DNA of 64,000 nucleotides from Bacteroidota bacterium (GTDB lineage Bacteria; Bacteroidota; Bacteroidia; Bacteroidales; JAGONC01), in NCBI GenBank assembly GCA_026391695.1, contig JAPLDP010000076.1, forward strand, positions 1-64,000, written 5' to 3'. The notes beneath the pieces are model-generated. The model was not told the DNA's origin. It ran no database searches and saw nothing but the letters and a program-made list of their open reading frames with translations. Made by a program: the position numbers and the translations under genes. Below are positions 1 to 64,000 of this stretch, piece after piece. Every line of letters begins with the position of its first letter. Position 1 is the stretch's first letter.

Positions 1-1552
1 AATTAGGCAAGCTGGGATAATTTGTAAGATATTGATGCAGTTTTTGTTTTGACAAAATTCATTGTTCAGGTGAGATTTTTTAAAAAATCGCCGTTACTAA
101 CATTTTTTTTGGGTTATTGACAATGTTCTTCGCGTCCGTTGAGTGGTTACTGGAGGTTATTCTGTAAATCTGATGATTTGTCTGGTATTTCCCGTGGTTT
201 TCAACAATGTGCTAACATCGTAACACGCTGAAGATACCCAGGCAATTTGCAACCACTTCCATATCCGGAAATTGTTTTGGGAACTCAATTTTAATCCGGG
301 TTTTCATTTCCTTTACATAGGCGGCAATCTTGATCAGGCGCAACCGGATGGTCTTCATTGTAGCGGTAGCATACTCAGTTGTCCGCAGGGTTTCACTGCG
401 CAGGGCGTGTAACAGGACGTAGGCAGCTGAATGCATAAACAACCGGAACTGATTGGCTTCAAAACGGCTGCACGACATACGGTCGGATTCCAGGTAGGTT
501 TTGCTTTCCTTGATATACAATTCCATTTGCCCGCGTGCACAATAACCCTGTTCATACAAGGCCTTGGTTCTTATGCAACGGATGTCGGTTACCACATACC
601 GGATATTGGTTCCCTTTTCGCTCACTTCCACTTTCACGATTACGCGTTGGGGTTCACTCCATGAGTCTGCTGCATAGTCAAAACTATGATACCGTTTTAC
701 CGGTTTGCCGGTACTTTTAAACTGTTTCTCTGCCGAGTCAATGGTTACTCTTGCCAGTTTATTGAGGGATTTATTGCCTGTAAGCCCGGTAAGAAAATGA
801 ACCCGTTGACGGGTGCTTGTCCAGACCATCAGTTCTTTGCTGCAGAAATGGCCATCTCCACGTACAATGATCATCGTGTTTTTCCACACCTTACGCAAAT
901 GGATAATAATCCGGTGTAAAATGGAAAAAACATCTGCGGTCTTACTTCTGCGGCCTGGTTTCAATATGGTGGTGATTAATTTTCCGCTCAAGCCTTCATA
1001 GATATGTAAGGGCATATAACAGTATTCTCCATAATAATCATTAAACAGGGAATTCTCAAACCGGCTCATCGTTGGCTGAGAGGACAGATGCTTACCGCTT
1101 TCCGGCGCCACATCTGCGCATATTTTAAATATCATGTCATCTCTCAAGGTGTTGCAATCATTGGCATCTTCGTATCCTGCAGCGATTTGGAATACCCGTT
1201 GTGTTAACATTGAGTTTATCGAATGTTTGATATAACCTAGGTGACGGTCTTCTTCAATACAGTTGGTAATGGCTTGTAATAAACCGCTCTGGGCCTCTAT
1301 TTCACGTAATAAAAGTAAACCTCCATCCGAAGAAATCTTCTCCGCAGTAAAGCATAATTCTATTGGCTTTTTACAAATCGATGAAAGGGCAAAAAGGGAA
1401 GAAGAAAAAAATCCTGTATCAGAAACAAGATGGGTATTTGGGCTTTTTGTATCTTTACTCATGGAAAAGTTTGTTTAAAAGTTTATACACCTCAAAGATA
1501 ATGATTATCAATGAGATAACAAACTTTTCCATTTTTTTATGAATAATTCAGG
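1..1552 (-). mobile_element. IS1380-family insertion sequence, left end outside the window
   Basis: The element is defined by its transposase gene on the minus strand. The right boundary is placed near 1552 because a parE reading frame resumes at about 1556, and because the minus-strand sequence there starts CCTGAATTATTCATAAAA, which looks like an IS terminal repeat. I could not find a matching inverted copy between 1 and 211, so the left end probably lies just before the window; IS1380 elements are usually near 1.7 kb, which fits. The 211 bases left of the transposase hold nothing else I recognise. The boundary is an inference. Confidence 0.7.
212..1462 (-). pseudogene. IS1380-family transposase with an internal deletion, probably inactive
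   Basis: The 416-residue protein has the features of IS1380 transposases: an N-terminal SSDGGLLLLREIE segment, the central IIVRGDGHFC strand with the second catalytic aspartate, and the late ARGQMELYIKESK segment with the acidic third position followed by SRFEANQFRLF. Family members normally carry a stretch of roughly 45-50 residues between the SRFEN motif and the FNDYYGEYC motif, including the first catalytic aspartate in a D-x-D-x-T context. Here these two motifs are directly joined (about 1045-1070), so the first catalytic acid is missing while the frame is kept open. I infer an in-frame deletion that left the protein unable to catalyse transposition. It might still be mobilised in trans by a related transposase. 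Confidence 0.75.
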
Positions 1553-1555
1553 TTA

Positions 1556-1741
1556 TTAGAATCCCACCCAAAAGCTGGTCGAATTGTCCCCGAATTTAAT
1601 AATAAAAACATAAGGGAATTAATAAGAGGTAGTTACCGGATAGTTTACCGGATTGTGGATATTTATAGAATTGATATTCTTACTGTTCACCATTCTGCCC
1701 GTTTGTTGACAAAATCAGCACTGTACAAACGGAAAAGATAG
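1556..1741 (+). pseudogene. C-terminal fragment of a ParE/RelE-type toxin, cut by the IS element
   Basis: Reading from 1556 there is an open frame of 61 codons ending with TAG at 1739-1741. It includes HPKAGRIVPEF, NIRELIRGSYRIVYRI and DILTVHHSARLL, the conserved second half of the RelE/ParE plasmid-stabilisation toxin fold (PF05016). The first half and any start codon are missing; the frame begins right at the presumed IS1380 end. I infer that the IS inserted into an intact parE gene whose 5' half and antitoxin lie beyond the left edge of the window. It is the first unit of the toxin-antitoxin array and is followed by repeat copy R1, like every other module here. Confidence 0.75.
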
Positions 1742-1762
1742 TTCAAAAAGCTACGGCTGCCG

Positions 1763-2145
1763 GCGGGGTATCAGATGAAATTGCGGCCTTTTGACAACTA
1801 AAGAAAGGAGATGACCGGCCATACCCATTTCCGGACACCCTTGTCAGTCTGCTGTCATTTTTCAAAGCCAGGTTTCATCAGAGCCTCACCTATTTTCTTT
1901 GGATTCAGAAAAATACGGAAGATCCCTTTCAAGAAGATGGCATCCGTGCTTTCTACAAATACCACCAAAAAGAGCCAAAAACATCAATAAATAGAAACAA
2001 CTTGCCGGCAAGGTGCCTCTGTTTTTCATGAAAAAGCCGGTACCCATTAAAGTACCGGTCTATCCATAAAAGGCTACACCATACATAATTCGTTGGTTTT
2101 ATTTAAATTAGAATTTTTCTGAAATAAAACGTATTATTGCTGTTT
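1763..2145 (+). repeat. Degenerate intergenic repeat, copy R1 (full length)
   Basis: This is the first of five copies of a shared sequence that follows each toxin-antitoxin unit. Landmarks in order are TCAGATGAAATTG (1771), TTGACAACTAAAGAAAGGA, CGGACACCCTTGTCAGTCTG, TTTCATCAG, TTTCTTTGGATTCAG, the palindrome CTTGCCGGCAAG (2001-2012), a stem CCGGTA/TACCGG (2037-2042 with 2053-2058) and AAAAGGCTACACC. It matches R4 along its whole length. No gene is recognisable in 1742-2234 apart from this repeat. Confidence 0.85.
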
Positions 2146-2234
2146 GCGAATGGTTAGGGTTTATTGTTTTCAGGTTTGAATAATCAAGTAAAAGTATCAT
2201 TCTGTCAATAATTTGAAAAAATACACCCAATAAG

Positions 2235-2265
2235 TTGCAATATAATGCAATTTATTATACTTTTG
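2235..2265 (+). promoter_or_regulatory. Promoter with dyad operator for the first higBA module
   Basis: TTGCAATATAATGCAA (2235-2250) is a dyad with TTGCA/TGCAA arms. Seven bases later comes TACTTTTG (2258-2265), a perfect match to the Bacteroidetes -7 box TAnnTTTG. The toxin ATG is at 2285. The dyad covers the expected -33 area, as expected for an autoregulated TA operon. The operator role is inferred. Confidence 0.65.
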
Positions 2266-2284
2266 TTCTGTCATAATAAAAAAC

Positions 2285-2617
2285 ATGAAAAGATATTTTG
2301 AAGTTGAATATTTGCCGGAAGCAGTGAATTTTATTGAGCTACAAAATGAAAAAGTCAGAAGAAAGATTTTGTACAATATTTCTCTTGCAAAACACACGAA
2401 ATCTGCGAGTCTGTTTACGAAACTGTCTGGAGAAATATGGGAATTTTGCACTATTTATGAAAAGAATTATTATAGACTTTTTGCATTTTGGGATAAAACT
2501 AAAGCAGCATATGTTATTTGCTCACATGGAATTATTAAGAAGTCAAAGAAAACACCATTAAGGGAAGTACATAAGGCAGAAGAAATAAGAAAAAAGTATT
2601 TTGAAAAATCGATTTAA
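2285..2617 (+). CDS. HigB/RelE-type toxin (Gp49-like family)
   Basis: This 110-residue protein matches the phage-derived Gp49-like/HigB group of the RelE superfamily (PF05973), whose members are ribosome-dependent mRNA interferases. Diagnostic segments are LFTKLSGEIWEF near residue 50, YYRLFAFWDKTK near residues 65-77, and the C-terminal HGIIKKSKKTP followed by a KAEEIRKKYF helix. The ATG sits about 20 bases downstream of a perfect -7 box, so a short leader is expected. The antitoxin gene starts 11 bases after the stop, giving the toxin-first order typical of higBA operons. It is closely related to the broken toxin at 5780-6127, including the W of GEIWEF that is a stop codon there. The intact frame and conserved basic residues suggest an active toxin; the target is not known. 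Confidence 0.88.
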   Translation: MKRYFEVEYLPEAVNFIELQNEKVRRKILYNISLAKHTKSASLFTKLSGEIWEFCTIYEKNYYRLFAFWDKTKAAYVICSHGIIKKSKKTPLREVHKAEEIRKKYFEKSI

Positions 2618-2628
2618 TAACAATAAAA

Positions 2629-2940
2629 ATGGAAACTACATCACACGAAAAATTGTTAAATAAGTATATAGGCGAGAGAGGAACGCCTGTTAGGTCAGCT
2701 TTTGAGCAAGAATTGCAATTGGATATTATCGCTTATAAAATAAAAGAATTAAGAAAGAGCAGAAATCTTACTCAGGAAGAGTTGGGGATTCTAATAGGGA
2801 AAGACAAATCCCAAATATCAAAAATCGAAAAAGGAACAAGAAATCTGACTATCTCAACAATATTGGAAATAATGAATGCTTTAAACGCAAAATTTAAGTT
2901 TAGGGTTGAAATAAATGAAGACATCATTGAATTAGTATAA
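2629..2940 (+). CDS. HigA-type XRE-family antitoxin
   Basis: The 103-residue protein carries a helix-turn-helix of the XRE/Cro type at about residues 38-90 (KELRKSRNLTQEELG, then KDKSQISKIEKG), the DNA-binding fold of HigA antitoxins. The N-terminal segment LLNKYIGERGTPVRSAFEQEL is shared with the antitoxin at 6124-6450 and is typical of antitoxins paired with Gp49-like toxins. It should neutralise the toxin encoded just upstream and bind the dyad at 2235-2250 to repress the operon. The two genes are separated by 11 bases and must be co-transcribed. Downstream lies an attC-like dyad and then repeat R2. Confidence 0.88.
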   Translation: METTSHEKLLNKYIGERGTPVRSAFEQELQLDIIAYKIKELRKSRNLTQEELGILIGKDKSQISKIEKGTRNLTISTILEIMNALNAKFKFRVEINEDIIELV

Positions 2941-2983
2941 AATTAAACTTATCCGGGATTCGAAACAACAAAACCCTAACAAA

Positions 2984-3090
2984 GGCTAAAAGCAAGCGGA
3001 CGGAAAGTGCTAATATGAAAAGAATTACAAACAATAAACTATGGCGCTGTTTGAAGTATTGAACTTCGAAATTTCCGCCAGTTATTAGTC
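2984..3090 (+). repeat. attC-like imperfect dyad after the first higBA module
   Basis: The left arm GGCTAAAAGCAAGCGGACGG (2984-3003, continuing to 3006) is matched by the inverted right arm TTTCCGCCAGTTATTAGTC (3072-3090). Each arm has an outer box (GGCTAA-A against GACTAATA) and an inner box (CGGAAA against TTTCCG) with a short spacer, around a loop of about 65 bases. The sequence CCCTAACAAAGG just before it also recalls attC sites. The strict consensus RYYYAAC/GTTRRRY is not met. Confidence 0.5.
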
Positions 3091-3270
3091 TCGACCGTCA
3101 GATGAAATTGCTGCCATTTAACAACTAAAAAAGGAAATGACAGATCATTCCATTTCCGGACACCCTTATCAGTCTGCTGCCACTTTTCAAAGCTAAGGGT
3201 TTCATCAGCGCCTCACCTGGTTTCTTTGGATTCAGAAAAACACGGATGACATCTTTCGAAAAGATGGCTC
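3091..3270 (+). repeat. Degenerate intergenic repeat, copy R2 (left half only)
   Basis: It begins at ACCGTCAGATGAAATTGCTG and keeps the landmarks CGGACACCCTTATCAGTCTG, TTTCATCAGCGCCTCACC and TTTCTTTGGATTCAG up to AAAGATGGC near 3268. The right half seen in R1 and R4 is absent; the promoter of the next module follows within about 40 bases. Confidence 0.85.
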
Positions 3271-3309
3271 AAAAATATTAACCATTTAGTAAAGTATTCC
3301 GATTTTTCG

Positions 3310-3317
3310 TATATTTG
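3310..3317 (+). promoter_or_regulatory. -7 box of the DUF433/DUF5615 module
   Basis: TATATTTG is a perfect TAnnTTTG match. The expected transcription start is about 3323, so the in-frame TTG at 3315, inside the box, cannot be the start codon and the ATG at 3333 is preferred. Confidence 0.6.
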
Positions 3318-3332
3318 ATCAAACTTTTTAAC

Positions 3333-3554
3333 ATGATTCGATACATAGACAGAATAGTAATAAACCCAAACATAAGGTTTGGCAGGCCTTGCGTCAAAGG
3401 AACGCGCATTGCTGTTTATGACGTCCTTAACTGGCTGGCATCCGGAATGTCCCATGAACAAATTGTCAAGGATTATCCGGAATTAAAAGAAGAAGACATA
3501 AAAGCGTGTCTTGCATTTGCAGCCGATAAAGAACATAAACTACGTGTGGCCTAA
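3333..3554 (+). CDS. DUF433 antitoxin
   Basis: The 73-residue protein fits the DUF433 family (PF04255), small antitoxins with a winged or homeodomain-like fold. The conserved motif runs from INPNIRFGRPCVKGTRIAVY through DVLNWLASGMSHEQIVKDYP to LKEEDIKACLAFAAD. The chosen start is the ATG at 3333 because a -7 box ends at 3317. The stop codon overlaps the start of the next gene (TAATG at 3552-3556), showing translational coupling with a PIN-like toxin, the usual partner of DUF433. This module has the antitoxin-first order, unlike the higBA modules on either side. Confidence 0.88.
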   Translation: MIRYIDRIVINPNIRFGRPCVKGTRIAVYDVLNWLASGMSHEQIVKDYPELKEEDIKACLAFAADKEHKLRVA

Positions 3555-3913
3555 TGAAACTCCTTTTCGACCAGAATATCTCTTTCAGAGCGGTTAAGGG
3601 ATTAATTGAAATTTTTCCCAATGCAAAGCAAGTCTGTGAGCTATATCTTGAGAATGCGACGGATCATAATATCTGGGAATATGCTAAAAAAGAAGGCTAT
3701 ACAATTGTAACCTTCGATTCTGATTTTTACGATCTAACCCTCATATCAGGAATTCCACCAAAAGTAATCTGGTTAAGATTTGGAAATACATCAACAGATA
3801 ATTTGATAAGAATTTTACAAGAGCATCAAAGCCTTATCCGTGAATTCATTGAGAATCCCGATTATCACGAAGTCGGTTGCCTGGAGATAAGTAAAGATAT
3901 TTTCGAGGCATAA
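3554..3913 (+). CDS. DUF5615 PIN-like toxin
   Basis: The 119-residue protein belongs to the DUF5615 PIN-like family (PF18480), predicted RNases of Mut7-C type. The expected acidic residues are in LLFDQNIS near the N-terminus and in IVTFDSDFYD near residues 54-63, followed by PPKVIWLRFGN. Its start codon overlaps the stop of the DUF433 gene by one base, so the pair is translationally coupled. DUF433/DUF5615 is a well-known type II arrangement, here bounded by repeats R2 and R3. Nuclease activity is inferred from family and from the retained acidic residues. Confidence 0.87.
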   Translation: MKLLFDQNISFRAVKGLIEIFPNAKQVCELYLENATDHNIWEYAKKEGYTIVTFDSDFYDLTLISGIPPKVIWLRFGNTSTDNLIRILQEHQSLIREFIENPDYHEVGCLEISKDIFEA

Positions 3914-4030
3914 CAGGCCGCAATGTGATTAGGCGAGAAAAGTTGGTTAATATACAGATTACAAGTAAAATATCTCAACTGGAAAGGAAACAAACTACCA
4001 ATTCGATCCCGCCCGTCGCAAAGCGGCAGA

Positions 4031-4442
4031 ACATTAGATGAATTTGCTGCCTTTTAACAATTAAAGGTATGAGTTGACCGGCCATACCAATTTCCGAACA
4101 CCCTTATTACTCTGCTGCCATTTTTAAAGCTAAGGATTTCATCAGCGCTTCACCTGTTTTCTTTGGATTCAGAAAAATACTAGGGGGTGACTAAAATGTC
4201 TTGGTGAGCCTTTGTGAAATCCTTTGTCGCCTTTGTGGTTACATCTTAAGTTATTGAGCCACAAAGGATCACGAAGTATGCACAAGGAACACAAAGGGGG
4301 AAATCCAAAACATTTTAATTTATTAGTCACCCCCCCGTGCTTTCTACTAATATCACCCAAAAGGAGTCAAAAAACATCAAAAGACACAGGCAACTTACCG
4401 GCAAGGTGTCTCTGTATTTCATAAAAAGCCGGTAACAATTTA
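4031..4442 (+). repeat. Degenerate intergenic repeat, copy R3, interrupted by a MITE-like insert
   Basis: It keeps the landmarks TTAGATGAATTTGCTGCC, TTTCTTTGGATTCAGAAAAA, GTGCTTTCTACTAATATCACC, CTTACCGGCAAG and AAAAAGCCGGTA in the order seen in R1. Between AAATAC and GTGCTTTCTAC, about 29 bases present in R1 have been replaced by the element at 4183-4336. The stretch 3914-4030 before it shows no recognisable gene. Confidence 0.83.
4183..4336. mobile_element. MITE-like element with GGGGGTGACTAA terminal inverted repeats
   Basis: The left end GGGGGTGACTAAAATGT is mirrored by ACATTTTAATTTATTAGTCACCC at the right in inverted orientation: 12 bases match perfectly, then more after a short gap. The interior holds a 9-base inverted repeat CCTTTGTGG (4230-4238) and CCACAAAGG (4259-4267) plus further CACAAAGG-type words, so the whole unit can fold into one long hairpin. 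It codes for nothing. It sits inside R3 and replaces part of it. No target-site duplication was found. Confidence 0.65.
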
Positions 4443-4460
4443 AATTTTTTTTACCTCAAG

Positions 4461-4491
4461 TTACCATATTGGTAATTTTATATTATTTTTG
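4461..4491 (+). promoter_or_regulatory. Promoter with perfect palindromic operator for the second higBA module
   Basis: TTACCATATTGGTAA (4461-4475) is a perfect dyad with 6-base arms. Eight bases later comes TATTTTTG (4484-4491), a TAnnTTTG match. The expected transcription start is near 4497, so the ATG at 4507 is the likely start codon. The geometry is nearly that of 2235-2265, although the operator sequence differs. Confidence 0.7.
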
Positions 4492-4506
4492 TATCAAAAT
4501 TTCGGG

Positions 4507-4800
4507 ATGAGAGTTTTTGTGCGTAAAACTTTAGTTGAATTTTGGCTAAAGCATCCTGATGCCGAACAAAGCCTTAAGGCATGGTATGCTGAAGTATCGA
4601 AAAATAAATGGGAAACATCAAATTATATTAAAAAGCGCTATCCAACTGTTAGTGTAGTGAAAAATAATGTGATTATATTCAGAATTAAAGGCAATTCATA
4701 CAGATTGATCGTTAAAATTAATTTTTTAAGAGGTTGGGTATTTATCCGATTCATTGGTACCCATGCTGAATATGATAAATTAGATGCAAATAATTTTTAA
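4507..4800 (+). CDS. HigB-type toxin (HigB_toxin family)
   Basis: This protein of about 97 residues matches the HigB_toxin family (PF09907) of RelE-like mRNA interferases: MRVFVRKTLVEFWLKHPDAE, ALKAWY-like helix LKAWYAEV, then VVKNNVIIFRIKGNSYRLI and WVFIRFIGTHAEYDK, the last being the family signature. It belongs to a different HigB group from the Gp49-like toxin at 2285. An upstream in-frame TTG at 4489 overlaps the -7 box, so ATG 4507 is chosen. The antitoxin follows after 13 bases. Confidence 0.88.
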   Translation: MRVFVRKTLVEFWLKHPDAEQSLKAWYAEVSKNKWETSNYIKKRYPTVSVVKNNVIIFRIKGNSYRLIVKINFLRGWVFIRFIGTHAEYDKLDANNF

Positions 4801-4813
4801 ATAAAACATTATA

Positions 4814-5170
4814 ATGGAAATAAGATTATTAAAAAACGAAGAGGATTATAAGTTAGCTATAAAAAGATTTGAAGAACTTTTTGATGCCCTGGCGGATACT
4901 CCTGAGGGAGAGGAAGCAGAATTATTGTCGTATTTAATCGAAAAATATGAGGATGAGAACTTTCCAATTGATCCCCCCGATCCGATAGAGGCTATAAAAT
5001 TTAGAATGAAACAGCAGGGGCTTAAAAAAATGGATATTGCCTCAATTATTGGATATAAAAGCCGGGTATCAGAAATATTTTCAAAAAAGAGAAAATTAAG
5101 TTTAAACATGATCAGAAAGCTTCATAAGGAATTAAATATTCCGTATGAGGCATTATTAAAGGAATACTAA
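4814..5170 (+). CDS. HigA-type antitoxin (COG5499-like)
   Basis: The 118-residue protein resembles the larger HigA antitoxins found with PF09907 toxins. The N-terminal half (LLKNEEDYKLAIKRFEELFD, then EAELLSYLIEKYEDENFPIDP) is the toxin-binding helical region, and residues 62-118 form an HTH of the Cro type (IKFRMKQQGLKKMDIASIIG, SRVSEIFSKKRKLS). It should bind the palindrome at 4461-4475 for autoregulation. The gene ends 26 bases before an inverted repeat (5196-5297) and repeat R4. Confidence 0.88.
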   Translation: MEIRLLKNEEDYKLAIKRFEELFDALADTPEGEEAELLSYLIEKYEDENFPIDPPDPIEAIKFRMKQQGLKKMDIASIIGYKSRVSEIFSKKRKLSLNMIRKLHKELNIPYEALLKEY

Positions 5171-5195
5171 ATTGCATACTTTTGCTACATGGACT

Positions 5196-5297
5196 TAAGC
5201 GCCATGCAGTTCAAACTCCCGGCCTCCCAGGGCATGACTTTCGCAAACTTCCCCGTCTGGCGACATGTAAGTCGATTGAAATCCCTCACGGCGCTTA
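5196..5297 (+). repeat. attC-like dyad after the second higBA module
   Basis: TAAGCGCC (5196-5203) is exactly mirrored by GGCGCTTA (5290-5297), with 86 bases between the arms. As in the two comparable sites at 2984-3090 and 6478-6586, the right arm ends immediately before a copy of the R repeat. The arm sequence differs from the other two. No gene is seen in this stretch. Confidence 0.45.
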
Positions 5298-5299
5298 GC

Positions 5300-5685
5300 A
5301 CCGGCCGTCAGATGAAATTGCTGCCTTTTGACAACTAAAGAAAGGAGATTACAGACCATACCATCTATAGACACCTCTGTCAGTCTGCTATCATTTTTCA
5401 AAGCTATGGGTTTTATCAGCGCCTCACCTGGTTTCTTTGGATTCAGAAAAATACGGATGATATCTTTCGAAAAGATGGCATACATGCGTTCTACCAATAT
5501 CACCTAAAAAGAGTCAAAATAACATCAAAAAACAGAGGTAACTTGCCGGCAAGTTGCTTGTGGTTTTCATAAAAAAGCCGGTACTAATTTACGTGCGGAT
5601 TTATCCATTTCACGGGCTACACCTTAAAGAATTCGTTGCTTTTATTTATATTAGGATTTTATAGAGATAATTCGTAATATTACTG
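5300..5685 (+). repeat. Degenerate intergenic repeat, copy R4 (full length)
   Basis: It runs from CCGGCCGTCAGATGAAATTG through TTGACAACTAAAGAAAGGA, TCAGCGCCTCACCTGG, TTTCTTTGGATTCAG, AAAGATGGCATACATGCG, the palindrome CTTGCCGGCAAG (5542-5553) and AAGCCGGTACTAA to GGGCTACACC and ATTCGTTGCTTTTATTTA. It is the copy most similar to R1 over the full unit. Open frames across it are not conserved between copies, so I do not call a gene. Confidence 0.85.
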
Positions 5686-5733
5686 GTAGTAAATAGTTAT
5701 CGGCAAGTTTTAAAAGAGCCTCAAAATAAGATT

Positions 5734-5763
5734 TGTTTCCTAATAAAGAAACATCTATCTTTG
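5734..5763 (+). promoter_or_regulatory. Promoter with dyad for the third higBA-type module
   Basis: TGTTTC (5734-5739) and GAAACA (5748-5753) form a dyad, followed two bases later by TATCTTTG (5756-5763), a TAnnTTTG match. The dyad is closer to the -7 box than in the other two higBA modules. The downstream toxin frame opens with GTG at 5780. Confidence 0.6.
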
Positions 5764-5779
5764 CAGAAACCTTTAACGA

Positions 5780-6127
5780 GTGACAGCAAGATTTCAGGTT
5801 CGGTTTTTAGCGGAAGCAGTAACGTTTCTTGACAGTCTTGACGAAAAGACAAGAGATAAAGTAATCTATAACATCTACAAGGCAAGGATTTCCAATGATA
5901 AGGAGTTATTCAAAAAACTGAAAGGTGAAATATAGGAGTTCAGGACTTTGTTCAATAAAACTCATTACCGACTATTTGCATTTTGGGACAAAACTGAGAA
6001 GACAGACACTGTTGTTATATCAACTCATGGACGTATCAAAAAGACTGATAAAATTACACAAAGTGACCTCATAAAAGCAGAGCAGTTAAGGAAACTATAT
6101 TTTGAACAAAAAACTCCGGAAAAATGA
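5780..6127 (+). pseudogene. HigB/RelE-type toxin (Gp49-like) broken by an amber codon
   Basis: Starting from GTG at 5780 the frame reads a toxin closely similar to the one at 2285: ARFQVRFLAEAVTFLDSLDE, LFKKLKGEI, then TAG at 5933-5935, then EFRTLFNKTHYRLFAFWDKT and STHGRIKKTDKI to the end. The stop replaces the tryptophan of the conserved GEIWEF motif, so a single TGG to TAG change at codon 52 explains it. Otherwise the frame is clean to the TGA at 6125-6127, which overlaps the antitoxin start (ATGA). The product would be truncated in the middle and should be inactive unless the stop is suppressed. Decay appears recent. Confidence 0.85.
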
Positions 6128-6450
6128 AAGCTCAAAAATTAAAAATATACAGCCTGGACGAGATTACTGATAAGTATATCGGAAAACCTGGGACGCCAAA
6201 ACGAGAAGCATTTGATTACGAGTTACGTCTTGACTTGATTGGAGAAGCCATAAAACAAGCAAGAAAAGAAAGAAAACTGACACAAGAAGAACTTGGGCAA
6301 CTCGTGGGTGTAAAAAAGGCACAAATATCAAAGCTCGAAAACAGTCTGACAGATGCAAGGTTTGAGACGATTATCAAAGTTTTTAAAGCTTTAAATGCTA
6401 AAATCAACTTTAACATTGAATTACTCGACCAAAAAGTGAATCTTGCCTGA
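6124..6450 (+). CDS. HigA-type XRE-family antitoxin, orphaned by loss of its toxin
   Basis: The 108-residue protein has an XRE/Cro helix-turn-helix at about residues 38-95 (KQARKERKLTQEELG, KKAQISKLENS), preceded by DKYIGKPGTPKREAFDYEL, the same N-terminal signature as the antitoxin at 2629. Its ATG overlaps the TGA of the broken toxin gene, so translation was coupled to it. With the toxin inactivated, the antitoxin could still repress its own promoter, or protect against related toxins such as the one at 2285. It is followed by an attC-like dyad and repeat R5, and ends the array. Confidence 0.87.
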   Translation: MKAQKLKIYSLDEITDKYIGKPGTPKREAFDYELRLDLIGEAIKQARKERKLTQEELGQLVGVKKAQISKLENSLTDARFETIIKVFKALNAKINFNIELLDQKVNLA

Positions 6451-6477
6451 CATAAAAGAAAACCAGCCGGTGATAAA

Positions 6478-6586
6478 GGCTAAATGAAGGCGGGCGGGAC
6501 TGCCGAATCAGAAACTTTGTACCTTCAACCATCATTCACTCAAGGCAGGAAGGAAAGTGCTCCGAAGCGCCCGCCAGTATTTTGCC
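6478..6586 (+). repeat. attC-like imperfect dyad after the last higBA module
   Basis: The left arm GGCTAAAT-GAA-GGCGGGCG (6478-6495) is mirrored by CGCCCGCC-AGT-ATTTTGCC (6568-6586). The inner boxes match perfectly over 8 bases; the outer boxes match with one gap. The left arm is nearly the same as the one at 2984. It directly precedes R5. Confidence 0.55.
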
Positions 6587-6589
6587 TTG

Positions 6590-6700
6590 GAACGTCAGTT
6601 GAATTTGCTGCCTTTTGACGACTAAAGAAAGGAAATGACAGACCATACCCATTTCCTGACACCCTTATCAGTCTGTTGCCATTTTTCAAAGCTGGAAATT
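6590..6700 (+). repeat. Degenerate intergenic repeat, copy R5 (truncated)
   Basis: It begins at AACGTCAGTTGAATTTGCTG and shows TTGACGACTAAAGAAAGGA and CTGACACCCTTATCAGTCTG, then loses similarity after TTTTTCAAAGCTGG near 6693. It is the last copy and marks the right end of the array. Between it and the promoter at 6828 I see nothing else. Confidence 0.82.
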
Positions 6701-6827
6701 CATAGAAATTAATAAATTATAATGTTTTTTGGTGAGGTCATAATAGTCTGAATTGTGAAAACCGCTTCGTCGGGGCTGATGAAGACCTACCGCATCGCTG
6801 TCACTAATATCATGATAGAGATATTGA

Positions 6828-6859
6828 TTTGCTTTCCTGACTATTTTATCGTATCTTTA
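6828..6859 (+). promoter_or_regulatory. Promoter of the large type IX-secreted protein
   Basis: TTTG (6828-6831), a 20-base spacer and TATCTTTA (6852-6859) fit the Bacteroidetes -33/-7 promoter with one mismatch in the -7 box. It places the transcription start near 6866 and supports the ATG at 6899 rather than the upstream in-frame GTG at 6755. Confidence 0.55.
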
Positions 6860-6898
6860 ATGCCGTCAACCTATCGATCAAACTTCTATACTTATCCA

Positions 6899-9800
6899 AT
6901 GAAAATCTTTAACAAAATTTTAATAAATTTATTGATATCGCTGATTTCACTGACAATGATCAGCTTTGTCTGGTTTACTGAAACTCCGATAAAACCTGCC
7001 ATAGCGACAAACCATATAACCGGCATCAGGCAAGAAATCGCATTCCCTGGACAAATAAATTTGCAGCCATCTGAAATGATACCTGATACTGTTGGCTGGG
7101 TATCAGGAAAAGTTACTGCTTATGGTTATAATTTTCCTATTATTGGTGCCACTGTTACTCTTACTAATGAGTGTTATACGTACACGGGCGTGACCGGAGC
7201 CTATGGTCATTATTCAATAGGGGCTCCTGCTGGTTTTTATACCCTTATCTTTTCGGCTGATGGTTACGCTACTGTTTCCGATATTATTGAAATTCAAGGC
7301 GGTCAGTATTTGGTATGCGATGCCCAGCTTTTAGAATTTCCATATCCCGTATTAAACGTTCATGCTCAAATTAATAACTTAGATGATCTGTGTCACATAT
7401 CATGGTACAATTTCAATGATTTCTACACGATCGCCTATGATGACGGAATAGCTGATGAAGTCACCGCTTGGCCGCAGGGAGGCAACATGAATGCTGTGAA
7501 ATTCACACCTGCAGGATACCCGGCTAATGTCTTTGGAGCAGAGATAAATATTTATGACGGCACCTGGCCCCAGGGAAACACCCTTACTCCTTTTCATGTG
7601 GCCATATATGATGATGATGGCACTGATAATATGCCTGGCAGTGAGCTGGCCATTACTGAAGCGGAACCATATGGTTATGGTTGGGTATTTGTTGATTTCT
7701 CGAATAGTAATGTCATAGTCAACGATGGTTACTTTTATATCGTAATGATACAGGGAGGCGATTTCCCTGATTGCGCACCCATTGCTGTTGATACCACTAA
7801 CCCGATATACAGGAGTTATTCGAAAAATGTATCTGGAGGCGAAGAATGGACAGAAGCCGGATATAATGATTTTATGATAAGGTCATATATTTATAGCGAT
7901 TCGGATAAAACGAACACTGGGGAAATCCAAAAATCAGGCCTGGAATCCAAAGGTAACAGAGCTCTGAGCCATTATGAAGTTTTTCGACTCCTAAAAGGAG
8001 ATGAAGCAAATCCTGAAAATTGGACGATTGTTGATGATTTGGTATTGGAGAATTTTTTAGTTGACACCGGCTGGACGGCAATAGATACCGGTTTATACAG
8101 ATATGCCGTGATAGCATCATATAGTTATAATGCCTCTGAACCTGCATTTTCGAATCTGGTCAGGAACGGATTTACAATGACTATAAATATCGTTATAAGT
8201 AACGGAGAAAGTGCACATGGAGCTTTAGTTAACCTGGTCAATCAGGATAATGATCCACAGCATAAGTATGAAGCGATTTCACCTTGGTCGGGTATGGTAA
8301 CAATATCGGATATAGTTCCGGGTATATATGATTTAACGGTAGTAAAATATTATTATATATATGAGGAATCGTCAATTCAAGTTTATGATAATGTATTTCG
8401 CGATGTATATATAATAAATGAACCAATGTCTTTTCCTGATATTTATTATATTAATTGTCAGGAATTAAAAATATGCTGGTATACTTTTGCAGATCAGTAT
8501 TGTATTTATGCTGAAGATTTCGAATCTTGTGTAATTCCTTACGGATGGCGACAAGAATATGTTGACAGTACAATCGCCTGGACAGTCGGTAAAGGAAGCC
8601 CTTCAGGTGTTCCTGATCATGCTTCTTCAAGGGAATTCAATGCTTCATTTATCGATAATTCTGCTATTACAACGCTTGTTGTCCCGGAGTTGGATGTTAG
8701 TGGGCTCGTCCGGCCACATTTGCAATTCCAGCATGCACAAGCCGGTGATTCAGTTCAGGATAAACTCAAAGTTTATTATAAAAAATATGAAGATGATGCA
8801 TGGCATCCCCTCGAAACATACTCTCAAAACCAACCGGAGTGGGAAAAAGAAGTCATATATCTCCATGAACCTTCCGAATTCTATTCGATAGGTTTTACCG
8901 GCCTGGTAAATCCTGGCGGAATGGGTGTTTGTATCGATGATATAAAGATATTGGCAACTGATACAAGCATCTCTTCTCCACATTCTCCGAGGACTTGGTT
9001 TTTTGGAATTAACGGAAGTGATTGGGTGGAGGTACAATCTGAAGGATGCATAAGTTTGGACACCATGACTCAAATAATACCAGGTCAGGTATATGTATTT
9101 GGATTCTGGAATGGAGAGCCATTACACGAAATTTTCTATTACACCTTTGTATATATTCCATGCGATTATTATAATCCTCCAGGGAATTTTGAAGGCTCTG
9201 TGAATGGCATGAATATCACGCTCACCTGGTCTCCGCCCGAAGAAATTCAATCTGATGGAACGGTTTCAGATACAAACAAATACATCGAAAGTGAAGGGGG
9301 GAAACGTGATGATTGTACTGGATATTTTATTTATAGAAATGGTGAACGTTTGAATAATGACGTTTATCCTGATACAATTTTTACTCAAACTATTTCACCG
9401 GGTGGTGTATATCAATATAATGTGACAGCCGCCTACGGTTCGACGACTGAAAGTTGCTTATTGGATACCCCTTATACCATCGTGGCAGGTGAAAATTTAT
9501 TTCCTCCTGATACCATTATCGCCCAGCCACTTGATGAGAAAAGAGCATTACTCAATTGGAGTAGTGAACCACAACAACAAGGTATTGGTTCAAATTCTTC
9601 CCCACGGTCTGAACTTACAGGATATAATCTCTGGAGAAATAATAAAAAGATATATTATCTCCCGGCAACCGAAACTTCATATATAGATACGATAATCGTC
9701 CCTAAAACCTATGATTATTATGTTTCGGCTGTATATGATACGATGGAATCATTCCGGACTGGTCCGGCAACAATTACATTCTATGGAAAAGGGCATCTTT

Positions 9801-11011
9801 CAGGCTGCATAACAGATGCCATTTCCAGATCGCCAATAGAAAATGCTGTGATATCTTTATTCCCTGGAAATATCAATGATACCTCTGATGCAAACGGATC
9901 CTACCATATTTATGATTTACCTGTTGGGATTTATGAGATAACAGTTACTGCTGTGAATTACGATCAGGTATCTGAAACGGGCATCAGTATCAAATATGGT
10001 TTAATGACGGAAAAGAATTTCGAATTATTCAATGAAGAAGTAAGCTTCGTCCCATTTACCGAAACCTGGCAAGCGGGTACGTTTGAGTATCAGCACTGGA
10101 CTTTCGGATTGGAACAGGCATACTGGGATATCTCCTCCGATTCAGGTAGTCCGCCTCCTTCAGCAACATTCACTTGCGAATCCAATGCTTCAAACTATGC
10201 AAATGCCCTTATCAGCCCAATTGTTTATACTGGGATTGGTATGGACAGCGTAATCGTTTCTTATGATTTAAAAATCAGTGATGCATTCTATCTTGATCCC
10301 GAAATTCTCACAGTGGATATCTGGAATGGACTCTACTGGTCACAACTTATAGAATACACGAGTTATAATCCGGCCGATTGGACACACTTCCGATTCGAAG
10401 TATCCGACATGATCCAGGGTCCTCTGATGAAAGTGAGATTTGTCGCAAAAGGTATTGGCCAGTGTTCATCCGTTACTTGGCATATCGACAATATTGAAAT
10501 CCTTACAAAAAGAATGGCCACATTAAGCGGTCGCGTTACTGACACGGCAGGTTCTTTCATTGATGATGCTATAGTTACTGTGGAAGGGTATGATCCTGTG
10601 CATGCCGACATCTATGGATTATATTCTGCTGATGTTGAGGAAGGAGTGTATGATGTTACTGCAGCAGCCGATGGATATCTTACAAAAACCATAGATAGTG
10701 TTAATATTTTTGGAATGACATTCCTGGATATTGAATTACAAATGATAACATCATTGCCTGATATGCAGGATAGTAAGGGACTGACACTTTACCCTAATCC
10801 GGCAATAGATGAACTGCACATCTATTCTGATGTAAATATTAAGAGGATCAAGATCCTGAACTCTTTTGGACAAAATGTTTGTGAAGAAATCCCTGTATCC
10901 GGGAGCATGGTCAGCATCAATACCATTGGATTTTCGCAAGGAATTTATTTTGTGCAATGTTTTACCGGAAATGGCGATATTATCAATAAGAAATTTCTAA
11001 TTCTCAAATAG
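6899..11011 (+). CDS. Large secreted multidomain protein with type IX sorting signal
   Basis: With the start at 6899 the protein is 1370 residues and opens with a signal peptide (MKIFNKILINLLISLISLTM). Visible domains are a carboxypeptidase-regulatory-like beta domain at about 65-147; a cleaved-adhesin/MAM-like domain at about 538-680 (EDFESC at the start, CIDDIKI at the end); two fibronectin-like segments around 760-960 (ITLTWSPPEE, ALLNWSSEPQ); a second regulatory-like domain at about 964-1044; a second adhesin-like domain at about 1049-1202 ending WHIDNIEIL; a third regulatory-like domain at about 1207-1282; and a C-terminal type A sorting domain from about 1291 (LTLYPNPAIDEL, GIYFVQCF). 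The sorting domain directs export through the type IX system and anchoring or release at the surface. No protease catalytic domain is seen, so an adhesin or binding role is likely but unproven. The gene stands alone. Confidence 0.85.
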   Translation: MKIFNKILINLLISLISLTMISFVWFTETPIKPAIATNHITGIRQEIAFPGQINLQPSEMIPDTVGWVSGKVTAYGYNFPIIGATVTLTNECYTYTGVTGAYGHYSIGAPAGFYTLIFSADGYATVSDIIEIQGGQYLVCDAQLLEFPYPVLNVHAQINNLDDLCHISWYNFNDFYTIAYDDGIADEVTAWPQGGNMNAVKFTPAGYPANVFGAEINIYDGTWPQGNTLTPFHVAIYDDDGTDNMPGSELAITEAEPYGYGWVFVDFSNSNVIVNDGYFYIVMIQGGDFPDCAPIAVDTTNPIYRSYSKNVSGGEEWTEAGYNDFMIRSYIYSDSDKTNTGEIQKSGLESKGNRALSHYEVFRLLKGDEANPENWTIVDDLVLENFLVDTGWTAIDTGLYRYAVIASYSYNASEPAFSNLVRNGFTMTINIVISNGESAHGALVNLVNQDNDPQHKYEAISPWSGMVTISDIVPGIYDLTVVKYYYIYEESSIQVYDNVFRDVYIINEPMSFPDIYYINCQELKICWYTFADQYCIYAEDFESCVIPYGWRQEYVDSTIAWTVGKGSPSGVPDHASSREFNASFIDNSAITTLVVPELDVSGLVRPHLQFQHAQAGDSVQDKLKVYYKKYEDDAWHPLETYSQNQPEWEKEVIYLHEPSEFYSIGFTGLVNPGGMGVCIDDIKILATDTSISSPHSPRTWFFGINGSDWVEVQSEGCISLDTMTQIIPGQVYVFGFWNGEPLHEIFYYTFVYIPCDYYNPPGNFEGSVNGMNITLTWSPPEEIQSDGTVSDTNKYIESEGGKRDDCTGYFIYRNGERLNNDVYPDTIFTQTISPGGVYQYNVTAAYGSTTESCLLDTPYTIVAGENLFPPDTIIAQPLDEKRALLNWSSEPQQQGIGSNSSPRSELTGYNLWRNNKKIYYLPATETSYIDTIIVPKTYDYYVSAVYDTMESFRTGPATITFYGKGHLSGCITDAISRSPIENAVISLFPGNINDTSDANGSYHIYDLPVGIYEITVTAVNYDQVSETGISIKYGLMTEKNFELFNEEVSFVPFTETWQAGTFEYQHWTFGLEQAYWDISSDSGSPPPSATFTCESNASNYANALISPIVYTGIGMDSVIVSYDLKISDAFYLDPEILTVDIWNGLYWSQLIEYTSYNPADWTHFRFEVSDMIQGPLMKVRFVAKGIGQCSSVTWHIDNIEILTKRMATLSGRVTDTAGSFIDDAIVTVEGYDPVHADIYGLYSADVEEGVYDVTAAADGYLTKTIDSVNIFGMTFLDIELQMITSLPDMQDSKGLTLYPNPAIDELHIYSDVNIKRIKILNSFGQNVCEEIPVSGSMVSINTIGFSQGIYFVQCFTGNGDIINKKFLILK

Positions 11012-11025
11012 GTCACAGACGGGAC

Positions 11026-11091
11026 GCTCCTCCGGAGCTATTTGGTTACCAATATTGAGGGTTTCTACAGATGGGTGGCTCCTCCGGAGCC
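11026..11091. repeat. Pair of GCTCC-TCC-GGAGC hairpins
   Basis: GCTCCTCCGGAGC (11026-11038) and GGCTCCTCCGGAGCC (11077-11091) are short stem-loops 38 bases apart, joined by TTGGTTACCAATATTGAGG and TTTCTACAGATG. The layout resembles a dispersed palindromic repeat seen in many Bacteroidetes intergenic regions. It lies between convergent genes and could also end transcription from both sides. Confidence 0.6.
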
Positions 11092-11113
11092 GCAGATATG
11101 CCTGATATCAATA

Positions 11114-14100
11114 TCATGAACCATGGGCTCCGGCGGAATCCCCAGTCTGTATAGCCTCAGCAAATTCCTCTTCAAATCGCTTGTTGATCACATCGCAACC
11201 ATAGTCAAAGAACCGGTTGCAGTTGGAATCCTGTGTGAAGACAAAGGCCAGTTTTTGATTCTCTTTTTTCTCAGGCAGGAGTGATATAGCTTCCAACAGG
11301 ACATCGCCGGTGGTTTCGGGGCCCTTCAGTTCAAAACCCGCAAGCATGTCGAGCAGTTGTTGCACGCTGGTTTTTGCGGTCTTTGGATTGAATACAGGCT
11401 CGATGGTCTGTATAACTTTCTGTGTATTGGCAAATGTGCCACCCGACTCAAAAGGTAGGGAGGACGGAAGTACCAGATCAGCTTGCATCGCAGTGTCGGT
11501 CATAAACATATCCTGCACTACCACAAAATCGGCCACCGACAGCCAGCCCGCTACTTTCACTTTATTCTTTGCACATCCCAGCGGATCTTCGCCGAAAATA
11601 AACAGGTTCCGGACTTTGCCCTCCTCCAGTAACAAGTGAATGTTCGTATCCACTTTCACAGGCATCTCTTCAATATGCCACTTTTTCTTAAGCTTTTTCT
11701 GGTATAGTTTATCCCCGATAGGCTGCCCTCCCACACCCAGCGAAGGAAATATGCCCATGTCGAATAATCCCTGTGAATTGTTCTTTTCCTTCAGTGCAAT
11801 GATACCATTCGATCTCTTTCCCATCTTGCCAGTGAGCAGGGCAAGGTTGTGAATCTCAAGACATGCATTTGCACATAATTCTTTTTCCGAAAAAATGATG
11901 ACAGCATTCATCTCCCTGTTGATCTCCTTGGCGAACTCAACGATTTTATCCATGATGTTGACGCCCGACTTATGCATGAGATCCACAAAGTTCTCCTTAA
12001 GCAGATTCTCCCTGTATTCTTCGAAATCCTTGCAGTTTTCATTTATAAAAAGCTGATTTTCAAAGCCGTTGGCGACCAGATAGTAGTTCACTGCCTTGAT
12101 AAAATGATAGTACGATTTAATATCGAGATAGCTGTCGACCTTATGTTTCATCAGGCTATTCCTGTGAGTCGTCACCAGTTCCACCGGTATCTTGTTTTTT
12201 ATTTGTGCATTGTTGACCATGAATCCGGCAACGGCATTATCCATGTTGATTTCGGAGCCAATGAGGTATATTTTGCCGGCTCCTTCTATCTGGTCGAAGG
12301 GCACGTTCATTTCGGAGATATGGATATACCCATTGCCACGGTTGAGGTAATGGAAGCTTGTGACGTTATTAGTTTTCACCCCGGCTCTGGCCAGTTTCTG
12401 GATGAGGTACATCTCCTCGTTGGTGAGCCGTGCGCCGGCAAGGAACAGGTTTTCGTCGGATTTGACCCTTCTGATCTTGTCGTAGATCATCTCAAAAGCC
12501 TTGTCGTAGGTCGTCTCCTCGAACCTGCCGTTGACTTTGACCAGTGGCTTGGTGATGCGGCTCTTGTCATTCAGGTAATGATATCCGAATTTCGGGTATT
12601 TGCACAGGTTGCCATCCGTATTGATCATTCCGTCGGTGCCGATTACACGCATGACAAAACCGTTCTTGTGATTCAGTGTGATGGTACATCCAACCGAGCA
12701 ATAATTGCAGATAGTTTCGACTGGTTCAAGCCGCACAGGTCCGGGTTTGAATGGCACATTTTCGGTCAGAGCGCCGGTAGGACATGTGGATATGCACAAT
12801 CCGCATGACTCACAGGTGGTATCCTGCAGGCGGTCGCCCATGCTGGGTGCCACATAGGTTTCAAAACCCCTGTTGACCAGGCCGAGAGCATCGGCGCCTA
12901 CAACCTCGCGGCATATCCTGATACAACGCGAGCAGAGAATGCATTTATTATTATCAATCTCAATATAGGGATGGCGGAAGTCAATAGGAAATTCCTTGAA
13001 ATCGCCTTTTAATGCCATCTGGTCGGCGTCATACTCCGTGGAGTGCCGTTTGAGGTCACAGGTATAATATTCGATGCAGCCGCACTCCAGGCAGCGCTGC
13101 GATTCATGGTATGCCACAGCTTCGCTGGCATAGCCCAGTTCCACCTCCTGGAAATTGAAACGATCCTCAGGCGCAAGGGTAGGCATTTCCTCCCTTAGCT
13201 GTGTAGCAAACAACGCTTTATAATCTTCAGTATCCTGGTTTCTGAAGTTATCTTTTTTACTGAGGAACTCTTTTTTCATAGGTTCCACCTGCCATCCCAT
13301 CAGGTATTGGTGGCAGCTGTATGAGGCTTTTTTACCCTGGCTGATAGCTTGTATAAGAGTGGCAGGTCCGGTCACTCCATCACCGGCAGCAAAAACCGAA
13401 GGGATGCCTGTTTGCAGTGTTCCTGCATCGGCATCAATATCACCCCAGCGGTTTGGTTTGAGTTCATCTTCTTTACTGCCTTTATTTATGTCGTCGAGGA
13501 AATTGATCTCTGTCTTTTGCCCGATAGCTGCCAGCACAAAATCGACAGCGATTTCAAATTCTGACCCTTCAACAGGAACAGGCCGGCGTCGGCCGCTGGA
13601 GTCAGGTTCGCCTAACTTCATCTTCAGGCAGGTGACCGACTTCACTTTACCTTCAGCATCCTTGTTGATGCGGGTCGGGTTGGTCAGAAGCATGTACTGC
13701 ACACCTTCGAGTTTTGACTCATGGATCTCAATGGGGTTGGCTGGCATTTCCTTTTCGGTACGGCGGTATATGACATAAACTTCTTTGGCACCGCAACGCC
13801 GTGCTGTACGGCAGCAATCCATGGCCGTGTTGCCACCGCCAATGACAGCAACACGCTTACCTGTGAAGTCATAACGTTTTCCAGTGATTTCCATATTTTT
13901 CAGGAATTCAATTCCGGAGAATACATTCACTGCATCATCGCCTTCACAACCTATGGATGTCCCTTTTTGTGAGCCGATAGCAAGGATAACAGCATGGTAT
14001 TTTTTCTTCAGGTCGTTATAATGAACATTTCGCCCAAACCGTTTATTATAGAAGATATTGACTCCAAGATCGGTAATATTTTTCACTTCCAGATCAATGA

Positions 14101-14842
14101 TATCATTGGGCAGGCGGTACTCCGGTATACCATAGAGCAGCCAGCCGCCGGCCTTTGGGCTGGATTCATAGATATCGACCTGGTGACCTTCCTTTTGCAG
14201 GAAGAAGCCTGCTGAAAGTCCGGCAGGGCCGGCACCAATGATAGCCACTTTTTTACCTGTCTTAGCTTTCACCGCCGGTTTCCATGTTTGTGGTGAAGCC
14301 AGGTCATAGTCGGATGCAAACCGTTTCAGATAGTCGATACCAACGGGTGCTCCTTCGCTGAGGAGGTTTCTGCGGCAGGCTACCTCGCAGGGACGCACGC
14401 ACACACGTCCGCAGATGGCAGGCAATGGATTGGTCTCCTTGATGAGCGCTACTGCTTCATGATACATGCCTTTTTCAATGTAAGAGATATACCCCTGAAC
14501 ATCGACACCTGCCGGGCAGGTATCCTTGCAGGGCCCAATGCAGTCGGCATAATGGTTGCTCAGAAGCAGCTCCAGTGCTGTTTTCCTGGCTTTATATATC
14601 TTCTCGTTATGGGTCACGATTTTCATCCCCTCGATGATCTTCGTCGAGCAGGCAGGCTGCAGGCTTCTGTATCCTTCCACTTCCACGACACAGAGGAAAC
14701 ATGAGGAGAATGGTTCCAATCGCGGATCATGACACAGTGTGGGGATATCTATACCGAGCCGGCTCGCCAGCTCCAGAATGCTCTCTCCCTCCCTGCCATT
14801 GACTATTTTACCATTCAGAATAATATTCAGATCTTCTCTCAT
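11114..14842 (-). CDS. NuoG/FdhA-like iron-sulfur protein fused to a GltD/NfnB-like flavoprotein
   Basis: This 1242-residue protein joins three modules. Residues 1-85 form a NuoG-type [2Fe-2S] ferredoxin (C37, C48, C51, C65). Residues about 100-520 are a GltD/NfnB-like domain with the N-terminal cysteine set, an FAD site (VAIIGAGPAG near 199-208) and an NAD(P)H site (VAVIGGGNTAMD near 331-342). Residues about 630-690 hold two [4Fe-4S] motifs (CILCSRCIRIC; CESCGLCISTC), and from about 712 a molybdopterin-oxidoreductase-like region begins with CNYCSVGC. The cysteine or selenocysteine that binds molybdenum in formate dehydrogenases is not at its expected place (TNNVTSFHYLNRGN), so formate dehydrogenase activity is unlikely. 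It is encoded with NuoF and NuoE (minus strand, 28 bases from NuoF) and probably forms a cytoplasmic NAD(P)H/ferredoxin electron-transfer complex, possibly bifurcating. Database annotations of relatives as formate dehydrogenase alpha would be misleading here. Confidence 0.85.
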   Translation of the reverse strand: MREDLNIILNGKIVNGREGESILELASRLGIDIPTLCHDPRLEPFSSCFLCVVEVEGYRSLQPACSTKIIEGMKIVTHNEKIYKARKTALELLLSNHYADCIGPCKDTCPAGVDVQGYISYIEKGMYHEAVALIKETNPLPAICGRVCVRPCEVACRRNLLSEGAPVGIDYLKRFASDYDLASPQTWKPAVKAKTGKKVAIIGAGPAGLSAGFFLQKEGHQVDIYESSPKAGGWLLYGIPEYRLPNDIIDLEVKNITDLGVNIFYNKRFGRNVHYNDLKKKYHAVILAIGSQKGTSIGCEGDDAVNVFSGIEFLKNMEITGKRYDFTGKRVAVIGGGNTAMDCCRTARRCGAKEVYVIYRRTEKEMPANPIEIHESKLEGVQYMLLTNPTRINKDAEGKVKSVTCLKMKLGEPDSSGRRRPVPVEGSEFEIAVDFVLAAIGQKTEINFLDDINKGSKEDELKPNRWGDIDADAGTLQTGIPSVFAAGDGVTGPATLIQAISQGKKASYSCHQYLMGWQVEPMKKEFLSKKDNFRNQDTEDYKALFATQLREEMPTLAPEDRFNFQEVELGYASEAVAYHESQRCLECGCIEYYTCDLKRHSTEYDADQMALKGDFKEFPIDFRHPYIEIDNNKCILCSRCIRICREVVGADALGLVNRGFETYVAPSMGDRLQDTTCESCGLCISTCPTGALTENVPFKPGPVRLEPVETICNYCSVGCTITLNHKNGFVMRVIGTDGMINTDGNLCKYPKFGYHYLNDKSRITKPLVKVNGRFEETTYDKAFEMIYDKIRRVKSDENLFLAGARLTNEEMYLIQKLARAGVKTNNVTSFHYLNRGNGYIHISEMNVPFDQIEGAGKIYLIGSEINMDNAVAGFMVNNAQIKNKIPVELVTTHRNSLMKHKVDSYLDIKSYYHFIKAVNYYLVANGFENQLFINENCKDFEEYRENLLKENFVDLMHKSGVNIMDKIVEFAKEINREMNAVIIFSEKELCANACLEIHNLALLTGKMGKRSNGIIALKEKNNSQGLFDMGIFPSLGVGGQPIGDKLYQKKLKKKWHIEEMPVKVDTNIHLLLEEGKVRNLFIFGEDPLGCAKNKVKVAGWLSVADFVVVQDMFMTDTAMQADLVLPSSLPFESGGTFANTQKVIQTIEPVFNPKTAKTSVQQLLDMLAGFELKGPETTGDVLLEAISLLPEKKENQKLAFVFTQDSNCNRFFDYGCDVINKRFEEEFAEAIQTGDSAGAHGS

Positions 14843-14870
14843 CTTTTTACAATGATTTATTGATCAAAAG

Positions 14871-16649
14871 CTATGATACTTTAATCGCATCAAACTTACA
14901 CTTGGTGAAGCATACACCGCATTTTATGCAGATATCCTGGCGGATAAAATGAATCTGTTTCCGTTCGCCGGTGATGGCTTCGACAGGACAGTTTTTAGCG
15001 CATACGGTGCAACCGGTGCAATTATCAGGAATGACCTCGTAGGTCAGCAGTTGCTTACAGACTTTGGCAGGACATTTTTTATCACGGATGTGTGCCTCAT
15101 ATTCATCCCTGAAATATTTGATGGTGGTCAGCACAGGATTGAGGGCAGTTTGCCCCAGTCCGCACAGTGAGCTGTCTTTGATCTGATACGACAGGTCGAT
15201 AAGACGTTCAATATCGCCTTCTTGTCCTTTCCCTGAAGTGATGCGTTCGAGCATTTCCAGCATACGTTTTGTTCCAACCCGGCAGAAGGTGCATTTGCCG
15301 CAGGATTCCTTCTGTGTGAAGTCGAGGAAGAACCGGGCAATATCCACCATGCAGGTATTCTCATCCATCACCACCATGCCGCCTGAACCCATGATGGCAC
15401 CTGTGGCATTCAGTGAGTCATAGTCGACGAGGGTCTCGCCGAGGTAGGCCGGGATACAGCCCCCCGAGGGACCGCCAAGCTGGACAGCTTTGAAACGTTT
15501 ATCTTCACGTATGCCGCCGCCAAGTTTAAAGATAATATCATTGATAGTAATGCCCATGGGCACTTCCACAAGCCCGGAACGTTTTATCTTGCCTGCCAGT
15601 GCAAAAACCTTGGTGCCTTTGCTTTTGGCAGTGCCATATTTGGCATAGGCCGGAGCGCCATTCTGGATGATCCATGGGATATTGGCATAGGTCTCTACGT
15701 TGTTAATATTGGTAGGTCTTTTCCACAGCCCGGATGTAGCAGGGAAGGGGGGTTTCTTGCGTGGCATGCCGCGTTCACCTTCCACGGAGGCAATGAGAGC
15801 GGTTTCCTCACCGCAGACAAAAGCACCGGCACCCTCTTTTATAAAAATATCGAAGTGAAAACCATCCATACCGAGGATGTTTTTACCGAGATAGCCTTTT
15901 ACTCTGGCCTGCTGAAGGGCTATGTTCAATCGTTTGATGGCCAGGGGATATTCAGCCCGGCAATAGATCACACCTTCTGTGGCTTCGATGGCATAGGCGG
16001 CAATGATCATGCCTTCGATGACTGAGTGCGGATCGCCTTCCAGCACTGAACGGTCCATGAAAGCACCCGGGTCGCCTTCATCGGCATTGCAAATGATGTA
16101 TTTCTCCGGCGCTTTGTTGTCATTGGCCAGTTTCCATTTGAGGCCTGTGGGGAATCCTGCACCACCGCGTCCGCGTAAACCGGAATCAATGATCGACTGG
16201 ATAATGTCCAGACGCGGTATGCGCTGACCGGCAATGCGCTTTAGAGCTCTATACCCGTTGCGGGCTTCATATTCTTCTATGCTCTCAGGATCAATATAGC
16301 CGCAATTGCGCAGAACGATCTTCACCTGGTTGTCGATGAACTCCTTGTCTTTTGTGTCAAACAGATCGCTATGAACAATATATTCCCTGATAGGATTCTT
16401 CTCAACGACATGTCTTTCGATGACTTCGATGACCTTTCCTTCATCGATTTCACCATAAAGGTACGAACCTGTGTCGTCGATAACTTCTACCAGAGGTTCC
16501 CTGTAACACATGCCAATACAGCTGGTTTTTTTGAGTTCGAAGTCGAGGTTGTCGGCTTTCTGCAAGGCTTTGATCTTTTCATAGGTCTTCACCGCTCCGG
16601 CTGCAATACCGCAACTTCCCAAACCAACAATGACTTTTGTTTTTTCCAT
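14871..16649 (-). CDS. NuoF/HydB-like FMN and NADH-binding subunit, first set
   Basis: Counted from the ATG at 16649, the protein has 592 residues; an upstream in-frame start at 16679 would add 10 residues and crowd the preceding stop at 16690. Domains are an N-terminal thioredoxin-like [2Fe-2S] region (1-100), the FMN/NADH core (GLRGRGGAGFPTGLKW, NADEGDPGAFMDR, GAGAFVCGEETALI, GGPSGGC), the N3-type cluster motif ESCGKCTFCRVG with the later LCGLGQ cysteine, and a C-terminal 2[4Fe-4S] ferredoxin (CTGCTVCAKNC, CIKCGVCFTKC). This architecture is that of HydB/BfuB subunits of bifurcating complexes and not of respiratory NuoF. In the N-terminal domain the first expected cysteine is glycine (IVGLGSCG), leaving three of four ligands. 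It sits between NuoE and the NuoG fusion in one operon. Confidence 0.9.
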   Translation of the reverse strand: MEKTKVIVGLGSCGIAAGAVKTYEKIKALQKADNLDFELKKTSCIGMCYREPLVEVIDDTGSYLYGEIDEGKVIEVIERHVVEKNPIREYIVHSDLFDTKDKEFIDNQVKIVLRNCGYIDPESIEEYEARNGYRALKRIAGQRIPRLDIIQSIIDSGLRGRGGAGFPTGLKWKLANDNKAPEKYIICNADEGDPGAFMDRSVLEGDPHSVIEGMIIAAYAIEATEGVIYCRAEYPLAIKRLNIALQQARVKGYLGKNILGMDGFHFDIFIKEGAGAFVCGEETALIASVEGERGMPRKKPPFPATSGLWKRPTNINNVETYANIPWIIQNGAPAYAKYGTAKSKGTKVFALAGKIKRSGLVEVPMGITINDIIFKLGGGIREDKRFKAVQLGGPSGGCIPAYLGETLVDYDSLNATGAIMGSGGMVVMDENTCMVDIARFFLDFTQKESCGKCTFCRVGTKRMLEMLERITSGKGQEGDIERLIDLSYQIKDSSLCGLGQTALNPVLTTIKYFRDEYEAHIRDKKCPAKVCKQLLTYEVIPDNCTGCTVCAKNCPVEAITGERKQIHFIRQDICIKCGVCFTKCKFDAIKVS

Positions 16650-16689
16650 ATTTCTGCGATTAACTCTGAAACGAGGCAATCAGGGCATT

Positions 16690-17208
16690 TTAAATATTCT
16701 CCCTGATCTTGATATTTTTGATGATCTTAATGGCTTCCTTTCCGGTAAGCTTGCCAGAGGTTTCATCTCCAATCATCATCACCGGGGCGAGGGAGCAACA
16801 GCCCAGGCAGGCGACGGATTCCAGGGTGAACAGCCCATCATCGGTTGTTTCACCTTCAGTGATATTCAAGGATTCCTTGATAGAGTCCGAAATGGAGTTG
16901 GCATTCTGTACATGACAGGCGGTACCATGACACACCTTGATGATATGCCGCCCTACAGGATTAAGCCTGAACTGGGCATAGAATGTGGCCACCCCATACA
17001 TATCGCTCAGATTGATACCGGTGTCGTCCGATATCTTTTCAAATGCTTCACGGGGTATATATCCGAATATATCCTGTGTGCCTTGTAATAAGGGTATGAG
17101 ATTGCCTTTTTTGTCCCTGTATTTTTTAATTAAAGGATCAAGCAATGACAGGTCGACAGGACCCTGATTTTTTACTCCCGGATTTGTCCGAATCCTTGTA
17201 ATACGCAT
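16690..17208 (-). CDS. NuoE/HydC-like [2Fe-2S] subunit, first set
   Basis: The 172-residue protein is a thioredoxin-like ferredoxin of the NuoE family. The helical N-terminus (NLIPLLQGTQDIFGYIPREA) and the ligand pattern C-x4-C (CHGTAC) and C-x3-C (CLGCC) are complete, so one [2Fe-2S] cluster is expected. In HydABC-like enzymes this subunit pairs with HydB and relays electrons. It is the first gene of the operon nuoE-nuoF-nuoG fusion on the minus strand. Its paralogue at 25565 is shorter because it lacks about 20 N-terminal residues. Confidence 0.92.
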   Translation of the reverse strand: MRITRIRTNPGVKNQGPVDLSLLDPLIKKYRDKKGNLIPLLQGTQDIFGYIPREAFEKISDDTGINLSDMYGVATFYAQFRLNPVGRHIIKVCHGTACHVQNANSISDSIKESLNITEGETTDDGLFTLESVACLGCCSLAPVMMIGDETSGKLTGKEAIKIIKNIKIRENI

Positions 17209-17305
17209 GGTTTACATCTTTTTTAAGACCGGGTAAAAATAAAAAATGTTTTGGAGTCGGTGTTAATGGAATAACAATTTATATCAGGTCTAAATAATTG
17301 AAAAT

Positions 17306-17335
17306 GGGATGTCACTGTGTAAAAGTTGTCATCCC
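17306..17335. repeat. GGGATG...CATCCC hairpin, copy 1 (imperfect)
   Basis: GGGATG (17306-17311) pairs with CATCCC (17330-17335), with CA/TG pairing continuing after one mismatch. It lies between the divergent genes nuoE and the GT87 gene, not at a gene end. It is related to the hairpins at 18621 and 20263. Confidence 0.55.
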
Positions 17336-17394
17336 TTTTACCTGACAATAATGAAGATTTTTTTAATTTTATTCCGTCCTGTAGATAACTCTCC

Positions 17395-18627
17395 ATGAAG
17401 ATGTTTATTTCTGAAGCACCCCATATGATCCGGAAGGATAAATCGGTTTTTGGTTTTACTGTTTTTGCATTTCTTGTCTTCATTCTGATTTTTACGATTG
17501 AAAACATTAACCACCGTTTCTGGCTAACCGACTTTAAAGTCTACTATCAGGCGGCAAAAACAATGATAATGGGTGGCCGGATTTACTTCATTCAGTTTGA
17601 CTATGGTGCCGGACTCTATAAATATTCTCCCTTTGTATTATTCTTCTTTCTTCCGTTTTGTATATTCAGTTATAAGGTTGCTGCCATACTCTATTTTGTG
17701 ATTTTATGTTTCGTGGTCTGGTTCACCTTCATATTACTCCGGAAAATGCTTGACCGGTATTTCTTTACAGATAGGATTAAAAACGAAGGATTACTTCTCT
17801 CATTCGCCTTGATTTGTATAATGCTTCATGTTGTAAAGGAACTTCATCTGGGGAATTTCAATGCCGTGCTTTTGCTTCTTTGCTGTCTGTCGTTATGGAA
17901 TTGCCTGAGAAACCGAAATATTTTAGGCGGAATCCTTTTTGGCATTGTGGTGCTGACCAAACCCTATTTCCTGATCCTGATTCTCCCGCTACTATTCAGA
18001 AAAAACTGGAAAGCCCTTGCGGGGATGGTCTTTACATTGGTGGTTGGATTCTGGCTCCCCTTATTTTTTCTGGGTCCTGCAAACGGATGGGAATTACACC
18101 TCGAGTGGTTTAAAACCATGTTTTTGCATCAGGATATTTATCCGGGAGTGAATACCGTTTATTATTTTATCCAGCATTTTATTTACCCGGGATTGCCGGG
18201 CTTTTTTCAGCTGGTTATCATTATCCTTTCGGGATTTGTTGCAATCTGGCTTATAATCCGTAACACACACCTTGAGAAAAAATCCAATAATCCCATCAAG
18301 ATGGCAAATATGGATTTTATTATGGAATGGTTTATTCTTATCGCAGTGATACCTAATCTGGTTAAGACGGATTCAGAACACTTTCTGGTATGTGCTCCGT
18401 TGATCACATTTATTATTTATTCCATAAATCAAAGAAAGCTTTACTGGTTTATCCCAATCTTTATATTCCTTATATTTTTGTATGGGGGCAATTCGACTGA
18501 TCTCTTCGGAAGAGAACTTTCAGATAAGCTATTTTGGATGGGACTGATCGGATTAAGCAATCTTCTACTGCTAATGGTTGCCTTGATATTTCATTTTGAC
18601 CTGAGAAGGAAAGAAATGCTGGGATGA
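17395..18627 (+). CDS. GT87/DUF2029-type membrane glycosyltransferase
   Basis: The 410-residue protein is strongly hydrophobic with about ten membrane-spanning segments. It has the early motif TDFKVYYQAAKTMIMGGRIY near residues 42-61 and LYKYSPFVLFFFLPF after it, the pattern of the GT87 polyprenyl-phosphate-mannose-dependent mannosyltransferases (DUF2029). The aspartate of the TDF motif is the likely catalytic residue. It would transfer a sugar from a lipid carrier on the outer face of the inner membrane; the acceptor is unknown. The gene stands alone on the plus strand. Start codons further in (for example Met11) are possible. Confidence 0.8.
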   Translation: MKMFISEAPHMIRKDKSVFGFTVFAFLVFILIFTIENINHRFWLTDFKVYYQAAKTMIMGGRIYFIQFDYGAGLYKYSPFVLFFFLPFCIFSYKVAAILYFVILCFVVWFTFILLRKMLDRYFFTDRIKNEGLLLSFALICIMLHVVKELHLGNFNAVLLLLCCLSLWNCLRNRNILGGILFGIVVLTKPYFLILILPLLFRKNWKALAGMVFTLVVGFWLPLFFLGPANGWELHLEWFKTMFLHQDIYPGVNTVYYFIQHFIYPGLPGFFQLVIIILSGFVAIWLIIRNTHLEKKSNNPIKMANMDFIMEWFILIAVIPNLVKTDSEHFLVCAPLITFIIYSINQRKLYWFIPIFIFLIFLYGGNSTDLFGRELSDKLFWMGLIGLSNLLLLMVALIFHFDLRRKEMLG

Positions 18628-18650
18628 CATTTCGCAAGAGAGGTCATCCC
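18621..18650. terminator. GGGATGACA hairpin between convergent genes, copy 2
   Basis: GGGATGACA starting at 18621 pairs with the inverted GGTCATCCC ending at 18650 (one mismatch in the stem). It overlaps the stop codon of the GT87 gene (TGA 18625-18627) and lies 9 bases from the stop of the convergent helicase gene, so it may terminate both. There is no clear T-tract. Confidence 0.5.
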
Positions 18651-18658
18651 TGTTCCAC

Positions 18659-19915
18659 CTATTTAGACCTTTGGTTTTGGAAATACGTTTTAAGCTGATG
18701 CCGTGAAAAACCAGATGTCCCATTCCTGTATGGGCGTCTGAATTTCTGTGAGTCATGCTGCATCAGGGGAGTTTGATCGGCCAAGGGGTATGGATGATCA
18801 CTCACCACTGGTATTGACCTGGAAATGAGCTTGGAAATATCTCTCAGGTAAGTTTTTTCATCTGTGTCACAGAACGACAGTGCTATTCCTGAGGCTCCCG
18901 CTCTTCCGGTACGGCCTATACGGTGAACATACGTCTCAGGAATATTCGGTATATCGAAGTTGATCACGCATGACAGCTCTTCCACATCAATTCCTCTTGA
19001 TGCAATATCGCTGGCAACGAGTACCCGTGTCTCCCTGTTTTTAAAGTTTTGCAAGGCTTTCTGCCGGGTCGATTGTGATTTATTTCCATGAATGGCTTCA
19101 GCTTTTATTCCTTTTTTATTAAGTAACCGCTCCACTTTATCGGCGCCATATTTTGTGCGGGTAAAAACCAGGGCATTGCTTATGGTTTCATCTTTCAAAA
19201 CATGAATGAGCAGGTCGTTCTTATCCGCTTTACTCACAAAATAAACCGACTGCCCGATAAGATCAGTTGTCGCTGTGACGGGTGTTATCAGCACTTCTTC
19301 AGGCTGTTTCAGAATGGTTCCGGCGAGTTTTAAAATTTCCGGTGGTATAGTGGCACAGAAGAAAAGTGATTGTCTTTTGGCAGGCAAAGCCGACATAATT
19401 CTCTTGACATCATTGATAAATCCCATGTCAAGCATTCGGTCGGCTTCATCCAGCACGACAATTTCAATGGCCTGCAGGTTGATGTATCCCTGGTCCATAA
19501 GGTCCTGCAGCCGGCCTGGAGTGGCGATGAGTATATCTATGCCTCTCTGCAGGGCATTTGTCTGTGGTTTCTGGTGAACCCCACCATACACTACAGTATT
19601 CTTTAATGGAATATACCTGCCATAAACATCAAAGCTTTCCCCGATTTGAATGGCAAGCTCTCTCGTTGGAGTGATGATCAATGCTTTTATTTTTCTTCGC
19701 CATTTGTCCGTAGATGGTTCTTTATGCAATAGCTGGAGAATAGGAATGGCAAAAGCAGCTGTTTTTCCTGTGCCTGTCTGGGCGCAACCCAGCAGGTCTT
19801 TTCCCTGCATAATGACAGGGATGGATTTTTCTTGAATAGGCGTTGGTTGAATATAGCCTTCTGTTACCAATGCCCTCTTGATTGGTTCAATGAGATTTAA
19901 TGATTCAAATGTCAT
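18659..19915 (-). CDS. DEAD-box ATP-dependent RNA helicase (RhlE-like)
   Basis: The 418-residue protein has all the core motifs: the Q motif (PTPIQEKSIP), motif I AQTGTGKT, PTRELAIQ, GG, TPGRLQDL, motif II DEAD, motif III as CAT in place of SAT, VFTRTK, VASDIASRGID and HRIGRTGR. The short basic tail rich in R, Q and K (about 375-418) is typical of RhlE-type proteins that act on rRNA or in cold adaptation. The C of motif III replaces the usual serine, a mild oddity. A -7 box at 20198-20205 on the minus strand implies a leader of about 275 bases, as found for cold-shock helicases in other bacteria. Confidence 0.93.
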   Translation of the reverse strand: MTFESLNLIEPIKRALVTEGYIQPTPIQEKSIPVIMQGKDLLGCAQTGTGKTAAFAIPILQLLHKEPSTDKWRRKIKALIITPTRELAIQIGESFDVYGRYIPLKNTVVYGGVHQKPQTNALQRGIDILIATPGRLQDLMDQGYINLQAIEIVVLDEADRMLDMGFINDVKRIMSALPAKRQSLFFCATIPPEILKLAGTILKQPEEVLITPVTATTDLIGQSVYFVSKADKNDLLIHVLKDETISNALVFTRTKYGADKVERLLNKKGIKAEAIHGNKSQSTRQKALQNFKNRETRVLVASDIASRGIDVEELSCVINFDIPNIPETYVHRIGRTGRAGASGIALSFCDTDEKTYLRDISKLISRSIPVVSDHPYPLADQTPLMQHDSQKFRRPYRNGTSGFSRHQLKTYFQNQRSK

Positions 19916-19968
19916 AAGATGATTTTAATATGATTTAAACAAACAATTATATTTTAATTTATTTCTTG

Positions 19969-20194
19969 TCAGATAGTTACATAATGATATCCACGCCAGA
20001 TTGACTCACTGTATCTGACTTTGTCACACTGACTGTAATTGTTTGTTTTAATAGCTTCGGCCCACTTATGTGGCAAACTGGTGAGATACTTTCTTTTGCT
20101 GTTGTGGGATTTCGATGATCAATTGGTCTACGGCTGTGCTGGAGTGAATCTCAACTGTTATATCGAACTCTGAATAATTAATACCAACAATTCG
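19969..20194 (-). pseudogene. Possible small frameshifted gene in the helicase leader
   Basis: On the minus strand, one frame reads RIVGINYSEFDITVEIHSS, then TAVDQLIIEIPQQQKKVSHQ before a stop. A shifted frame then gives LPHKWAEAIKTNNYSQCDK, then VRYSESIWRGYHYVTI and a stop at 19969-19971. Both pieces have ordinary protein-like composition and lie end to end, as if one gene of about 75 codons carried a one-base shift. There is no ATG; a TTG lies just upstream. I do not recognise the family. It could be a decayed gene, a leader peptide, or chance. Confidence 0.35.
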
Positions 20195-20197
20195 CGA

Positions 20198-20205
20198 CAA
20201 AGGTA
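20198..20205 (-). promoter_or_regulatory. -7 box upstream of the DEAD-box helicase
   Basis: The minus strand reads TACCTTTG here, a perfect TAnnTTTG match, placing a start near 20191 and a leader of about 275 bases before the helicase ATG at 19915. Confidence 0.45.
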
Positions 20206-20262
20206 AGTAAAATAGTGCTCCGCACACACGGGCAGAGAAAAATCTTCAATTTCTGTCAAAAG

Positions 20263-20290
20263 GGATGACATCTGCGAAGAGATGTCATCC
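20263..20290 (-). terminator. Strong hairpin with T-tract, copy 3 of the GGATGACA family
   Basis: GGATGACATCT (20263-20273) pairs perfectly with AGATGTCATCC (20280-20290) around the loop GCGAAG. The plus strand then reads TTT and the minus strand has AAAA then TTTGACAG. It overlaps the 3' end of the regulator gene (stop at 20285), so it probably ends the minus-strand operon 21163-20285. Confidence 0.6.
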
Positions 20291-20578
20291 TTTATTCACC
20301 TTCAGATACTGTTGCAGAGTGATGACATATTTTTCAAATGCAGCAAGACCTTTTGGAGTAATGCGACAGGTAGTCAGCGGATAGTTTTTCCTGAAGCTCT
20401 TTTTTACTTCTATATATCCCTCTTCATTCAGCTTACTGATCTGGGCGCTCAGGTTTCCTCGCGTGGCCCCCGTCTTTTCGAGCAGATAATTAAATTCAGC
20501 CGACTCAACACTGATAAGCACCGACATGATCGCCAGCCTGAGCTGGGAATGTAATATTGGATCAAGCTCTTCGAACAT
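20285..20578 (-). CDS. Winged-helix transcriptional regulator (HTH_34-like)
   Basis: The 97-residue protein fits the small winged-helix group PF13601, distantly like MarR/ArsR/PadR regulators. The DNA-recognition helices lie at about residues 25-60 (FNYLLEKTGATRGNLSAQIS), followed by a beta wing (EGYIEVKKSFRKNYPLTTCR) and a C-terminal helix. It lies 12 bases after the membrane protein gene at 20591, in a pair common in Bacteroidetes in which the regulator probably senses or controls the membrane partner. The last codons overlap the terminator hairpin. Confidence 0.85.
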   Translation of the reverse strand: MFEELDPILHSQLRLAIMSVLISVESAEFNYLLEKTGATRGNLSAQISKLNEEGYIEVKKSFRKNYPLTTCRITPKGLAAFEKYVITLQQYLKVNKG

Positions 20579-20590
20579 GGTACATTTCCT

Positions 20591-21163
20591 TTAATGTTTT
20601 AAACGAATGATATAACCCGGTATGAGATAGGCTATTATTATCGATGCTGAAACCATAAGGAGCATATAGTCTTCAGGGATAAAAAACGCGCCCAGTGCAA
20701 TTACCCAGCAACATATACCTCCAATGATAAGAGGCCGGAATCGCAGAATACCTCCCGAAACAAAGGTGCCCAGGCCATATAGTGAAATGATTAGAGCATT
20801 GCAGACAGCCCACGGTATTTTACCGGCAATGGAATAAGCCAGGACTATCAGCAGGGCGAAGAAAAATCCATACCAGAGATAGATGATAGCGGTACTAATA
20901 TGGGTGCGGTATTTTGTTTTTTTCCCTAACCGTATACCGGCAATGACTGAAATGATCCCACCAATGGTCATGATAACAGGCCAGACAAGAAAGGAATAGA
21001 AAAATCCGACTTTTAGCAGGATGAAGTGTGCTAAGCTGGCAATCAAAACCAGCCAACCCCATAAAAGATAAAAGAAGGCATTCTCCTTGATTTGTGTTTT
21101 TGAATTTTCGATCATCTCATAAATAATGTTGAGCTTTTCGTTGTGATCTAATTGTGTTTCCAT
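20591..21163 (-). CDS. Hypothetical membrane protein, partner of the regulator
   Basis: The 190-residue protein has a soluble N-terminus (about 30 residues with EKLNIIYEMIENSK) followed by six hydrophobic segments. I do not recognise a catalytic motif. It is encoded directly upstream of the winged-helix gene and should share its transcript. Similar pairs occur widely in Bacteroidetes; function is unknown. Confidence 0.75.
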   Translation of the reverse strand: METQLDHNEKLNIIYEMIENSKTQIKENAFFYLLWGWLVLIASLAHFILLKVGFFYSFLVWPVIMTIGGIISVIAGIRLGKKTKYRTHISTAIIYLWYGFFFALLIVLAYSIAGKIPWAVCNALIISLYGLGTFVSGGILRFRPLIIGGICCWVIALGAFFIPEDYMLLMVSASIIIAYLIPGYIIRLKH

Positions 21164-21423
21164 AATGAAAGAGTTTAATGATTAATGGTTTTATAAATTG
21201 ATTTTTAAACATATACGCCGGTCGTTCAGAGCTTCCGGAAGTATTTTATTATTTATTTTGGGTGATAAATTTTATAAACATGATGCAAAAGTAAACAAGT
21301 TTATTTAATAAACAAACATTTTATTAAAATTTTAAATAATTTTTTTGAAAATTTATTCTGAACAATTAAAAAGTTATTTTAAAATTTCTAAAGTAAATTA
21401 ACGAAGTCAATCGAAATTAGCAT

Positions 21424-21700
21424 ATGTCGAAGACAAAGTGCATACTCATTCTTTCCAATATGTGTTCGGGCTCGAGCGCATGTCAGAACCTCCTGACTAA
21501 GTTTCCGCATGTTAGTCATATTGCCAGGACCCGACATATTGAGTATGAAACCTATGAATGACCGGGCAGGAATTAAAATATGGCCTGTATACAGGGATAT
21601 ATCACGGTTTCTTTATCGCCGAATGTATCCATTGATATGTGAATATGTAAAAATCAAATGGAAATTGTGGAACCGTCCCTATCCCATCCTCTTCAGGTGA
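21424..21700 (+). pseudogene. Remnant of a sulfotransferase-like gene, deleted and frameshifted
   Basis: The first frame (ATG 21424, stop 21556-21558) reads KCILILSNMCSGSSACQNLL then TKFPHVSHIARTRHIEYETY, like the N-terminal P-loop region of sulfotransferases (usually SxPRSGSS). The shifted frame that follows reads AGIKIWPVYRDISRFLYRRM, then YPLICEYVKIKWKLWNRPY, ending TGA at 21698-21700, like a conserved C-terminal tail. The middle of the protein is gone. The family call for the first part is a pattern judgement; the second part is unassigned. Confidence 0.45.
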
Positions 21701-21706
21701 AAGTGA

Positions 21707-23518
21707 TCAGCTCGCCTTTTGGGTCTTTGAAGTGGCCAATTTCGTCAGTTTCTCATGCATAGCCCTGGCTGCTATCCTTCCGGCGCCCATAGCCAGAATA
21801 ACAGTAGCAGACCCGGTAACAATATCTCCTCCGGCATATACAAATTCTTTTGAAGTCTCTCCTGTTTCAGGATTTGCTTCGATATAACCCCGTTTATTCA
21901 GTTTTATATCAGGAGTAGACTTGAAAAGTATGGGATTGGGTCCATTTCCTACAGCTACGATGGCCAGGTCACATTCAATGGTATAGTTTGAACCTTCCAC
22001 TGGAATAGGTCTTCTCCTTCCGGAAGAATCTGGTTCACCGAGTTGCATTTGAATACATTCAATACCCTTGATCAGCTTTGTATCTGTTCCAAGGTATCGG
22101 ACAGGGCTGTTAAGCAGCTTGAATTTAATGCCCTCTTGTTCAGCGTGATGGACTTCTTCCTGTCGTGCCGGGAGTTCCTGCCTTGATCTCCTGTAAATGA
22201 TTGTCACCTCGTTTGCACCGGTGCGAATGGCTGTGCGTGCGCAATCCATGGCGACGTTACCACCACCAATGACGGCTACTTTATTACCTCTGGGCATTGG
22301 TGTGTCATATTCGGGGAATCGATAGGCTTTCATCAGGTTCATCCGGGTGAGGTATTCATTGGCTGAGAAAATATTGCCGAGGCTTTCTCCTTCAATGCCC
22401 ATGAACCAAGGCAATCCTGCTCCTACACCGACATACACCGCATTGAAATGTTGTAGCAATTCCTCTACTGTAAGTATATTGCCGATGATATGATTTAGTT
22501 CAAAACGTACACCAAGCTTTCTCAGGTAATCAATCTCAGACTGGACAATGGACTTGGGTAACCGGAATTCAGGAATACCATAAGTCAATACTCCGCCTGA
22601 CTCATGCAACGCTTCGAATACGGTAACTTCATAGCCCAGCTGACGCATATCGGCGGCAACCGTTAATCCTCCCGGACCGGAACCGATAACAGCGATTTTC
22701 ATACCAGTGGAATGTTTAATTTCGGGGACAGTAACCAGATCCATTTTCCTTTCGTAATCGGCAACAAACCGTTCCAATCTTCCAATGGCCACGGGTTCAT
22801 CTCTTTTACCGAGAATACATTGGGATTCACACTGGTTTTCCTGCGGACAGACACGGCCACAAATGGACGGTAGAACGTTGGTTTCCTTGATCTTTTTTAC
22901 TGCCGCGTTGAACTTTTCTTCCGTAATAAGCCTTATAAAAGATGGTATATCTACATTCACAGGACATCCATTAACACATTTCGGGACTTTACATTGCAAA
23001 CATCTTCCGGCTTCCAGCAAAGCTAACTCTGAGGTAAATCCATAGGGCACTTCCTGGAAATTTTCGATGCGGAGTTTCCTGTCCTGTTCAGGCATATCCT
23101 GGCGGGGAATCTTCAGTTTAATGGTCTTTTCGTCATCCTTGGTTATCCCATGCCATTCACACCCATGCTTCAAACAGAAATAGAAAGGTATCAGTTTGGC
23201 ATAGGCAGAAACAATAGCTTCACCCACTTTTGATCCGCATTCACCACATTTGACATTCGGATTTATGAGGCTTTTCTTGCATTGAGGACACAGCAGATCA
23301 TCCAGCGAATCGCCTTTATCGACATGAATAGATGTTTTTATGTCAAACACATCAAGAAATGGGCTGAGCTTCAGAATAAGATCCTGGCCTTTATAAATGC
23401 CATTAAATACCAGTGACTTCTCGTGTTGTCTTTCAACATTGAATGTCTTACTGCAGTGGGGGCAGTAAAAGCTCAGATAGGTTTTGTATTTTAGATATCT
23501 GACGTCTTGTTCAAACAT
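21707..23518 (-). CDS. NfnB/GltD-like flavoprotein with N-terminal zinc-ribbon module
   Basis: The 603-residue protein has two parts. Residues 1-130 form a cysteine-rich module (C19-C22, C77-C80, C91-C94, C115, C120 with GCEWHG), the same module found twice in each of the proteins at 24403 and 32723. From about 150 it is a GltD/NfnB-type subunit: iron-sulfur ligands CLQCKVPKCVNGCPV and CGRVCPQENQCESQC, an FAD site (IAVIGSGPGG), an NAD(P)H site (VAVIGGGNVAMDCA) and YAGGDIVTGSATVILAMGAG. It follows the NfnA-like gene after 12 bases, as nfnAB pairs do. The likely role is electron transfer from NADPH, with the partner unknown. The fusion ties the zinc-ribbon family to this flavoprotein. Confidence 0.88.
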   Translation of the reverse strand: MFEQDVRYLKYKTYLSFYCPHCSKTFNVERQHEKSLVFNGIYKGQDLILKLSPFLDVFDIKTSIHVDKGDSLDDLLCPQCKKSLINPNVKCGECGSKVGEAIVSAYAKLIPFYFCLKHGCEWHGITKDDEKTIKLKIPRQDMPEQDRKLRIENFQEVPYGFTSELALLEAGRCLQCKVPKCVNGCPVNVDIPSFIRLITEEKFNAAVKKIKETNVLPSICGRVCPQENQCESQCILGKRDEPVAIGRLERFVADYERKMDLVTVPEIKHSTGMKIAVIGSGPGGLTVAADMRQLGYEVTVFEALHESGGVLTYGIPEFRLPKSIVQSEIDYLRKLGVRFELNHIIGNILTVEELLQHFNAVYVGVGAGLPWFMGIEGESLGNIFSANEYLTRMNLMKAYRFPEYDTPMPRGNKVAVIGGGNVAMDCARTAIRTGANEVTIIYRRSRQELPARQEEVHHAEQEGIKFKLLNSPVRYLGTDTKLIKGIECIQMQLGEPDSSGRRRPIPVEGSNYTIECDLAIVAVGNGPNPILFKSTPDIKLNKRGYIEANPETGETSKEFVYAGGDIVTGSATVILAMGAGRIAARAMHEKLTKLATSKTQKAS

Positions 23519-23530
23519 TTCTTAAAACTT

Positions 23531-24355
23531 TTATCTGATTGAAAATAAAAGCGATTCCTTTTCATCCTGGATATACAAAGTGTTTCTTTTATCCAGTTCA
23601 TCAAAATCAACAAGATGCCCATCAAAATCAGGTCCATCCACACAACAGAATTTAAGTTCATTGTTAACCTTAACCCTGCATCCTCCGCACATGCCAGTTC
23701 CATCAATCATGATAGGATTGAGGCTTACCAGGGTGCGAATATTATGCTGCTTGGTTAATTTGCATACATTTTTCATCATTATTATCGGCCCGATGGCATA
23801 CACCAGCTTGATATCCTGTCTTTCATTGATGTACTTGCCAAGGGGCATTGTAACGAATCCCCTCTCTCCATAACTGCCATCATCAGTGGTGATAACAAGT
23901 TCATCGCAGATGGATGTCATTTCGTTTTCTAGAATAAGCAAGTCTTTCTCCTTGGCTCCAATGATGCCGATCACGAAATTTCCTGCTTTTTTAAAAGCTT
24001 TAGCTACATGATGAAGGATGGCAATGCCCGTTCCGCCTCCAACCATCACGACTGTCCCAAACTTTTCAACTTCAGCAGGTCTTCCCAAAGGCCCAACGAC
24101 ATCCCGTATTATATCGCCTTCCTTTAGCGATCTCATAAGTGCAGTTGTTTTACCAACGACCTGGAAGATGATTGTTATAATGCCGGCAAAGTCGTCCTTA
24201 TCAGCAACTGTTAACGGTATCCTTTCTCCGGTTTCATTTACCCTGATAATTACAAACTGTCCGGCTTTTATTTTTTTTGCAATCTTAGGAGCATCAATAT
24301 CCATACGAATGATCGTCCCCTTCGCCATCACTTGTTTTCTCTTTATCTGAAACAT
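23531..24355 (-). CDS. NfnA-like ferredoxin-NAD(P)+ reductase subunit, first copy
   Basis: The 274-residue protein matches the alpha subunit of NfnAB and the related sulfide dehydrogenase or dihydroorotate dehydrogenase electron-transfer subunits. It has the FAD-binding barrel (KAGQFVIIRVNETGERIPLT), the NAD-binding region (VVMVGGGTGIAILHH) and a C-terminal [2Fe-2S] site (GTGMCGGCRV, then CCVDGPDFDGH). In NfnAB this subunit binds NAD(H) and the second subunit binds NADP(H). It lies between the double zinc-ribbon gene and the NfnB-like gene on one strand. Confidence 0.9.
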   Translation of the reverse strand: MFQIKRKQVMAKGTIIRMDIDAPKIAKKIKAGQFVIIRVNETGERIPLTVADKDDFAGIITIIFQVVGKTTALMRSLKEGDIIRDVVGPLGRPAEVEKFGTVVMVGGGTGIAILHHVAKAFKKAGNFVIGIIGAKEKDLLILENEMTSICDELVITTDDGSYGERGFVTMPLGKYINERQDIKLVYAIGPIIMMKNVCKLTKQHNIRTLVSLNPIMIDGTGMCGGCRVKVNNELKFCCVDGPDFDGHLVDFDELDKRNTLYIQDEKESLLFSIR

Positions 24356-24402
24356 AATTAATACAACGTTTAATGCTTCATCAAATTATTATCTCAATAC
24401 CA

Positions 24403-25257
24403 TCACCATTCGAGACTATCCTCCAATTGAATGTCATATAGATCTTCCTCACTTAATCCATGCCATCTGCAACCTTTTTTTGAACAGATAAAAAAATCGA
24501 TAATTTTTTTGGAAGCACTGACAGCGATTTTTGCAGTGGGTGATCCACATACCTGGCATGTTACCTTTTCATCGATTAAACTGGTGTCACAATGGTTGCA
24601 TTTTATATTTTTTACTACCTGATCTTCTTTCAGAAATACAGTTGATTTTGAGGTAAAGACATTAAGGTAGGGACTCAGTAATACAAAACCTTCCTCATTT
24701 CGTTCATTAATGATCTTGAGTTTGATGAGCCCCTGCTCAATCAGTGTCTTATTGCATATTGGACAATAGGTATGAAGATAAGTCCCTGTTTCCAGAATCT
24801 CTTTAGAATCGCCGTTTTCGAAAATACCTTCCGGCAGGGGACCAGTAAGATCACCAAGCAGATAAAGCTTTTTCAACGCTACAGAGATGTTCTCAAACTC
24901 CAGGAAATGACCTTTGCATTCCGACCGGCTGCAAATATTAGCTTTTCCACCAATGTCTAAAAGCAAAGGTACCATATGAGCATCGCAGTATTCACATTGA
25001 ATATCACTGGTTATCATTTGATGACATAGCGGACAGGAAAATTTGGCAATCTCACCGGAGGGAATATCAATACTACATCGATAGTTATAACTTTCGTAGA
25101 TAGAACTAAGAATAATTGTGCCTTTTTGTTCAGATGTTTCAATATTTAAAACAATTCCTGGTTTGCCATCGACAAGTTGATCCTTATCCATGAGGCTTTT
25201 CTTGCACAATGGACATTTGACATTCAGGCATATAAAATCAAATAATATATCATCCAT
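24403..25257 (-). CDS. Double zinc-ribbon protein of unknown function, first copy
   Basis: The 284-residue protein consists of two similar modules, each with CPxC, a second CxxC, a third CxxC and a final C-x4/5-C. Examples are CPLC, CPLC, CEYC and CSRSEC in the first half, and CPIC, CNHC, CQVC and CSKKGC-RWHG in the second. The second half has the shared stretch VLLSPYLNVFTSKST. I do not recognise a named family. The same module is fused to the NfnB-like protein at 21707, and the paralogue at 32723 lies beside the second flavoprotein operon, so the role is probably linked to these complexes. Zinc or iron binding by paired CxxC motifs is inferred. It starts the minus-strand operon, divergent from the second nuo-like operon. 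Confidence 0.8.
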   Translation of the reverse strand: MDDILFDFICLNVKCPLCKKSLMDKDQLVDGKPGIVLNIETSEQKGTIILSSIYESYNYRCSIDIPSGEIAKFSCPLCHQMITSDIQCEYCDAHMVPLLLDIGGKANICSRSECKGHFLEFENISVALKKLYLLGDLTGPLPEGIFENGDSKEILETGTYLHTYCPICNKTLIEQGLIKLKIINERNEEGFVLLSPYLNVFTSKSTVFLKEDQVVKNIKCNHCDTSLIDEKVTCQVCGSPTAKIAVSASKKIIDFFICSKKGCRWHGLSEEDLYDIQLEDSLEW

Positions 25258-25564
25258 AGAGCATCTCTTTTTTAATGAATAATTAATGAGTAATAACTTG
25301 TTTTATTAAAGCCCCTACAATTTTATGAATTTTAATCATTCTTCTTTTATTGTTATAGTGAATATTAACCTATTTATAATGAGTTTAAATAATAATCAGT
25401 CATTAATTTAGTTATAAAGATATTTTCATATATTTATTTTATAAACAACTAAAATTTTTTTTTTTTTTACTTTTTTTTTTACTTTTATCATTGATTTATC
25501 ATATCTAATTGGGGAATTGCTGATTAAAGCTAGATTATACCAATAAAGAAATATTTTTTTTTCA
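25258..25564. promoter_or_regulatory. Divergent intergenic region of the two electron-transfer operons
   Basis: These 307 bases separate the starts of the two operons and must hold both promoters. The sequence is very A+T rich, with two long T-tracts around 25449-25490. I found no clear TAnnTTTG box, operator dyad or RNA gene. Confidence 0.5.
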
Positions 25565-26017
25565 ATGGAAGAGCCTATTAATGCAATATTAAACCGATAT
25601 CCAAAATATGATGAAGGGAGTTTAATTCCTATACTCCAGGCGATAGAGAATCATGATGGATATATCTCCCGGGAGGCAATAGAAAAAATATCTCTTCATT
25701 TAAGAATTTCGAGAAGCACAGTATATGGTGTAGCATCCTTTTATTCACAGTTCAAGTTTAATCCACCCGGAAGGCATTCCATTAAAATTTGTCTGGGTAC
25801 CGCCTGTCATGTCCAGGGCGGTGATTTTCTACTGAGTGCATTGAAGCTCGAAACAGGCATAGGCCCGGGTGAAACTTCCGTAGATAAAAGGTTTGACATG
25901 GAAAGGGTTGCCTGTCTTGGCTGTTGTGCACTGGCACCGGTAATGATGGTTAACAGGGACATTCATAGCCGTATGTCAGTGATAAAATTAAGAGAGATTC
26001 TTAAAAAATATGAATGA
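25565..26017 (+). CDS. NuoE/HydC-like [2Fe-2S] subunit, second set
   Basis: The 150-residue protein has the same fold and ligands as the copy at 16690: ILQAIENHDGYISREAIEKI, C-x4-C as CLGTAC and C-x3-C as CLGCC. It starts the plus-strand operon of five genes (nuoE-nuoF-nuoG-nfnA-nfnB) and overlaps the NuoF-like gene by 8 bases (ATGAATGA). Confidence 0.92.
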   Translation: MEEPINAILNRYPKYDEGSLIPILQAIENHDGYISREAIEKISLHLRISRSTVYGVASFYSQFKFNPPGRHSIKICLGTACHVQGGDFLLSALKLETGIGPGETSVDKRFDMERVACLGCCALAPVMMVNRDIHSRMSVIKLREILKKYE

Positions 26018-27875
26018 TTTTAGTCAGATACAACGGGAAGCTTTAGAGGAATGGCAGGCTTTACAGAATGGTTCAGCTCCTGTCGTTTATATCGGGATGG
26101 GAAGCTGTGGTCTCGCTTCTGGTGCCGGACAAGTGTGGGAGAAAGTCAGGAAGAGAATATCCCGATCAAGGCAGAAAGTGCATTTGTTAAAGGTAGGATG
26201 CATAGGTCCCTGCTATCTGGAACCGTTTCTTGATATCAAGAAACCCGGATCGGTACGCTTAAGCTTTAACAATGTCGATCCGGATAAAGCTGATCAACTC
26301 CTGAAGGGTTATATTTTTGGTGGTGAGACCGTATTTAAACCCCTCGGACACTTAGGTGATCCTGATGAGCACATTAACGGGACAAAATCATTCTGGAGCC
26401 TTCCTATGCTTAAAAACCAGAAACGGATTGTCCTACGGAATTGTGGTATCATAGATCCCGAAAATATAAAGCATTATATTGCCAGAGATGGATTTCAGGG
26501 ATTGATAAATGCGTTCCAAAGAGGTCCAGAAAACGTCATCAAGGAAATTGAGATAGCCGGCTTGCGCGGAAGAGGTGGAGCAGGCTTTCCGACTTACAAA
26601 AAATGGCAGCTCTGCAGGGACGTCAAAGCCAGTCCGAAATACCTCATTTGTAATGCTGATGAGGGCGACCCCGGTGCTTTTATGAACAGGTCGTTAATAG
26701 AAGGTGATCCCTTTGCCCTGCTTGAAGGTATGATGATTGCAGCTTATGCCATCGGAGCGGGATTCGGATATATCTATATACGTGCTGAATATCCGCTGGC
26801 TATTGAAAGACTGAAGCTGGCTATAAATCAAATGAAAGATATTGGTCTCATCGGGAAAAATATCCTTGACAGTGGTTTTGATTTTGAAATCCGCCTAAAA
26901 GAAGGGGCAGGAGCATTTGTCTGTGGGGAAGAAACCGCACTGATTTCATCCATCGAAGGAAATAGGGGAATGCCTCGCAGCCGGCCTCCTTTTCCTGCTA
27001 TTTCAGGATTACATGGCAATCCGACAACGATCAATAACGTTGAAACACTGGCCACCATTCCCAATATTCTGAGAAATGGCGGACAATGGTTTGCCGGTTA
27101 TGGAACAGATAAAAGCAAGGGCACAAAAACCTTTGCACTCGTCGGAAAAGTGAGAAGAACCGGATTAATTGAAGTGCCACTGGGTACAACATTGCGTGAG
27201 ATCATTTTTGACATTGGTGGTGGCACACTTAAGCCATTTAAAGCTGTACAGACTGGTGGTCCATCAGGAGGCTGTCTTTCAAAAGAATACCTGGACCTGC
27301 CCATTGATTATGAATCCCTGACAGCTGCGGGCTCGATTATGGGCTCAGGAGGTCTGATCATCATGGATGAGCACTCCTGCATGGTAGATATAGCCAAATA
27401 TTTTCTTCGATTTACGAGCAAAGAAAGCTGTGGAAAGTGCACACCATGCCGCATTGGCACACGTAAGATGGTTGAAATTTTGGAGAGAATCACCGAAGGG
27501 AATGGTCATTCTGAAGATATTGCCATCCTGGAGAACCTTGCACAGACGGTAAAAAAAGGATCGCTTTGTGGCCTCGGACAGACAGCACCCAATCCGGTGA
27601 TGACAACACTGAGGTATTTCAGGGAAGAATATACGGCACATATAGATAAAAAACGCTGCCCTGCTGCTGTCTGCCGTGATCTGGTGGTGTACAGGGTAAT
27701 TAAGGAGAAATGCACCGGTTGTGAGCGTTGTGTGGAAGTATGTCCTGCCAAAGCTATCTCAGGTCCCCGTAGTGAACCACACAATCTGGATCCGACTAAA
27801 TGTATTAAATGCCGTGCATGTTATGAAATATGTCGGTTTGATGCAATTGCCGGTGATGCTATTGTAATCGAATAG
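26010..27875 (+). CDS. NuoF/HydB-like FMN and NADH-binding subunit, second set
   Basis: The 621-residue protein has the same domain order as the first NuoF-like protein: an N-terminal thioredoxin-like region with three of four expected cysteines (GSCG, VGCIGPC), the FMN/NADH core (GLRGRGGAGFPTYKKW, NADEGDPGAFMNR, GAGAFVCGEETALI), ESCGKCTPCRIG with LCGLGQ, and a C-terminal 2[4Fe-4S] ferredoxin (CTGCERCVEVC, CIKCRACYEIC). The core is complete for flavin-based electron transfer from NADH. It overlaps nuoE by 8 bases and is followed by the NuoG-like gene after about 40 bases. Confidence 0.92.
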   Translation: MNDFSQIQREALEEWQALQNGSAPVVYIGMGSCGLASGAGQVWEKVRKRISRSRQKVHLLKVGCIGPCYLEPFLDIKKPGSVRLSFNNVDPDKADQLLKGYIFGGETVFKPLGHLGDPDEHINGTKSFWSLPMLKNQKRIVLRNCGIIDPENIKHYIARDGFQGLINAFQRGPENVIKEIEIAGLRGRGGAGFPTYKKWQLCRDVKASPKYLICNADEGDPGAFMNRSLIEGDPFALLEGMMIAAYAIGAGFGYIYIRAEYPLAIERLKLAINQMKDIGLIGKNILDSGFDFEIRLKEGAGAFVCGEETALISSIEGNRGMPRSRPPFPAISGLHGNPTTINNVETLATIPNILRNGGQWFAGYGTDKSKGTKTFALVGKVRRTGLIEVPLGTTLREIIFDIGGGTLKPFKAVQTGGPSGGCLSKEYLDLPIDYESLTAAGSIMGSGGLIIMDEHSCMVDIAKYFLRFTSKESCGKCTPCRIGTRKMVEILERITEGNGHSEDIAILENLAQTVKKGSLCGLGQTAPNPVMTTLRYFREEYTAHIDKKRCPAAVCRDLVVYRVIKEKCTGCERCVEVCPAKAISGPRSEPHNLDPTKCIKCRACYEICRFDAIAGDAIVIE

Positions 27876-27914
27876 ATACAATGAGGAGGATAAACTTATT
27901 GTAACATAAAGTTT

Positions 27915-30509
27915 ATGAGAGAAGCATCAAAGGAAATACAGAGAATAAATGTCACAGTTACTGTTGATGGCAGGAAGTTGGAAGTCCCTGAAGGGTTCAC
28001 TGTGTTGCAGGCTTCAAGAAAATCAGGTAGTTATATTCCCACCCTCTGTTATCTTGACAATTTGCCCAATTATGGAGGATGCCGCCTTTGCATGGTGGAG
28101 ATAAAAAATATGAGGGGTTTTCCCACTGCCTGCACTACACCTGTGACTCAGGGTATGGAAATAATCACAAAAACGGATGAGCTTCAAGCACTTAGAAGAG
28201 ACATCCTGGAATTATTACTTACTGAACACCCGTATACATGTCTTGTCTGCGGCGACAAAAATGATTGCGGGCAATATATGCACTCCACCAGAAAAGTTGG
28301 AGTGACAACAGGTTGTAATTTTTGTACCAGTAACGGTGACTGTGAGCTGCAAAACCTTGTGGATTATCTTGAGCTTACGGACATGAAGTTCCCTATTTCA
28401 TACCGTAACGTTGCACCTGTGAGAGATAATCCCTTCTATGAACTGGATTATAATCTTTGCGTTCTTTGTGGCCGTTGTGTGAGGATTTGTAATGATGAAC
28501 GCCACAGCAAAGTACTAGCATTTGTTCAGCGCGGGAATTCGACACTCGTGGGTACGGCATTCAATGAGTCACAGAAGGATGCAGGTTGTGAATACTGTGG
28601 TGCCTGTGTGGATGTCTGTCCTACAGGTTCTCTATCAGAAAAAATGGGGAGCTGGGTTGGTCTTCCTGACAGGTCAATAAGTACAACATGTGTTTCATGC
28701 TCCATTGGCTGCGAAATGAACATAAACACAAAAGGAGAAAGGGTTGTGAATGTCGGACCGGCTCCGGGAAAACGTACTGATCCTCCCCAGCTGTGCGTTC
28801 GTGGTAAATTTGTTCCACCCGATATAATCCACCATCCGGCACGTATCACCTCCCCACTTATCAAAAAAGAAAACCGGTGGGCTGAAGTAGGCTGGAAAGA
28901 AGCAATTCATTATTCTGCCAGTCATCTTGAACAATTCAGGGGTAATCGGTTTGGAATGATCGGATCGGCTCAGGATACGATTGAAAACAATTATATCCTG
29001 CAGAAATTTGCAAGAAAAATAATGCGGTCAAATAACGTTGACCTTCTATCCTCTTATCCTGAAAAAGAATTAATTAAAAATATCAACGACTACCATAAAG
29101 TTTTTCCTCCATTCAAAGTGAACGATATAACCGATGCGGATACTGTTTTTTTGATAGGTTCCAGGGCGTATTTATCCCATCCGATCATTGAAAACAAGAT
29201 CAGAAAAGCGTATAGCAATGGCAGACAGGTTGTTGCTGCAAGTACACATAACAGCAGAACAACGGATTTTACATCGTATCACACAACTTATTCTCCCGGT
29301 GGAGAATCTGCTTTTCTTTCCTTATTGCTGTTCAGTTTGGCAAGAAAAACGAAGAGTCCTGCTGCAAAAGAAATTCTCCGGCAGCTTAAGGATCTGGAGA
29401 TTCATGAGGCCATGGCCAGATGCGGTATCACACCTGGAGCGCTGAAAAACCTATCGGATATAATCTTCCATTCCGGAAATACGGTAATCATTGTTGGTGA
29501 TGAAATTTTAAGAAATGCTGACTGTCTGAACAGTTTTAATGCTTTAGTGAATCTTCAGCTCCTGCTGGATGGGCATTGCAGGATGATGTTCCTTCTCGAT
29601 GAAGGTAACCGTTATGGTGGTACGTATGTAGGCATGCACCCATATTACCTCGCCGGATTTGATGAGCTTGATGATGAAAAAACTCTGAAAAAATGGTCAC
29701 ATCAATGGCAGACCAAACTCAATCAAACACCAGGATATTCTTCTGATGAAATGATTAAAAAAATAAATGGAGATGGCATCAGTGCACTGTTTATTGTCGG
29801 TGATATACCGCCTGATAAACGGTTATCTGGTTTAAGTTTTCTTGTCCAGCAAAATATGTTCTTCACCGAAACGTCGAAATTCGCAAATGTATTCTTCCCA
29901 CTGACCAGTCATTTTGAGGATAGTGGTCATATCATGAATCTGGAAGGTGAACTAAAAAAGAACACCCGTGTAATTCAACCGCTTGAAGGCACAAAACCGG
30001 TATGGCAGGTTATTTCAGAGATTTCAGATGGCTTAAATGAAACCGGATTTAATTATAAACAGCCAGAGGATATCTTCACCGATCTTTGTTCATTGATCGA
30101 TCTGACTTTTACCTCGCCTGCAAAGAATGTTTCGAAAGTAAAACCACTTACAACCAGATCAGTGGGAAATAATGATTTACCGGTGTCACTCATCATTGAA
30201 CCAAACGCCTTTCATTATTTTGGCAATATTTTATCAGCACACATACCCGACATGAAATCAATCAGGGATGAAGGTATATTATTTATTTCTGCATTGATTT
30301 CAGAGCAGTTATCCTTAATTGATGGTAAGGAGGTAAATATAATAACAGGATTTGGCAAGATTAATACGACCGTAAGGATTAATCATGAACTGGAAGGAAA
30401 TATTGCCTTTTTCAGGCCAACTTGGGAACATATATCAAGTATTGCTGATGGTATTAACATTGATCAGTATCATATTCCTGTAAAAATTGAAGATCTGAGA
30501 AATGATTAA
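27915..30509 (+). CDS. NuoG/FdhA-like iron-sulfur protein lacking a metal-ligand cysteine
   Basis: The 864-residue protein opens with a [2Fe-2S] ferredoxin (C45, C56, C59, C73), followed by an expanded cysteine-rich insertion (HPYTCLVCGDKNDC and CNFCTSNGDCELQ at about 107-147), two [4Fe-4S] motifs (CVLCGRCVRIC, CEYCGACVDVC) and a molybdopterin-oxidoreductase-like part from CVSCSIGC to the C-terminus. The residue that binds molybdenum in formate dehydrogenase is missing (RSNNVDLLSS region has no C, U or S at the usual H-C-H site), and there is no hydrogenase H-cluster motif. It is therefore probably an electron-distribution subunit with no Mo or H2 chemistry of its own. It overlaps the next gene by 8 bases (ATGATTAA). 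Confidence 0.85.
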   Translation: MREASKEIQRINVTVTVDGRKLEVPEGFTVLQASRKSGSYIPTLCYLDNLPNYGGCRLCMVEIKNMRGFPTACTTPVTQGMEIITKTDELQALRRDILELLLTEHPYTCLVCGDKNDCGQYMHSTRKVGVTTGCNFCTSNGDCELQNLVDYLELTDMKFPISYRNVAPVRDNPFYELDYNLCVLCGRCVRICNDERHSKVLAFVQRGNSTLVGTAFNESQKDAGCEYCGACVDVCPTGSLSEKMGSWVGLPDRSISTTCVSCSIGCEMNINTKGERVVNVGPAPGKRTDPPQLCVRGKFVPPDIIHHPARITSPLIKKENRWAEVGWKEAIHYSASHLEQFRGNRFGMIGSAQDTIENNYILQKFARKIMRSNNVDLLSSYPEKELIKNINDYHKVFPPFKVNDITDADTVFLIGSRAYLSHPIIENKIRKAYSNGRQVVAASTHNSRTTDFTSYHTTYSPGGESAFLSLLLFSLARKTKSPAAKEILRQLKDLEIHEAMARCGITPGALKNLSDIIFHSGNTVIIVGDEILRNADCLNSFNALVNLQLLLDGHCRMMFLLDEGNRYGGTYVGMHPYYLAGFDELDDEKTLKKWSHQWQTKLNQTPGYSSDEMIKKINGDGISALFIVGDIPPDKRLSGLSFLVQQNMFFTETSKFANVFFPLTSHFEDSGHIMNLEGELKKNTRVIQPLEGTKPVWQVISEISDGLNETGFNYKQPEDIFTDLCSLIDLTFTSPAKNVSKVKPLTTRSVGNNDLPVSLIIEPNAFHYFGNILSAHIPDMKSIRDEGILFISALISEQLSLIDGKEVNIITGFGKINTTVRINHELEGNIAFFRPTWEHISSIADGINIDQYHIPVKIEDLRND

Positions 30510-31317
30510 AATATTGGACAAAGCACATATTGCCCCCAACATACACTGTTGTACTGTAGATGCACCGGATATAGCGCGCAAGGCAAAAGCAGGTCAATTT
30601 GTCATTGTAATACCTGACGAATTCAGTGAGAGGATACCGATTACTATTTCAGATTGGGATACAGAAGCAGGTACGGTGACCATTGTATTTTTGGAGATTG
30701 GTGCAGCAACCCAGCGCTTTGCTGAATTACAGCCTGGTGATACTATTTACTCTTTTACCGGACCATTGGGAAGACCTTTCGAGTTTGATAATTTTGGTAA
30801 AGTGGCTCTGGTAGGAGGATGTTATGGTATTGGTGGGATCTATCCTGCTGCTAAAGCACTTAAGGAAAAAGGTAATGAAGTAATTTGCTATTCGGAGGCG
30901 AGAAGTAAGTTTTTATTATACTGGAATGATAAATTGGAAAAGGTATCTGACGAGGTACGTTATGCCACGGTTGATGGATCATTAGGATTCAAAGGTCATG
31001 CTTATGACTTTCTAACAACTAATCTGCAATCGGGTGAAAGGTTTGAAAGGGTAATGGCAGTTGGCTGTACGTATATGATGTACCGGATTTCTGAAGCCAC
31101 ACGCCCGTTTGGCATCAAAACAATTGTCAGCATGAATCCTGTAATGATTGATGGTACCGGAATGTGCGGAGCATGCCGTTTGGTAGTGAAGGGTGAGACA
31201 AAATTTGCCTGTGTGGATGGTCCTCATTTTGATGGCCACCAGGTGGATTGGGATGTTGTATTATCGAGGCGTAAAGCTTATCTGGAGGAAGAGATCATAT
31301 CAAAAGAAAGGTGGTAA
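30502..31317 (+). CDS. NfnA-like ferredoxin-NAD(P)+ reductase subunit, second copy
   Basis: The 271-residue protein is a paralogue of that at 23531. It shows the FAD-binding segment (KAGQFVIVIPDEFSERIPIT), the pyridine-nucleotide region (VALVGGCYGIGGIYPA) and the [2Fe-2S] site (GTGMCGACRL, then CVDGPHFDGH). It is translationally coupled to the NuoG-like gene before it and followed by nfnB one base after its stop (TAACATG). This places NfnAB in one operon with NuoEFG, so the five proteins probably form one complex. Confidence 0.9.
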   Translation: MIKILDKAHIAPNIHCCTVDAPDIARKAKAGQFVIVIPDEFSERIPITISDWDTEAGTVTIVFLEIGAATQRFAELQPGDTIYSFTGPLGRPFEFDNFGKVALVGGCYGIGGIYPAAKALKEKGNEVICYSEARSKFLLYWNDKLEKVSDEVRYATVDGSLGFKGHAYDFLTTNLQSGERFERVMAVGCTYMMYRISEATRPFGIKTIVSMNPVMIDGTGMCGACRLVVKGETKFACVDGPHFDGHQVDWDVVLSRRKAYLEEEIISKERW

Positions 31318-31318
31318 C

Positions 31319-32716
31319 ATGGCTATTATTAGTCCAACAAAGACCCCAATGAGGGAGCAACCGCCTGAGGAACGCATACGGAACTTTAGAGAAGTGCCCT
31401 TCGGGTATACTCCTGATGAGGCGGTGAGTGAGGCACAGCGGTGCCTGCAATGCAAGAAACCCTTATGTATAACAGGCTGCCCTGTAGAGATCGACATTCA
31501 GGGTTTCATTGCTTTGCTTGTTCAAAAGAAATTCAAAGAAGGGATATCGAAGATCAAGGAAAAAAATATCCTGCCGGCTATATGTGGTCGTGTTTGTCCA
31601 CAAGAGGAGCAATGTGAGAAGCAGTGTATCGTAGGGAAGAAGAACGAACCGGTAGCAATAGGCCGGCTTGAGCGGTTTCTGGCGGACTGGGAGCGTAACG
31701 AAGGCGAAATAGAAATACCACATCAACCTGAATCTACAGGTAAAAAAGTAGCCATCGTCGGTGCAGGTCCTGCAGGAATTACAGCTGCAGCTGATCTGGC
31801 AAAGATTGGCCATAAAGTGGATATGTTCGAAGCATTGCATCAGCCTGGAGGCGTACTCGTATATGGTATCCCTGAATTCAGACTTCCTAAGGAAATAGTT
31901 TTTAAAGAAATAGATTATTTAAGGAAGCTGGGTGTCAATGTATATACCGATACCGTCATTGGAATGATTAAAAGCATTGATGAACTGCAGGAATCCTACG
32001 ATGCGGTCTTCCTCGGTACAGGTGCTGGATTACCCTGGTTTCTTAAGGTCCCGGGTGAAAACCTCAATGGCATTTATTCTGCCAATGAGTACTTAACGCG
32101 TGCGAATCTGATGAAAGCCTATCTTTTCCCCAAATACAAAACGCCGATCATAAAAAGAAAAAGAGTGGCAACAGTAGGAGGTGGCAATGTCGCCATGGAT
32201 TGTGCTCGCACAGCTCTGCGACTTGGCGCGAAGGAATCCATCCTTATATACAGGCGTGCCAGGGAACAGATGCCTGCACGGGCTGAAGAGATACATCATG
32301 CGGAACAGGAAGGGATTATATTCCATCTCTTGTCCAACCCTGCTGCCTTTTATGGTGATAAGAACGGTTGGGTCAGGGAAGCGGAATGTATTAAAATGGA
32401 ACTCGGTGAACCTGATGAATCTGGCAGAAGAAGACCTGTACCCATCGAAGGTGCCAATTTCATGGTTTCCATAGATGTGGTCATAATTGCTATCGGAAAT
32501 AGTCCTAACCCTCTCATCCATTCGACAACAAAAGATATCGAGGTTACAAAATGGGGAACTATCATAACCGATCCGGCTACTGGAAAAACATCCAAAAGAG
32601 GCGTTTTTGCCGGTGGTGATGTGGCTACAGGTGCTGCTACAGTCATACTTGCCATGGGAGCCGGGAAAATCGCTGCAAGAGGTATACATGACTACCTGCA
32701 AACAGGAATCTGGTAA
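31319..32716 (+). CDS. NfnB/GltD-like flavoprotein, second copy
   Basis: Counted from ATG 31319, the protein has 465 residues and starts MAIISPTKTPMREQ. The ATG directly follows the nfnA stop and is preceded by AAAGAAAGGTGG, one of the few Shine-Dalgarno-like sequences here. Motifs are CLQCKKPLCITGCPV and CGRVCPQEEQCEKQC for the [4Fe-4S] clusters, VAIVGAGPAGITAA for FAD, VATVGGGNVAMDCA for NAD(P)H and FAGGDVATGAATVILAMGAG. It lacks the zinc-ribbon module of its paralogue at 21707, but a free double zinc-ribbon gene follows on the opposite strand. Annotation as glutamate synthase small subunit would be misleading because no large subunit is near. Confidence 0.9.
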   Translation: MAIISPTKTPMREQPPEERIRNFREVPFGYTPDEAVSEAQRCLQCKKPLCITGCPVEIDIQGFIALLVQKKFKEGISKIKEKNILPAICGRVCPQEEQCEKQCIVGKKNEPVAIGRLERFLADWERNEGEIEIPHQPESTGKKVAIVGAGPAGITAAADLAKIGHKVDMFEALHQPGGVLVYGIPEFRLPKEIVFKEIDYLRKLGVNVYTDTVIGMIKSIDELQESYDAVFLGTGAGLPWFLKVPGENLNGIYSANEYLTRANLMKAYLFPKYKTPIIKRKRVATVGGGNVAMDCARTALRLGAKESILIYRRAREQMPARAEEIHHAEQEGIIFHLLSNPAAFYGDKNGWVREAECIKMELGEPDESGRRRPVPIEGANFMVSIDVVIIAIGNSPNPLIHSTTKDIEVTKWGTIITDPATGKTSKRGVFAGGDVATGAATVILAMGAGKIAARGIHDYLQTGIW

Positions 32717-32722
32717 ACAAAT

Positions 32723-33598
32723 TTACCATTCCAGGCTATCTTCCATTTTTATATCATAGAGATCTTCGTTGCTCAGTCCATGCCATTTACAACCTTTTTT
32801 CGTACACAGGTAAAAGTCGATAAATTTTGTTCTGGCACTGACTTTTATCATGGCGATAGGTGACATGCACCAATCACAATATTTATCTTCCAGCTTTAAA
32901 CTTTCAGAACAGTAGGGACATTTCAGGTCTTTGGCTGTTTCAAGCTCGGGCAGAAAAATGGTGGATTTTGATGTAAACACATTCAGGTAGGGACTCAGCA
33001 TAATGATTCCTTCTTCATTTCTTTCATTGATGATATTTAGCTTGATCATTTCATCCTCAATCAAGCTTCTATGGCAGTGCGGACAATATGTTTGAAGAAA
33101 AGTGCCCGTCTCAATAATTTCCTTGAATTCATCCTTTTTATCAGGTTTTTTAACCTTTTTTGATGGTTCGGTTATGATACTGGGGAATGCCCTTTCTCTG
33201 AACCCATACTCCTGATAAAGTTTCTTAAGTGCTATATTAAGGTCGCCAAATTCAACCAGATGGTTTTTACACCCGGCACGGGAACAGATACTGACTTTTC
33301 CGCCCATATCAAGATAAAACGACACCATGTTCGCACCGCACGTCATGCATTCCACATCAGAGATTATCTCCTTCTCGCAGCCTGGACAGGAAAACCTGGC
33401 AACCTCATTATCATGTATTTCTATCTCCGACACGTGATTATAGCTACCATAAATCGAACTCAGGCGGATGTTGCCCTTTTTCCCTGCAATCTCAATACTC
33501 AGCTTTATGCTTGATTCATTGTCGACGAGATGTTCATCATCCATTAGTGATTCCCCGCAATTTGGACATTTGACCCTTAAAGAAAGAAAATCGTACAT
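32723..33598 (-). CDS. Double zinc-ribbon protein of unknown function, second copy
   Basis: The 291-residue protein is a clear paralogue of that at 24403: both end NEDLYDI-MEDSLEW or SEEDLYDIQLEDSLEW and share KVKCPxC, the internal LSPYLNVFTSKST and the final KKGCKWHG. The cysteine pairs are CPNC, CPGC, CMTC and CSRAGC, then CPHC, CPYC, CDWC and CTKKGC. A lysine-rich linker (KKVKKPDKKDE) joins the two modules and is longer than in the paralogue. Convergent with the nfnB-like gene, it may be expressed separately. No function is known to me. Confidence 0.8.
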   Translation of the reverse strand: MYDFLSLRVKCPNCGESLMDDEHLVDNESSIKLSIEIAGKKGNIRLSSIYGSYNHVSEIEIHDNEVARFSCPGCEKEIISDVECMTCGANMVSFYLDMGGKVSICSRAGCKNHLVEFGDLNIALKKLYQEYGFRERAFPSIITEPSKKVKKPDKKDEFKEIIETGTFLQTYCPHCHRSLIEDEMIKLNIINERNEEGIIMLSPYLNVFTSKSTIFLPELETAKDLKCPYCSESLKLEDKYCDWCMSPIAMIKVSARTKFIDFYLCTKKGCKWHGLSNEDLYDIKMEDSLEW

Positions 33599-33686
33599 TG
33601 TATTCGGTTTTTAGATTTCGCTGTAAATAAGATCTCTGTGACTTTGCAAGTATATAAAAAAATCAGACATCAGTTCACGGGATTTT

Positions 33687-36600
33687 TTACAACACTGGGA
33701 TCTCATCCCATGATATGACTGCAATTCTTTTTTTGCCATCCATTCTGATAATCAAAGGTTTATTGAACCTGACATGGCGAAAAAAGCCCGATTTACCGAC
33801 CAGTTCCTGCTTTTCAAGGACATCATAGCGGATGAATGTTTCCGGATTTTCTTCATAAACTGAAAAATACCCGACGTTCATAGATGTCAGGTTATGAAAA
33901 AAGTGCGATCCGGAGGAGGCATCCAGTGGATATCCCTCCAGGCTGGTTTCAACGATGATCTTCGCATTGGAGATGTGGGTCCAGTTGACCGGTATGCCTA
34001 TCCAGCGGTCGCGTGTACCCCAGCGGCCCGGACCGATTAGGATGTAGTTCTTGTTTTCTTTTCCCATGAGGATATTCATCTGTTCTATTTCAGCAGCCAT
34101 CTCAACAGTCTTGCTTTTATCGAAATACGTTTTTTCCACATATATCACATCCCTGATATCCCTGATCATGCCATTTCCCATGCCTTTTTCGGTATACAGG
34201 AGTATTTTTTGCCTGTTGATCTCCTTCATGTTGATGTTGAAATCCTGTGCGCTGCCGATAAGTGGTTTGATCTGTAACAGATAGAACGATGCCTTCATGT
34301 CCTCATCCTTGTTCAGATCAACAGCAAATTCGATTTCCACAGGTGAGCCAAGCGCTTCTTTGACCACATCAAGCACAACCTCAATGGTTTGGGATAGAGG
34401 CACATAATTGTATTTCAGGATATCGGCAAAATTGACGATCCGTGGTCCGGGGTGGGAAATACCCGAAACAATACGGCTGTTTTCAATGTCATATACCGAT
34501 GCTGAGTGAGTCAGGGTTCCATGACGCTCCGCATCGTCAATATCCAGCCGAATAAGACCAGCCGTATCACCCTCCAGCAGGTCAACATCTTTTTTGGACA
34601 GGTCCACAGCAAAAAATTGTAACTGTGAATTAAGATACTGATCTTTGGGAGAATTGATTTCGACAGCCGGGTATTTCGGTGAAAACCGGTAGGCTTTTTC
34701 GCCCTCCACCACATATTTGCCAAGGCCAAGTGCAATAACTGCAAAACCCTCTTCCGGCTTCATATATGAAAACGGATAGTAATTATACGACTGGGCTACG
34801 CCGCTGATATGGGGATAAAAGACATTTTCAAATTGATTGCCAACAACTTCCTGTATGATGACCGCCATTTTTTCCTCTTCGAGCTTATAATGAACCGATT
34901 GGATATAGCTTTTCGACAATGATGAATACACAGATGCAAAAACCAGTTTTATGGCATCCATCAGTTGCTGGAGCCTCACATTAAAATCAGGATGGCAGTT
35001 GGGCAGCAGATAGGTCTCAAATATGCCGGCAAATGGCTGCATCAGGGAGTCTTCAAATAATCCTGAAGATCTTACGGCCAACGGTTTGTTTATCAGCTTG
35101 AGAATGATCTTCAGTTTTTTAATCAGACTTTCAGTCAGCTTGCTTTTGATAAACATTTGTTTGATCTCTTCGTAATCTGTTTCACCAATGACGATATCAT
35201 ACAGGTTATTTCGCTGAATGAAATACTCAAATTCTTCGGTGCCGATGACCGATGTTTTCGGAGCACGGATATTGATATTCGGGATGTGTTCCGAAAAATC
35301 GTAATTATAAATGAGCGTATTGATGAAAGCCAGACCACGGCCTTTGCCTCCCAGTGAGCCAGAGGTCAGGCTCACCACGTTGCTTTCGTCAAGTATCGCT
35401 GATTCCTCAAAGGGGATGACCTTCCCCTTATTTTGTTCATTGCGGAATTGCTGGATGACGCTGATGAGGTATTCTCTGATATTCTGCGGATTTTTGAAGT
35501 CGGTGACCTTATGTGGCAGTAGTATCCGCGCTGCCTGTATCTCACCGCGGGCCATCAGCCACATGGAAAAATGATCACGCTGGGCATGATAGATAAGTGA
35601 TTCATCAGGGATAGTCTTGAGCTGGTTCTCAAATTCCTTCAGGGAACGGGCAACAGCTATCTGTTTCCCCATGCTGTCCTTGTAAACAAAATTTCCGAAA
35701 CCCAGAAAATGTGTGATGAAACTCTTTAGATCCTGGCTCAGACTGTCGGAGTTTTTATTTATAAAAGTGGCCTTCATCTCAAAGGCTTTTTCCTGGTTTG
35801 ATAGCTCCGACGATTGGATGATGATGGGTAATGCCGGAATCTCTTTACGAACATATTCCACCAGGTTGATGCCCGCCATTTCATCCATCCTGCTGCCTTT
35901 TTCAAATTTAATATCCGATATAAGGCAAAGGATATATTCCTTGTACTTATCAAATATATAAATGGCATCCTCATAGCTTGAGGCAAGGATGATTTTTGGC
36001 CGTGCCCGCAGCTTCAGAACTTTATATAATTCATCCGTAGCCACATCATCAATGATGCGGCGGGTCTGCTCCATCACGATCTGGTGAAGTATAGGCAGAT
36101 AACGGGAATAATATTTTGCTGAGTCCTCAACGAGAAGGATAATTCTGACTAATCCTACCTTGGTGTCATTCTCAACATTGATTTTATCTTCTACATGTTT
36201 GATCATGGCCAGGAACATCTTGGACTCACCATTCCAAATGAAAACCTTATCGATATTGGGAAGTTTTTTATCGCTGCCTTCAAAAAGCGCCAGGTCGGAA
36301 TTGTTATTCAGAAGCAGGAAAACCGGAATATAGGGGAATTCCAGTTTAACCATTTCACTAAGTACGATGGGCAGATTCTTATCAACTCCCACCATAATGA
36401 CGACCAGGTCGAAGTGTTTGATATGGAGCTGATTCATTGCTTCTTCCGGCGTGGACACGCCTGTAATACGCGGTATGGAGGTGAGATTGAGTTGCTGATA
36501 GTCACCCAACACATATTCTGAGAATTTGCCCTCTTTTTCGATGCTGTAAGCATCATAGAGGTTGGCAACCAGGAGAATCTCTTTTACCATAAAAGGCATC

Positions 36601-37613
36601 AGGTCATGGTAAATATCACGGTTATAGTTGCTTTTATTGAGGAAAGTCTGAAGGAGCTGCCGGCTATATTTGGATGTTCCATCATCAGAGGAGTATTTTT
36701 CGCGTACAGTTTTGTCATCAAGTGTCTTCCTGAGAAGAGCCTTGCCTTTGACACTGTTCAGATAGCCGGCGATGAGGCTGGCCAGGTTGTTAATCAGCTC
36801 TCTTTCCTCTTTCATGAAAGGGCCTTCATCCGATTCAGGAAATTCTTTCGTATAAAAGATATCAATAGCACCTTCCTGGTTGTCAATGGTTTCGAAATGC
36901 TGACTCTGCGTCCATTTGGTTTCTTTAAAATTTTGACTTTTAAATACCATGCCATCAAACTGAATACGTGCAACGGCAAACTCCGGATATTGCCATGCCT
37001 GTGGCAGGATCTGGCAAATCTGCAATAAAGCTTCCTCGATAGGTTTTCCTTCTTTCAGGATGCTGCTTGTGCGGTTTATGCATGCCAGCTCCTTTAATCT
37101 CTCCTGCGTTTCATGCGAACGTTCGAGACTTTTGAGTGAATTTAGATAACTGGCGATGATCCCGGCGATGCTGATTATCAGGTCCCTTTCTTCTTTCAGA
37201 AAAGGTCCCTCATCCAGTTCAGGGAAATCTTTAAGATAAAATATTTCGATGTTACCGCGCTTATTGTCACTGGTTTCAAAATCCTGTGATTGTGTCCATC
37301 TGGTTTCTCGGAAATTCAGGTTGGTAAATGTCCTGTTATCAAAAGTGATCCTGACGCAGGTGTAATCCGGATATTGATAGGCAGCCTGAAGAATGGAGCA
37401 AATCTGTTGAAGGGTATCATCAACTGAATGCTGAGCCCTGAGCAGGCGGACTGTCCGGTTTATAGCTGTCAGCTCTTTGATACGTTCCTGCTTCTCTTGC
37501 AGAAGCTGCTGGTAATGGACCGGATCAAGGATTATCTGCCTGGTTTCCACGTCGTCCGGTTCAGGTTTTTCAACTGCTTTCCCGACCTTTTTTGTTGAAC
37601 CTTTTACTGTCAT
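33687..37613 (-). CDS. GAF-receiver-like-PPDK_N multidomain protein
   Basis: The 1308-residue protein has two GAF-like domains (about 45-160 and 175-290) that are recent duplicates, since WTQSQDFET and WTQSQHFET and DEGPFLKEERDLI and DEGPFMKEEREL recur. Two receiver-like domains follow (about 343-470 and 490-640; the second keeps LVED and a D in ISDIKF). From about 748 (SLGGKGRGLAFIN) the ATP-grasp pyruvate phosphate dikinase N-terminal domain runs to about 1080 (AVRSSGLFED, EFAVD). The histidine and PEP-binding domains of PEP synthase are absent, so it cannot make PEP by itself. I suggest a signalling or phosphotransfer role coupled to energy state, but this is unproven. It lies between the zinc-ribbon gene and gdhA. 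Confidence 0.75.
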   Translation of the reverse strand: MTVKGSTKKVGKAVEKPEPDDVETRQIILDPVHYQQLLQEKQERIKELTAINRTVRLLRAQHSVDDTLQQICSILQAAYQYPDYTCVRITFDNRTFTNLNFRETRWTQSQDFETSDNKRGNIEIFYLKDFPELDEGPFLKEERDLIISIAGIIASYLNSLKSLERSHETQERLKELACINRTSSILKEGKPIEEALLQICQILPQAWQYPEFAVARIQFDGMVFKSQNFKETKWTQSQHFETIDNQEGAIDIFYTKEFPESDEGPFMKEERELINNLASLIAGYLNSVKGKALLRKTLDDKTVREKYSSDDGTSKYSRQLLQTFLNKSNYNRDIYHDLMPFMVKEILLVANLYDAYSIEKEGKFSEYVLGDYQQLNLTSIPRITGVSTPEEAMNQLHIKHFDLVVIMVGVDKNLPIVLSEMVKLEFPYIPVFLLLNNNSDLALFEGSDKKLPNIDKVFIWNGESKMFLAMIKHVEDKINVENDTKVGLVRIILLVEDSAKYYSRYLPILHQIVMEQTRRIIDDVATDELYKVLKLRARPKIILASSYEDAIYIFDKYKEYILCLISDIKFEKGSRMDEMAGINLVEYVRKEIPALPIIIQSSELSNQEKAFEMKATFINKNSDSLSQDLKSFITHFLGFGNFVYKDSMGKQIAVARSLKEFENQLKTIPDESLIYHAQRDHFSMWLMARGEIQAARILLPHKVTDFKNPQNIREYLISVIQQFRNEQNKGKVIPFEESAILDESNVVSLTSGSLGGKGRGLAFINTLIYNYDFSEHIPNINIRAPKTSVIGTEEFEYFIQRNNLYDIVIGETDYEEIKQMFIKSKLTESLIKKLKIILKLINKPLAVRSSGLFEDSLMQPFAGIFETYLLPNCHPDFNVRLQQLMDAIKLVFASVYSSLSKSYIQSVHYKLEEEKMAVIIQEVVGNQFENVFYPHISGVAQSYNYYPFSYMKPEEGFAVIALGLGKYVVEGEKAYRFSPKYPAVEINSPKDQYLNSQLQFFAVDLSKKDVDLLEGDTAGLIRLDIDDAERHGTLTHSASVYDIENSRIVSGISHPGPRIVNFADILKYNYVPLSQTIEVVLDVVKEALGSPVEIEFAVDLNKDEDMKASFYLLQIKPLIGSAQDFNINMKEINRQKILLYTEKGMGNGMIRDIRDVIYVEKTYFDKSKTVEMAAEIEQMNILMGKENKNYILIGPGRWGTRDRWIGIPVNWTHISNAKIIVETSLEGYPLDASSGSHFFHNLTSMNVGYFSVYEENPETFIRYDVLEKQELVGKSGFFRHVRFNKPLIIRMDGKKRIAVISWDEIPVL

Positions 37614-37836
37614 GCTGTGATCAATTTTCTTAATATCATAACAGGGATAAAATTACTTTTTTTTGAATTTGCATTCTGTCGCACTCTCATTAACATTTGT
37701 CAAAGAGAGAAAAAAAAGCGTAATATCCTGATTTTTATTTAAATTATTTTAATTAATATTGCTCCCTCAAAATCTTCATCAGCTTTTTCAGTTATTAATC
37801 ATAATAAAAAAATTACTTACTTAAAACTACATCATT

Positions 37837-39192
37837 ATGGCAAATCCAGTTCATGAAAAATTGGTCAAAGATTTCATGGCCAAAGTTATCGCAAAGAACC
37901 CCGGTGAGATTGAATTTCACCAGGCAGTCGAAGAAGTAGTTGCAACACTGATTCCATTCGTGGAAGAAAATCCGAAATACAAAGAAGCAAAGATCCTTGA
38001 ACGGTGTGTTGAGCCGGAACGGGTTATCCTTTTCAGGGTCCCATGGGTTGATGGCAAGGGCGAGATACAAATAAACAAAGGTTACAGGATTGAGATGAAT
38101 AGTGCCATCGGACCCTATAAGGGTGGATTGAGGTTTCACCCGACGGTGAACCTTGGCATTCTCAAATTCCTTGCTTTTGAACAGGTCTTTAAAAACAGTC
38201 TGACGACCCTTCCGATGGGTGGTGGTAAAGGTGGTTCTGACTTCGACCCCAAAGGGAAATCCGACATGGAAGTGATGCAGTTCTGCCAGAGTTTCATGAA
38301 TGAGTTATTCCGTCATATAGGCCCTGATACAGACGTTCCGGCAGGCGACATTGGTGTCGGCGGCAGGGAAATAGGTTATTTATTTGGACAATACAAGAGG
38401 TTACGTAATGAATTTACCGGCGTTCTTACCGGCAAGGGCCGTGAATGGGGTGGCAGCCTCATCAGACCGGAAGCTACTGGTTATGGCCAAGTTTATTTTG
38501 CTGAAGAGATGTTAAACACCAAAGGTGACAGCATGAAAGGAAAGATATGCCTCGTTTCCGGATCAGGTAATGTGGCACAGTATGCAACGGAAAAAGCCAC
38601 ACAAATGGGCGCCAAGGTGGTTACCATGTCCGACTCCGCCGGATTCATCCATGATCCCGATGGCATTAATGCCGAAAAGCTCGCCTTTATCATGCACCTG
38701 AAGAATGTGAAAAGGGGAAGAATAAAGGAATATGCCGACAAATATGGTGTCAAATATTATGAAGGCCTCCGTCCATGGGGTGTTAAATGTGATGTGGCAT
38801 TACCAGCGGCAACCCAGAACGAAGTCAATGGCGATGATGCCAGGACACTGATCAAAAACGGTTGCCAGGTCGTATCAGAAGGCTCCAACATGCCATCCAC
38901 ACCCGAAGCTATTGACGTATACCTGGGAGCCAGGATACTCTATGGTCCCGGAAAGGCTGCCAATGCCGGTGGTGTTGCTACATCAGGTCTCGAAATGTCA
39001 CAGAACTCACTGAGGTTGTCATGGACAAGAGAAGAAGTGGATGCACGGTTACATCAGATCATGAAAGATATCCATACCACTTGCGTGAAATGGGGTAAAG
39101 AAAAAGATGGATACACAAATTATGTGAGAGGTGCTAACATTGGTGGATTTGTCAAGGTGGCGGAATCTATGCTGGCTCATGGTGTCGTTTAA
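37837..39192 (+). CDS. gdhA: Glutamate dehydrogenase, probably NADP-dependent
   Basis: The 451-residue protein matches the hexameric bacterial glutamate dehydrogenases: NKGYRIEMNSAIGPYKGGLR, LPMGGGKGGSDFDPKGKS with the catalytic lysine region, PAGDIGVGGREIGYLFGQYK, RPEATGYGQVYFAEEM and VSGSGNVAQYATEKA for the dinucleotide fold. It interconverts 2-oxoglutarate plus ammonia and glutamate. NADP use is inferred from similarity to the long bacterial enzymes. Its place next to two nfnAB-containing operons, which move electrons among NAD(H), NADP(H) and ferredoxin, suggests a shared need for NADPH. It has its own upstream region of about 220 bases with no clear box. Confidence 0.95.
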   Translation: MANPVHEKLVKDFMAKVIAKNPGEIEFHQAVEEVVATLIPFVEENPKYKEAKILERCVEPERVILFRVPWVDGKGEIQINKGYRIEMNSAIGPYKGGLRFHPTVNLGILKFLAFEQVFKNSLTTLPMGGGKGGSDFDPKGKSDMEVMQFCQSFMNELFRHIGPDTDVPAGDIGVGGREIGYLFGQYKRLRNEFTGVLTGKGREWGGSLIRPEATGYGQVYFAEEMLNTKGDSMKGKICLVSGSGNVAQYATEKATQMGAKVVTMSDSAGFIHDPDGINAEKLAFIMHLKNVKRGRIKEYADKYGVKYYEGLRPWGVKCDVALPAATQNEVNGDDARTLIKNGCQVVSEGSNMPSTPEAIDVYLGARILYGPGKAANAGGVATSGLEMSQNSLRLSWTREEVDARLHQIMKDIHTTCVKWGKEKDGYTNYVRGANIGGFVKVAESMLAHGVV

Positions 39193-39231
39193 AAACCGGC
39201 ACAACTAATATCCGGAGCTCAGGCTGCCATT

Positions 39232-40521
39232 TTACTCTGGCCACCTGAGCTCTTTTATTTTATAGAACAGGAACGCATTGAAAAAGGCATAAAAAACTAC
39301 CCCATTCTGTGTTTCAAGTATCGATTCAAAAAGAAAATTAACGGCATTAATTCCCAGGAAAAGGAGATAGACAATATTCCGGTTTTTTATGGCGTAGATC
39401 AGCGCCAGGATAAACATCGCCAGTAAAACGGTTGTTCCTGCCAGTCCAATAGCTATACCTGTCTGTAGAAATTGATTGTGCGCATTTAATTGGTGTGATA
39501 GAGCATCTGTCATGCCCTTTTCATTGTACTTTTCGAGCAGGGCATCCTTCACATCACCTGTTCCTACACCTGATAACGGGTGCTCACGGATGATCTCCAC
39601 AGCACTTTTCCAGATCAGTAACCTAGCATCTGTACTTTCCTCGCTGTTTCTTACGCCGGAATCATAATTTTCAATGGCTTTCCTTGTCCGTTCAATCCGT
39701 GAATAGACATTAGGAAAAAGAAATGAAGCGAGCAGAAAAAAAAGAACCACTGATCCTATCAGGGAGATGCCCAGTATCACTCGCCTGCGGAAAAACAGAA
39801 GATAAAAAGCCATGACAAACATAACAAGGCTCAGAGTCAATATGCCAGCCTTGGAACTCAATAAAACGATAAAAACTGAAAAATAAACGATGAGCAATAT
39901 GATGAGTACCTTTATCATCTTTGACATTCTGTTCAGCAGAAGAAAATAGAATAGCAGGGTGATGGCAAAACTGATATACATGGAAAGGTAAGTGGTGTGC
40001 TGGAACCAGGAAAGATTGGTGTAATAAAATGCCATTTTGGAGTGGGAGGCAAAATACTGAATAAAAGCATGGATCAGGCAGGTCAATGTACAAAGAAACA
40101 CGCCTGCAATGAATGTCCGCAGCAGGGTATGAGTTTTTTTTGTGTCGAAAACCGCGTCATCGGTCAATGATAGCATCAGCGGGAAGAGAAGCAGGGAAAG
40201 CTTGGTTTGCATATCTTCACCTGCATAAGTCAGGTTTCTGGTATAAGCCAGGCCGGCCAGATATAAAAGGTAAAGCAACGAAAACGACAAAATCCACCAG
40301 TGTTTTGCCCCATGGCGAAATGACCCGCGTACATTGCCGAATCCGGGACCTGATAACCAGATTAAAAAGATCAACCCGATAGAATAGGAGACAACCAGAC
40401 CATTGAAAGGCATCAACAATGCAAATACCAGCATCAGATAGAAGTACACCTCTGGCCGGAGACTTTTATACTTTTGTAAGATATTCATTAGCCCGATTTT
40501 ACATTGAGCTTGATGCCACAT
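39232..40521 (-). CDS. O-antigen ligase/polymerase-like membrane protein
   Basis: The protein of up to 429 residues has about eleven hydrophobic segments and a long soluble loop near residues 285-335 containing RLLIWKSAVEIIREHPLSGVGTGD, the typical WaaL/Wzy (PF04932) motif with conserved H and G residues. It would join or polymerise surface glycans in the inner membrane. The internal ATG at 40488 (MNILQKYK) is an alternative start. It lies 9 bases after the DUF4340 gene on the same strand. Confidence 0.8.
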   Translation of the reverse strand: MWHQAQCKIGLMNILQKYKSLRPEVYFYLMLVFALLMPFNGLVVSYSIGLIFLIWLSGPGFGNVRGSFRHGAKHWWILSFSLLYLLYLAGLAYTRNLTYAGEDMQTKLSLLLFPLMLSLTDDAVFDTKKTHTLLRTFIAGVFLCTLTCLIHAFIQYFASHSKMAFYYTNLSWFQHTTYLSMYISFAITLLFYFLLLNRMSKMIKVLIILLIVYFSVFIVLLSSKAGILTLSLVMFVMAFYLLFFRRRVILGISLIGSVVLFFLLASFLFPNVYSRIERTRKAIENYDSGVRNSEESTDARLLIWKSAVEIIREHPLSGVGTGDVKDALLEKYNEKGMTDALSHQLNAHNQFLQTGIAIGLAGTTVLLAMFILALIYAIKNRNIVYLLFLGINAVNFLFESILETQNGVVFYAFFNAFLFYKIKELRWPE

Positions 40522-40530
40522 TGTGCATCT

Positions 40531-41586
40531 TTATGATGAATGTTTGAAATATGTGACGGGTCTGGTAATTTTATCAAAGACATAGAATTGAATCAGGACA
40601 AAATCTTTTCCATCATTGATGAGTGCATAAAACCGGTCTATATCGTATGGCAAAGAATTACCCTTATAATCGATCTCACCGGGCACTCCTGGTTTGTGAA
40701 AAGTTTTTACGACAAACTTTTTACCTGATTTTTCGGTAAGCGTGATGACATGAAACGGCAGGTTGGCAATGATCGAGTCACGACGGCTGGGGAACATGTC
40801 GACAATTAGGGCTTCATATCGTATGTTGGCAAAGGAAGCCAAAAAATTCACCACCTTATTGGTATCAAAGTCAGGTATCTCTTTTTTATCAGCCAAAGAT
40901 ATGAGTGAGAAGAGTCTGTCGTCATGATTCACGACCTTGTATGACTGGTTGGGATTTTCAACAAATTCAACCTCCACCGATTGTATGTCCTGCAGTTTGC
41001 TGGCAAAGATTTGATGATCGCGCCAGTCTTTTTCCCGTGTGTTGTACCTTGACTGGACAAATCCCCTTAATCCCGGCAGATAGACCAGGAAAGGTACTTC
41101 AGAGTTCTCCATCAGCATGTATGTGCCAATGTTGTTTTGTGCGACATGCCCGACATAGTAAGTCTTCGATTTTTTTTCATGCCTGAAAAGCCTGATCCTG
41201 TTGAACAGGTCAATCCTGTAAACCTGTTGATAAATCTCTACTTTTATGGAGCCTGTAGCCAGAAGCTTTATTGTGGTATTCAGGGCTGACTGTGGCACAG
41301 GGTCCAAAATAGCCAGATTCAGCATAGTCTTTAATAACAGGTCAACACTTTCCTGCTGGGCTTTATATTTTCCATTCAGTCGCCATGATCCGTCACTTTG
41401 CCGCTCCAATAAAACATTCCTGTTGTTCTTATCGGTCAGAAAGATTTTTGACACATTGGAAGTGTCATCGACGGCAAAATCTTTCAATTCACGCCTTATA
41501 GTGCTTTTCGAGCTGGTGATGATCAGTGTGACAGCAATGATTGCCAGGACAATGGTTATAATAAATATGATGGTGTTTTTCTTCAT
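40531..41586 (-). CDS. DUF4340 protein with membrane anchor
   Basis: The 351-residue protein starts with one hydrophobic helix (TIIFIITIVLAIIAVTLIIT) and continues as a beta-rich extracytoplasmic domain with FLTDKNNRNVLLERQSDGSW and LPYDIDRFYALI, the DUF4340 pattern. DUF4340 proteins are often encoded next to GldG-like ABC transporter proteins in Bacteroidetes. Here gldG lies 5.8 kb away, separated by a restriction-modification block, so I infer that a once continuous gld operon was split. Confidence 0.8.
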   Translation of the reverse strand: MKKNTIIFIITIVLAIIAVTLIITSSKSTIRRELKDFAVDDTSNVSKIFLTDKNNRNVLLERQSDGSWRLNGKYKAQQESVDLLLKTMLNLAILDPVPQSALNTTIKLLATGSIKVEIYQQVYRIDLFNRIRLFRHEKKSKTYYVGHVAQNNIGTYMLMENSEVPFLVYLPGLRGFVQSRYNTREKDWRDHQIFASKLQDIQSVEVEFVENPNQSYKVVNHDDRLFSLISLADKKEIPDFDTNKVVNFLASFANIRYEALIVDMFPSRRDSIIANLPFHVITLTEKSGKKFVVKTFHKPGVPGEIDYKGNSLPYDIDRFYALINDGKDFVLIQFYVFDKITRPVTYFKHSS

Positions 41587-41600
41587 AGTATTGTACTGGG

Positions 41601-42125
41601 TTATTTCTTCTTTCTTTCCATTTTCAATTCTCTTTCTATTAAAAAATCATTTATATCAATACACTTTACGCCATTTTTTGCTGAAACGCCTGGAATTCTG
41701 TTTGGTTTTACTTTACTCTCATTGGTTATCAATACACAATTGTGAGTTTTGCAATATGCAATCAAATAAGGGTCGGCTTCTTCTTTTCCTTCTGCCTGTT
41801 TTTTTGCATCAAAAAATCCTGAGTTATATTCCTCATTAATTATTGGAATAGCTGCGTTTATACTTGCAGCATCTGTCGGGACAACTAAAAGCTTTTTCCA
41901 TTTCTTCATCCATTTCATTAAAAAATCTTGCTTGCCTTCGTAATTGTTTATTTCATCTTCAACAAAATCAATTGTTTTGAAACGACCTCGTTTGATTAAT
42001 TCTTCAATTTCTTCCCAAATAGCAATGAATACTGGGTTGTCATATTTAAAAGTTGATTCAAGCATTATTAAACCACTTGTATCAATCACATAAATAATAT
42101 TTCCCTGATTAAAATCTAATTGCAT
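41601..42125 (-). CDS. DUF4411 PIN-type toxin
   Basis: The 174-residue protein has the PIN-fold acidic residues (YVIDTSGLI near the start, DFVEDEI, then EEADPYLIAYC and VLITNES) and fits DUF4411 (PF14367), predicted RNases. It follows the XRE-ImmA/IrrE gene by 3 bases, a known toxin-antitoxin style pairing in which the larger protein is the antitoxin. Its stop is 14 bases from the start of DUF4340, the left edge of the inserted block. Confidence 0.87.
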   Translation of the reverse strand: MQLDFNQGNIIYVIDTSGLIMLESTFKYDNPVFIAIWEEIEELIKRGRFKTIDFVEDEINNYEGKQDFLMKWMKKWKKLLVVPTDAASINAAIPIINEEYNSGFFDAKKQAEGKEEADPYLIAYCKTHNCVLITNESKVKPNRIPGVSAKNGVKCIDINDFLIERELKMERKKK

Positions 42126-42128
42126 TTT

Positions 42129-43277
42129 CTAAGCATTTAACAATTGACGAGTTTTGGGAATGTATGAAAGCTTCACTCCCAAAAAATCTGAAAGGTCTTT
42201 AAGGTCAATTCTATTTTGGTCAAATGCTGAAAATGCAAGAGAGATATATGTTCTACCTTTTTCTTTAATTGTTTCTTTTGCAATGTTTCTTCCTTCCGGT
42301 TTTTTTGCTCTGCCGAATGTTGGTTTATTCCAGGCTTGATGCCTGTCCTTGTAATATTCAAGAGTTGTAAGTTTGTTTTCTAACAAACTTCTTAAAATAG
42401 CCAATGGACCAACGTGAAAATGATTTGCCAATTCAATCAAATCTTTTTTTGCCCACATCTTTTTTCCTTTTGACTTTTGTTCTATTACAATATTCATTTG
42501 CAAAAGTTCAGATGTCGGAATTAGTATTTCAGCCGCAAAAGCATTACACCATTTTTCAATCTGCTGATTGATGTTTTCTGTTAAATCGCACAACCCACCG
42601 TCAGTTAATAGTATATGACCGAGTTCGTGAAATAGCGTGAAAATTTTTGCTGACGCTTGTTCTCCACCCCTTTTGATTCCAATTATTGGCACAATTTCAT
42701 CCACCATTGAAAATCCTCTCAACTGGTCTTGAGTTAAACTCAATTGAAAAACTGCAATTCCTAACGATTCCACTTTTTCAATATATGCCTCTAAAGCATA
42801 ATTGATATTTTCCAATTGTCTTATCTCGCCTAAATTCCATTCTTTGCGTAGCTTATTTGCTATTGTTGCAGGATTAGCTTGTATTGATGCTTTGTATTGG
42901 AAACGGGGAATTGCAATGTCGGCATCTTGTTTTAGTTCAACTAATGAAACAACAAGTGCCCGGGCTTTACGAATTGCCATAATGGTTTTTTCGTGAAAGT
43001 TTCCTAAATCTTTTGAGTCAATAGTTCTTCTGTCGGTTGGAAGTGGCTTTTCCTTTGGAGGTTTAGTCAGTAATAGAGTTGCAATAGTTCTTTTATAAGC
43101 TTTTGAAAGTTCCTTTAATTCGTCTAATGTTGGTTGTTTTTCTCCTTCTTCCAATTGAATTAAACGCTTTGCTGATATTCCGGTTTTTTCAGATGCATTT
43201 GTTCGGTTCAATACTATAGCTTCTCTTGCCCAAACAAGAACTTCATGGTTTACCGCTATATTAATTTCCTCTTTCAT
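42129..43277 (-). CDS. XRE helix-turn-helix protein with ImmA/IrrE metallopeptidase domain
   Basis: The 382-residue protein has an N-terminal helix-turn-helix (about 20-68: REAIVLNRTNASEKTGISAK, RLIQLEEGEKQPTL) and a C-terminal M78-type peptidase domain with the zinc motif HELGH at about residue 215 and the downstream CNAFAAEILIP helix. Such proteins occur as antitoxins or regulators of phage and mobile-element functions and cleave their repressor targets. It precedes the DUF4411 toxin gene by 3 bases and follows the restriction-modification gene by about 35 bases, so the three genes form one minus-strand block. Confidence 0.87.
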   Translation of the reverse strand: MKEEINIAVNHEVLVWAREAIVLNRTNASEKTGISAKRLIQLEEGEKQPTLDELKELSKAYKRTIATLLLTKPPKEKPLPTDRRTIDSKDLGNFHEKTIMAIRKARALVVSLVELKQDADIAIPRFQYKASIQANPATIANKLRKEWNLGEIRQLENINYALEAYIEKVESLGIAVFQLSLTQDQLRGFSMVDEIVPIIGIKRGGEQASAKIFTLFHELGHILLTDGGLCDLTENINQQIEKWCNAFAAEILIPTSELLQMNIVIEQKSKGKKMWAKKDLIELANHFHVGPLAILRSLLENKLTTLEYYKDRHQAWNKPTFGRAKKPEGRNIAKETIKEKGRTYISLAFSAFDQNRIDLKDLSDFLGVKLSYIPKTRQLLNA

Positions 43278-43313
43278 CTATTACCTTTCAAATTTAGAGT
43301 TAATTTAACTTTT

Positions 43314-46300
43314 TCAATTCCCTTCAATTATTTTTTGTTCTTCCGATGTAATATCATAAAGATTATAAACCAATTCATCTATTTCTCTTTCGTTTTCTGT
43401 ACTGTCAATGCCTTGTTGTTTTTGAGCAGTTATTTTATCAACCAATGTCGCAATTTTATTGGCTTCTGAATCTGTTGGTTTATAAATAGGAATTTCAAGT
43501 AATGGCTCTTTATCTAATTGATAAGCATTGCCTTGCATTTTGCCTTTTTTATGAAGCCAGAAAGCAATCAGTTTTGAGTTGAGTAAACCAGTTAAATATT
43601 TTAGATTTATTCTATTGCTTTGAACTACTAAAAATGCCCGTGAAACATAACAATCAAAATCTGTATATGTAAAACGAGGTTCATTTGGACATTTTCTTAG
43701 GGCAAATATTTTTTCACCTTCAAATAAATGTTGTTCTCTTGTTCTATGTAAACCGTAGGGTTTATTATCCGAAGTAATAATGCTCCTGAATTTATCCAAA
43801 TGCTCTTTGATTTTGGGATAATCATTTATCGGAATCTTTTTTGTTTCCTTGTCGAGTTTACCAATGTCTGATTTTGTGTAAAGTATCCAATACTGGTTTT
43901 CAGGATGGCCGGAATATTTTTGTAATTGCTCTGTTGTGTAATACGGTTTTATTATTTCTTTTTCTTTTTTGCTGAACCTCATATTGTCAAATTCAATTTG
44001 ACTTAAAACAAAAACTCCGTCACCAACTTTTGCTTTTCCAATTAGCTTTTCACAATTCGCTTTACTAACAAAATCTTGAAGAACATCAATTCCTGAACCA
44101 ACTTCCGCTTGTAGTTCTAAATCTCTATTTGCTTTCTCTCTAAGAAAAAAATTATGTTTTGCTTTTATTTTATCAAGCAGTTCAGAGTTTCTATCAGTAT
44201 TAAAAGTCAATGGCTTATTTAGCAAAATTTCTTTACTGATTTTTGGGAAAAGTAAAATTGTGTTTTCTGTCTCCAATCCAGTAAGTAAATTTAAAACGTT
44301 TTCTTGGCTTAGTTTTTCGCCTTCTAATTTTCTGTAATCAAAAGCATAGTTGTCGGCTTCTTGATTGTTCTTGAAAAGCATAATCATTGTTTGAATAGAT
44401 GCGTTTTCAAAAATCATATACGCTCCAAAATCAGTAAGATTAATTATTTGGTTGTTTTTTATAACAATGTTTCTAAAGTTTGAAGCACCTGCGTTTGTTA
44501 CCCAGTTATTTGTAGCAATATAACACAGGTTGTAATTTGGTTTTAATAGTTTCAACCCTAAATCACCAAACAAATACCAAATATCCATTTTACCTTGGTA
44601 GCATTCTTTTGTTCTTAGTCCATTAAAAGCATCACGATTCGCATCCTCTTTAATATATGGTGGATTTCCAATAATTAAATCAAAGCCCTCAAAGTCTCCA
44701 TTGTTATTCAGCACTTCTGGGAACTCAAAACGCCATTCAAATGCGTTTTTATAAATGGCATTATTAATTATAGCTTCTTTTTCAGCCTCCAACTTTACTA
44801 ATTTTTTTGATGCCTTATCAAGTCTGTCTTTTAGCTCTTTAGGTATTTTTTCACCCCATTGTTGTTTTCGGTTCAGGTCGCTCATAACATTTAGTACTTC
44901 ACCCCTTGCTTTCGAAATTTTTAATTTAAACGGGTCGTCAAGGTTAGTGCGGAAGTCGCTTTTAATGGTGTCAATTATTATTTGCAAACCTCTTTTTACT
45001 TCACGGTTTTTTTCGTTTTTGTATTCATTTACAAAACCTCTGTATGCTTTTATATCATACTTTATGCTTTTCAATGCCTTACTCAAATCAGCATCTAATG
45101 GAAAACGGCTCAATAAACTGTTTCCGCATTTTATATTGATGTCAATATTGGGAAGTGTTTCCAATTCCAAAAAGTCGGTTTCTTCTTTATAGTAAGCGTT
45201 TTTCAATAGTTCGATCCACAAACGTAAACGGCAGATTTTTACCGAGTTTGGATTGATATCAACACCAAACAAACAGTTTTCGATAAGGGTTTGCTTTTCG
45301 TGAAAGAGTGTTTTTTGCAGATGCTGCATTTCTTTACTTACAGGTTTGCCATTTTGCAATTTATACTCTACACTATTGCCTTTAGGATCGGTAATAATGA
45401 GTTCGTCGTTTATAATTTCAATTTCATAACCGCTTATGCTGTTACCATGCTCGTCAGCCAATATCCCCAATTCGGCTTTAATACAAATAATTTCATTGAG
45501 CGACGAAACCAGGTAGTGTCCTGAACCTACCGCAGGGTCGCAAATACGAAGTGAGTTAATTATTTCATTGGCTCTTAAAATATCCTGTGTTTTATATAGC
45601 CGTCGAGTGTAGTTTTTTACATCTTCAAATTTGTCGAAAAGATTTTTTCCGTTTTTGGATAAGGCTTCGTTAAACTTTTCGACTACAGCCAGTCGGATTG
45701 CTTGCCTGCACATATGCATGGTAATAAAGCCGGGGGTAAAAATAGAACCGTCTTTGTACCCGTTAATTTTTTCAAACACTTTACCCAAAACCGAAGCATT
45801 GATAATGGTTTTGTTATCCTCCTGAACATCCTCTGTTCCTTCACTTGCAAAGTTGTAAGCATTTAAAAATTTAAAAAGATACTCGAGCGTAGGCAGCCTG
45901 TCTGCCTTCTTTTTTATATCTTTTAGAATGGTTGTGTTTATTAATTCAAGTTGTCCATCATTGTCAAGCGAATTAAGTTTTATGGTTTGGTCTTCCAATT
46001 CGCTAATTTCAAAAAGCGAACTGTTTAAGTAAGGAACTTGGCTGAATTTGCCTATTATAGCTTCAGTTCTGTCTTTCAGGTTTACAGCTAACACTTTATG
46101 GAAAAGTTTAAACAATTCGTCAAAGTCATTTATTATAGCACTATTTAGGAAAAGGTATTTTTCTTTGTTTCCAGGATGATAAGTGACTAATTGCCCTTCT
46201 AATAATTTTAAAAATAAAATTCTGTTTATCCAGGTAATGCAAAGCTCTAACGAAATATTAAAAATCCGTTCTTCTTCTGCTTCTCCATAGATTGTCTGGT

Positions 46301-47210
46301 CAGGTAAGCGATGTAATGAATCTTCGGTAAGAATTGCATCAATTGTTGATTCAATAAGCGAAGCAGGATTTTTGTTTTCTAACTTTCGCATTATAATGTT
46401 TTTACCTCCTTCTTTTGCTTCTTCTAAACCAATTATATGAAGCAATTCCTTGTAAAACCTTTCGTCAAGCGAATTGCTGTCGTTTGGCGTTACAATTTTT
46501 AATAGATGCTGTGGCGAAAGAATTTTTTGCAATGCTGTTAATTCCCGGTCATCTTCCTTTTTGTTGTTCCGTAAAATGGTGTCGTATTCCCTTATGTCAA
46601 AGTAAACACAAGGTATTTCAACATCTATTTTCTCAATTATTTTAGCAACTTCCTCATAAAAGAACGGATTGTCTTTTTTATCGTTGATTTTTGTTTCGTA
46701 TAGTTTATTTATTTGCTTATTGCGGTTAATATGTTTGTCAAAATGGTTTACGTCTATAATGTACCATTCGTTTACATTGGTTATTACAAGTTGTTTCAGT
46801 TGGTTGTTGCCAACTTTGTTTCTCTCGTCTAAGTAGTAAAGTATTAATTCGTGAAGTGCTTTTTTGTTTGGGTTGTCACCCGAGACCATTTCATTAATGT
46901 TTGTTGGTCTTTTGGCTTCAATGATAACGCCAACTTCGCTGTCGGTGGTTTTGCCTAAATGAATTACTAAATCTTTCTTGTCTTTGGTGTTTATAGCGTT
47001 AGTGTCCTTGTAATAGGTGTCACGCAAAAAGTCACGCAGGTCGTTTTTTAAATGTTCTTCGCTTTCGTCTTTAGGTCGGTTTTCAATAACGCTAATCTTG
47101 TCAAGCAAAGTAATGAGGTTGGTTTTGAAAACATCTATTTCGCTTCTCAAAGGTCTTTGCTTTAAGAATGCTTTAAGTGCTTTTTTTGGTGTCTGTTTTA
47201 ATAACTTCAT
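43314..47210 (-). CDS. Type IIG-like restriction-modification protein (Eco57I/PglX-like methylase)
   Basis: The 1298-residue protein combines functions in one chain. Near residues 85-125 it has a PD-(D/E)xK nuclease-like motif (LVIHLG, then VGVIIEAKRP). In the middle it has the gamma-class DNA adenine methylase motifs: motif I as DPAVGSGHYLVSS and motif IV as NPPY (IIGNPPYIKED). The C-terminal part (LTGLLNSKLIAFWLHKKG) is a TaqI/Eco57I-type specificity region. It therefore probably cuts and methylates DNA by itself, with cutting and protection in one polypeptide. It is visibly more A+T rich than the flanking gld genes. A BREX PglX role is less likely, as no brx genes are near. The recognition sequence is unknown. 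Confidence 0.85.
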   Translation of the reverse strand: MKLLKQTPKKALKAFLKQRPLRSEIDVFKTNLITLLDKISVIENRPKDESEEHLKNDLRDFLRDTYYKDTNAINTKDKKDLVIHLGKTTDSEVGVIIEAKRPTNINEMVSGDNPNKKALHELILYYLDERNKVGNNQLKQLVITNVNEWYIIDVNHFDKHINRNKQINKLYETKINDKKDNPFFYEEVAKIIEKIDVEIPCVYFDIREYDTILRNNKKEDDRELTALQKILSPQHLLKIVTPNDSNSLDERFYKELLHIIGLEEAKEGGKNIIMRKLENKNPASLIESTIDAILTEDSLHRLPDQTIYGEAEEERIFNISLELCITWINRILFLKLLEGQLVTYHPGNKEKYLFLNSAIINDFDELFKLFHKVLAVNLKDRTEAIIGKFSQVPYLNSSLFEISELEDQTIKLNSLDNDGQLELINTTILKDIKKKADRLPTLEYLFKFLNAYNFASEGTEDVQEDNKTIINASVLGKVFEKINGYKDGSIFTPGFITMHMCRQAIRLAVVEKFNEALSKNGKNLFDKFEDVKNYTRRLYKTQDILRANEIINSLRICDPAVGSGHYLVSSLNEIICIKAELGILADEHGNSISGYEIEIINDELIITDPKGNSVEYKLQNGKPVSKEMQHLQKTLFHEKQTLIENCLFGVDINPNSVKICRLRLWIELLKNAYYKEETDFLELETLPNIDINIKCGNSLLSRFPLDADLSKALKSIKYDIKAYRGFVNEYKNEKNREVKRGLQIIIDTIKSDFRTNLDDPFKLKISKARGEVLNVMSDLNRKQQWGEKIPKELKDRLDKASKKLVKLEAEKEAIINNAIYKNAFEWRFEFPEVLNNNGDFEGFDLIIGNPPYIKEDANRDAFNGLRTKECYQGKMDIWYLFGDLGLKLLKPNYNLCYIATNNWVTNAGASNFRNIVIKNNQIINLTDFGAYMIFENASIQTMIMLFKNNQEADNYAFDYRKLEGEKLSQENVLNLLTGLETENTILLFPKISKEILLNKPLTFNTDRNSELLDKIKAKHNFFLREKANRDLELQAEVGSGIDVLQDFVSKANCEKLIGKAKVGDGVFVLSQIEFDNMRFSKKEKEIIKPYYTTEQLQKYSGHPENQYWILYTKSDIGKLDKETKKIPINDYPKIKEHLDKFRSIITSDNKPYGLHRTREQHLFEGEKIFALRKCPNEPRFTYTDFDCYVSRAFLVVQSNRINLKYLTGLLNSKLIAFWLHKKGKMQGNAYQLDKEPLLEIPIYKPTDSEANKIATLVDKITAQKQQGIDSTENEREIDELVYNLYDITSEEQKIIEGN

Positions 47211-47410
47211 TAAAATTCTCTGTCAACTATTAAAGATGCTAATTTACGATTTTATACCGCTTTATCGTCTTGGTGTAGTGGGTAAATTTGGCTTTTTTAG
47301 TTTTACTGAATGTTGGTAAAAGATCTGTCCGAATGTTGATAGCTATGCCTGTAGTTTTAATGTCTTGCAGTTAAGTTTAATGGTTGCAGTGTCGGTCTTT
47401 ACACTTGCTT

Positions 47411-49168
47411 TCAACGTGAATATTTTCTTTTCCTTATTAAATACTGTACAACACCCATTACACCGACAAGAAGTATTGGTATCAGTATATTAATGAGTTG
47501 CCAGGTGATTTTTTCGTCACTGATTTTTGTCTTATCGAGCAGCCGGAGTTTCACCTCTCTGGTCCTGGCAGCTATACTCCCTGAATCATCACAAAGATAA
47601 TTCATGGCATTCATTATAAAATCCCTGTTGCCGAACGTCTGCCGCGTATACTGGTCAAAGCCAAGCGGCAGGGGATACCCCTGTGTCATATGCATTTGAT
47701 TCAGGATAATATCTCCATCGGCCACCACGATCATTTTATTGGGCGGACTTATGTCATGAAAGTCAATTAAAGGATTATCGCGTATTTCAGGCGGAATACG
47801 ATTTCTGAATACCGACTGAAATTCACCCTCCAGCAATGCTGCTATGGGGATGTACTGTTCACTGTACTGCTTTTGATCGGGCTCCTCCTTGAGCATATCC
47901 AGGCTTATCAGCACAGGTGTCTGAAGTTTATGTGAATATTGAGACGTCGTAAGCAATATGGTTTTTTTAATGCCTTTTGCCCCGACTGTGTCAAGACTGC
48001 TGGCAAAGTGCGTCATGAGGGCATTGAGATTCTTGATAATAGGATGATCACCGGTCGGGGTTATGACAGGGAAAAATGGCCACGGCAGAAACTCTATCTG
48101 CGGCTGGTCACCAATCATGCCGGTGACAATGCGAATGGGTAAGGCGTTGAGATCGAGCACCAGATCAGGATTTAACCGTACACCATACGTGAAAAGCTGG
48201 TCGTCGAGGTTGAGATTCATGGCCAGACCCATCGTCAGGTTGGAGTTTTCAAGACTGTCCATGCTGGCATACACCGGGTCGATAAGCCAGAGCACCTTAC
48301 CGCTACGCATGATGAACTGGTCAATAATGAATTTATCTTTCTCCGAAAAGGCAGAGTCAGGCTGCGCAATGATGATGGCCTTGTATTTGTTTTTTACGAT
48401 GAACTGACCTGTTCCGGCCGAATCTCTCTGTGTCAGACTATTAATCTTTTCGTCGATCTTCACCCTTTCAACAGTGTAAAACTCTTTCAGTGCATTGGTA
48501 ATATCATAGACATAGGGTGCTTTAAGTTCCCCATGACCTTCGATAAATGCTACAGAGGGCTTTGACTCGATTGTCACTTTCCGGATGGAACTGGAAAGCG
48601 TGTATTCAAGATTCTGCACAGAACTGTTTAATATGTATTCCGGTGTTTGTCCCATCTGCGACAGAAGAAACTGAACTGGTATTTCACGCGATTTATAGGT
48701 GACTAAACCACCCGGGAAAATGATCTGCTGCGATGTGCCGTCACTGGTCTTGACTGTCAGGTCGGTAGGATTCAATCCTTTCCTTATCAGCTCCTGGTAA
48801 AAACTCCTCACTTCTCCTGCATTGCCCACCTTCGACGGATTGATGAATTCGTATTGGATCTTGTTGCTGTATGCCCTGAATTCATCCAGCATCTCTTTTG
48901 TTGAACGGCTTAACCGTTTAAAACCTGCCGGAAATTCCCCTTCCAGATATATTTTGAAGTAAACCACATCATCTAAATTCCGCAGCAGATCTTTAGTGGC
49001 CGGTGTAAGTGTGTACCTCTTTTCAGATGTCAGGTCAAAACGGGTAAATATATATTGGCCGATGATATTCAGTAAAATAATGATGATCAATCCCATGACA
49101 AGCTGGATGATATTATTTTGCCTGATATTTCTGATTTTTTTACCCATCATTATAAAATCACCCTTCAA
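47411..49168 (-). CDS. gldG: Gliding-motility ABC transporter substrate-binding-like protein
   Basis: The 585-residue protein begins with a hydrophobic helix (QLVMGLIIIILLNIIGQYIF) and ends with another before RKRKYSR. The soluble middle has the GldG pattern: FDLTSEKRYTLTPATKDLL, FINPSKVGNAGEV, VAFIEGHGELKAPYVYDI and LIDPVYASMD. With GldF it forms the ABC transporter needed for gliding or cell-surface processes in Bacteroidetes. Its start overlaps the 3' end of gldF. Met6 or Met7 could be the true start. No gldA-like ATPase gene is in the window. Confidence 0.87.
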   Translation of the reverse strand: MKGDFIMMGKKIRNIRQNNIIQLVMGLIIIILLNIIGQYIFTRFDLTSEKRYTLTPATKDLLRNLDDVVYFKIYLEGEFPAGFKRLSRSTKEMLDEFRAYSNKIQYEFINPSKVGNAGEVRSFYQELIRKGLNPTDLTVKTSDGTSQQIIFPGGLVTYKSREIPVQFLLSQMGQTPEYILNSSVQNLEYTLSSSIRKVTIESKPSVAFIEGHGELKAPYVYDITNALKEFYTVERVKIDEKINSLTQRDSAGTGQFIVKNKYKAIIIAQPDSAFSEKDKFIIDQFIMRSGKVLWLIDPVYASMDSLENSNLTMGLAMNLNLDDQLFTYGVRLNPDLVLDLNALPIRIVTGMIGDQPQIEFLPWPFFPVITPTGDHPIIKNLNALMTHFASSLDTVGAKGIKKTILLTTSQYSHKLQTPVLISLDMLKEEPDQKQYSEQYIPIAALLEGEFQSVFRNRIPPEIRDNPLIDFHDISPPNKMIVVADGDIILNQMHMTQGYPLPLGFDQYTRQTFGNRDFIMNAMNYLCDDSGSIAARTREVKLRLLDKTKISDEKITWQLINILIPILLVGVMGVVQYLIRKRKYSR

Positions 49169-49922
49169 CTGTTGTTTTAATCTTAGCCCTGTCCCATTTC
49201 CTGCTTTCCAGTGAAACCTTGGCGAGCAGAATGAAAATGCCTGTCACACTTAAAAAGTACAAAACATCCCGCGTATCAATCACGCCATGGCTCATAGCCG
49301 AATAATGGGCATTTATTCCCATGGATTTGATAAACAGATCTATTTCCCCAAAAATCAACAGGGGATAGATCAGGTCAAATCCGATATACATCACACCGCA
49401 AAGGAAAACACCCAGGATAAAAGCGACGATCTGGTTATCTGTCAGGGATGAGGCGAACAGACCGATAGCGACAAAGGAAGCCCCAAGGAAAAGCAATCCT
49501 ATATATGATCCCCATGTTCCGCCCATATCCATGTTTCCTTTTGGCAACCCTAGCTGATAAACTGAAATCAGATAGATCAACGTCGGCAGCAGCGAAATAA
49601 TAACCAGGAGCAGTCCGGCAAAGTATTTTGCCATGATAATCTGTAAATCCGACAGAGGTTTTGTGAGCAGCAGCTCAATTGTACCGCTTTTTTTCTCTTC
49701 AGCAAATGACCGCATGGTCACGGCTGGAATGAGGAAAAGGAATACAAATGGCGAGATGATGAATAATCCGTCGAGTGTGGCATAGCCGAAATCAAGGATA
49801 TTGAATTCCACAGGGAAAACCCATAGAAATAGTCCATTGACCAGCAAAAAAACGGCAATGACAACATACCCTATGAGCGAGCTGAGAAAACTGCTGACCT
49901 CTTTCTTAAATAACGTGAACAT
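49158..49922 (-). CDS. gldF: Gliding-motility ABC transporter permease
   Basis: The 254-residue ABC-2 type permease has six hydrophobic segments and the GldF motifs FKKEVSSFLSSLIGYVVIAVF, FLIPAVTMRSFAEEKKSGTI and ELLLTKPLSDLQI, typical of the family. It overlaps gldG, so both are co-translated. It starts a minus-strand group that continues through gldG. Confidence 0.9.
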   Translation of the reverse strand: MFTLFKKEVSSFLSSLIGYVVIAVFLLVNGLFLWVFPVEFNILDFGYATLDGLFIISPFVFLFLIPAVTMRSFAEEKKSGTIELLLTKPLSDLQIIMAKYFAGLLLVIISLLPTLIYLISVYQLGLPKGNMDMGGTWGSYIGLLFLGASFVAIGLFASSLTDNQIVAFILGVFLCGVMYIGFDLIYPLLIFGEIDLFIKSMGINAHYSAMSHGVIDTRDVLYFLSVTGIFILLAKVSLESRKWDRAKIKTTVEG

Positions 49923-49974
49923 GGAGGTGTGCTGATTATTTCCTTAAAACAGGTGGCAAAGATAAACATTAATC

Positions 49975-50754
49975 TTAACTGAATTCGATACGGACCATAT
50001 CGTCGATTTCCATTCCCAGCAGGCTGCTTGCATTGCCTTTGTTCATAGCAATTTCCAGGAAACCTGTTGAGCCGAATATGGCCAGCATCTCTCCCTCGGG
50101 GACATCACTGTATGATTTGCTGATGGAGATGATGTTGTAACCTGGAGTACGAAAGGATATCTGAAATTTTTTGCCTTTTCCGACACTGCGGAAAAGCGTC
50201 TCAGTAATGTTGGTGATCAGGTTCTCAAAAGCATCAATATACATCACCTTGCCTTTAATAACCTGACTATCCACTACAGGCTGGAAGGTATAGAACTTGT
50301 TGACGGAGGATTTGACCGTTCCCAAATCCTCTATTCGGCCACCTTTGGCAATATGAACTGCAGCCTTGACAAACACATCACGTGTGGGAAAAGTAAAATA
50401 ATCAGAATCCTGGAAGATGTCAATTTCGACGATTTGCTCGGGCTCTTTATCGAAGATCAGCGAAAAGATGCCATTATCCGCCCCGATAAAGAAATACCCG
50501 TCATGTCTTACGACCGTGTGCGGCGTTTGAATAGATGCTTCAGGATTTATACTCAGAATATGAATACTGTTCAGCGGGAAGCTTTTATATGAATTCCTGA
50601 TGATAAAAGAGGCCTGGTTCAGGTCGAAAGGGGCAATATTATGCGAGATGTCAACAATAGTGGCATCTGGTAGCTGGGTCAGAATGGTACCTTTTACACT
50701 TGCCAGATAGGGATCTTTCAGCCCCCAGTCGCTAGTGAGCGTGATAACAGGCAT
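49975..50754 (-). CDS. SAM hydrolase/adenosyl-forming halogenase-like protein (DUF62)
   Basis: The 259-residue protein matches the DUF62/SAM hydroxide adenosyltransferase family (PF01887). The N-terminal motif ITLTSDWGLKDPYLASVKG, the DISHNIAPFDLNQA segment and IGADNGIFSLIF are diagnostic, as is YIDAFENLITNI in the C-terminal domain. Members hydrolyse SAM to adenosine and methionine or act as chlorinases or fluorinases; hydrolysis is the more common activity and is inferred. It stands alone and is divergent from phoH. Confidence 0.88.
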   Translation of the reverse strand: MPVITLTSDWGLKDPYLASVKGTILTQLPDATIVDISHNIAPFDLNQASFIIRNSYKSFPLNSIHILSINPEASIQTPHTVVRHDGYFFIGADNGIFSLIFDKEPEQIVEIDIFQDSDYFTFPTRDVFVKAAVHIAKGGRIEDLGTVKSSVNKFYTFQPVVDSQVIKGKVMYIDAFENLITNITETLFRSVGKGKKFQISFRTPGYNIISISKSYSDVPEGEMLAIFGSTGFLEIAMNKGNASSLLGMEIDDMVRIEFS

Positions 50755-50801
50755 AATATCGCGTTATTCAGATAAACTTTTCGGAAGATAAAAAAATCCC
50801 T

Positions 50802-50809
50802 TACTTTTG
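50802..50809 (+). promoter_or_regulatory. -7 box of phoH
   Basis: TACTTTTG matches TAnnTTTG perfectly and puts a start near 50815, 34 bases before the phoH ATG. A TTTT at about -30 is only a weak -33 match. Confidence 0.5.
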
Positions 50810-50848
50810 TGAAAGCCAAAGTTACAAATTTTATTCTCACCTTACTTT

Positions 50849-51796
50849 ATGACTGAAAAAGTTTTTAGTATCGAATCTTACAGTGCCCTTGATATCTATG
50901 GAGTGAATGATATAAATCTGAACCTGATAAAAGCGAACTTCCCTAAACTTAAGTTCATTGTCAGGGGTGAGTTTATCAAAGTCATGGGTGAGCAGAGCGA
51001 GATTAATAATTTTGAAGATAAGTTTTCACTTTTGCTTCTTCATTTCGAAAAGTTCGGCAGGCTGGTTGAAAATGATATACTCCAGATTCTCAGTGGGGAA
51101 GAGGGAGAGTCCTATGCCGCAGGCATAGATACCAGCGATATTCTCGTTCATGGGCGATATGGCATGCTGATAAAAGCCCGCACAGCAAACCAGCAAAAGA
51201 TGGTAGATAGCAGTGAAAAGAATGATCTGGTTATTGCCTTCGGCCCTGCCGGCACCGGCAAAACATATACGGCTGTGGCGCTGGCTGTGAGGGCATTGAA
51301 GAACAGGGAAGTGAAGCGCATCATTCTCACCCGTCCTGCTGTCGAAGCCGGCGAGAACCTGGGATTCCTCCCCGGCGACCTGAAAGATAAACTCGATCCC
51401 TACCTGCAGCCTTTGTATGATGCTCTCAGGGATATGCTGCCCACCCCGAAACTCCTGGCGTATATGGAAGATGGAACTATCGAGATAGCCCCGCTGGCCT
51501 TCATGCGCGGTCGTACACTCGACAATGTTTTTGCCATCCTCGACGAAGCACAGAATGCCACTAAACCCCAGATGAAGATGTTCCTAACGCGCATGGGTAA
51601 GTCAGCCAAATTTATCGTCACCGGCGATATCACTCAAATTGACCTGCCCGGCAATCAGCCCTCAGGATTGGTGCATGCCACCAAAATTCTGGCCAATATA
51701 AAAGGTATTGCCATCGTCGTGCTTGATGAATCCGATATCATACGCCATAAGTTGGTGTCGCGCATACTTAAAGCCTATCATTCCGAAAATCAATAA
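50849..51796 (+). CDS. phoH: PhoH-family ATPase
   Basis: The 315-residue protein has the family P-loop [19 protein letters not shown], the [16 protein letters not shown] motif, Walker B in [18 protein letters not shown] and [11 protein letters not shown]. PhoH proteins bind ATP and are linked to RNA metabolism; the exact function is uncertain. An N-terminal domain of about 100 residues precedes the ATPase domain. The next gene purC starts 31 bases after the stop on the same strand. Confidence 0.92.
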
Positions 51797-51827
51797 TAAA
51801 AAGATAAAAACAAACGTGTTATTTGTC

Positions 51828-52781
51828 ATGAGAAATGCATTGATAAAAACAAATTTTTCTTTGCCTGATAAGATAAATCTTTATACTGGTAAGGTAAGGG
51901 ATGTGTACAATATTAATGATCAATACCTGTTGATGGTCGTTACCGACCGTATATCGGCGTTTGATGTAGTCCTTCCGCGGGGAATCCCATATAAAGGACA
52001 GGTGCTCAATCAGATCACAACAAAATTCCTCGATGCCACCGAGGACATCCTCCCCAACTGGAAAATAGCCATTCCCGACCCCATGGTTACCTTCGGCAGG
52101 ATTTGCCAGCCTTTTAAAGTGGAGATGGTCGTACGTGGCTATCTGGCCGGCCATGCCTGGCGGGAATATAAAAGCGGAAAACGCAGCCTTTGCGGTGTTG
52201 CCCTCCCTGAAGGCATGAAAGAAAATGAAAAGTTTCCGGAACCAATCATTACTCCCACCACCAAAGCCATAATTGGCCATGATGAGGATGTATCACGTGA
52301 AGAGATCATCCGGAGTGGGCTGGTGCCGGAAGAAGAGTACGCACAACTTGAAAAATATACACTGGCACTCTTCCGCAGGGGTGCTGAAATGGCCGATAAA
52401 ATGGGTTTGATACTGGTCGATACAAAATATGAGTTCGGCAAGGCCGGCAACAGGATTTACCTTATCGATGAAATACATACACCCGACTCATCGCGCTATT
52501 TTTACAAGGAAGGCTATGAAGACCGGCTGCGTGCAGGTGAACCTCAGAAACAGCTTTCAAAGGAATTTGTCCGTGAATGGCTCATGGACCACGGCTTCCA
52601 GGGCAGGGAAGGACAACAGATACCAGAAATGGATGACCGTTTTGTGAACCAGGTCTCTGAAAGGTATATTGAATTATATGAGAGTATAACCGGTGAAAAA
52701 TTTGTCAGATCTGATGTCACTGATGTTTTTAAAAGAGTGGAAGATAATGTAATCCGCTTTCTGAAAGCTTACAACAGATAA
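51828..52781 (+). CDS. purC: Phosphoribosylaminoimidazole-succinocarboxamide synthase
   Basis: Counted from ATG 51828, the protein has 317 residues; the frame is open further upstream into phoH but [20 protein letters not shown] is the natural start. Motifs are [48 protein letters not shown] and [19 protein letters not shown]. It catalyses the ligation of CAIR and aspartate in purine synthesis. The length is typical of the longer family form. It is followed by a sugar aminotransferase after 15 bases. Confidence 0.94.
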
Positions 52782-52796
52782 ACAAACTTATATGTT

Positions 52797-54011
52797 ATGA
52801 TCCCATTTTCGCCACCACGCATTGATCAGAAAATCATCAACGCCGTCGTTGATACTCTTCGCTCCGGATGGATAACAACAGGGCCCAAGGTTAAGCTCTT
52901 CGAACAGAAATTGACACAATATGGCGGGCATAAAGCCACCCTGTGTGTCAACTCCTGTACAGCCGGACTGGAACTTATGTTGCGCTGGTTTGGCGTGAAG
53001 GAAGGCGATGAGGTCATCGTTCCTGTTTACACCTTTGCCGCTACAGCCAATGTCGTCATCCATTGTGGTGCTAAACCTGTATTGGTCGATTGCGGCGAAG
53101 ATTTCAATATCACTGTTGAAAATATTGAAAATGCCATCACCACGCGGACAAAGGTCATTATGCCTGTCGATCTGGCCGGATTCCCGTGCGATTACGATAA
53201 GATCAATGCCTTGGTCAGAAGTGACAAAGTCAGGAGAAAGTTTAATCCCGGTAATGATATTCAGACAAAACTCGGCAGGATACTGATCCTGTCCGATGCT
53301 GCACACAGTGTAGGCGCCGTTTACAAGGGCAAGCGGACAGGCGCTCTCACCGATGTGAGCGTGTACTCGTTCCATGCTGTTAAAAACCTTACCACAGCCG
53401 AAGGCGGTGCCATTTGCCTTAACCTGGGTGAAGAATTTGATCATCCAAATCTGTACAAAGAGCTGGCAATTAAATCGTTGCATGGCCAAACCAAAGATGC
53501 CCTGGCGAAATTCGGCACAGCCAACTGGCGGTACGATATCATAGAACCTGGTTATAAATGCAATCTTACCGATATTCAGGCAGCTATCGGACTGATTGAA
53601 CTGGAACGATATGATAAAGACATGCTGGTGAGACGCAAGGAAATATTTGATTTTTATTCCCGTATGTTCTCCACCTGCAAATGGGCCCAGCTACCCCTCT
53701 ATGAAACAGATAGCAGGACATCTTCCTTCCACGTTTACCTGCTGAGGATCAAGGGTGTGAATGAGCAGCAAAGAGACCAGATCATCATCAGGATTTTTGA
53801 TAACGGGGTAGCTGTCAATGTCCATTTCATCCCGCTGGCCATGATGAGCTATTATAAATCGGCCGGATACACTATCACAGATTACCCTGTCGCCTTCGAC
53901 AACTACTCCAGGGTAATCAGCCTGCCTGTCTATTATGACCTCTCAGATGAACAACTGGATATTGTGGTGCGGGCAGTCAGGAAATCTGTAGAACAGGTAA
54001 TAAAAAAATAA
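52797..54011 (+). CDS. DegT/DnrJ/EryC1-family sugar aminotransferase
   Basis: The 404-residue protein is a PLP-dependent nucleotide-sugar aminotransferase. The PLP lysine lies in SFHAVKNLTTAEGGAICLN; other motifs are LRSGWITTGPKVKLFEQKL, VNSCTAGLELMLRWFGV, VPVYTFAATANVV and DAAHSVGA. It probably makes an amino sugar for surface glycans, as the next gene, 5 bases downstream, is a sugar-phosphate transferase. The exact sugar is unknown. Confidence 0.92.
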   Translation: MIPFSPPRIDQKIINAVVDTLRSGWITTGPKVKLFEQKLTQYGGHKATLCVNSCTAGLELMLRWFGVKEGDEVIVPVYTFAATANVVIHCGAKPVLVDCGEDFNITVENIENAITTRTKVIMPVDLAGFPCDYDKINALVRSDKVRRKFNPGNDIQTKLGRILILSDAAHSVGAVYKGKRTGALTDVSVYSFHAVKNLTTAEGGAICLNLGEEFDHPNLYKELAIKSLHGQTKDALAKFGTANWRYDIIEPGYKCNLTDIQAAIGLIELERYDKDMLVRRKEIFDFYSRMFSTCKWAQLPLYETDSRTSSFHVYLLRIKGVNEQQRDQIIIRIFDNGVAVNVHFIPLAMMSYYKSAGYTITDYPVAFDNYSRVISLPVYYDLSDEQLDIVVRAVRKSVEQVIKK

Positions 54012-54015
54012 AAGA

Positions 54016-54627
54016 ATGATGAAAAGAATTTTTGACCTTGTTCTGGCTGTTCTGTTCATCATTATATTATCACCCCTGATGGTTCTGATTTCCCTTTATA
54101 TTATTCTGGATTCCCCGGGAGGTGTCATCTTCCGGCAAAGCCGTGTCGGAAAGAATAACAGAGACTTTACTATTTTAAAATTCCGGACTATGTTCACGGA
54201 TTTCTCTGAAAAAGGATTGCTCACTATAGGTTCCGGCGATGCCCGTATTACTCGTGCCGGCAGAACGCTCCGGAAGTATAAACTCGACGAGATTCCACAG
54301 CTTTTTAATATCCTTTCGGGAAATATGAGCTTCGTAGGTCCTCGGCCTGAAGTGCGCAAATATGTTGAATTATATGATGAAGAACAGAAGAAAATCCTCT
54401 CTGTCCGGCCTGGTCTCACCGATTATGCATCACTTCAGTTCATCAGGGAAAGTGATATCCTTGGAAATTCCCCTGATCCTGAAGAGACCTATATACATTA
54501 TCTTATGCCGGAAAAACTGAAACTCAACCTTCTTTACATACAAAGCCAAAGTATCCTGACTGATCTGAAAATCATTCTTAAGACAGTGTGGCAGATTAGC
54601 CCATTGTTTAAGGATAGAGTTAAATAA
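54016..54627 (+). CDS. Initiating sugar-phosphate transferase (PF02397 type)
   Basis: The 203-residue protein has an N-terminal membrane helix (LVLAVLFIIILSPLMVLISL), then the family motifs FRQSRVGKNNRDFTILKFRT, YKLDEIPQLFNILSGNMSFV and GPRPEVRKYVELY. It transfers a sugar phosphate from a UDP-sugar to undecaprenyl phosphate on the inner face of the membrane. It is the short form lacking the extra membrane helices of WbaP. Start at 54019 (MKRIFD) is an alternative. Confidence 0.93.
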   Translation: MMKRIFDLVLAVLFIIILSPLMVLISLYIILDSPGGVIFRQSRVGKNNRDFTILKFRTMFTDFSEKGLLTIGSGDARITRAGRTLRKYKLDEIPQLFNILSGNMSFVGPRPEVRKYVELYDEEQKKILSVRPGLTDYASLQFIRESDILGNSPDPEETYIHYLMPEKLKLNLLYIQSQSILTDLKIILKTVWQISPLFKDRVK

Positions 54628-54634
54628 ACATAAA

Positions 54635-55513
54635 TCATTTCAAAATTTTTCCCAGTATTTTAAGCTCGCGGACCTTATCGGCATAACCCAGCGATTCATA
54701 GGAGTAGAGGAGGTTGCTGATCAGCCTTTGCAGGATAGTGCGGTTATTACAGGGATAATAATAGGATTTCTCAGGTTTCACCTTTAGCTGCCTGATATAT
54801 TGATCAATCTCCCTTCTGGTGAAGATAGCCCCTTTATTAAATGGATTAATGTAAAAAAGAATATCCTTTTCATTTACGATTTGTTCACTGCCTTCCATGA
54901 TTTCATTCAGATAGGCCAGTATGAAATGTTGTGGCAGGTTAACACCATATACCGGCAGGTCAAGTTTATGGGCAATGATGATATAAATCATGCCCAGAGA
55001 GAGAGGATTACCTTTTTTTGTCTCCAGTACCGTGTTGATATGGGAATTCTGCGGCGCACTGATGTTGCTCTTATTCCCGCTGAATTTATGAATATCGAAT
55101 AATATGTTGTTGATGACTTTCACTTTCTCCAGCGAGGTGAGGTCATTGTTTATTTCTAGCCATATATCCTGTTTGATATGTTGCAGTTGCCTCCTGATTT
55201 TATCTTCATCCAGATCAGGATACTGGTGTCGGGTTATCAGCAGGAAGCCTTTCAGCAGGTCCTGATGCCCTTTATTGGCCCAGTCTTTTAAACCGGCATA
55301 TAAACTATCGAACTGCAGCTTGTGAAGGATCACTTCTATCCGCTCCTGGATGACATTATCAAATGCATTTTCCCACGCTGATTCCAGAACCGGAATAGCA
55401 TCAACACCATAGGTGTAAATTTTCTCCTGTATCTTCTCATAGATGTGATTATCCGGATCATCCAGAAGACTGATCAGCGCATGAAGTTCTTTATATTCAG
55501 AATAATCTTGCAT
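54635..55513 (-). CDS. Transglutaminase-like protein (SirB1/PF13369 type)
   Basis: The 292-residue protein has the segment ETKKGNPLSLGMIYIIIAHK and LPVYGVNLPQHFILAYL, typical of the transglutaminase-like superfamily 2 seen in SirB1. The N-terminal part is helical (ALISLLDDPDNHIYEKIQEK). In place of the catalytic cysteine found in true transglutaminases it has S or L, so the protein may lack enzymatic activity. Its gene is convergent with the sugar transferase gene, with 7 bases between the stops. Confidence 0.82.
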   Translation of the reverse strand: MQDYSEYKELHALISLLDDPDNHIYEKIQEKIYTYGVDAIPVLESAWENAFDNVIQERIEVILHKLQFDSLYAGLKDWANKGHQDLLKGFLLITRHQYPDLDEDKIRRQLQHIKQDIWLEINNDLTSLEKVKVINNILFDIHKFSGNKSNISAPQNSHINTVLETKKGNPLSLGMIYIIIAHKLDLPVYGVNLPQHFILAYLNEIMEGSEQIVNEKDILFYINPFNKGAIFTRREIDQYIRQLKVKPEKSYYYPCNNRTILQRLISNLLYSYESLGYADKVRELKILGKILK

Positions 55514-55543
55514 TATTTATTTTCAATAGTCATGTGTTCATTC

Positions 55544-56422
55544 TCACAACTTATTCCTAAGTCTCTCCAGAAGTACCTGTATCAGTTTATCAATTTTAGT
55601 TTTGTAGTCCGGATCAAATTGTCCCGTAGCCCTGTTAGCAACGGCTATACAGATGGTCAGGGCATGATGGCCCAGAAGTCCGCATAAACCATATAGGGCA
55701 GAGCTTTCCATCTCAAAGTTGGTGATCTTTAAATCCTGATACCGGAAGGTTACGATTTTTTCATTCAGTTCAGGATATGCCAGTTTCAGGCGTAATGACC
55801 TGCCCTGGGGCCCATAAAAGCCCGGAGCGGTTATGGTTATGCCCCGGATGAAATGATCGCCAAGCTGCTGAATGAGCTTCTGTGAAGCCTTTACAGCATA
55901 GGGCCGTGACAAGAATTCCGGCCATCGTGTATGACGAATGAATGCCTCCGATAATTCCTTTTCAACGATATGTTTATTATCCGCATAAAAATTCATGACG
56001 CCGTCAAGTCCCAATGCATATTCAGCGACAATAAACCCGTTTAACGGAATATCCGGCTGTATGGCTCCTGACGTCCCCAGTCGGATGATGTTCAGTGCCG
56101 TATGTTGTTCTTTCCGTCTTCGGGTCTTCAGGTCGATATTGACCAGGGCATCCAGCTCATTAACTACAATATCGATGTTATCCGCACCCATACCGGTTGA
56201 AAGCACAGTAACCCGGCGGGTATTCAGGTATCCTGTGTGTGAAATGATCTCACGGTTCTGGATTTCCCACTCTATGCTGTCGAAGTATTTTGATATGTCA
56301 GGGACCCGCTGCGGGTCACCGGTGACGATGATAGTATGCGCCAGTTGCTCCGGCTTTAATCGTAAATGGTATATGCTGCCGTCAGAATTTATGATCAGTT
56401 CAGAATCGGAAAATTTTTCCAT
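55544..56422 (-). CDS. Nucleoside phosphorylase (uridine-phosphorylase-like)
   Basis: The 292-residue protein matches PNP/UDP phosphorylase family I: TIIVTGDPQRVPDISKYF, VTVLSTGMGADNIDIVVNEL, IIRLGTSGAIQPDIPLNGFI and TNFEMESSALYGLCGLLGHH with the nucleoside-binding glutamate. It cleaves nucleosides with phosphate; uridine as substrate is inferred from similarity only. It stands 30 bases upstream of the transglutaminase-like gene on the same strand. Confidence 0.88.
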   Translation of the reverse strand: MEKFSDSELIINSDGSIYHLRLKPEQLAHTIIVTGDPQRVPDISKYFDSIEWEIQNREIISHTGYLNTRRVTVLSTGMGADNIDIVVNELDALVNIDLKTRRRKEQHTALNIIRLGTSGAIQPDIPLNGFIVAEYALGLDGVMNFYADNKHIVEKELSEAFIRHTRWPEFLSRPYAVKASQKLIQQLGDHFIRGITITAPGFYGPQGRSLRLKLAYPELNEKIVTFRYQDLKITNFEMESSALYGLCGLLGHHALTICIAVANRATGQFDPDYKTKIDKLIQVLLERLRNKL

Positions 56423-56455
56423 TCAATGAAGATTTCTTACACTGCTTTTTAAAGC

Positions 56456-56463
56456 TAACTTTG
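56456..56463 (+). promoter_or_regulatory. -7 box of cinA
   Basis: TAACTTTG is a perfect TAnnTTTG match with an expected start near 56470, giving a leader of about 68 bases before the cinA ATG at 56538. It lies in the divergent gap with the phosphorylase gene. Confidence 0.5.
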
Positions 56464-56537
56464 CTTATACGTAGGAAGTTCAGGAATGGTTGAGAAAAAG
56501 TTGATTTTAGATTTATTATGAAGATATACAACGAGTT

Positions 56538-57791
56538 ATGGACAGTTCTATAATAAAGGCGGAAATCATTACCATCGGTGACGAGCTTCTTATAGGCCAG
56601 GTCGTCGACACAAACTCCGCATGGATGGCTTCTGAATTGAATAATATCGGCGTCGAGGTCGTTCAGATCACCAGCATATCCGATGAAAAAGAGTCAATTA
56701 TCAAAACGCTGGCCGATGCCACAACCAGAGCCGACATTGTACTAATGACAGGTGGACTTGGGCCTACCAAAGATGATATTACAAAAGCCGCATTATGTGA
56801 TTACTTCCATACGACCCTGCGGTTTGATCCTGTCGCCCTTGAAAATGTGACGCGTCTCTTCTGCAGCAGGGGAATGGAAGTCACCGAACGCAACCGCAAA
56901 CAAGCGGAAGTGCCGGCAAACTGCACTCCTGTGAAAAATGACATTGGCACCGCCCCCGGCATGTGGTTTGAAGACAAGGGAAGAATCATCGTTTCGATGC
57001 CCGGCGTTCCTTTTGAAATGAAACACATGATGAGCCATTATATTTTACCGAAAGTGATACAATTGCAGCATGATGGTATTATCATCCATAAGACCATAAT
57101 AACACAAGGAATAGGCGAATCGGCTTTGTGCGACATGCTCACCGGATGGGAAGAAACCTTACCCCGGCATATTCACTTGGCTTATCTTCCGCAACCCGGA
57201 GTGATCCGCTTACGCCTCACAGCCAAAGGATCGAACAGGGAACGCCTGTCCCGTGATATTACAGAACAGGTTGAAAAGCTAAAAACAATCATTCCCGATT
57301 ACATCTTTGGTTATGACGATGATACGCTGGAAAAAATTATCGGCAGGATTTTAAAGGAAAAAAAACTGACGTTATCTACTGCTGAAAGCTGCACCGGTGG
57401 ATATATTGCTCACCTGATCACCTCTGTTCCGGGAAGTTCGGATTATTACACCGGTTCTGTCATAGCTTACTCAAATGTAATAAAGAAAAAAATTCTCGGC
57501 GTCAGCCAAAAGTTGTTGGTCAGGCATGGCGCTGTCAGCGAGGAGGTTGTCACTTCAATGGCTGTGGGAGTGAAAAAGAAATTTCATACCGATTTTGCGA
57601 TTGCTACCTCCGGTATTGCCGGGCCTGACGGCGGCACACCTGACAAACCGGTCGGCACAGTGTGGATCGCTGTCGCCACACCCGACAGGGTAATAGCACA
57701 GAGATTCCGCTTTGGTCAACACCGTGAAAGCAATATAAAAAGAACTGCTGCCGCAGGATTGAATCTCCTCCGGAGTTTAATTAGATTTTAA
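56538..57791 (+). CDS. cinA: CinA-family protein (molybdopterin-binding and amidohydrolase domains)
   Basis: The 417-residue protein has an N-terminal MoCF-type domain (AEIITIGDELLIGQVVDTNS, MTGGLGPTKDDITKAAL) and a C-terminal CinA/NMN deamidase-type domain (TLSTAESCTGGYIAHLITSV, IATSGIAGPDGGTPDKPVGT). Members remove pyrophosphate from ADP-ribose or deamidate NMN in NAD recycling. The full length and intact motifs indicate a functional gene. The stop is followed within 7 bases by tandem palindromes. Confidence 0.93.
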   Translation: MDSSIIKAEIITIGDELLIGQVVDTNSAWMASELNNIGVEVVQITSISDEKESIIKTLADATTRADIVLMTGGLGPTKDDITKAALCDYFHTTLRFDPVALENVTRLFCSRGMEVTERNRKQAEVPANCTPVKNDIGTAPGMWFEDKGRIIVSMPGVPFEMKHMMSHYILPKVIQLQHDGIIIHKTIITQGIGESALCDMLTGWEETLPRHIHLAYLPQPGVIRLRLTAKGSNRERLSRDITEQVEKLKTIIPDYIFGYDDDTLEKIIGRILKEKKLTLSTAESCTGGYIAHLITSVPGSSDYYTGSVIAYSNVIKKKILGVSQKLLVRHGAVSEEVVTSMAVGVKKKFHTDFAIATSGIAGPDGGTPDKPVGTVWIAVATPDRVIAQRFRFGQHRESNIKRTAAAGLNLLRSLIRF

Positions 57792-57798
57792 TTGACCC

Positions 57799-57834
57799 AT
57801 GACTTAAGTCATTTCCCATGACTTAAGTCATGGG
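57799..57834. repeat. Tandem palindromes ATGACTTAAGTCAT
   Basis: Two perfect 14-base palindromes ATGACTTAAGTCAT lie at 57799-57812 and 57818-57831; the second extends to a perfect 20-base palindrome with CCC/GGG flanks (57815-57834). The unit sits between the cinA stop and the rpmB promoter, and may act as terminator or as a protein-binding site. Direct repetition of the same palindrome is unusual. Confidence 0.75.
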
Positions 57835-57856
57835 TGAGATAAAAAAAAATTTCAGA

Positions 57857-57888
57857 TTTGTTAATTATAATAAAAATCCTGACCTTTG
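57857..57888 (+). promoter_or_regulatory. rpmB promoter
   Basis: TTTG (57857-57860), a 20-base spacer and GACCTTTG (57881-57888) resemble the Bacteroidetes -33/-7 promoter with one mismatch in the -7 box. It lies 43 bases upstream of the rpmB ATG. Confidence 0.5.
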
Positions 57889-57931
57889 CAGTCCTTTTTT
57901 AAAAAAGAATAATCAGAAAATAAATCAGGCC

Positions 57932-58171
57932 ATGGCACGTATTTGTGAAATAACAGGCAAGAAAGCGATGGTTGGGAATAACGTCTCCCACTCAAATATC
58001 AAAACAAAGAGAAAATTCCACCCCAACCTCCAGACGAAGAAGTTTTATGTTCCTGAGGAAGATAAATGGATCACCTTGCGGGTATCAGCCGCCGGTATCA
58101 GAAATATCAACCGGAAAGGCATCTATGCCTGTCTTAAGAAAGCCAGGGAAAAAGGATATCTCCAGAAGTAA
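57932..58171 (+). CDS. rpmB: 50S ribosomal protein L28
   Basis: The 79-residue protein reads [20 protein letters not shown] and later [20 protein letters not shown], ending REKGYLQK, the standard Bacteroidetes L28. The frame is open upstream but the ATG at 57932 gives the conserved start. It is part of the large ribosomal subunit. No rpmG gene follows. The GT-rich hairpin at 58194-58224 ends the transcript. Confidence 0.96.
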
Positions 58172-58193
58172 AACACCGATACTGACATATGAG

Positions 58194-58224
58194 ATGCTGT
58201 TGCTTTCCGGCAGCAGCATTTTTT
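58194..58224 (+). terminator. Rho-independent terminator of rpmB
   Basis: ATGCTGTTGC (58194-58203) pairs with GCAGCAGCAT (58210-58219) with one G-U or mismatch, loop TTTCCG, then a run of five T. Confidence 0.75.
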
Positions 58225-58236
58225 ATTAATGAGACT

Positions 58237-58307
58237 CAAATTTTACAAACAAAGTGCAGTAAAATTTGTAAGTCGAATTGATCCCGGCTGCGCAGCAAGC
58301 CGGGATC
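58237..58307. repeat. Two consecutive perfect hairpins
   Basis: CAAATTTTAC (58237-58246) pairs with GTAAAATTTG (58259-58268), and GATCCCGGCT (58280-58289) pairs with AGCCGGGATC (58298-58307); each stem is 10 bp and perfect. The segment 58225-58430 codes for nothing I recognise. Confidence 0.6.
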
Positions 58308-58434
58308 TGTCAAATACACCGCTGTCCTGCTGAGGTATTTAGGTTCAGGGATTGCCCTCGGGTTCATACTGTGATTTAATTCAGTTAAACCCCGCAAAAA
58401 TAAAACCAGTAGTAAGTCGTTAATTTTTCTAATG

Positions 58435-58442
58435 TATCTTTG
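58435..58442 (+). promoter_or_regulatory. -7 box upstream of the DUF-type secreted protein
   Basis: TATCTTTG matches TAnnTTTG. The expected start lies at about 58448, within two bases of the ATG at 58450, so translation may be leaderless or nearly so. The in-frame ATG at 58432 is excluded because it overlaps the box. Confidence 0.5.
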
Positions 58443-58449
58443 CTCCTGC

Positions 58450-59172
58450 ATGAGATTTTTACACAAAATATCTAAAATCATCTTACACCCATATTGCTAC
58501 ATAAGTAATTCATTTTCCCGTCACCGGCCATATATCACCTGCCTTCTGATTCTGCTAATACTGATAGGTACTCGCTCTTTTTCCCAGACAAAGAACGAAA
58601 GAGACAATGACCTGGTCCAGTTTTCCGGTATTGTCGTAACAGCCGACAGCCTGCGTCCTGTTCCATATACTCATATTGTCATCAAAAACACCAGGTGGGG
58701 CACTGTTGCTGACTATTTCGGGTATTTTTCGTTCGTGGCCCGCCGGAATGATACAATCCTTTTCACGGCCATGGGCTTTAAGAAATCGTTTTACGTCATA
58801 CCTGATACCATCACGCGAAGAAGGTACTCTCTCATCAAAGCGCTGACAGCCGACACCACCCTGCTCGATGAAACTGTCATTTATCCCTGGCCGTCAAAGG
58901 AACAGTTTAGAGAAGCATTTATCAAGCTTAAAATTCCTGACGATGACCTTGTCCGCGCACAGAAAAACCTGGAGTTGGCCGAAATGAGGGAACGCGCTGA
59001 ACTTTATGCCATGGATGGCAGTATGAATTACAAGAATTATATGCAGCAGCAAATCTATAACCGGAACTATTATATCGGACAAACACAACCTATCACCATC
59101 CTCGACCCCTTTGCCTGGGCACAATTCTTTAAAGCATGGAAAGAAGGGAAATTCAAACGGAAGAAAAAATAA
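58450..59172 (+). CDS. Secreted protein with carboxypeptidase-regulatory-like domain
   Basis: The protein of about 240 residues has a hydrophobic N-terminal segment (YITCLLILLILIGTRSFSQ) that looks like a signal peptide with an unusually long basic lead-in. It is followed by a beta domain of the carboxypeptidase-regulatory-like kind (VQFSGIVVTADSLRPVPYTH, VADYFGYFSFVA) and a charged helical C-terminus (LELAEMRERAELYAMDGS). It lies 28 bases upstream of the TonB-dependent receptor gene, so the two may act together at the envelope. No function is known. Confidence 0.78.
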   Translation: MRFLHKISKIILHPYCYISNSFSRHRPYITCLLILLILIGTRSFSQTKNERDNDLVQFSGIVVTADSLRPVPYTHIVIKNTRWGTVADYFGYFSFVARRNDTILFTAMGFKKSFYVIPDTITRRRYSLIKALTADTTLLDETVIYPWPSKEQFREAFIKLKIPDDDLVRAQKNLELAEMRERAELYAMDGSMNYKNYMQQQIYNRNYYIGQTQPITILDPFAWAQFFKAWKEGKFKRKKK

Positions 59173-59200
59173 GGCACTGCTGTTAATTTAATGAGCATTC

Positions 59201-61702
59201 ATGATAAAACACCCGATGACATTGACCAGGTTGATCATAACATGCCTTTTCATCCTTTTCCTGTCGTCCGTTTATGGACAGAATAAGGGCATTGTATATG
59301 GCAGGGTGACCGACCAGAAAGGGAATCCTGTTGATATGGTCAACATAGCGGTCAAGAATACCTCTGGTGGGAATGTAACCAATAAAGAAGGTATGTTTGA
59401 GATACCTGTACCTGCCGGCCAGGAAATTACCCTGGTTTTTTCATTTATCGGATTCCAGACGCAGGAGCATGTGCTCACTCTTACCACAGGTGAACGTAGG
59501 GAAATAAACTGCGTTCTCGTCATCCTTCCTACTGAGTTGCCTGGCCTCCTTATCCAGGATAAACAGATCCGTGCGACGACGCTCACCCGTATCAATCCCA
59601 AAGATGCCACATTGCTGCCCACTGTCTCGGGAAACAGCATCGAAAGCCTCATCAAAACACTTCCCGGCGTGGCATCAACCAATGAGCTGAGTTCGCAGTA
59701 TTCGGTCAGGGGTGGGAATTATGATGAAAACCTGGTCTATGTGAATGATATTGAAATATACCGTCCCTTTCTCATCCGTGCCAGCCAGCAGGAAGGCCTC
59801 AGCTTCCTTAATTCCGACCTGGTTTCCTCCATACTTTTTTCCGCCGGCGGCTTCGACGCAAAATATGGTGACAAGATGTCATCAGTGCTGGATATCCGGT
59901 ATAAACAACCAACACAATTTGCAGGCTCTTTCTCCCTCAGCCTTCTGGAGGCCACTCTGCACCTGGAAGGTGCAACACCAAATCAGAAGTTTTCTTACCT
60001 TCTGGGTATGCGACAGAAATCCAACCAGTATATCCTTAAAGGACTTGAAACCCAGGGCGAATATAAGCCCTCATTTACCGATATCCAGACACTGATCAGA
60101 TATGCTTTCAATGATAAGCTCAGCCTCTCATTCCTTGGTTATGTGGCCCGAAATTCCTATAAGCTTGTGCCTACATCCAGGGAGACGGCTTTTGGTGCTA
60201 TCAACGAAGCGTATAAGTTCACGGTCTATTTTGAAGGTCAGGAACTCGATAAGTATTTGAATTACCTTGGCGGGATTACTGTGGATTACCAACCCAAAAA
60301 TAATCTTAATCTGAAATTCATCGCCTCTTCCTTCAGGTCATTTGAAACAGAGACGTATGATCTGCTGGGTCAATACTGGATCGGCAGGCTGGAATTGGAT
60401 TATTCCAGCGAAGAATTCGGCCAGCCGACAGAAACCCTTGGCATAGGCTCTTTTCTTGACCATGCTCGCAACGACCTGCAGGCAACCGTCTTCAATGTTG
60501 AACACCGCGGTTCGGCTGATAAATGGAACCAGTATCTGCATTGGGGTCTGAAATATCAGCGGGAGATCATCAACGATGAACTGCTGGAATGGCAGATGAA
60601 CGATTCGGCAGGCTTCTCGCTGCCTCACCCACCCGATTCCGTCGGCTATATCTATCCCGAACTGCAACAGGATTATCCCTTCGAACTCTTCAGGTTTGCC
60701 ATGAATGCCAACAATATCACCTCCAACAGGTACTCGGGTTTCATACAGGATAACCTGAATATCCTTGAAACCGATAGCTCAAAACTGATGCTGGTCGCAG
60801 GTGTCAGGTTTAATTACTGGGACTTCAATAAAGAATTTCTGTTCAGCCCGCGTGTTACTCTTTCATATAAACCTCCATGGAAACAGGATGTCGTCTTCCG
60901 ATTCTCTACAGGTCTCTATTATCAACCTGCATTTTACAGGGAAATGCGTGACCTTGACGGTAACATCAACCCGGATATCAAAGCACAGAAATCAGTTCAT
61001 ATAGTATTGGGTGGCGACCTGAATTTCATGGCCTGGGGCAGACCATTTAAGTTCGTCACGGAAATTTATTATAAATACCTTTATGATCTGATTCCCTATG
61101 TGATTGATAATGTAAGGATCAGGTATTATGCAAAGAACGATTCACGCGGTTACGCGTGTGGTATTGATATGAAGGTCAACGGCGAATTTGTCCAGGGTAT
61201 GGAGTCGTGGGCCAGCCTGTCGCTGATGAAAACCATGGAGAATATCGCAGATGACGGATTTTATGATAAAGACAGCAACTTCATTGATCCCGGGTACATC
61301 CGCCGGCCTACCGACCAGCGGATTAACTTCGGCCTGTACTTCCAGGATTACCTGCCTAAAAATCCTACCTATAAGATGAATATGACATTTCTTTACGGCT
61401 CCAATCTCCCCTTCGGCCCTCCGGATTTGCCTAAATACAAACAGCAGTTCAGGTCATCATCTTATCTGAGGGTGGATGTCGGCTTTTCCAAACAGCTTAT
61501 CGGTAAAGGCACTTCCTTTAATCCCAAAAATCCTCTGAAGTATTTTGAGGCTATGTGGTTAAGCCTGGAGGTGTTTAACTTGTTACAGCATTTGAATACG
61601 GTGTCATACATCTGGGTAAAGGATATTCATAATATCCAGTATCCTGTCCCGAACAGGCTGACGCCCAGGCAGATAAATATCCGTCTCGTGGCACAGTTTT
61701 AG
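59201..61702 (+). CDS. TonB-dependent receptor with N-terminal carboxypeptidase-like domain
   Basis: The 833-residue outer-membrane protein has a signal peptide (LIITCLFILFLSSVYGQ), a carboxypeptidase-regulatory-like domain (residues about 28-110: GIVYGRVTDQKGNPVDMVNI), a plug domain (about 130-235: IESLIKTLPGVASTNELSSQ, YSVRGGNYDENLVYVNDIEI) and a long beta-barrel to the C-terminus (NIRLVAQF with terminal phenylalanine). It imports an unknown nutrient with TonB energy. No SusD-like gene follows, so it is not a classical polysaccharide-utilisation receptor. Confidence 0.92.
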   Translation: MIKHPMTLTRLIITCLFILFLSSVYGQNKGIVYGRVTDQKGNPVDMVNIAVKNTSGGNVTNKEGMFEIPVPAGQEITLVFSFIGFQTQEHVLTLTTGERREINCVLVILPTELPGLLIQDKQIRATTLTRINPKDATLLPTVSGNSIESLIKTLPGVASTNELSSQYSVRGGNYDENLVYVNDIEIYRPFLIRASQQEGLSFLNSDLVSSILFSAGGFDAKYGDKMSSVLDIRYKQPTQFAGSFSLSLLEATLHLEGATPNQKFSYLLGMRQKSNQYILKGLETQGEYKPSFTDIQTLIRYAFNDKLSLSFLGYVARNSYKLVPTSRETAFGAINEAYKFTVYFEGQELDKYLNYLGGITVDYQPKNNLNLKFIASSFRSFETETYDLLGQYWIGRLELDYSSEEFGQPTETLGIGSFLDHARNDLQATVFNVEHRGSADKWNQYLHWGLKYQREIINDELLEWQMNDSAGFSLPHPPDSVGYIYPELQQDYPFELFRFAMNANNITSNRYSGFIQDNLNILETDSSKLMLVAGVRFNYWDFNKEFLFSPRVTLSYKPPWKQDVVFRFSTGLYYQPAFYREMRDLDGNINPDIKAQKSVHIVLGGDLNFMAWGRPFKFVTEIYYKYLYDLIPYVIDNVRIRYYAKNDSRGYACGIDMKVNGEFVQGMESWASLSLMKTMENIADDGFYDKDSNFIDPGYIRRPTDQRINFGLYFQDYLPKNPTYKMNMTFLYGSNLPFGPPDLPKYKQQFRSSSYLRVDVGFSKQLIGKGTSFNPKNPLKYFEAMWLSLEVFNLLQHLNTVSYIWVKDIHNIQYPVPNRLTPRQINIRLVAQF

Positions 61703-61720
61703 AATTTTATTGAGGCTATA

Positions 61721-62941
61721 TCAAAAAGACAATATCGATTTCTTGATCCTATCGATCGCATCCATCATCTGCTCTTCGGTGATCACCAGCGGAGGGGCAA
61801 AACGGATGATATGCAGATGTGTGGGTTTGGCAAGAACACCATTCTCTGCCATCTTCAGGCATACATCCCAGGCTTCCTTGCCATTTTTCGGACGAATGAT
61901 AATGGCATTGAGAAGCCCCTTGCCTCTGACCAGTGAAATCATGTCGGCGGAGATTTTTCTCATCTCATTACGGAATATCGTGCCCATCTTTTCTGCATTT
62001 TCAGCGAGGTCTTCATCCAGCAGCACCTGCAAGGCTGTAATGGCAGTGCGGGCGGCCAGGGGATTCCCCCCGAATGTCGATCCATGTTGTCCCGGCCTGA
62101 TGGTCAGCATGATGTCATCATCGGCAAGAACGGCAGAAATAGGATATAAGCCCCCCGACAGTGCCTTTCCCAAGATTACTATGTCGGGTCGGACTTCTTC
62201 ATGGTCACAGGCCAGCATTTTTCCGGTGCGTGCAAGGCCTGTCTGAACTTCATCGGCAATGAAAAGGACATTTTTAGCTTTGCACAGGGCATAAGCTTTG
62301 GCAAGGTAACCGTCGTCGGGCACATTGACACCGGCTTCACCCTGGATAGGCTCCACAAGAAAGCCGGCAACATGGGGATCTTCCAAAGCCCTCTGAAGAG
62401 CAGGGATGTCATTATAAGGTATGGTGATGAAACCCGGAGTGTAGGGCCCAAAGCCGTCGCGGGCCTCCGGATCGGTTGATACAGAAATTACGGTGATCGT
62501 GCGGCCATGAAAGTTACCTTCACAGGTGATGATCTTTGCCTGGTTCATGGCAATGCCTTTTTTCTCATAAGCCCACTTGCGGCATAACTTAAGGGCTGTT
62601 TCGACACCTTCAGCACCGGTATTCATTGGTAAAACCTTATCATACCCGAAATATTCCGTGATATACTTCTCATATGGCCCCAGGGCATCATTGTAAAAAG
62701 CCCTCGATGTCAGCGTCAGAACCTTGACCTGGTCAATAAGCGTTTCAACAATGGTAGGATGGCAATGTCCCTGGTTCACTGCCGAATAAGCTGATAAAAA
62801 ATCATAATATCTTTTGCCTTCCACGTCCCACAGGTAAACACCCTCGCCGCGTGATAAAACCACCGGCAGCGGATGATAATTATGCGCTCCATATTTTTCT
62901 TCCAGGTGCTTCAGGTCTTTTGAAGTCATCGTTCCAATCAT
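61721..62941 (-). CDS. rocD: Ornithine--oxo-acid transaminase
   Basis: The 406-residue class III aminotransferase has the ornithine aminotransferase pattern: [91 protein letters not shown] and the PLP lysine in [12 protein letters not shown]. It converts ornithine and 2-oxoglutarate to glutamate semialdehyde and glutamate, which links to gdhA through glutamate. Met5 is an alternative start. Confidence 0.94.
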
Positions 62942-62966
62942 ATTAAGTGTTATTGATATTTGCCTG

Positions 62967-62974
62967 CAAAAATA
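62967..62974 (-). promoter_or_regulatory. -7 box of rocD
   Basis: The minus strand reads TATTTTTG, a perfect TAnnTTTG match, 25 bases upstream of the rocD ATG at 62941. Confidence 0.5.
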
Positions 62975-63073
62975 TTGAATTCAAATGTAATAAACGAGGG
63001 AACGGATGTTAATTTTTTCCGGTTCAATGGTTGGGAACAGAAGATGAGGTGTATGAAACGACAAAATAGGCTA

Positions 63074-63131
63074 TTGCCGACTGCCGACTGCCGACTGTCT
63101 ACTGTCTACTGCCGACTGCCGCCTGCCGACT
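63074..63131. repeat. Tandem 7-base repeats (CTGCCGA and variants)
   Basis: About eight 7-base units, mostly CTGCCGA with CTGTCTA variants, lie at the 3' end of the pseudouridine synthase gene. The last residues (RQAAVGSRQ) and the stop codon of that gene are encoded by the repeat. Such short repeats are common and variable in Bacteroidetes. Confidence 0.8.
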
Positions 63132-63830
63132 AAAGAGCTTCCAGAGCGCATCAGAGGATGGCGGTTCTGCAGTAATTGTCACAAGTTCCTTTTTTATTGG
63201 ATGCACAAACTCCACCTTAAAAGAGTGTAAATGTATGGAACCATCGTCATTGCTGCGCGGATAACCATACTTCAGATCTCCTTTAACCGGGCATCCAATG
63301 TATGCCAGTTGAGCCCTGATCTGGTGATGACGGCCGGTCAGCAGATTGACCTCCAAAAGGTGATATTTGTCACTGGAGCCGATAATCCTGTATATCAGTT
63401 CAGCCTTCAACCCCCCTTTTTTTTCGTCTGTATAAACGTACGTCTTATTTTTTTCCTCGTTTCTCCTGAGATAATGTATGAGGTGGCCGGAGTCTTCCGG
63501 CGGCTTATCTTTCACAACAGCCCAGTAGGTCTTATGAATGGTTCCTTCACGTAACATTTCATTAAGCCGGGCCAGCGCTTTGCTTGTTTTGGCAAACAAA
63601 ACGATGCCGCTCACAGGCCTGTCCAGCCGGTGAACCACACCAAGGAAAACATTCCCCGGCTTCCGGTATTTCTCTTTCAGATATCTTTTGAGGATCTCAC
63701 TTAACGGCTCATCCCCGGTCTTATCACCTTGTACAATTTCAGACGGACGTTTGTTAAAAACCAGCAGGTGATTGTCTTCGTATAGGAGGCGGTTTTCAAT
63801 GTCCTGAAATTCTGACATTAATGAGAGCAT
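63099..63830 (-). CDS. RluA-family pseudouridine synthase
   Basis: The 243-residue protein has the RluA family motif VVHRLDRPVSGIVLFAKTSK with the catalytic aspartate in HRLD, and LLTGRHHQIRAQLAYIGCPV near the C-terminus. It converts uridine to pseudouridine in rRNA or tRNA. No S4 domain is present, so it is the short RluA/RluC-type. The final residues and stop codon come from a tandem repeat, suggesting a changed C-terminus. Confidence 0.92.
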   Translation of the reverse strand: MLSLMSEFQDIENRLLYEDNHLLVFNKRPSEIVQGDKTGDEPLSEILKRYLKEKYRKPGNVFLGVVHRLDRPVSGIVLFAKTSKALARLNEMLREGTIHKTYWAVVKDKPPEDSGHLIHYLRRNEEKNKTYVYTDEKKGGLKAELIYRIIGSSDKYHLLEVNLLTGRHHQIRAQLAYIGCPVKGDLKYGYPRSNDDGSIHLHSFKVEFVHPIKKELVTITAEPPSSDALWKLFSRQAAVGSRQ

Positions 63831-63836
63831 GACAGG

Positions 63837-64000
63837 TTAATACTGTTCGCGTTCATTGGGGAAATCCCTTGTCTTCACATCATGTATATAGGACTGCACC
63901 GATCCTTTTATCTCCTCTTTGAGGTTATGGTAGCGTCGCAGAAACCGCGGTGAAAACTCCTGTGTGATTCCCAGCATATCGTGTATGACAAGCACCTGGC
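63837..64000 (-). CDS. panB: 3-methyl-2-oxobutanoate hydroxymethyltransferase, C-terminal part
   Basis: The last 54 codons of a gene that continues beyond the window end: QVLVIHDMLGITQEFSPRFL, then RRYHNLKEEIKGSVQSYIHD and VKTRDFPNEREQY followed by TAA (63837-63839). The DMLG...F-PRFLRRY pattern is diagnostic of PanB, the first pantothenate-synthesis enzyme. It lies 6 bases upstream of the pseudouridine synthase ATG on the same strand. Confidence 0.87.
   Translation of the reverse strand, partial: QVLVIHDMLGITQEFSPRFLRRYHNLKEEIKGSVQSYIHDVKTRDFPNEREQY

Follow-up and report, generated by a model that had tools for sequence, protein, structure and literature searches.

The locus analyzed here raises the question of why a gene that joins sensor-type domains to the ATP-binding half of a dikinase should stand next to a glutamate dehydrogenase (GDH) gene. 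Bacteroides and its relatives use GDH as a main enzyme of ammonia assimilation, and reports from decades ago describe the activity of the enzyme there as reversibly switched and dependent on a neighboring gene; we know of no factor that has been identified for this switch. The window, a 64,000-nucleotide stretch of DNA from a Bacteroidota bacterium, carries the dikinase-like sensor gene as one intact open reading frame (ORF) between gdhA and a set of electron-transfer genes that we take to be nfn. This is where the original prediction, made from the sequence, had placed it; a zinc-ribbon-like ORF intervenes on the electron-transfer side (Table 1).

Our analysis suggests that the protein is probably a switch controlling GDH. 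Specifically, we put the probability that it is a signal-controlled regulator dedicated to GDH, built from the catalytic half of a dikinase of the PEP synthase, pyruvate phosphate dikinase (PPDK), or rifampin phosphotransferase type, at roughly 45%. In such a regulator, the state of the protein would depend on the GAF-like repeats and on the receiver, whose D567 would be phosphorylated by some kinase; ATP would be spent by the ATP-grasp domain on phosphorylating H1237 of the swivel-like domain, with AMP and phosphate as products; and GDH activity would be altered when the swivel brought to the enzyme either the phosphate itself or a shape change that depends on phosphorylation. In this model we infer that a histidine is phosphorylated and that GDH is targeted directly, as well as the nature of the signal and the direction in which GDH activity would change.

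Table 1. Features of the dikinase-like sensor locus, in window coordinates
Feature	Position	Strand	Description or basis
Dikinase-like sensor gene	33687..37613	-	One intact ORF, 1308 aa; GAF-like x2, receiver-like, receiver, ATP-grasp (PPDK_N), swivel-like C-terminal domain
GAF-like repeat 1	37119..37502	-	Residues 38-165; 56% identity to repeat 2
GAF-like repeat 2	36726..37112	-	Residues 168-296
Degenerate receiver-like domain	36156..36587	-	About residues 343-486; predicted model, alignment read by eye
Receiver domain	35685..36152	-	About residues 488-643; structure matches and conserved residues
ATP-grasp domain, PPDK_N	34254..35357	-	About residues 753-1120; Pfam, structure, residues
Swivel-like C-terminal domain	33690..34253	-	Residues 1121-1308; motifs GPGRWG and SxG[ST]HFF
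H1237 codon, candidate carrier histidine	33903..33905	-	Conservation and model topology
gdhA, NADP-type family-I glutamate dehydrogenase, divergent neighbor	37837..39192	+	NCBIfam NF006929 over cut-off
nfnA-like and gltD/nfnB-like electron-transfer genes	30502..32716	+	Pfam domains
Zinc-ribbon-like ORF	32723..33598	-	291 aa; between electron-transfer genes and dikinase-like sensor gene

The ATP-binding half of PEP synthase, as first read from the sequence, is present. Residues 753-1132 match PPDK_N (PF01326) with an E value of 3e-39 and a score of 135.6 bits against a curated cut-off of 27, and structure searches with the whole core returned rifampin phosphotransferase, PEP synthase, and PPDK (Z 18.8-26.8). 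Four residues that we matched by motif to the known nucleotide-binding Lys, Arg, Glu, and Gln (K757, R848, E1095, and Q1114) are intact in all 157 related ORFs, so that a loss of key ATP-grasp residues, which would have refuted the original prediction, is not what the alignment shows.

The protein had also been described as lacking a phosphohistidine domain, a claim that stands as far as Pfam is concerned, since the C-terminal 189 residues have no PF00391 match, and needs correction in that a conserved, swivel-like 188-residue domain with an invariant histidine follows PPDK_N. Profile comparison (hhalign) of this domain with 16 PF00391 domains gave no match, alignment of the ATP-grasp and C-terminal domains together to PPDK-type sequences in three hhalign modes left the C-terminal part without a trustworthy alignment, and Foldseek with the C-terminal model returned nothing at an E value of ≤0.001. 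Modeled alone (residues 1120-1308), the domain reached a pLDDT of 90, and the seven best rows of a structure search with that model were all phosphohistidine swivel domains, at a Z of only 5.5-5.9 and with the rows from the eighth onward (TRiC and others) tied with them to within 1 Z. H1237 is a histidine in all 156 ORFs aligned at that position and, judging by eye from the topology of the model, we propose that it sits where the carrier histidine of a swivel would be. The swivel-domain motif T/SxxGGxxxH, as given in the available text of PMC12167813, is not kept in the family, which has SxG[ST]HFF instead.

The suggestion that phosphate is passed to a separate histidine-domain protein found no support, because a search of the genome gave only two PF00391 genes, both of which carry PPDK_N as well, and because a swivel-like domain is already part of the protein itself. 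The partner that emerges from our analysis would be GDH rather than a histidine-domain protein.

These observations bear on two alternatives to phosphoryl control of GDH. In one, the domains would bind ATP or AMP and GDH, and the protein would act as an allosteric partner without phosphoryl transfer. The divergence of the swivel motif and the association with GDH described below are both consistent with this; the invariance of the catalytic residues and of the histidine speaks against it, and we regard it as unlikely. In the other, which we hold to be rather unlikely, the C-terminal part would phosphorylate a glutamate/2-oxoglutarate pathway metabolite, with GDH, korAB, and gltB as neighbors from the same pathway. 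Characterized relatives do act on small molecules, according to the available text of PMC4844700 and PMC12167813, and korAB and gltB are found beside family members; set against this, we see no further domain for binding a substrate beyond the swivel-like one, and the front end is of the sensor type. A PEP/pyruvate-binding domain is likewise absent after the swivel-like domain, with the protein ending at residue 1308.

The proposed input domains lie ahead of PPDK_N. The two receiver-like units predicted there are present, and a single structure match (3luf) covers both. The second is a true receiver: its structure matches reach a Z of about 13 at about 2 Å over 113-122 residues, and the acidic pair (E496 in 145 and D497 in 131 of 146 core ORFs), the phospho-acceptor aspartate (D567, 142), the Ser/Thr position (S601, 145), and the lysine (K620, 143) are all in place, although its Response_reg (PF00072) score of 19.3 falls below the Pfam cut-off of 30.2. 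The first unit looks degenerate when its alignment is read by eye. Given that core members retain the receiver together with the ATP-grasp residues and H1237, the protein could be a built-in phosphorelay of dikinase parts, passing phosphate from ATP to H1237 and on to D567 of the same protein (or back) and affecting GDH only indirectly. Eleven distant members of the family, however, show only gaps in the receiver columns and retain the catalytic set, several of them beside a GDH gene, and we regard this self-contained His-Asp device as distinctly unlikely.

The N-terminal repeats fared less well under the label first given to them. No GAF match was found for them in Pfam at an E value of ≤10, a profile search against PDB sequences yielded only a match of 35 positions (E 0.064), and profile comparison against a set of seven true GAF_2 domains reached a probability of 3.8% (P 0.011, 40 columns), so that a GAF fold is not established from sequence. 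That they are recent duplicates, as had been supposed, was not confirmed either: they are 56% identical, and each groups with its own counterpart from other genera of the same family. A sensor role is nonetheless plausible, since a HisKA/HATPase kinase of the same genome (locus L010) has the same module at its N-terminus; redox or energy state was the signal first suggested for the protein. Pfam matches to UME in this region were rejected as spurious; the best one straddles the border between the repeats, and on its own repeat 1 gave an E value of 0.012 and repeat 2 nothing.

The link to GDH is strong in more than one phylum. Among 38 genomes of the same order with both genes, 15 have the two no more than 2.5 kb apart, against about 0.25 expected under uniform placement, a figure that ignores contig ends and shared ancestry, so that P values are not to be taken literally. 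In Spirochaetota, the two are within 3.5 kb of each other in 8 of 13 genomes, and GDH is present in 12 of the 13 genomes with the family versus 18 of 67 without it. As a control, PF00391 genes were not on one contig with GDH in any of 12 genomes, a small sample of fragmented assemblies. GDH was the commonest neighbor among 80 named loci (31/80), with the genes arranged in several ways, and each of the two paralogues can have a separate GDH alongside (L044 and L062). The distant receiver-less members keep the motifs and are linked to GDH in five of nine genomes, and one has a divergent ELFV dehydrogenase 57 bp away, while another lies 19 bp from gltB.

Thus the neighborhood is not random in relatives, even though many copies lie away from GDH: the two genes are unlinked in 23 of the 38 same-order genomes, the 18 regions around unlinked family copies contained no GDH, and 18 of 30 Spirochaetota genomes with GDH lack the family. 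A comparison of 58 GDH sequences revealed no residues that clearly track the presence of the family; four of these, with very long branches (L197, L198, L207, and L213), are probably mispicked ORFs, a flaw in the comparison. The link could be inherited gene order without functional meaning, with the protein acting elsewhere in redox or stress metabolism, as the many copies away from GDH and the recurrence of korAB, superoxide dismutase (SOD), and response regulator genes might suggest. We hold this to be very unlikely, given that GDH is found beside the family in varying arrangements, across more than one phylum, next to either paralogue and among distant members too, and that its co-occurrence with the family extends beyond linkage.

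The protein shares features with several known systems. Like rifampin phosphotransferase (PDB 5hv1), as described in the available text of PMC4844700, it has an ATP-grasp domain with residues of the Lys22 and Arg117 type, a far C-terminal swivel-like domain, and no PEP/pyruvate barrel, but it lacks the rifampin-binding domain between ATP-grasp and swivel, has receivers and GAF-like repeats in front, carries a different swivel motif, and neighbors GDH. It shares the ATP-grasp fold and residues with PEP synthase and PPDK (PDB 2ols and 1dik), whose central phosphohistidine domain the C-terminal domain overlays at low Z, and differs from them in its sensor front end, its missing PF00391 match, and the absence of a PEP/pyruvate domain. 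Two-component phenol-type dikinases (HpeHI, CreHI, and PpsAB) also recruited dikinase parts to a new target, although in the available text of PMC12167813 these are pairs of proteins that divide the parts between them and have phenols as substrates. Response regulators with enzymatic output, such as PorX and PleD, similarly place receivers ahead of an effector, which here is a dikinase-type ATP-grasp with a swivel-like domain.

According to its title, a 1996 report by Baggio and Morrison concerns trans-acting gene(s) downstream of gdhA in Bacteroides thetaiotaomicron that affect GDH activity, and we counted that title as support for the GDH-regulator reading. As in our window, the gene in question lies near gdhA, and we infer that it may belong to the same family. 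The segment was reportedly 3 kb, which would fit a 1000-residue form of the family. The broadest version of our proposal, in which a new class of protein-directed dikinase (a PEP-synthase-derived ATP-grasp and divergent swivel with receiver and GAF-like inputs) switches GDH through phosphohistidine in several phyla and is also the missing Bacteroides factor, is doubtful as a whole. Among titles and abstract openings in the open-licence PMC literature, we recognized no paper connecting the family with GDH. The family is a widespread candidate for GDH control that offers K757, H1237, and D567 as sites for mutation; if the reading is right, dikinase chemistry would reach beyond small molecules to the regulation of a metabolic enzyme, and receiver-domain signaling would gain a new output.

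The electron-transfer genes of the window are not peculiar to it. The same nfnA-like and gltD/nfnB-like set accompanies GDH and family members in two other loci (L119 and L160), and the recurring GDH, korAB, and nfnAB-like neighbors fit a nitrogen/redox theme.

Pfam placed a PPDK_N domain at residues 753-1132 (E 3e-39) of the dikinase-like sensor protein, along with a sub-threshold Response_reg match at residues 529-615. Residues 325-1308 were modelled with AlphaFold2 from 40 input sequences (mean pLDDT 85.6, pTM 0.73). The model runs from two receiver-like units through a middle region to the ATP-grasp domain and, last, the C-terminal domain; its top Foldseek matches were PleD and PPDK. In a second look with VIA, two entries tied for first place: 5hv1, rifampin phosphotransferase (Z 26.8 over 287 residues at 2.9 A), and 2ols, PEP synthase (Z 26.7 over 357 residues at 4.1 A, with model 406-980 aligned to chain 10-467). 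PPDK 1dik came next (Z 18.8 over 350 residues at 5.1 A, the same span of the model aligned to chain 8-511), and model residues 164-319 were matched by receivers at a Z of about 13. The superfamily is already known, and the domain fusion is a new variant within it.

Features of the window, and genomes and loci (G and L handles) grouped by neighbourhood
Feature or set	Coordinates	Strand	Details
Family gene	33687-37613	-	ORF, 1308 residues
gdhA	37837-39192	+	
Zinc-ribbon-like-repeat protein	32723-33598		291 aa
Defence-like set	41601-47210	-	ORFs of 1298, 382 and 174 aa
GDH-linked, same order			G000, G001, G002 (twice), G004, G011, G015, G016, G017, G018, G024, G025, G026, G028 (twice), G031, G036 (twice)
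GDH-linked, G048 phylum			G048 (both copies), G092, G098, G106, G109, G119, G122, G130
Unlinked, G048 phylum			G068, G081, G095 (no GDH found), G120, G123
korAB-like genes directly upstream, same strand			L056, L057, L063, L065, L067, L070, L074, L076, L082, L083, L085

We aligned 157 distinct ORFs, each 700 residues or longer and matching the family profile in the loci collected; they are not independent, since the set includes truncated copies of one gene. The ATP-grasp residues K757, R848, E1095 and Q1114 were kept in 157 of 157, and the proposed carrier histidine, H1237, in all 156 aligning at that position. Because the ATP-grasp residues are invariant, the objection that key ones might be missing, raised with the original prediction, falls away. 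The receiver residues were nearly as constant among 146 core members (E496 in 145, D497 in 131, D567 in 142, S601 in 145 and K620 in 143). According to PMC4844700, Lys22Ala abolishes the activity of rifampin phosphotransferase and Arg117Ala blocks its second step; judged by motif, these residues would be equivalent to K757 and R848.

The protein had been described as having no phosphohistidine domain, a description that needs correcting in favor of a swivel-like C-terminal domain. Neither Pfam nor a comparison of profiles against 16 PF00391 domains gave a match there. Modelled alone, residues 1120-1308 were well predicted (pLDDT 90.0, pTM 0.88). Foldseek returned nothing at E <= 0.001 for this model; VIA, covering Foldseek's top 1000 chains, ranked the phosphoryl-carrier domain of PPDK first (2fm4; Z 5.9, 4.0 A, 120/128 residues), followed by five rows of PPDK central domains and by pyruvate kinase 2e28, matched through its extra domain, with Z 5.5-5.9 over rows 1 to 7. 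From row 8 the list continues with TRiC and other entries at Z <= 5.4, which tie with these by VIA's own rule, so the resemblance of the modelled domain to phosphohistidine carrier domains is suggestive only. A strand (1217-1223), a loop, a helix (1237-1244) with H1237 at its first turn, and a further strand (1248-1252) would, by our own comparison, fit the topology round the PPDK carrier histidine. The swivel motif T/SxxGGxxxH, as given in PMC12167813, is not kept in the family, which has SxG[ST]HFF instead. We labelled the domain swivel-like and did not assign it to PF00391.

The two N-terminal repeats are 56% identical to each other and had been taken for recent GAF duplicates. A tree of 15 repeats placed repeat 1 with copies in loci L012 and L016, and repeat 2 with copies in L012, L013 and L014; these loci come from other genera within the same taxonomic family. 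Since each repeat groups with its counterparts across genera, the duplication is not recent. The name GAF comes from weak profile similarity and the look of the sequence, and the fold is unproven. By tblastn, repeat copies ranged from none in many loci to as many as four. The same N-terminal module heads a HisKA/HATPase kinase on contig 28 of the window's own genome (L010), which may supply the receiver with phosphate. Relatives carry two paralogues: a window-like one, mostly with GAF-like repeats, whose long aligned stretches are 46-73% identical, and a short one of about 1000 residues (~3 kb), mostly 36-39% identical. The two are adjacent in G011, G018, G026, G031 and G036; the short copy of the own genome lies on contig 77.

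When 41 genomes of one order, presumed to be Bacteroidales (the own genome and 40 relatives), were searched with the family protein and with gdhA, each was found in 39 and both in 38 (G005 had neither, G007 GDH only, and G013, 88% complete, the family only). The two genes lay on one contig within 2.5 kb in 15 of the 38, against 0.25 expected under uniform placement, and showed no linkage in the other 23. Control PF00391 genes, taken from 13 genomes of which 12 have GDH, shared a contig with it in 0 of 12. In G001 the gdhA beside the family gene (L016, contig 18) is a fragment with two stop codons, and a second GDH lies elsewhere. We also compared 20 regions with 11 reference proteins; 18 of the regions surround family copies from unlinked genomes, and the other two are those of G025 and of the own genome's short copy. 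Of the 20, only the G025 region contained GDH, and those of G022 and G038 contained a NarL-type regulator.

A wider genome scan matched at least 593 loci. The 80 best are mostly Bacteroidota, with other titles naming Spirochaetes, Acidobacteria, Cloacimonadota, Riflebacteria, Gemmatimonadales, Myxococcales and one Thermoplasmatota archaeon; most are MAGs, whose titles may be wrong. GDH was the commonest neighbor family among these best 80 loci, many of them cut by contig ends (31/80; 30 by clustering), ahead of korB-like (13), korA-like (12) and response regulator (12) genes. It was divergent in most window-type loci having it, downstream on the same strand in L072, L073, L077, L079 and L089, on either side of a tandem family pair in L044, L058, L059 and L062, and downstream of such a pair in L106 and L111. 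In L100 it lay 88 bp downstream; in L119, where nfnAB-like genes are present as they are in the window, it lay 68 bp upstream. In 11 of the 80, the korB-like gene preceded the family gene on the same strand at a distance of at most 320 bp; korAB-like genes resemble 2-oxoacid:ferredoxin oxidoreductase subunits, alpha over the NCBIfam cut-off and beta below it. The NarL-like response regulator, adjoining or near the family gene in L073, L080, L081, L146, L155 and others, is a candidate signalling partner.

Twenty loci were listed as non-Bacteroidota, and in the 16 analysed (L095, L101, L107 and L110 were left out) every genome had a family-I GDH, its best match 61-75% identical to the window GDH. 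Among 80 genomes sampled from the phylum to which G048 belongs (its locus, L100, has the title Spirochaetaceae), 13 had the family, 30 had GDH (E <= 1e-100) and 12 had both; GDH thus occurred in 12/13 genomes with the family versus 18/67 without (Fisher P 1.4e-5, which ignores shared ancestry), and within 3.5 kb of the family gene in 8 of the 13. Ten distant copies, in 9 of the 13, align with the model only from about position 320-420 onward; they have no residues in the receiver columns and keep the ATP-grasp residues and H1237. Five of these nine genomes belong to the eight GDH-linked ones. One distant member (L162:2707-7253) carries PF01909 (E 9e-10), an extra nucleotidyltransferase domain at its C-terminus, and is separated by 57 bp from a divergent ELFV dehydrogenase; another (L168:3-6026) lies 19 bp from gltB, for the glutamate synthase large subunit. 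In L160 a family member, GDH, and nfnA-like and nfnB-like genes stand in a row, one short ORF separating the family member from GDH.

A core predicted to make phosphohistidine, a signalling front end that some members lack and the recurrence of GDH beside the gene together point to control of GDH after translation as the most likely role of the family protein, which would act on the neighboring GDH. The original prediction had phosphate passing to a separate partner; the partner survives, and is most likely GDH. Reversible inactivation of GDH has been reported in B. fragilis. By its title, a 1996 study by Baggio and Morrison connects the GDH activity of Bacteroides thetaiotaomicron with trans-acting gene(s) downstream of gdhA. 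A 3-kb downstream segment reportedly restored GDH activity in E. coli. The association of the fusion protein with GDH makes this old question testable. The Baggio and Morrison study is in the reference list of PMC4539542. BT_1971 is called a catalase in PMC12596196 and PMC4595636, and the passages about Prevotella nitrogen metabolism in PMC5552732 mention no such GDH factor.

In the window, the family gene is flanked on one side by a zinc-ribbon-like ORF and then nfnAB-like and nuoEFG-like genes, and on the other by the divergent gdhA. The names nfn and nuo are our own labels. The adjoining zinc-ribbon-like-repeat protein is 61-66% identical in six related loci. Elsewhere in the window, a set of ORFs looks defence-like by eye; we take the largest to be of methylase/restriction type, the second to be an HTH and metalloprotease-like protein of ImmA/IrrE type, and the smallest to be PIN/DUF4411-like.
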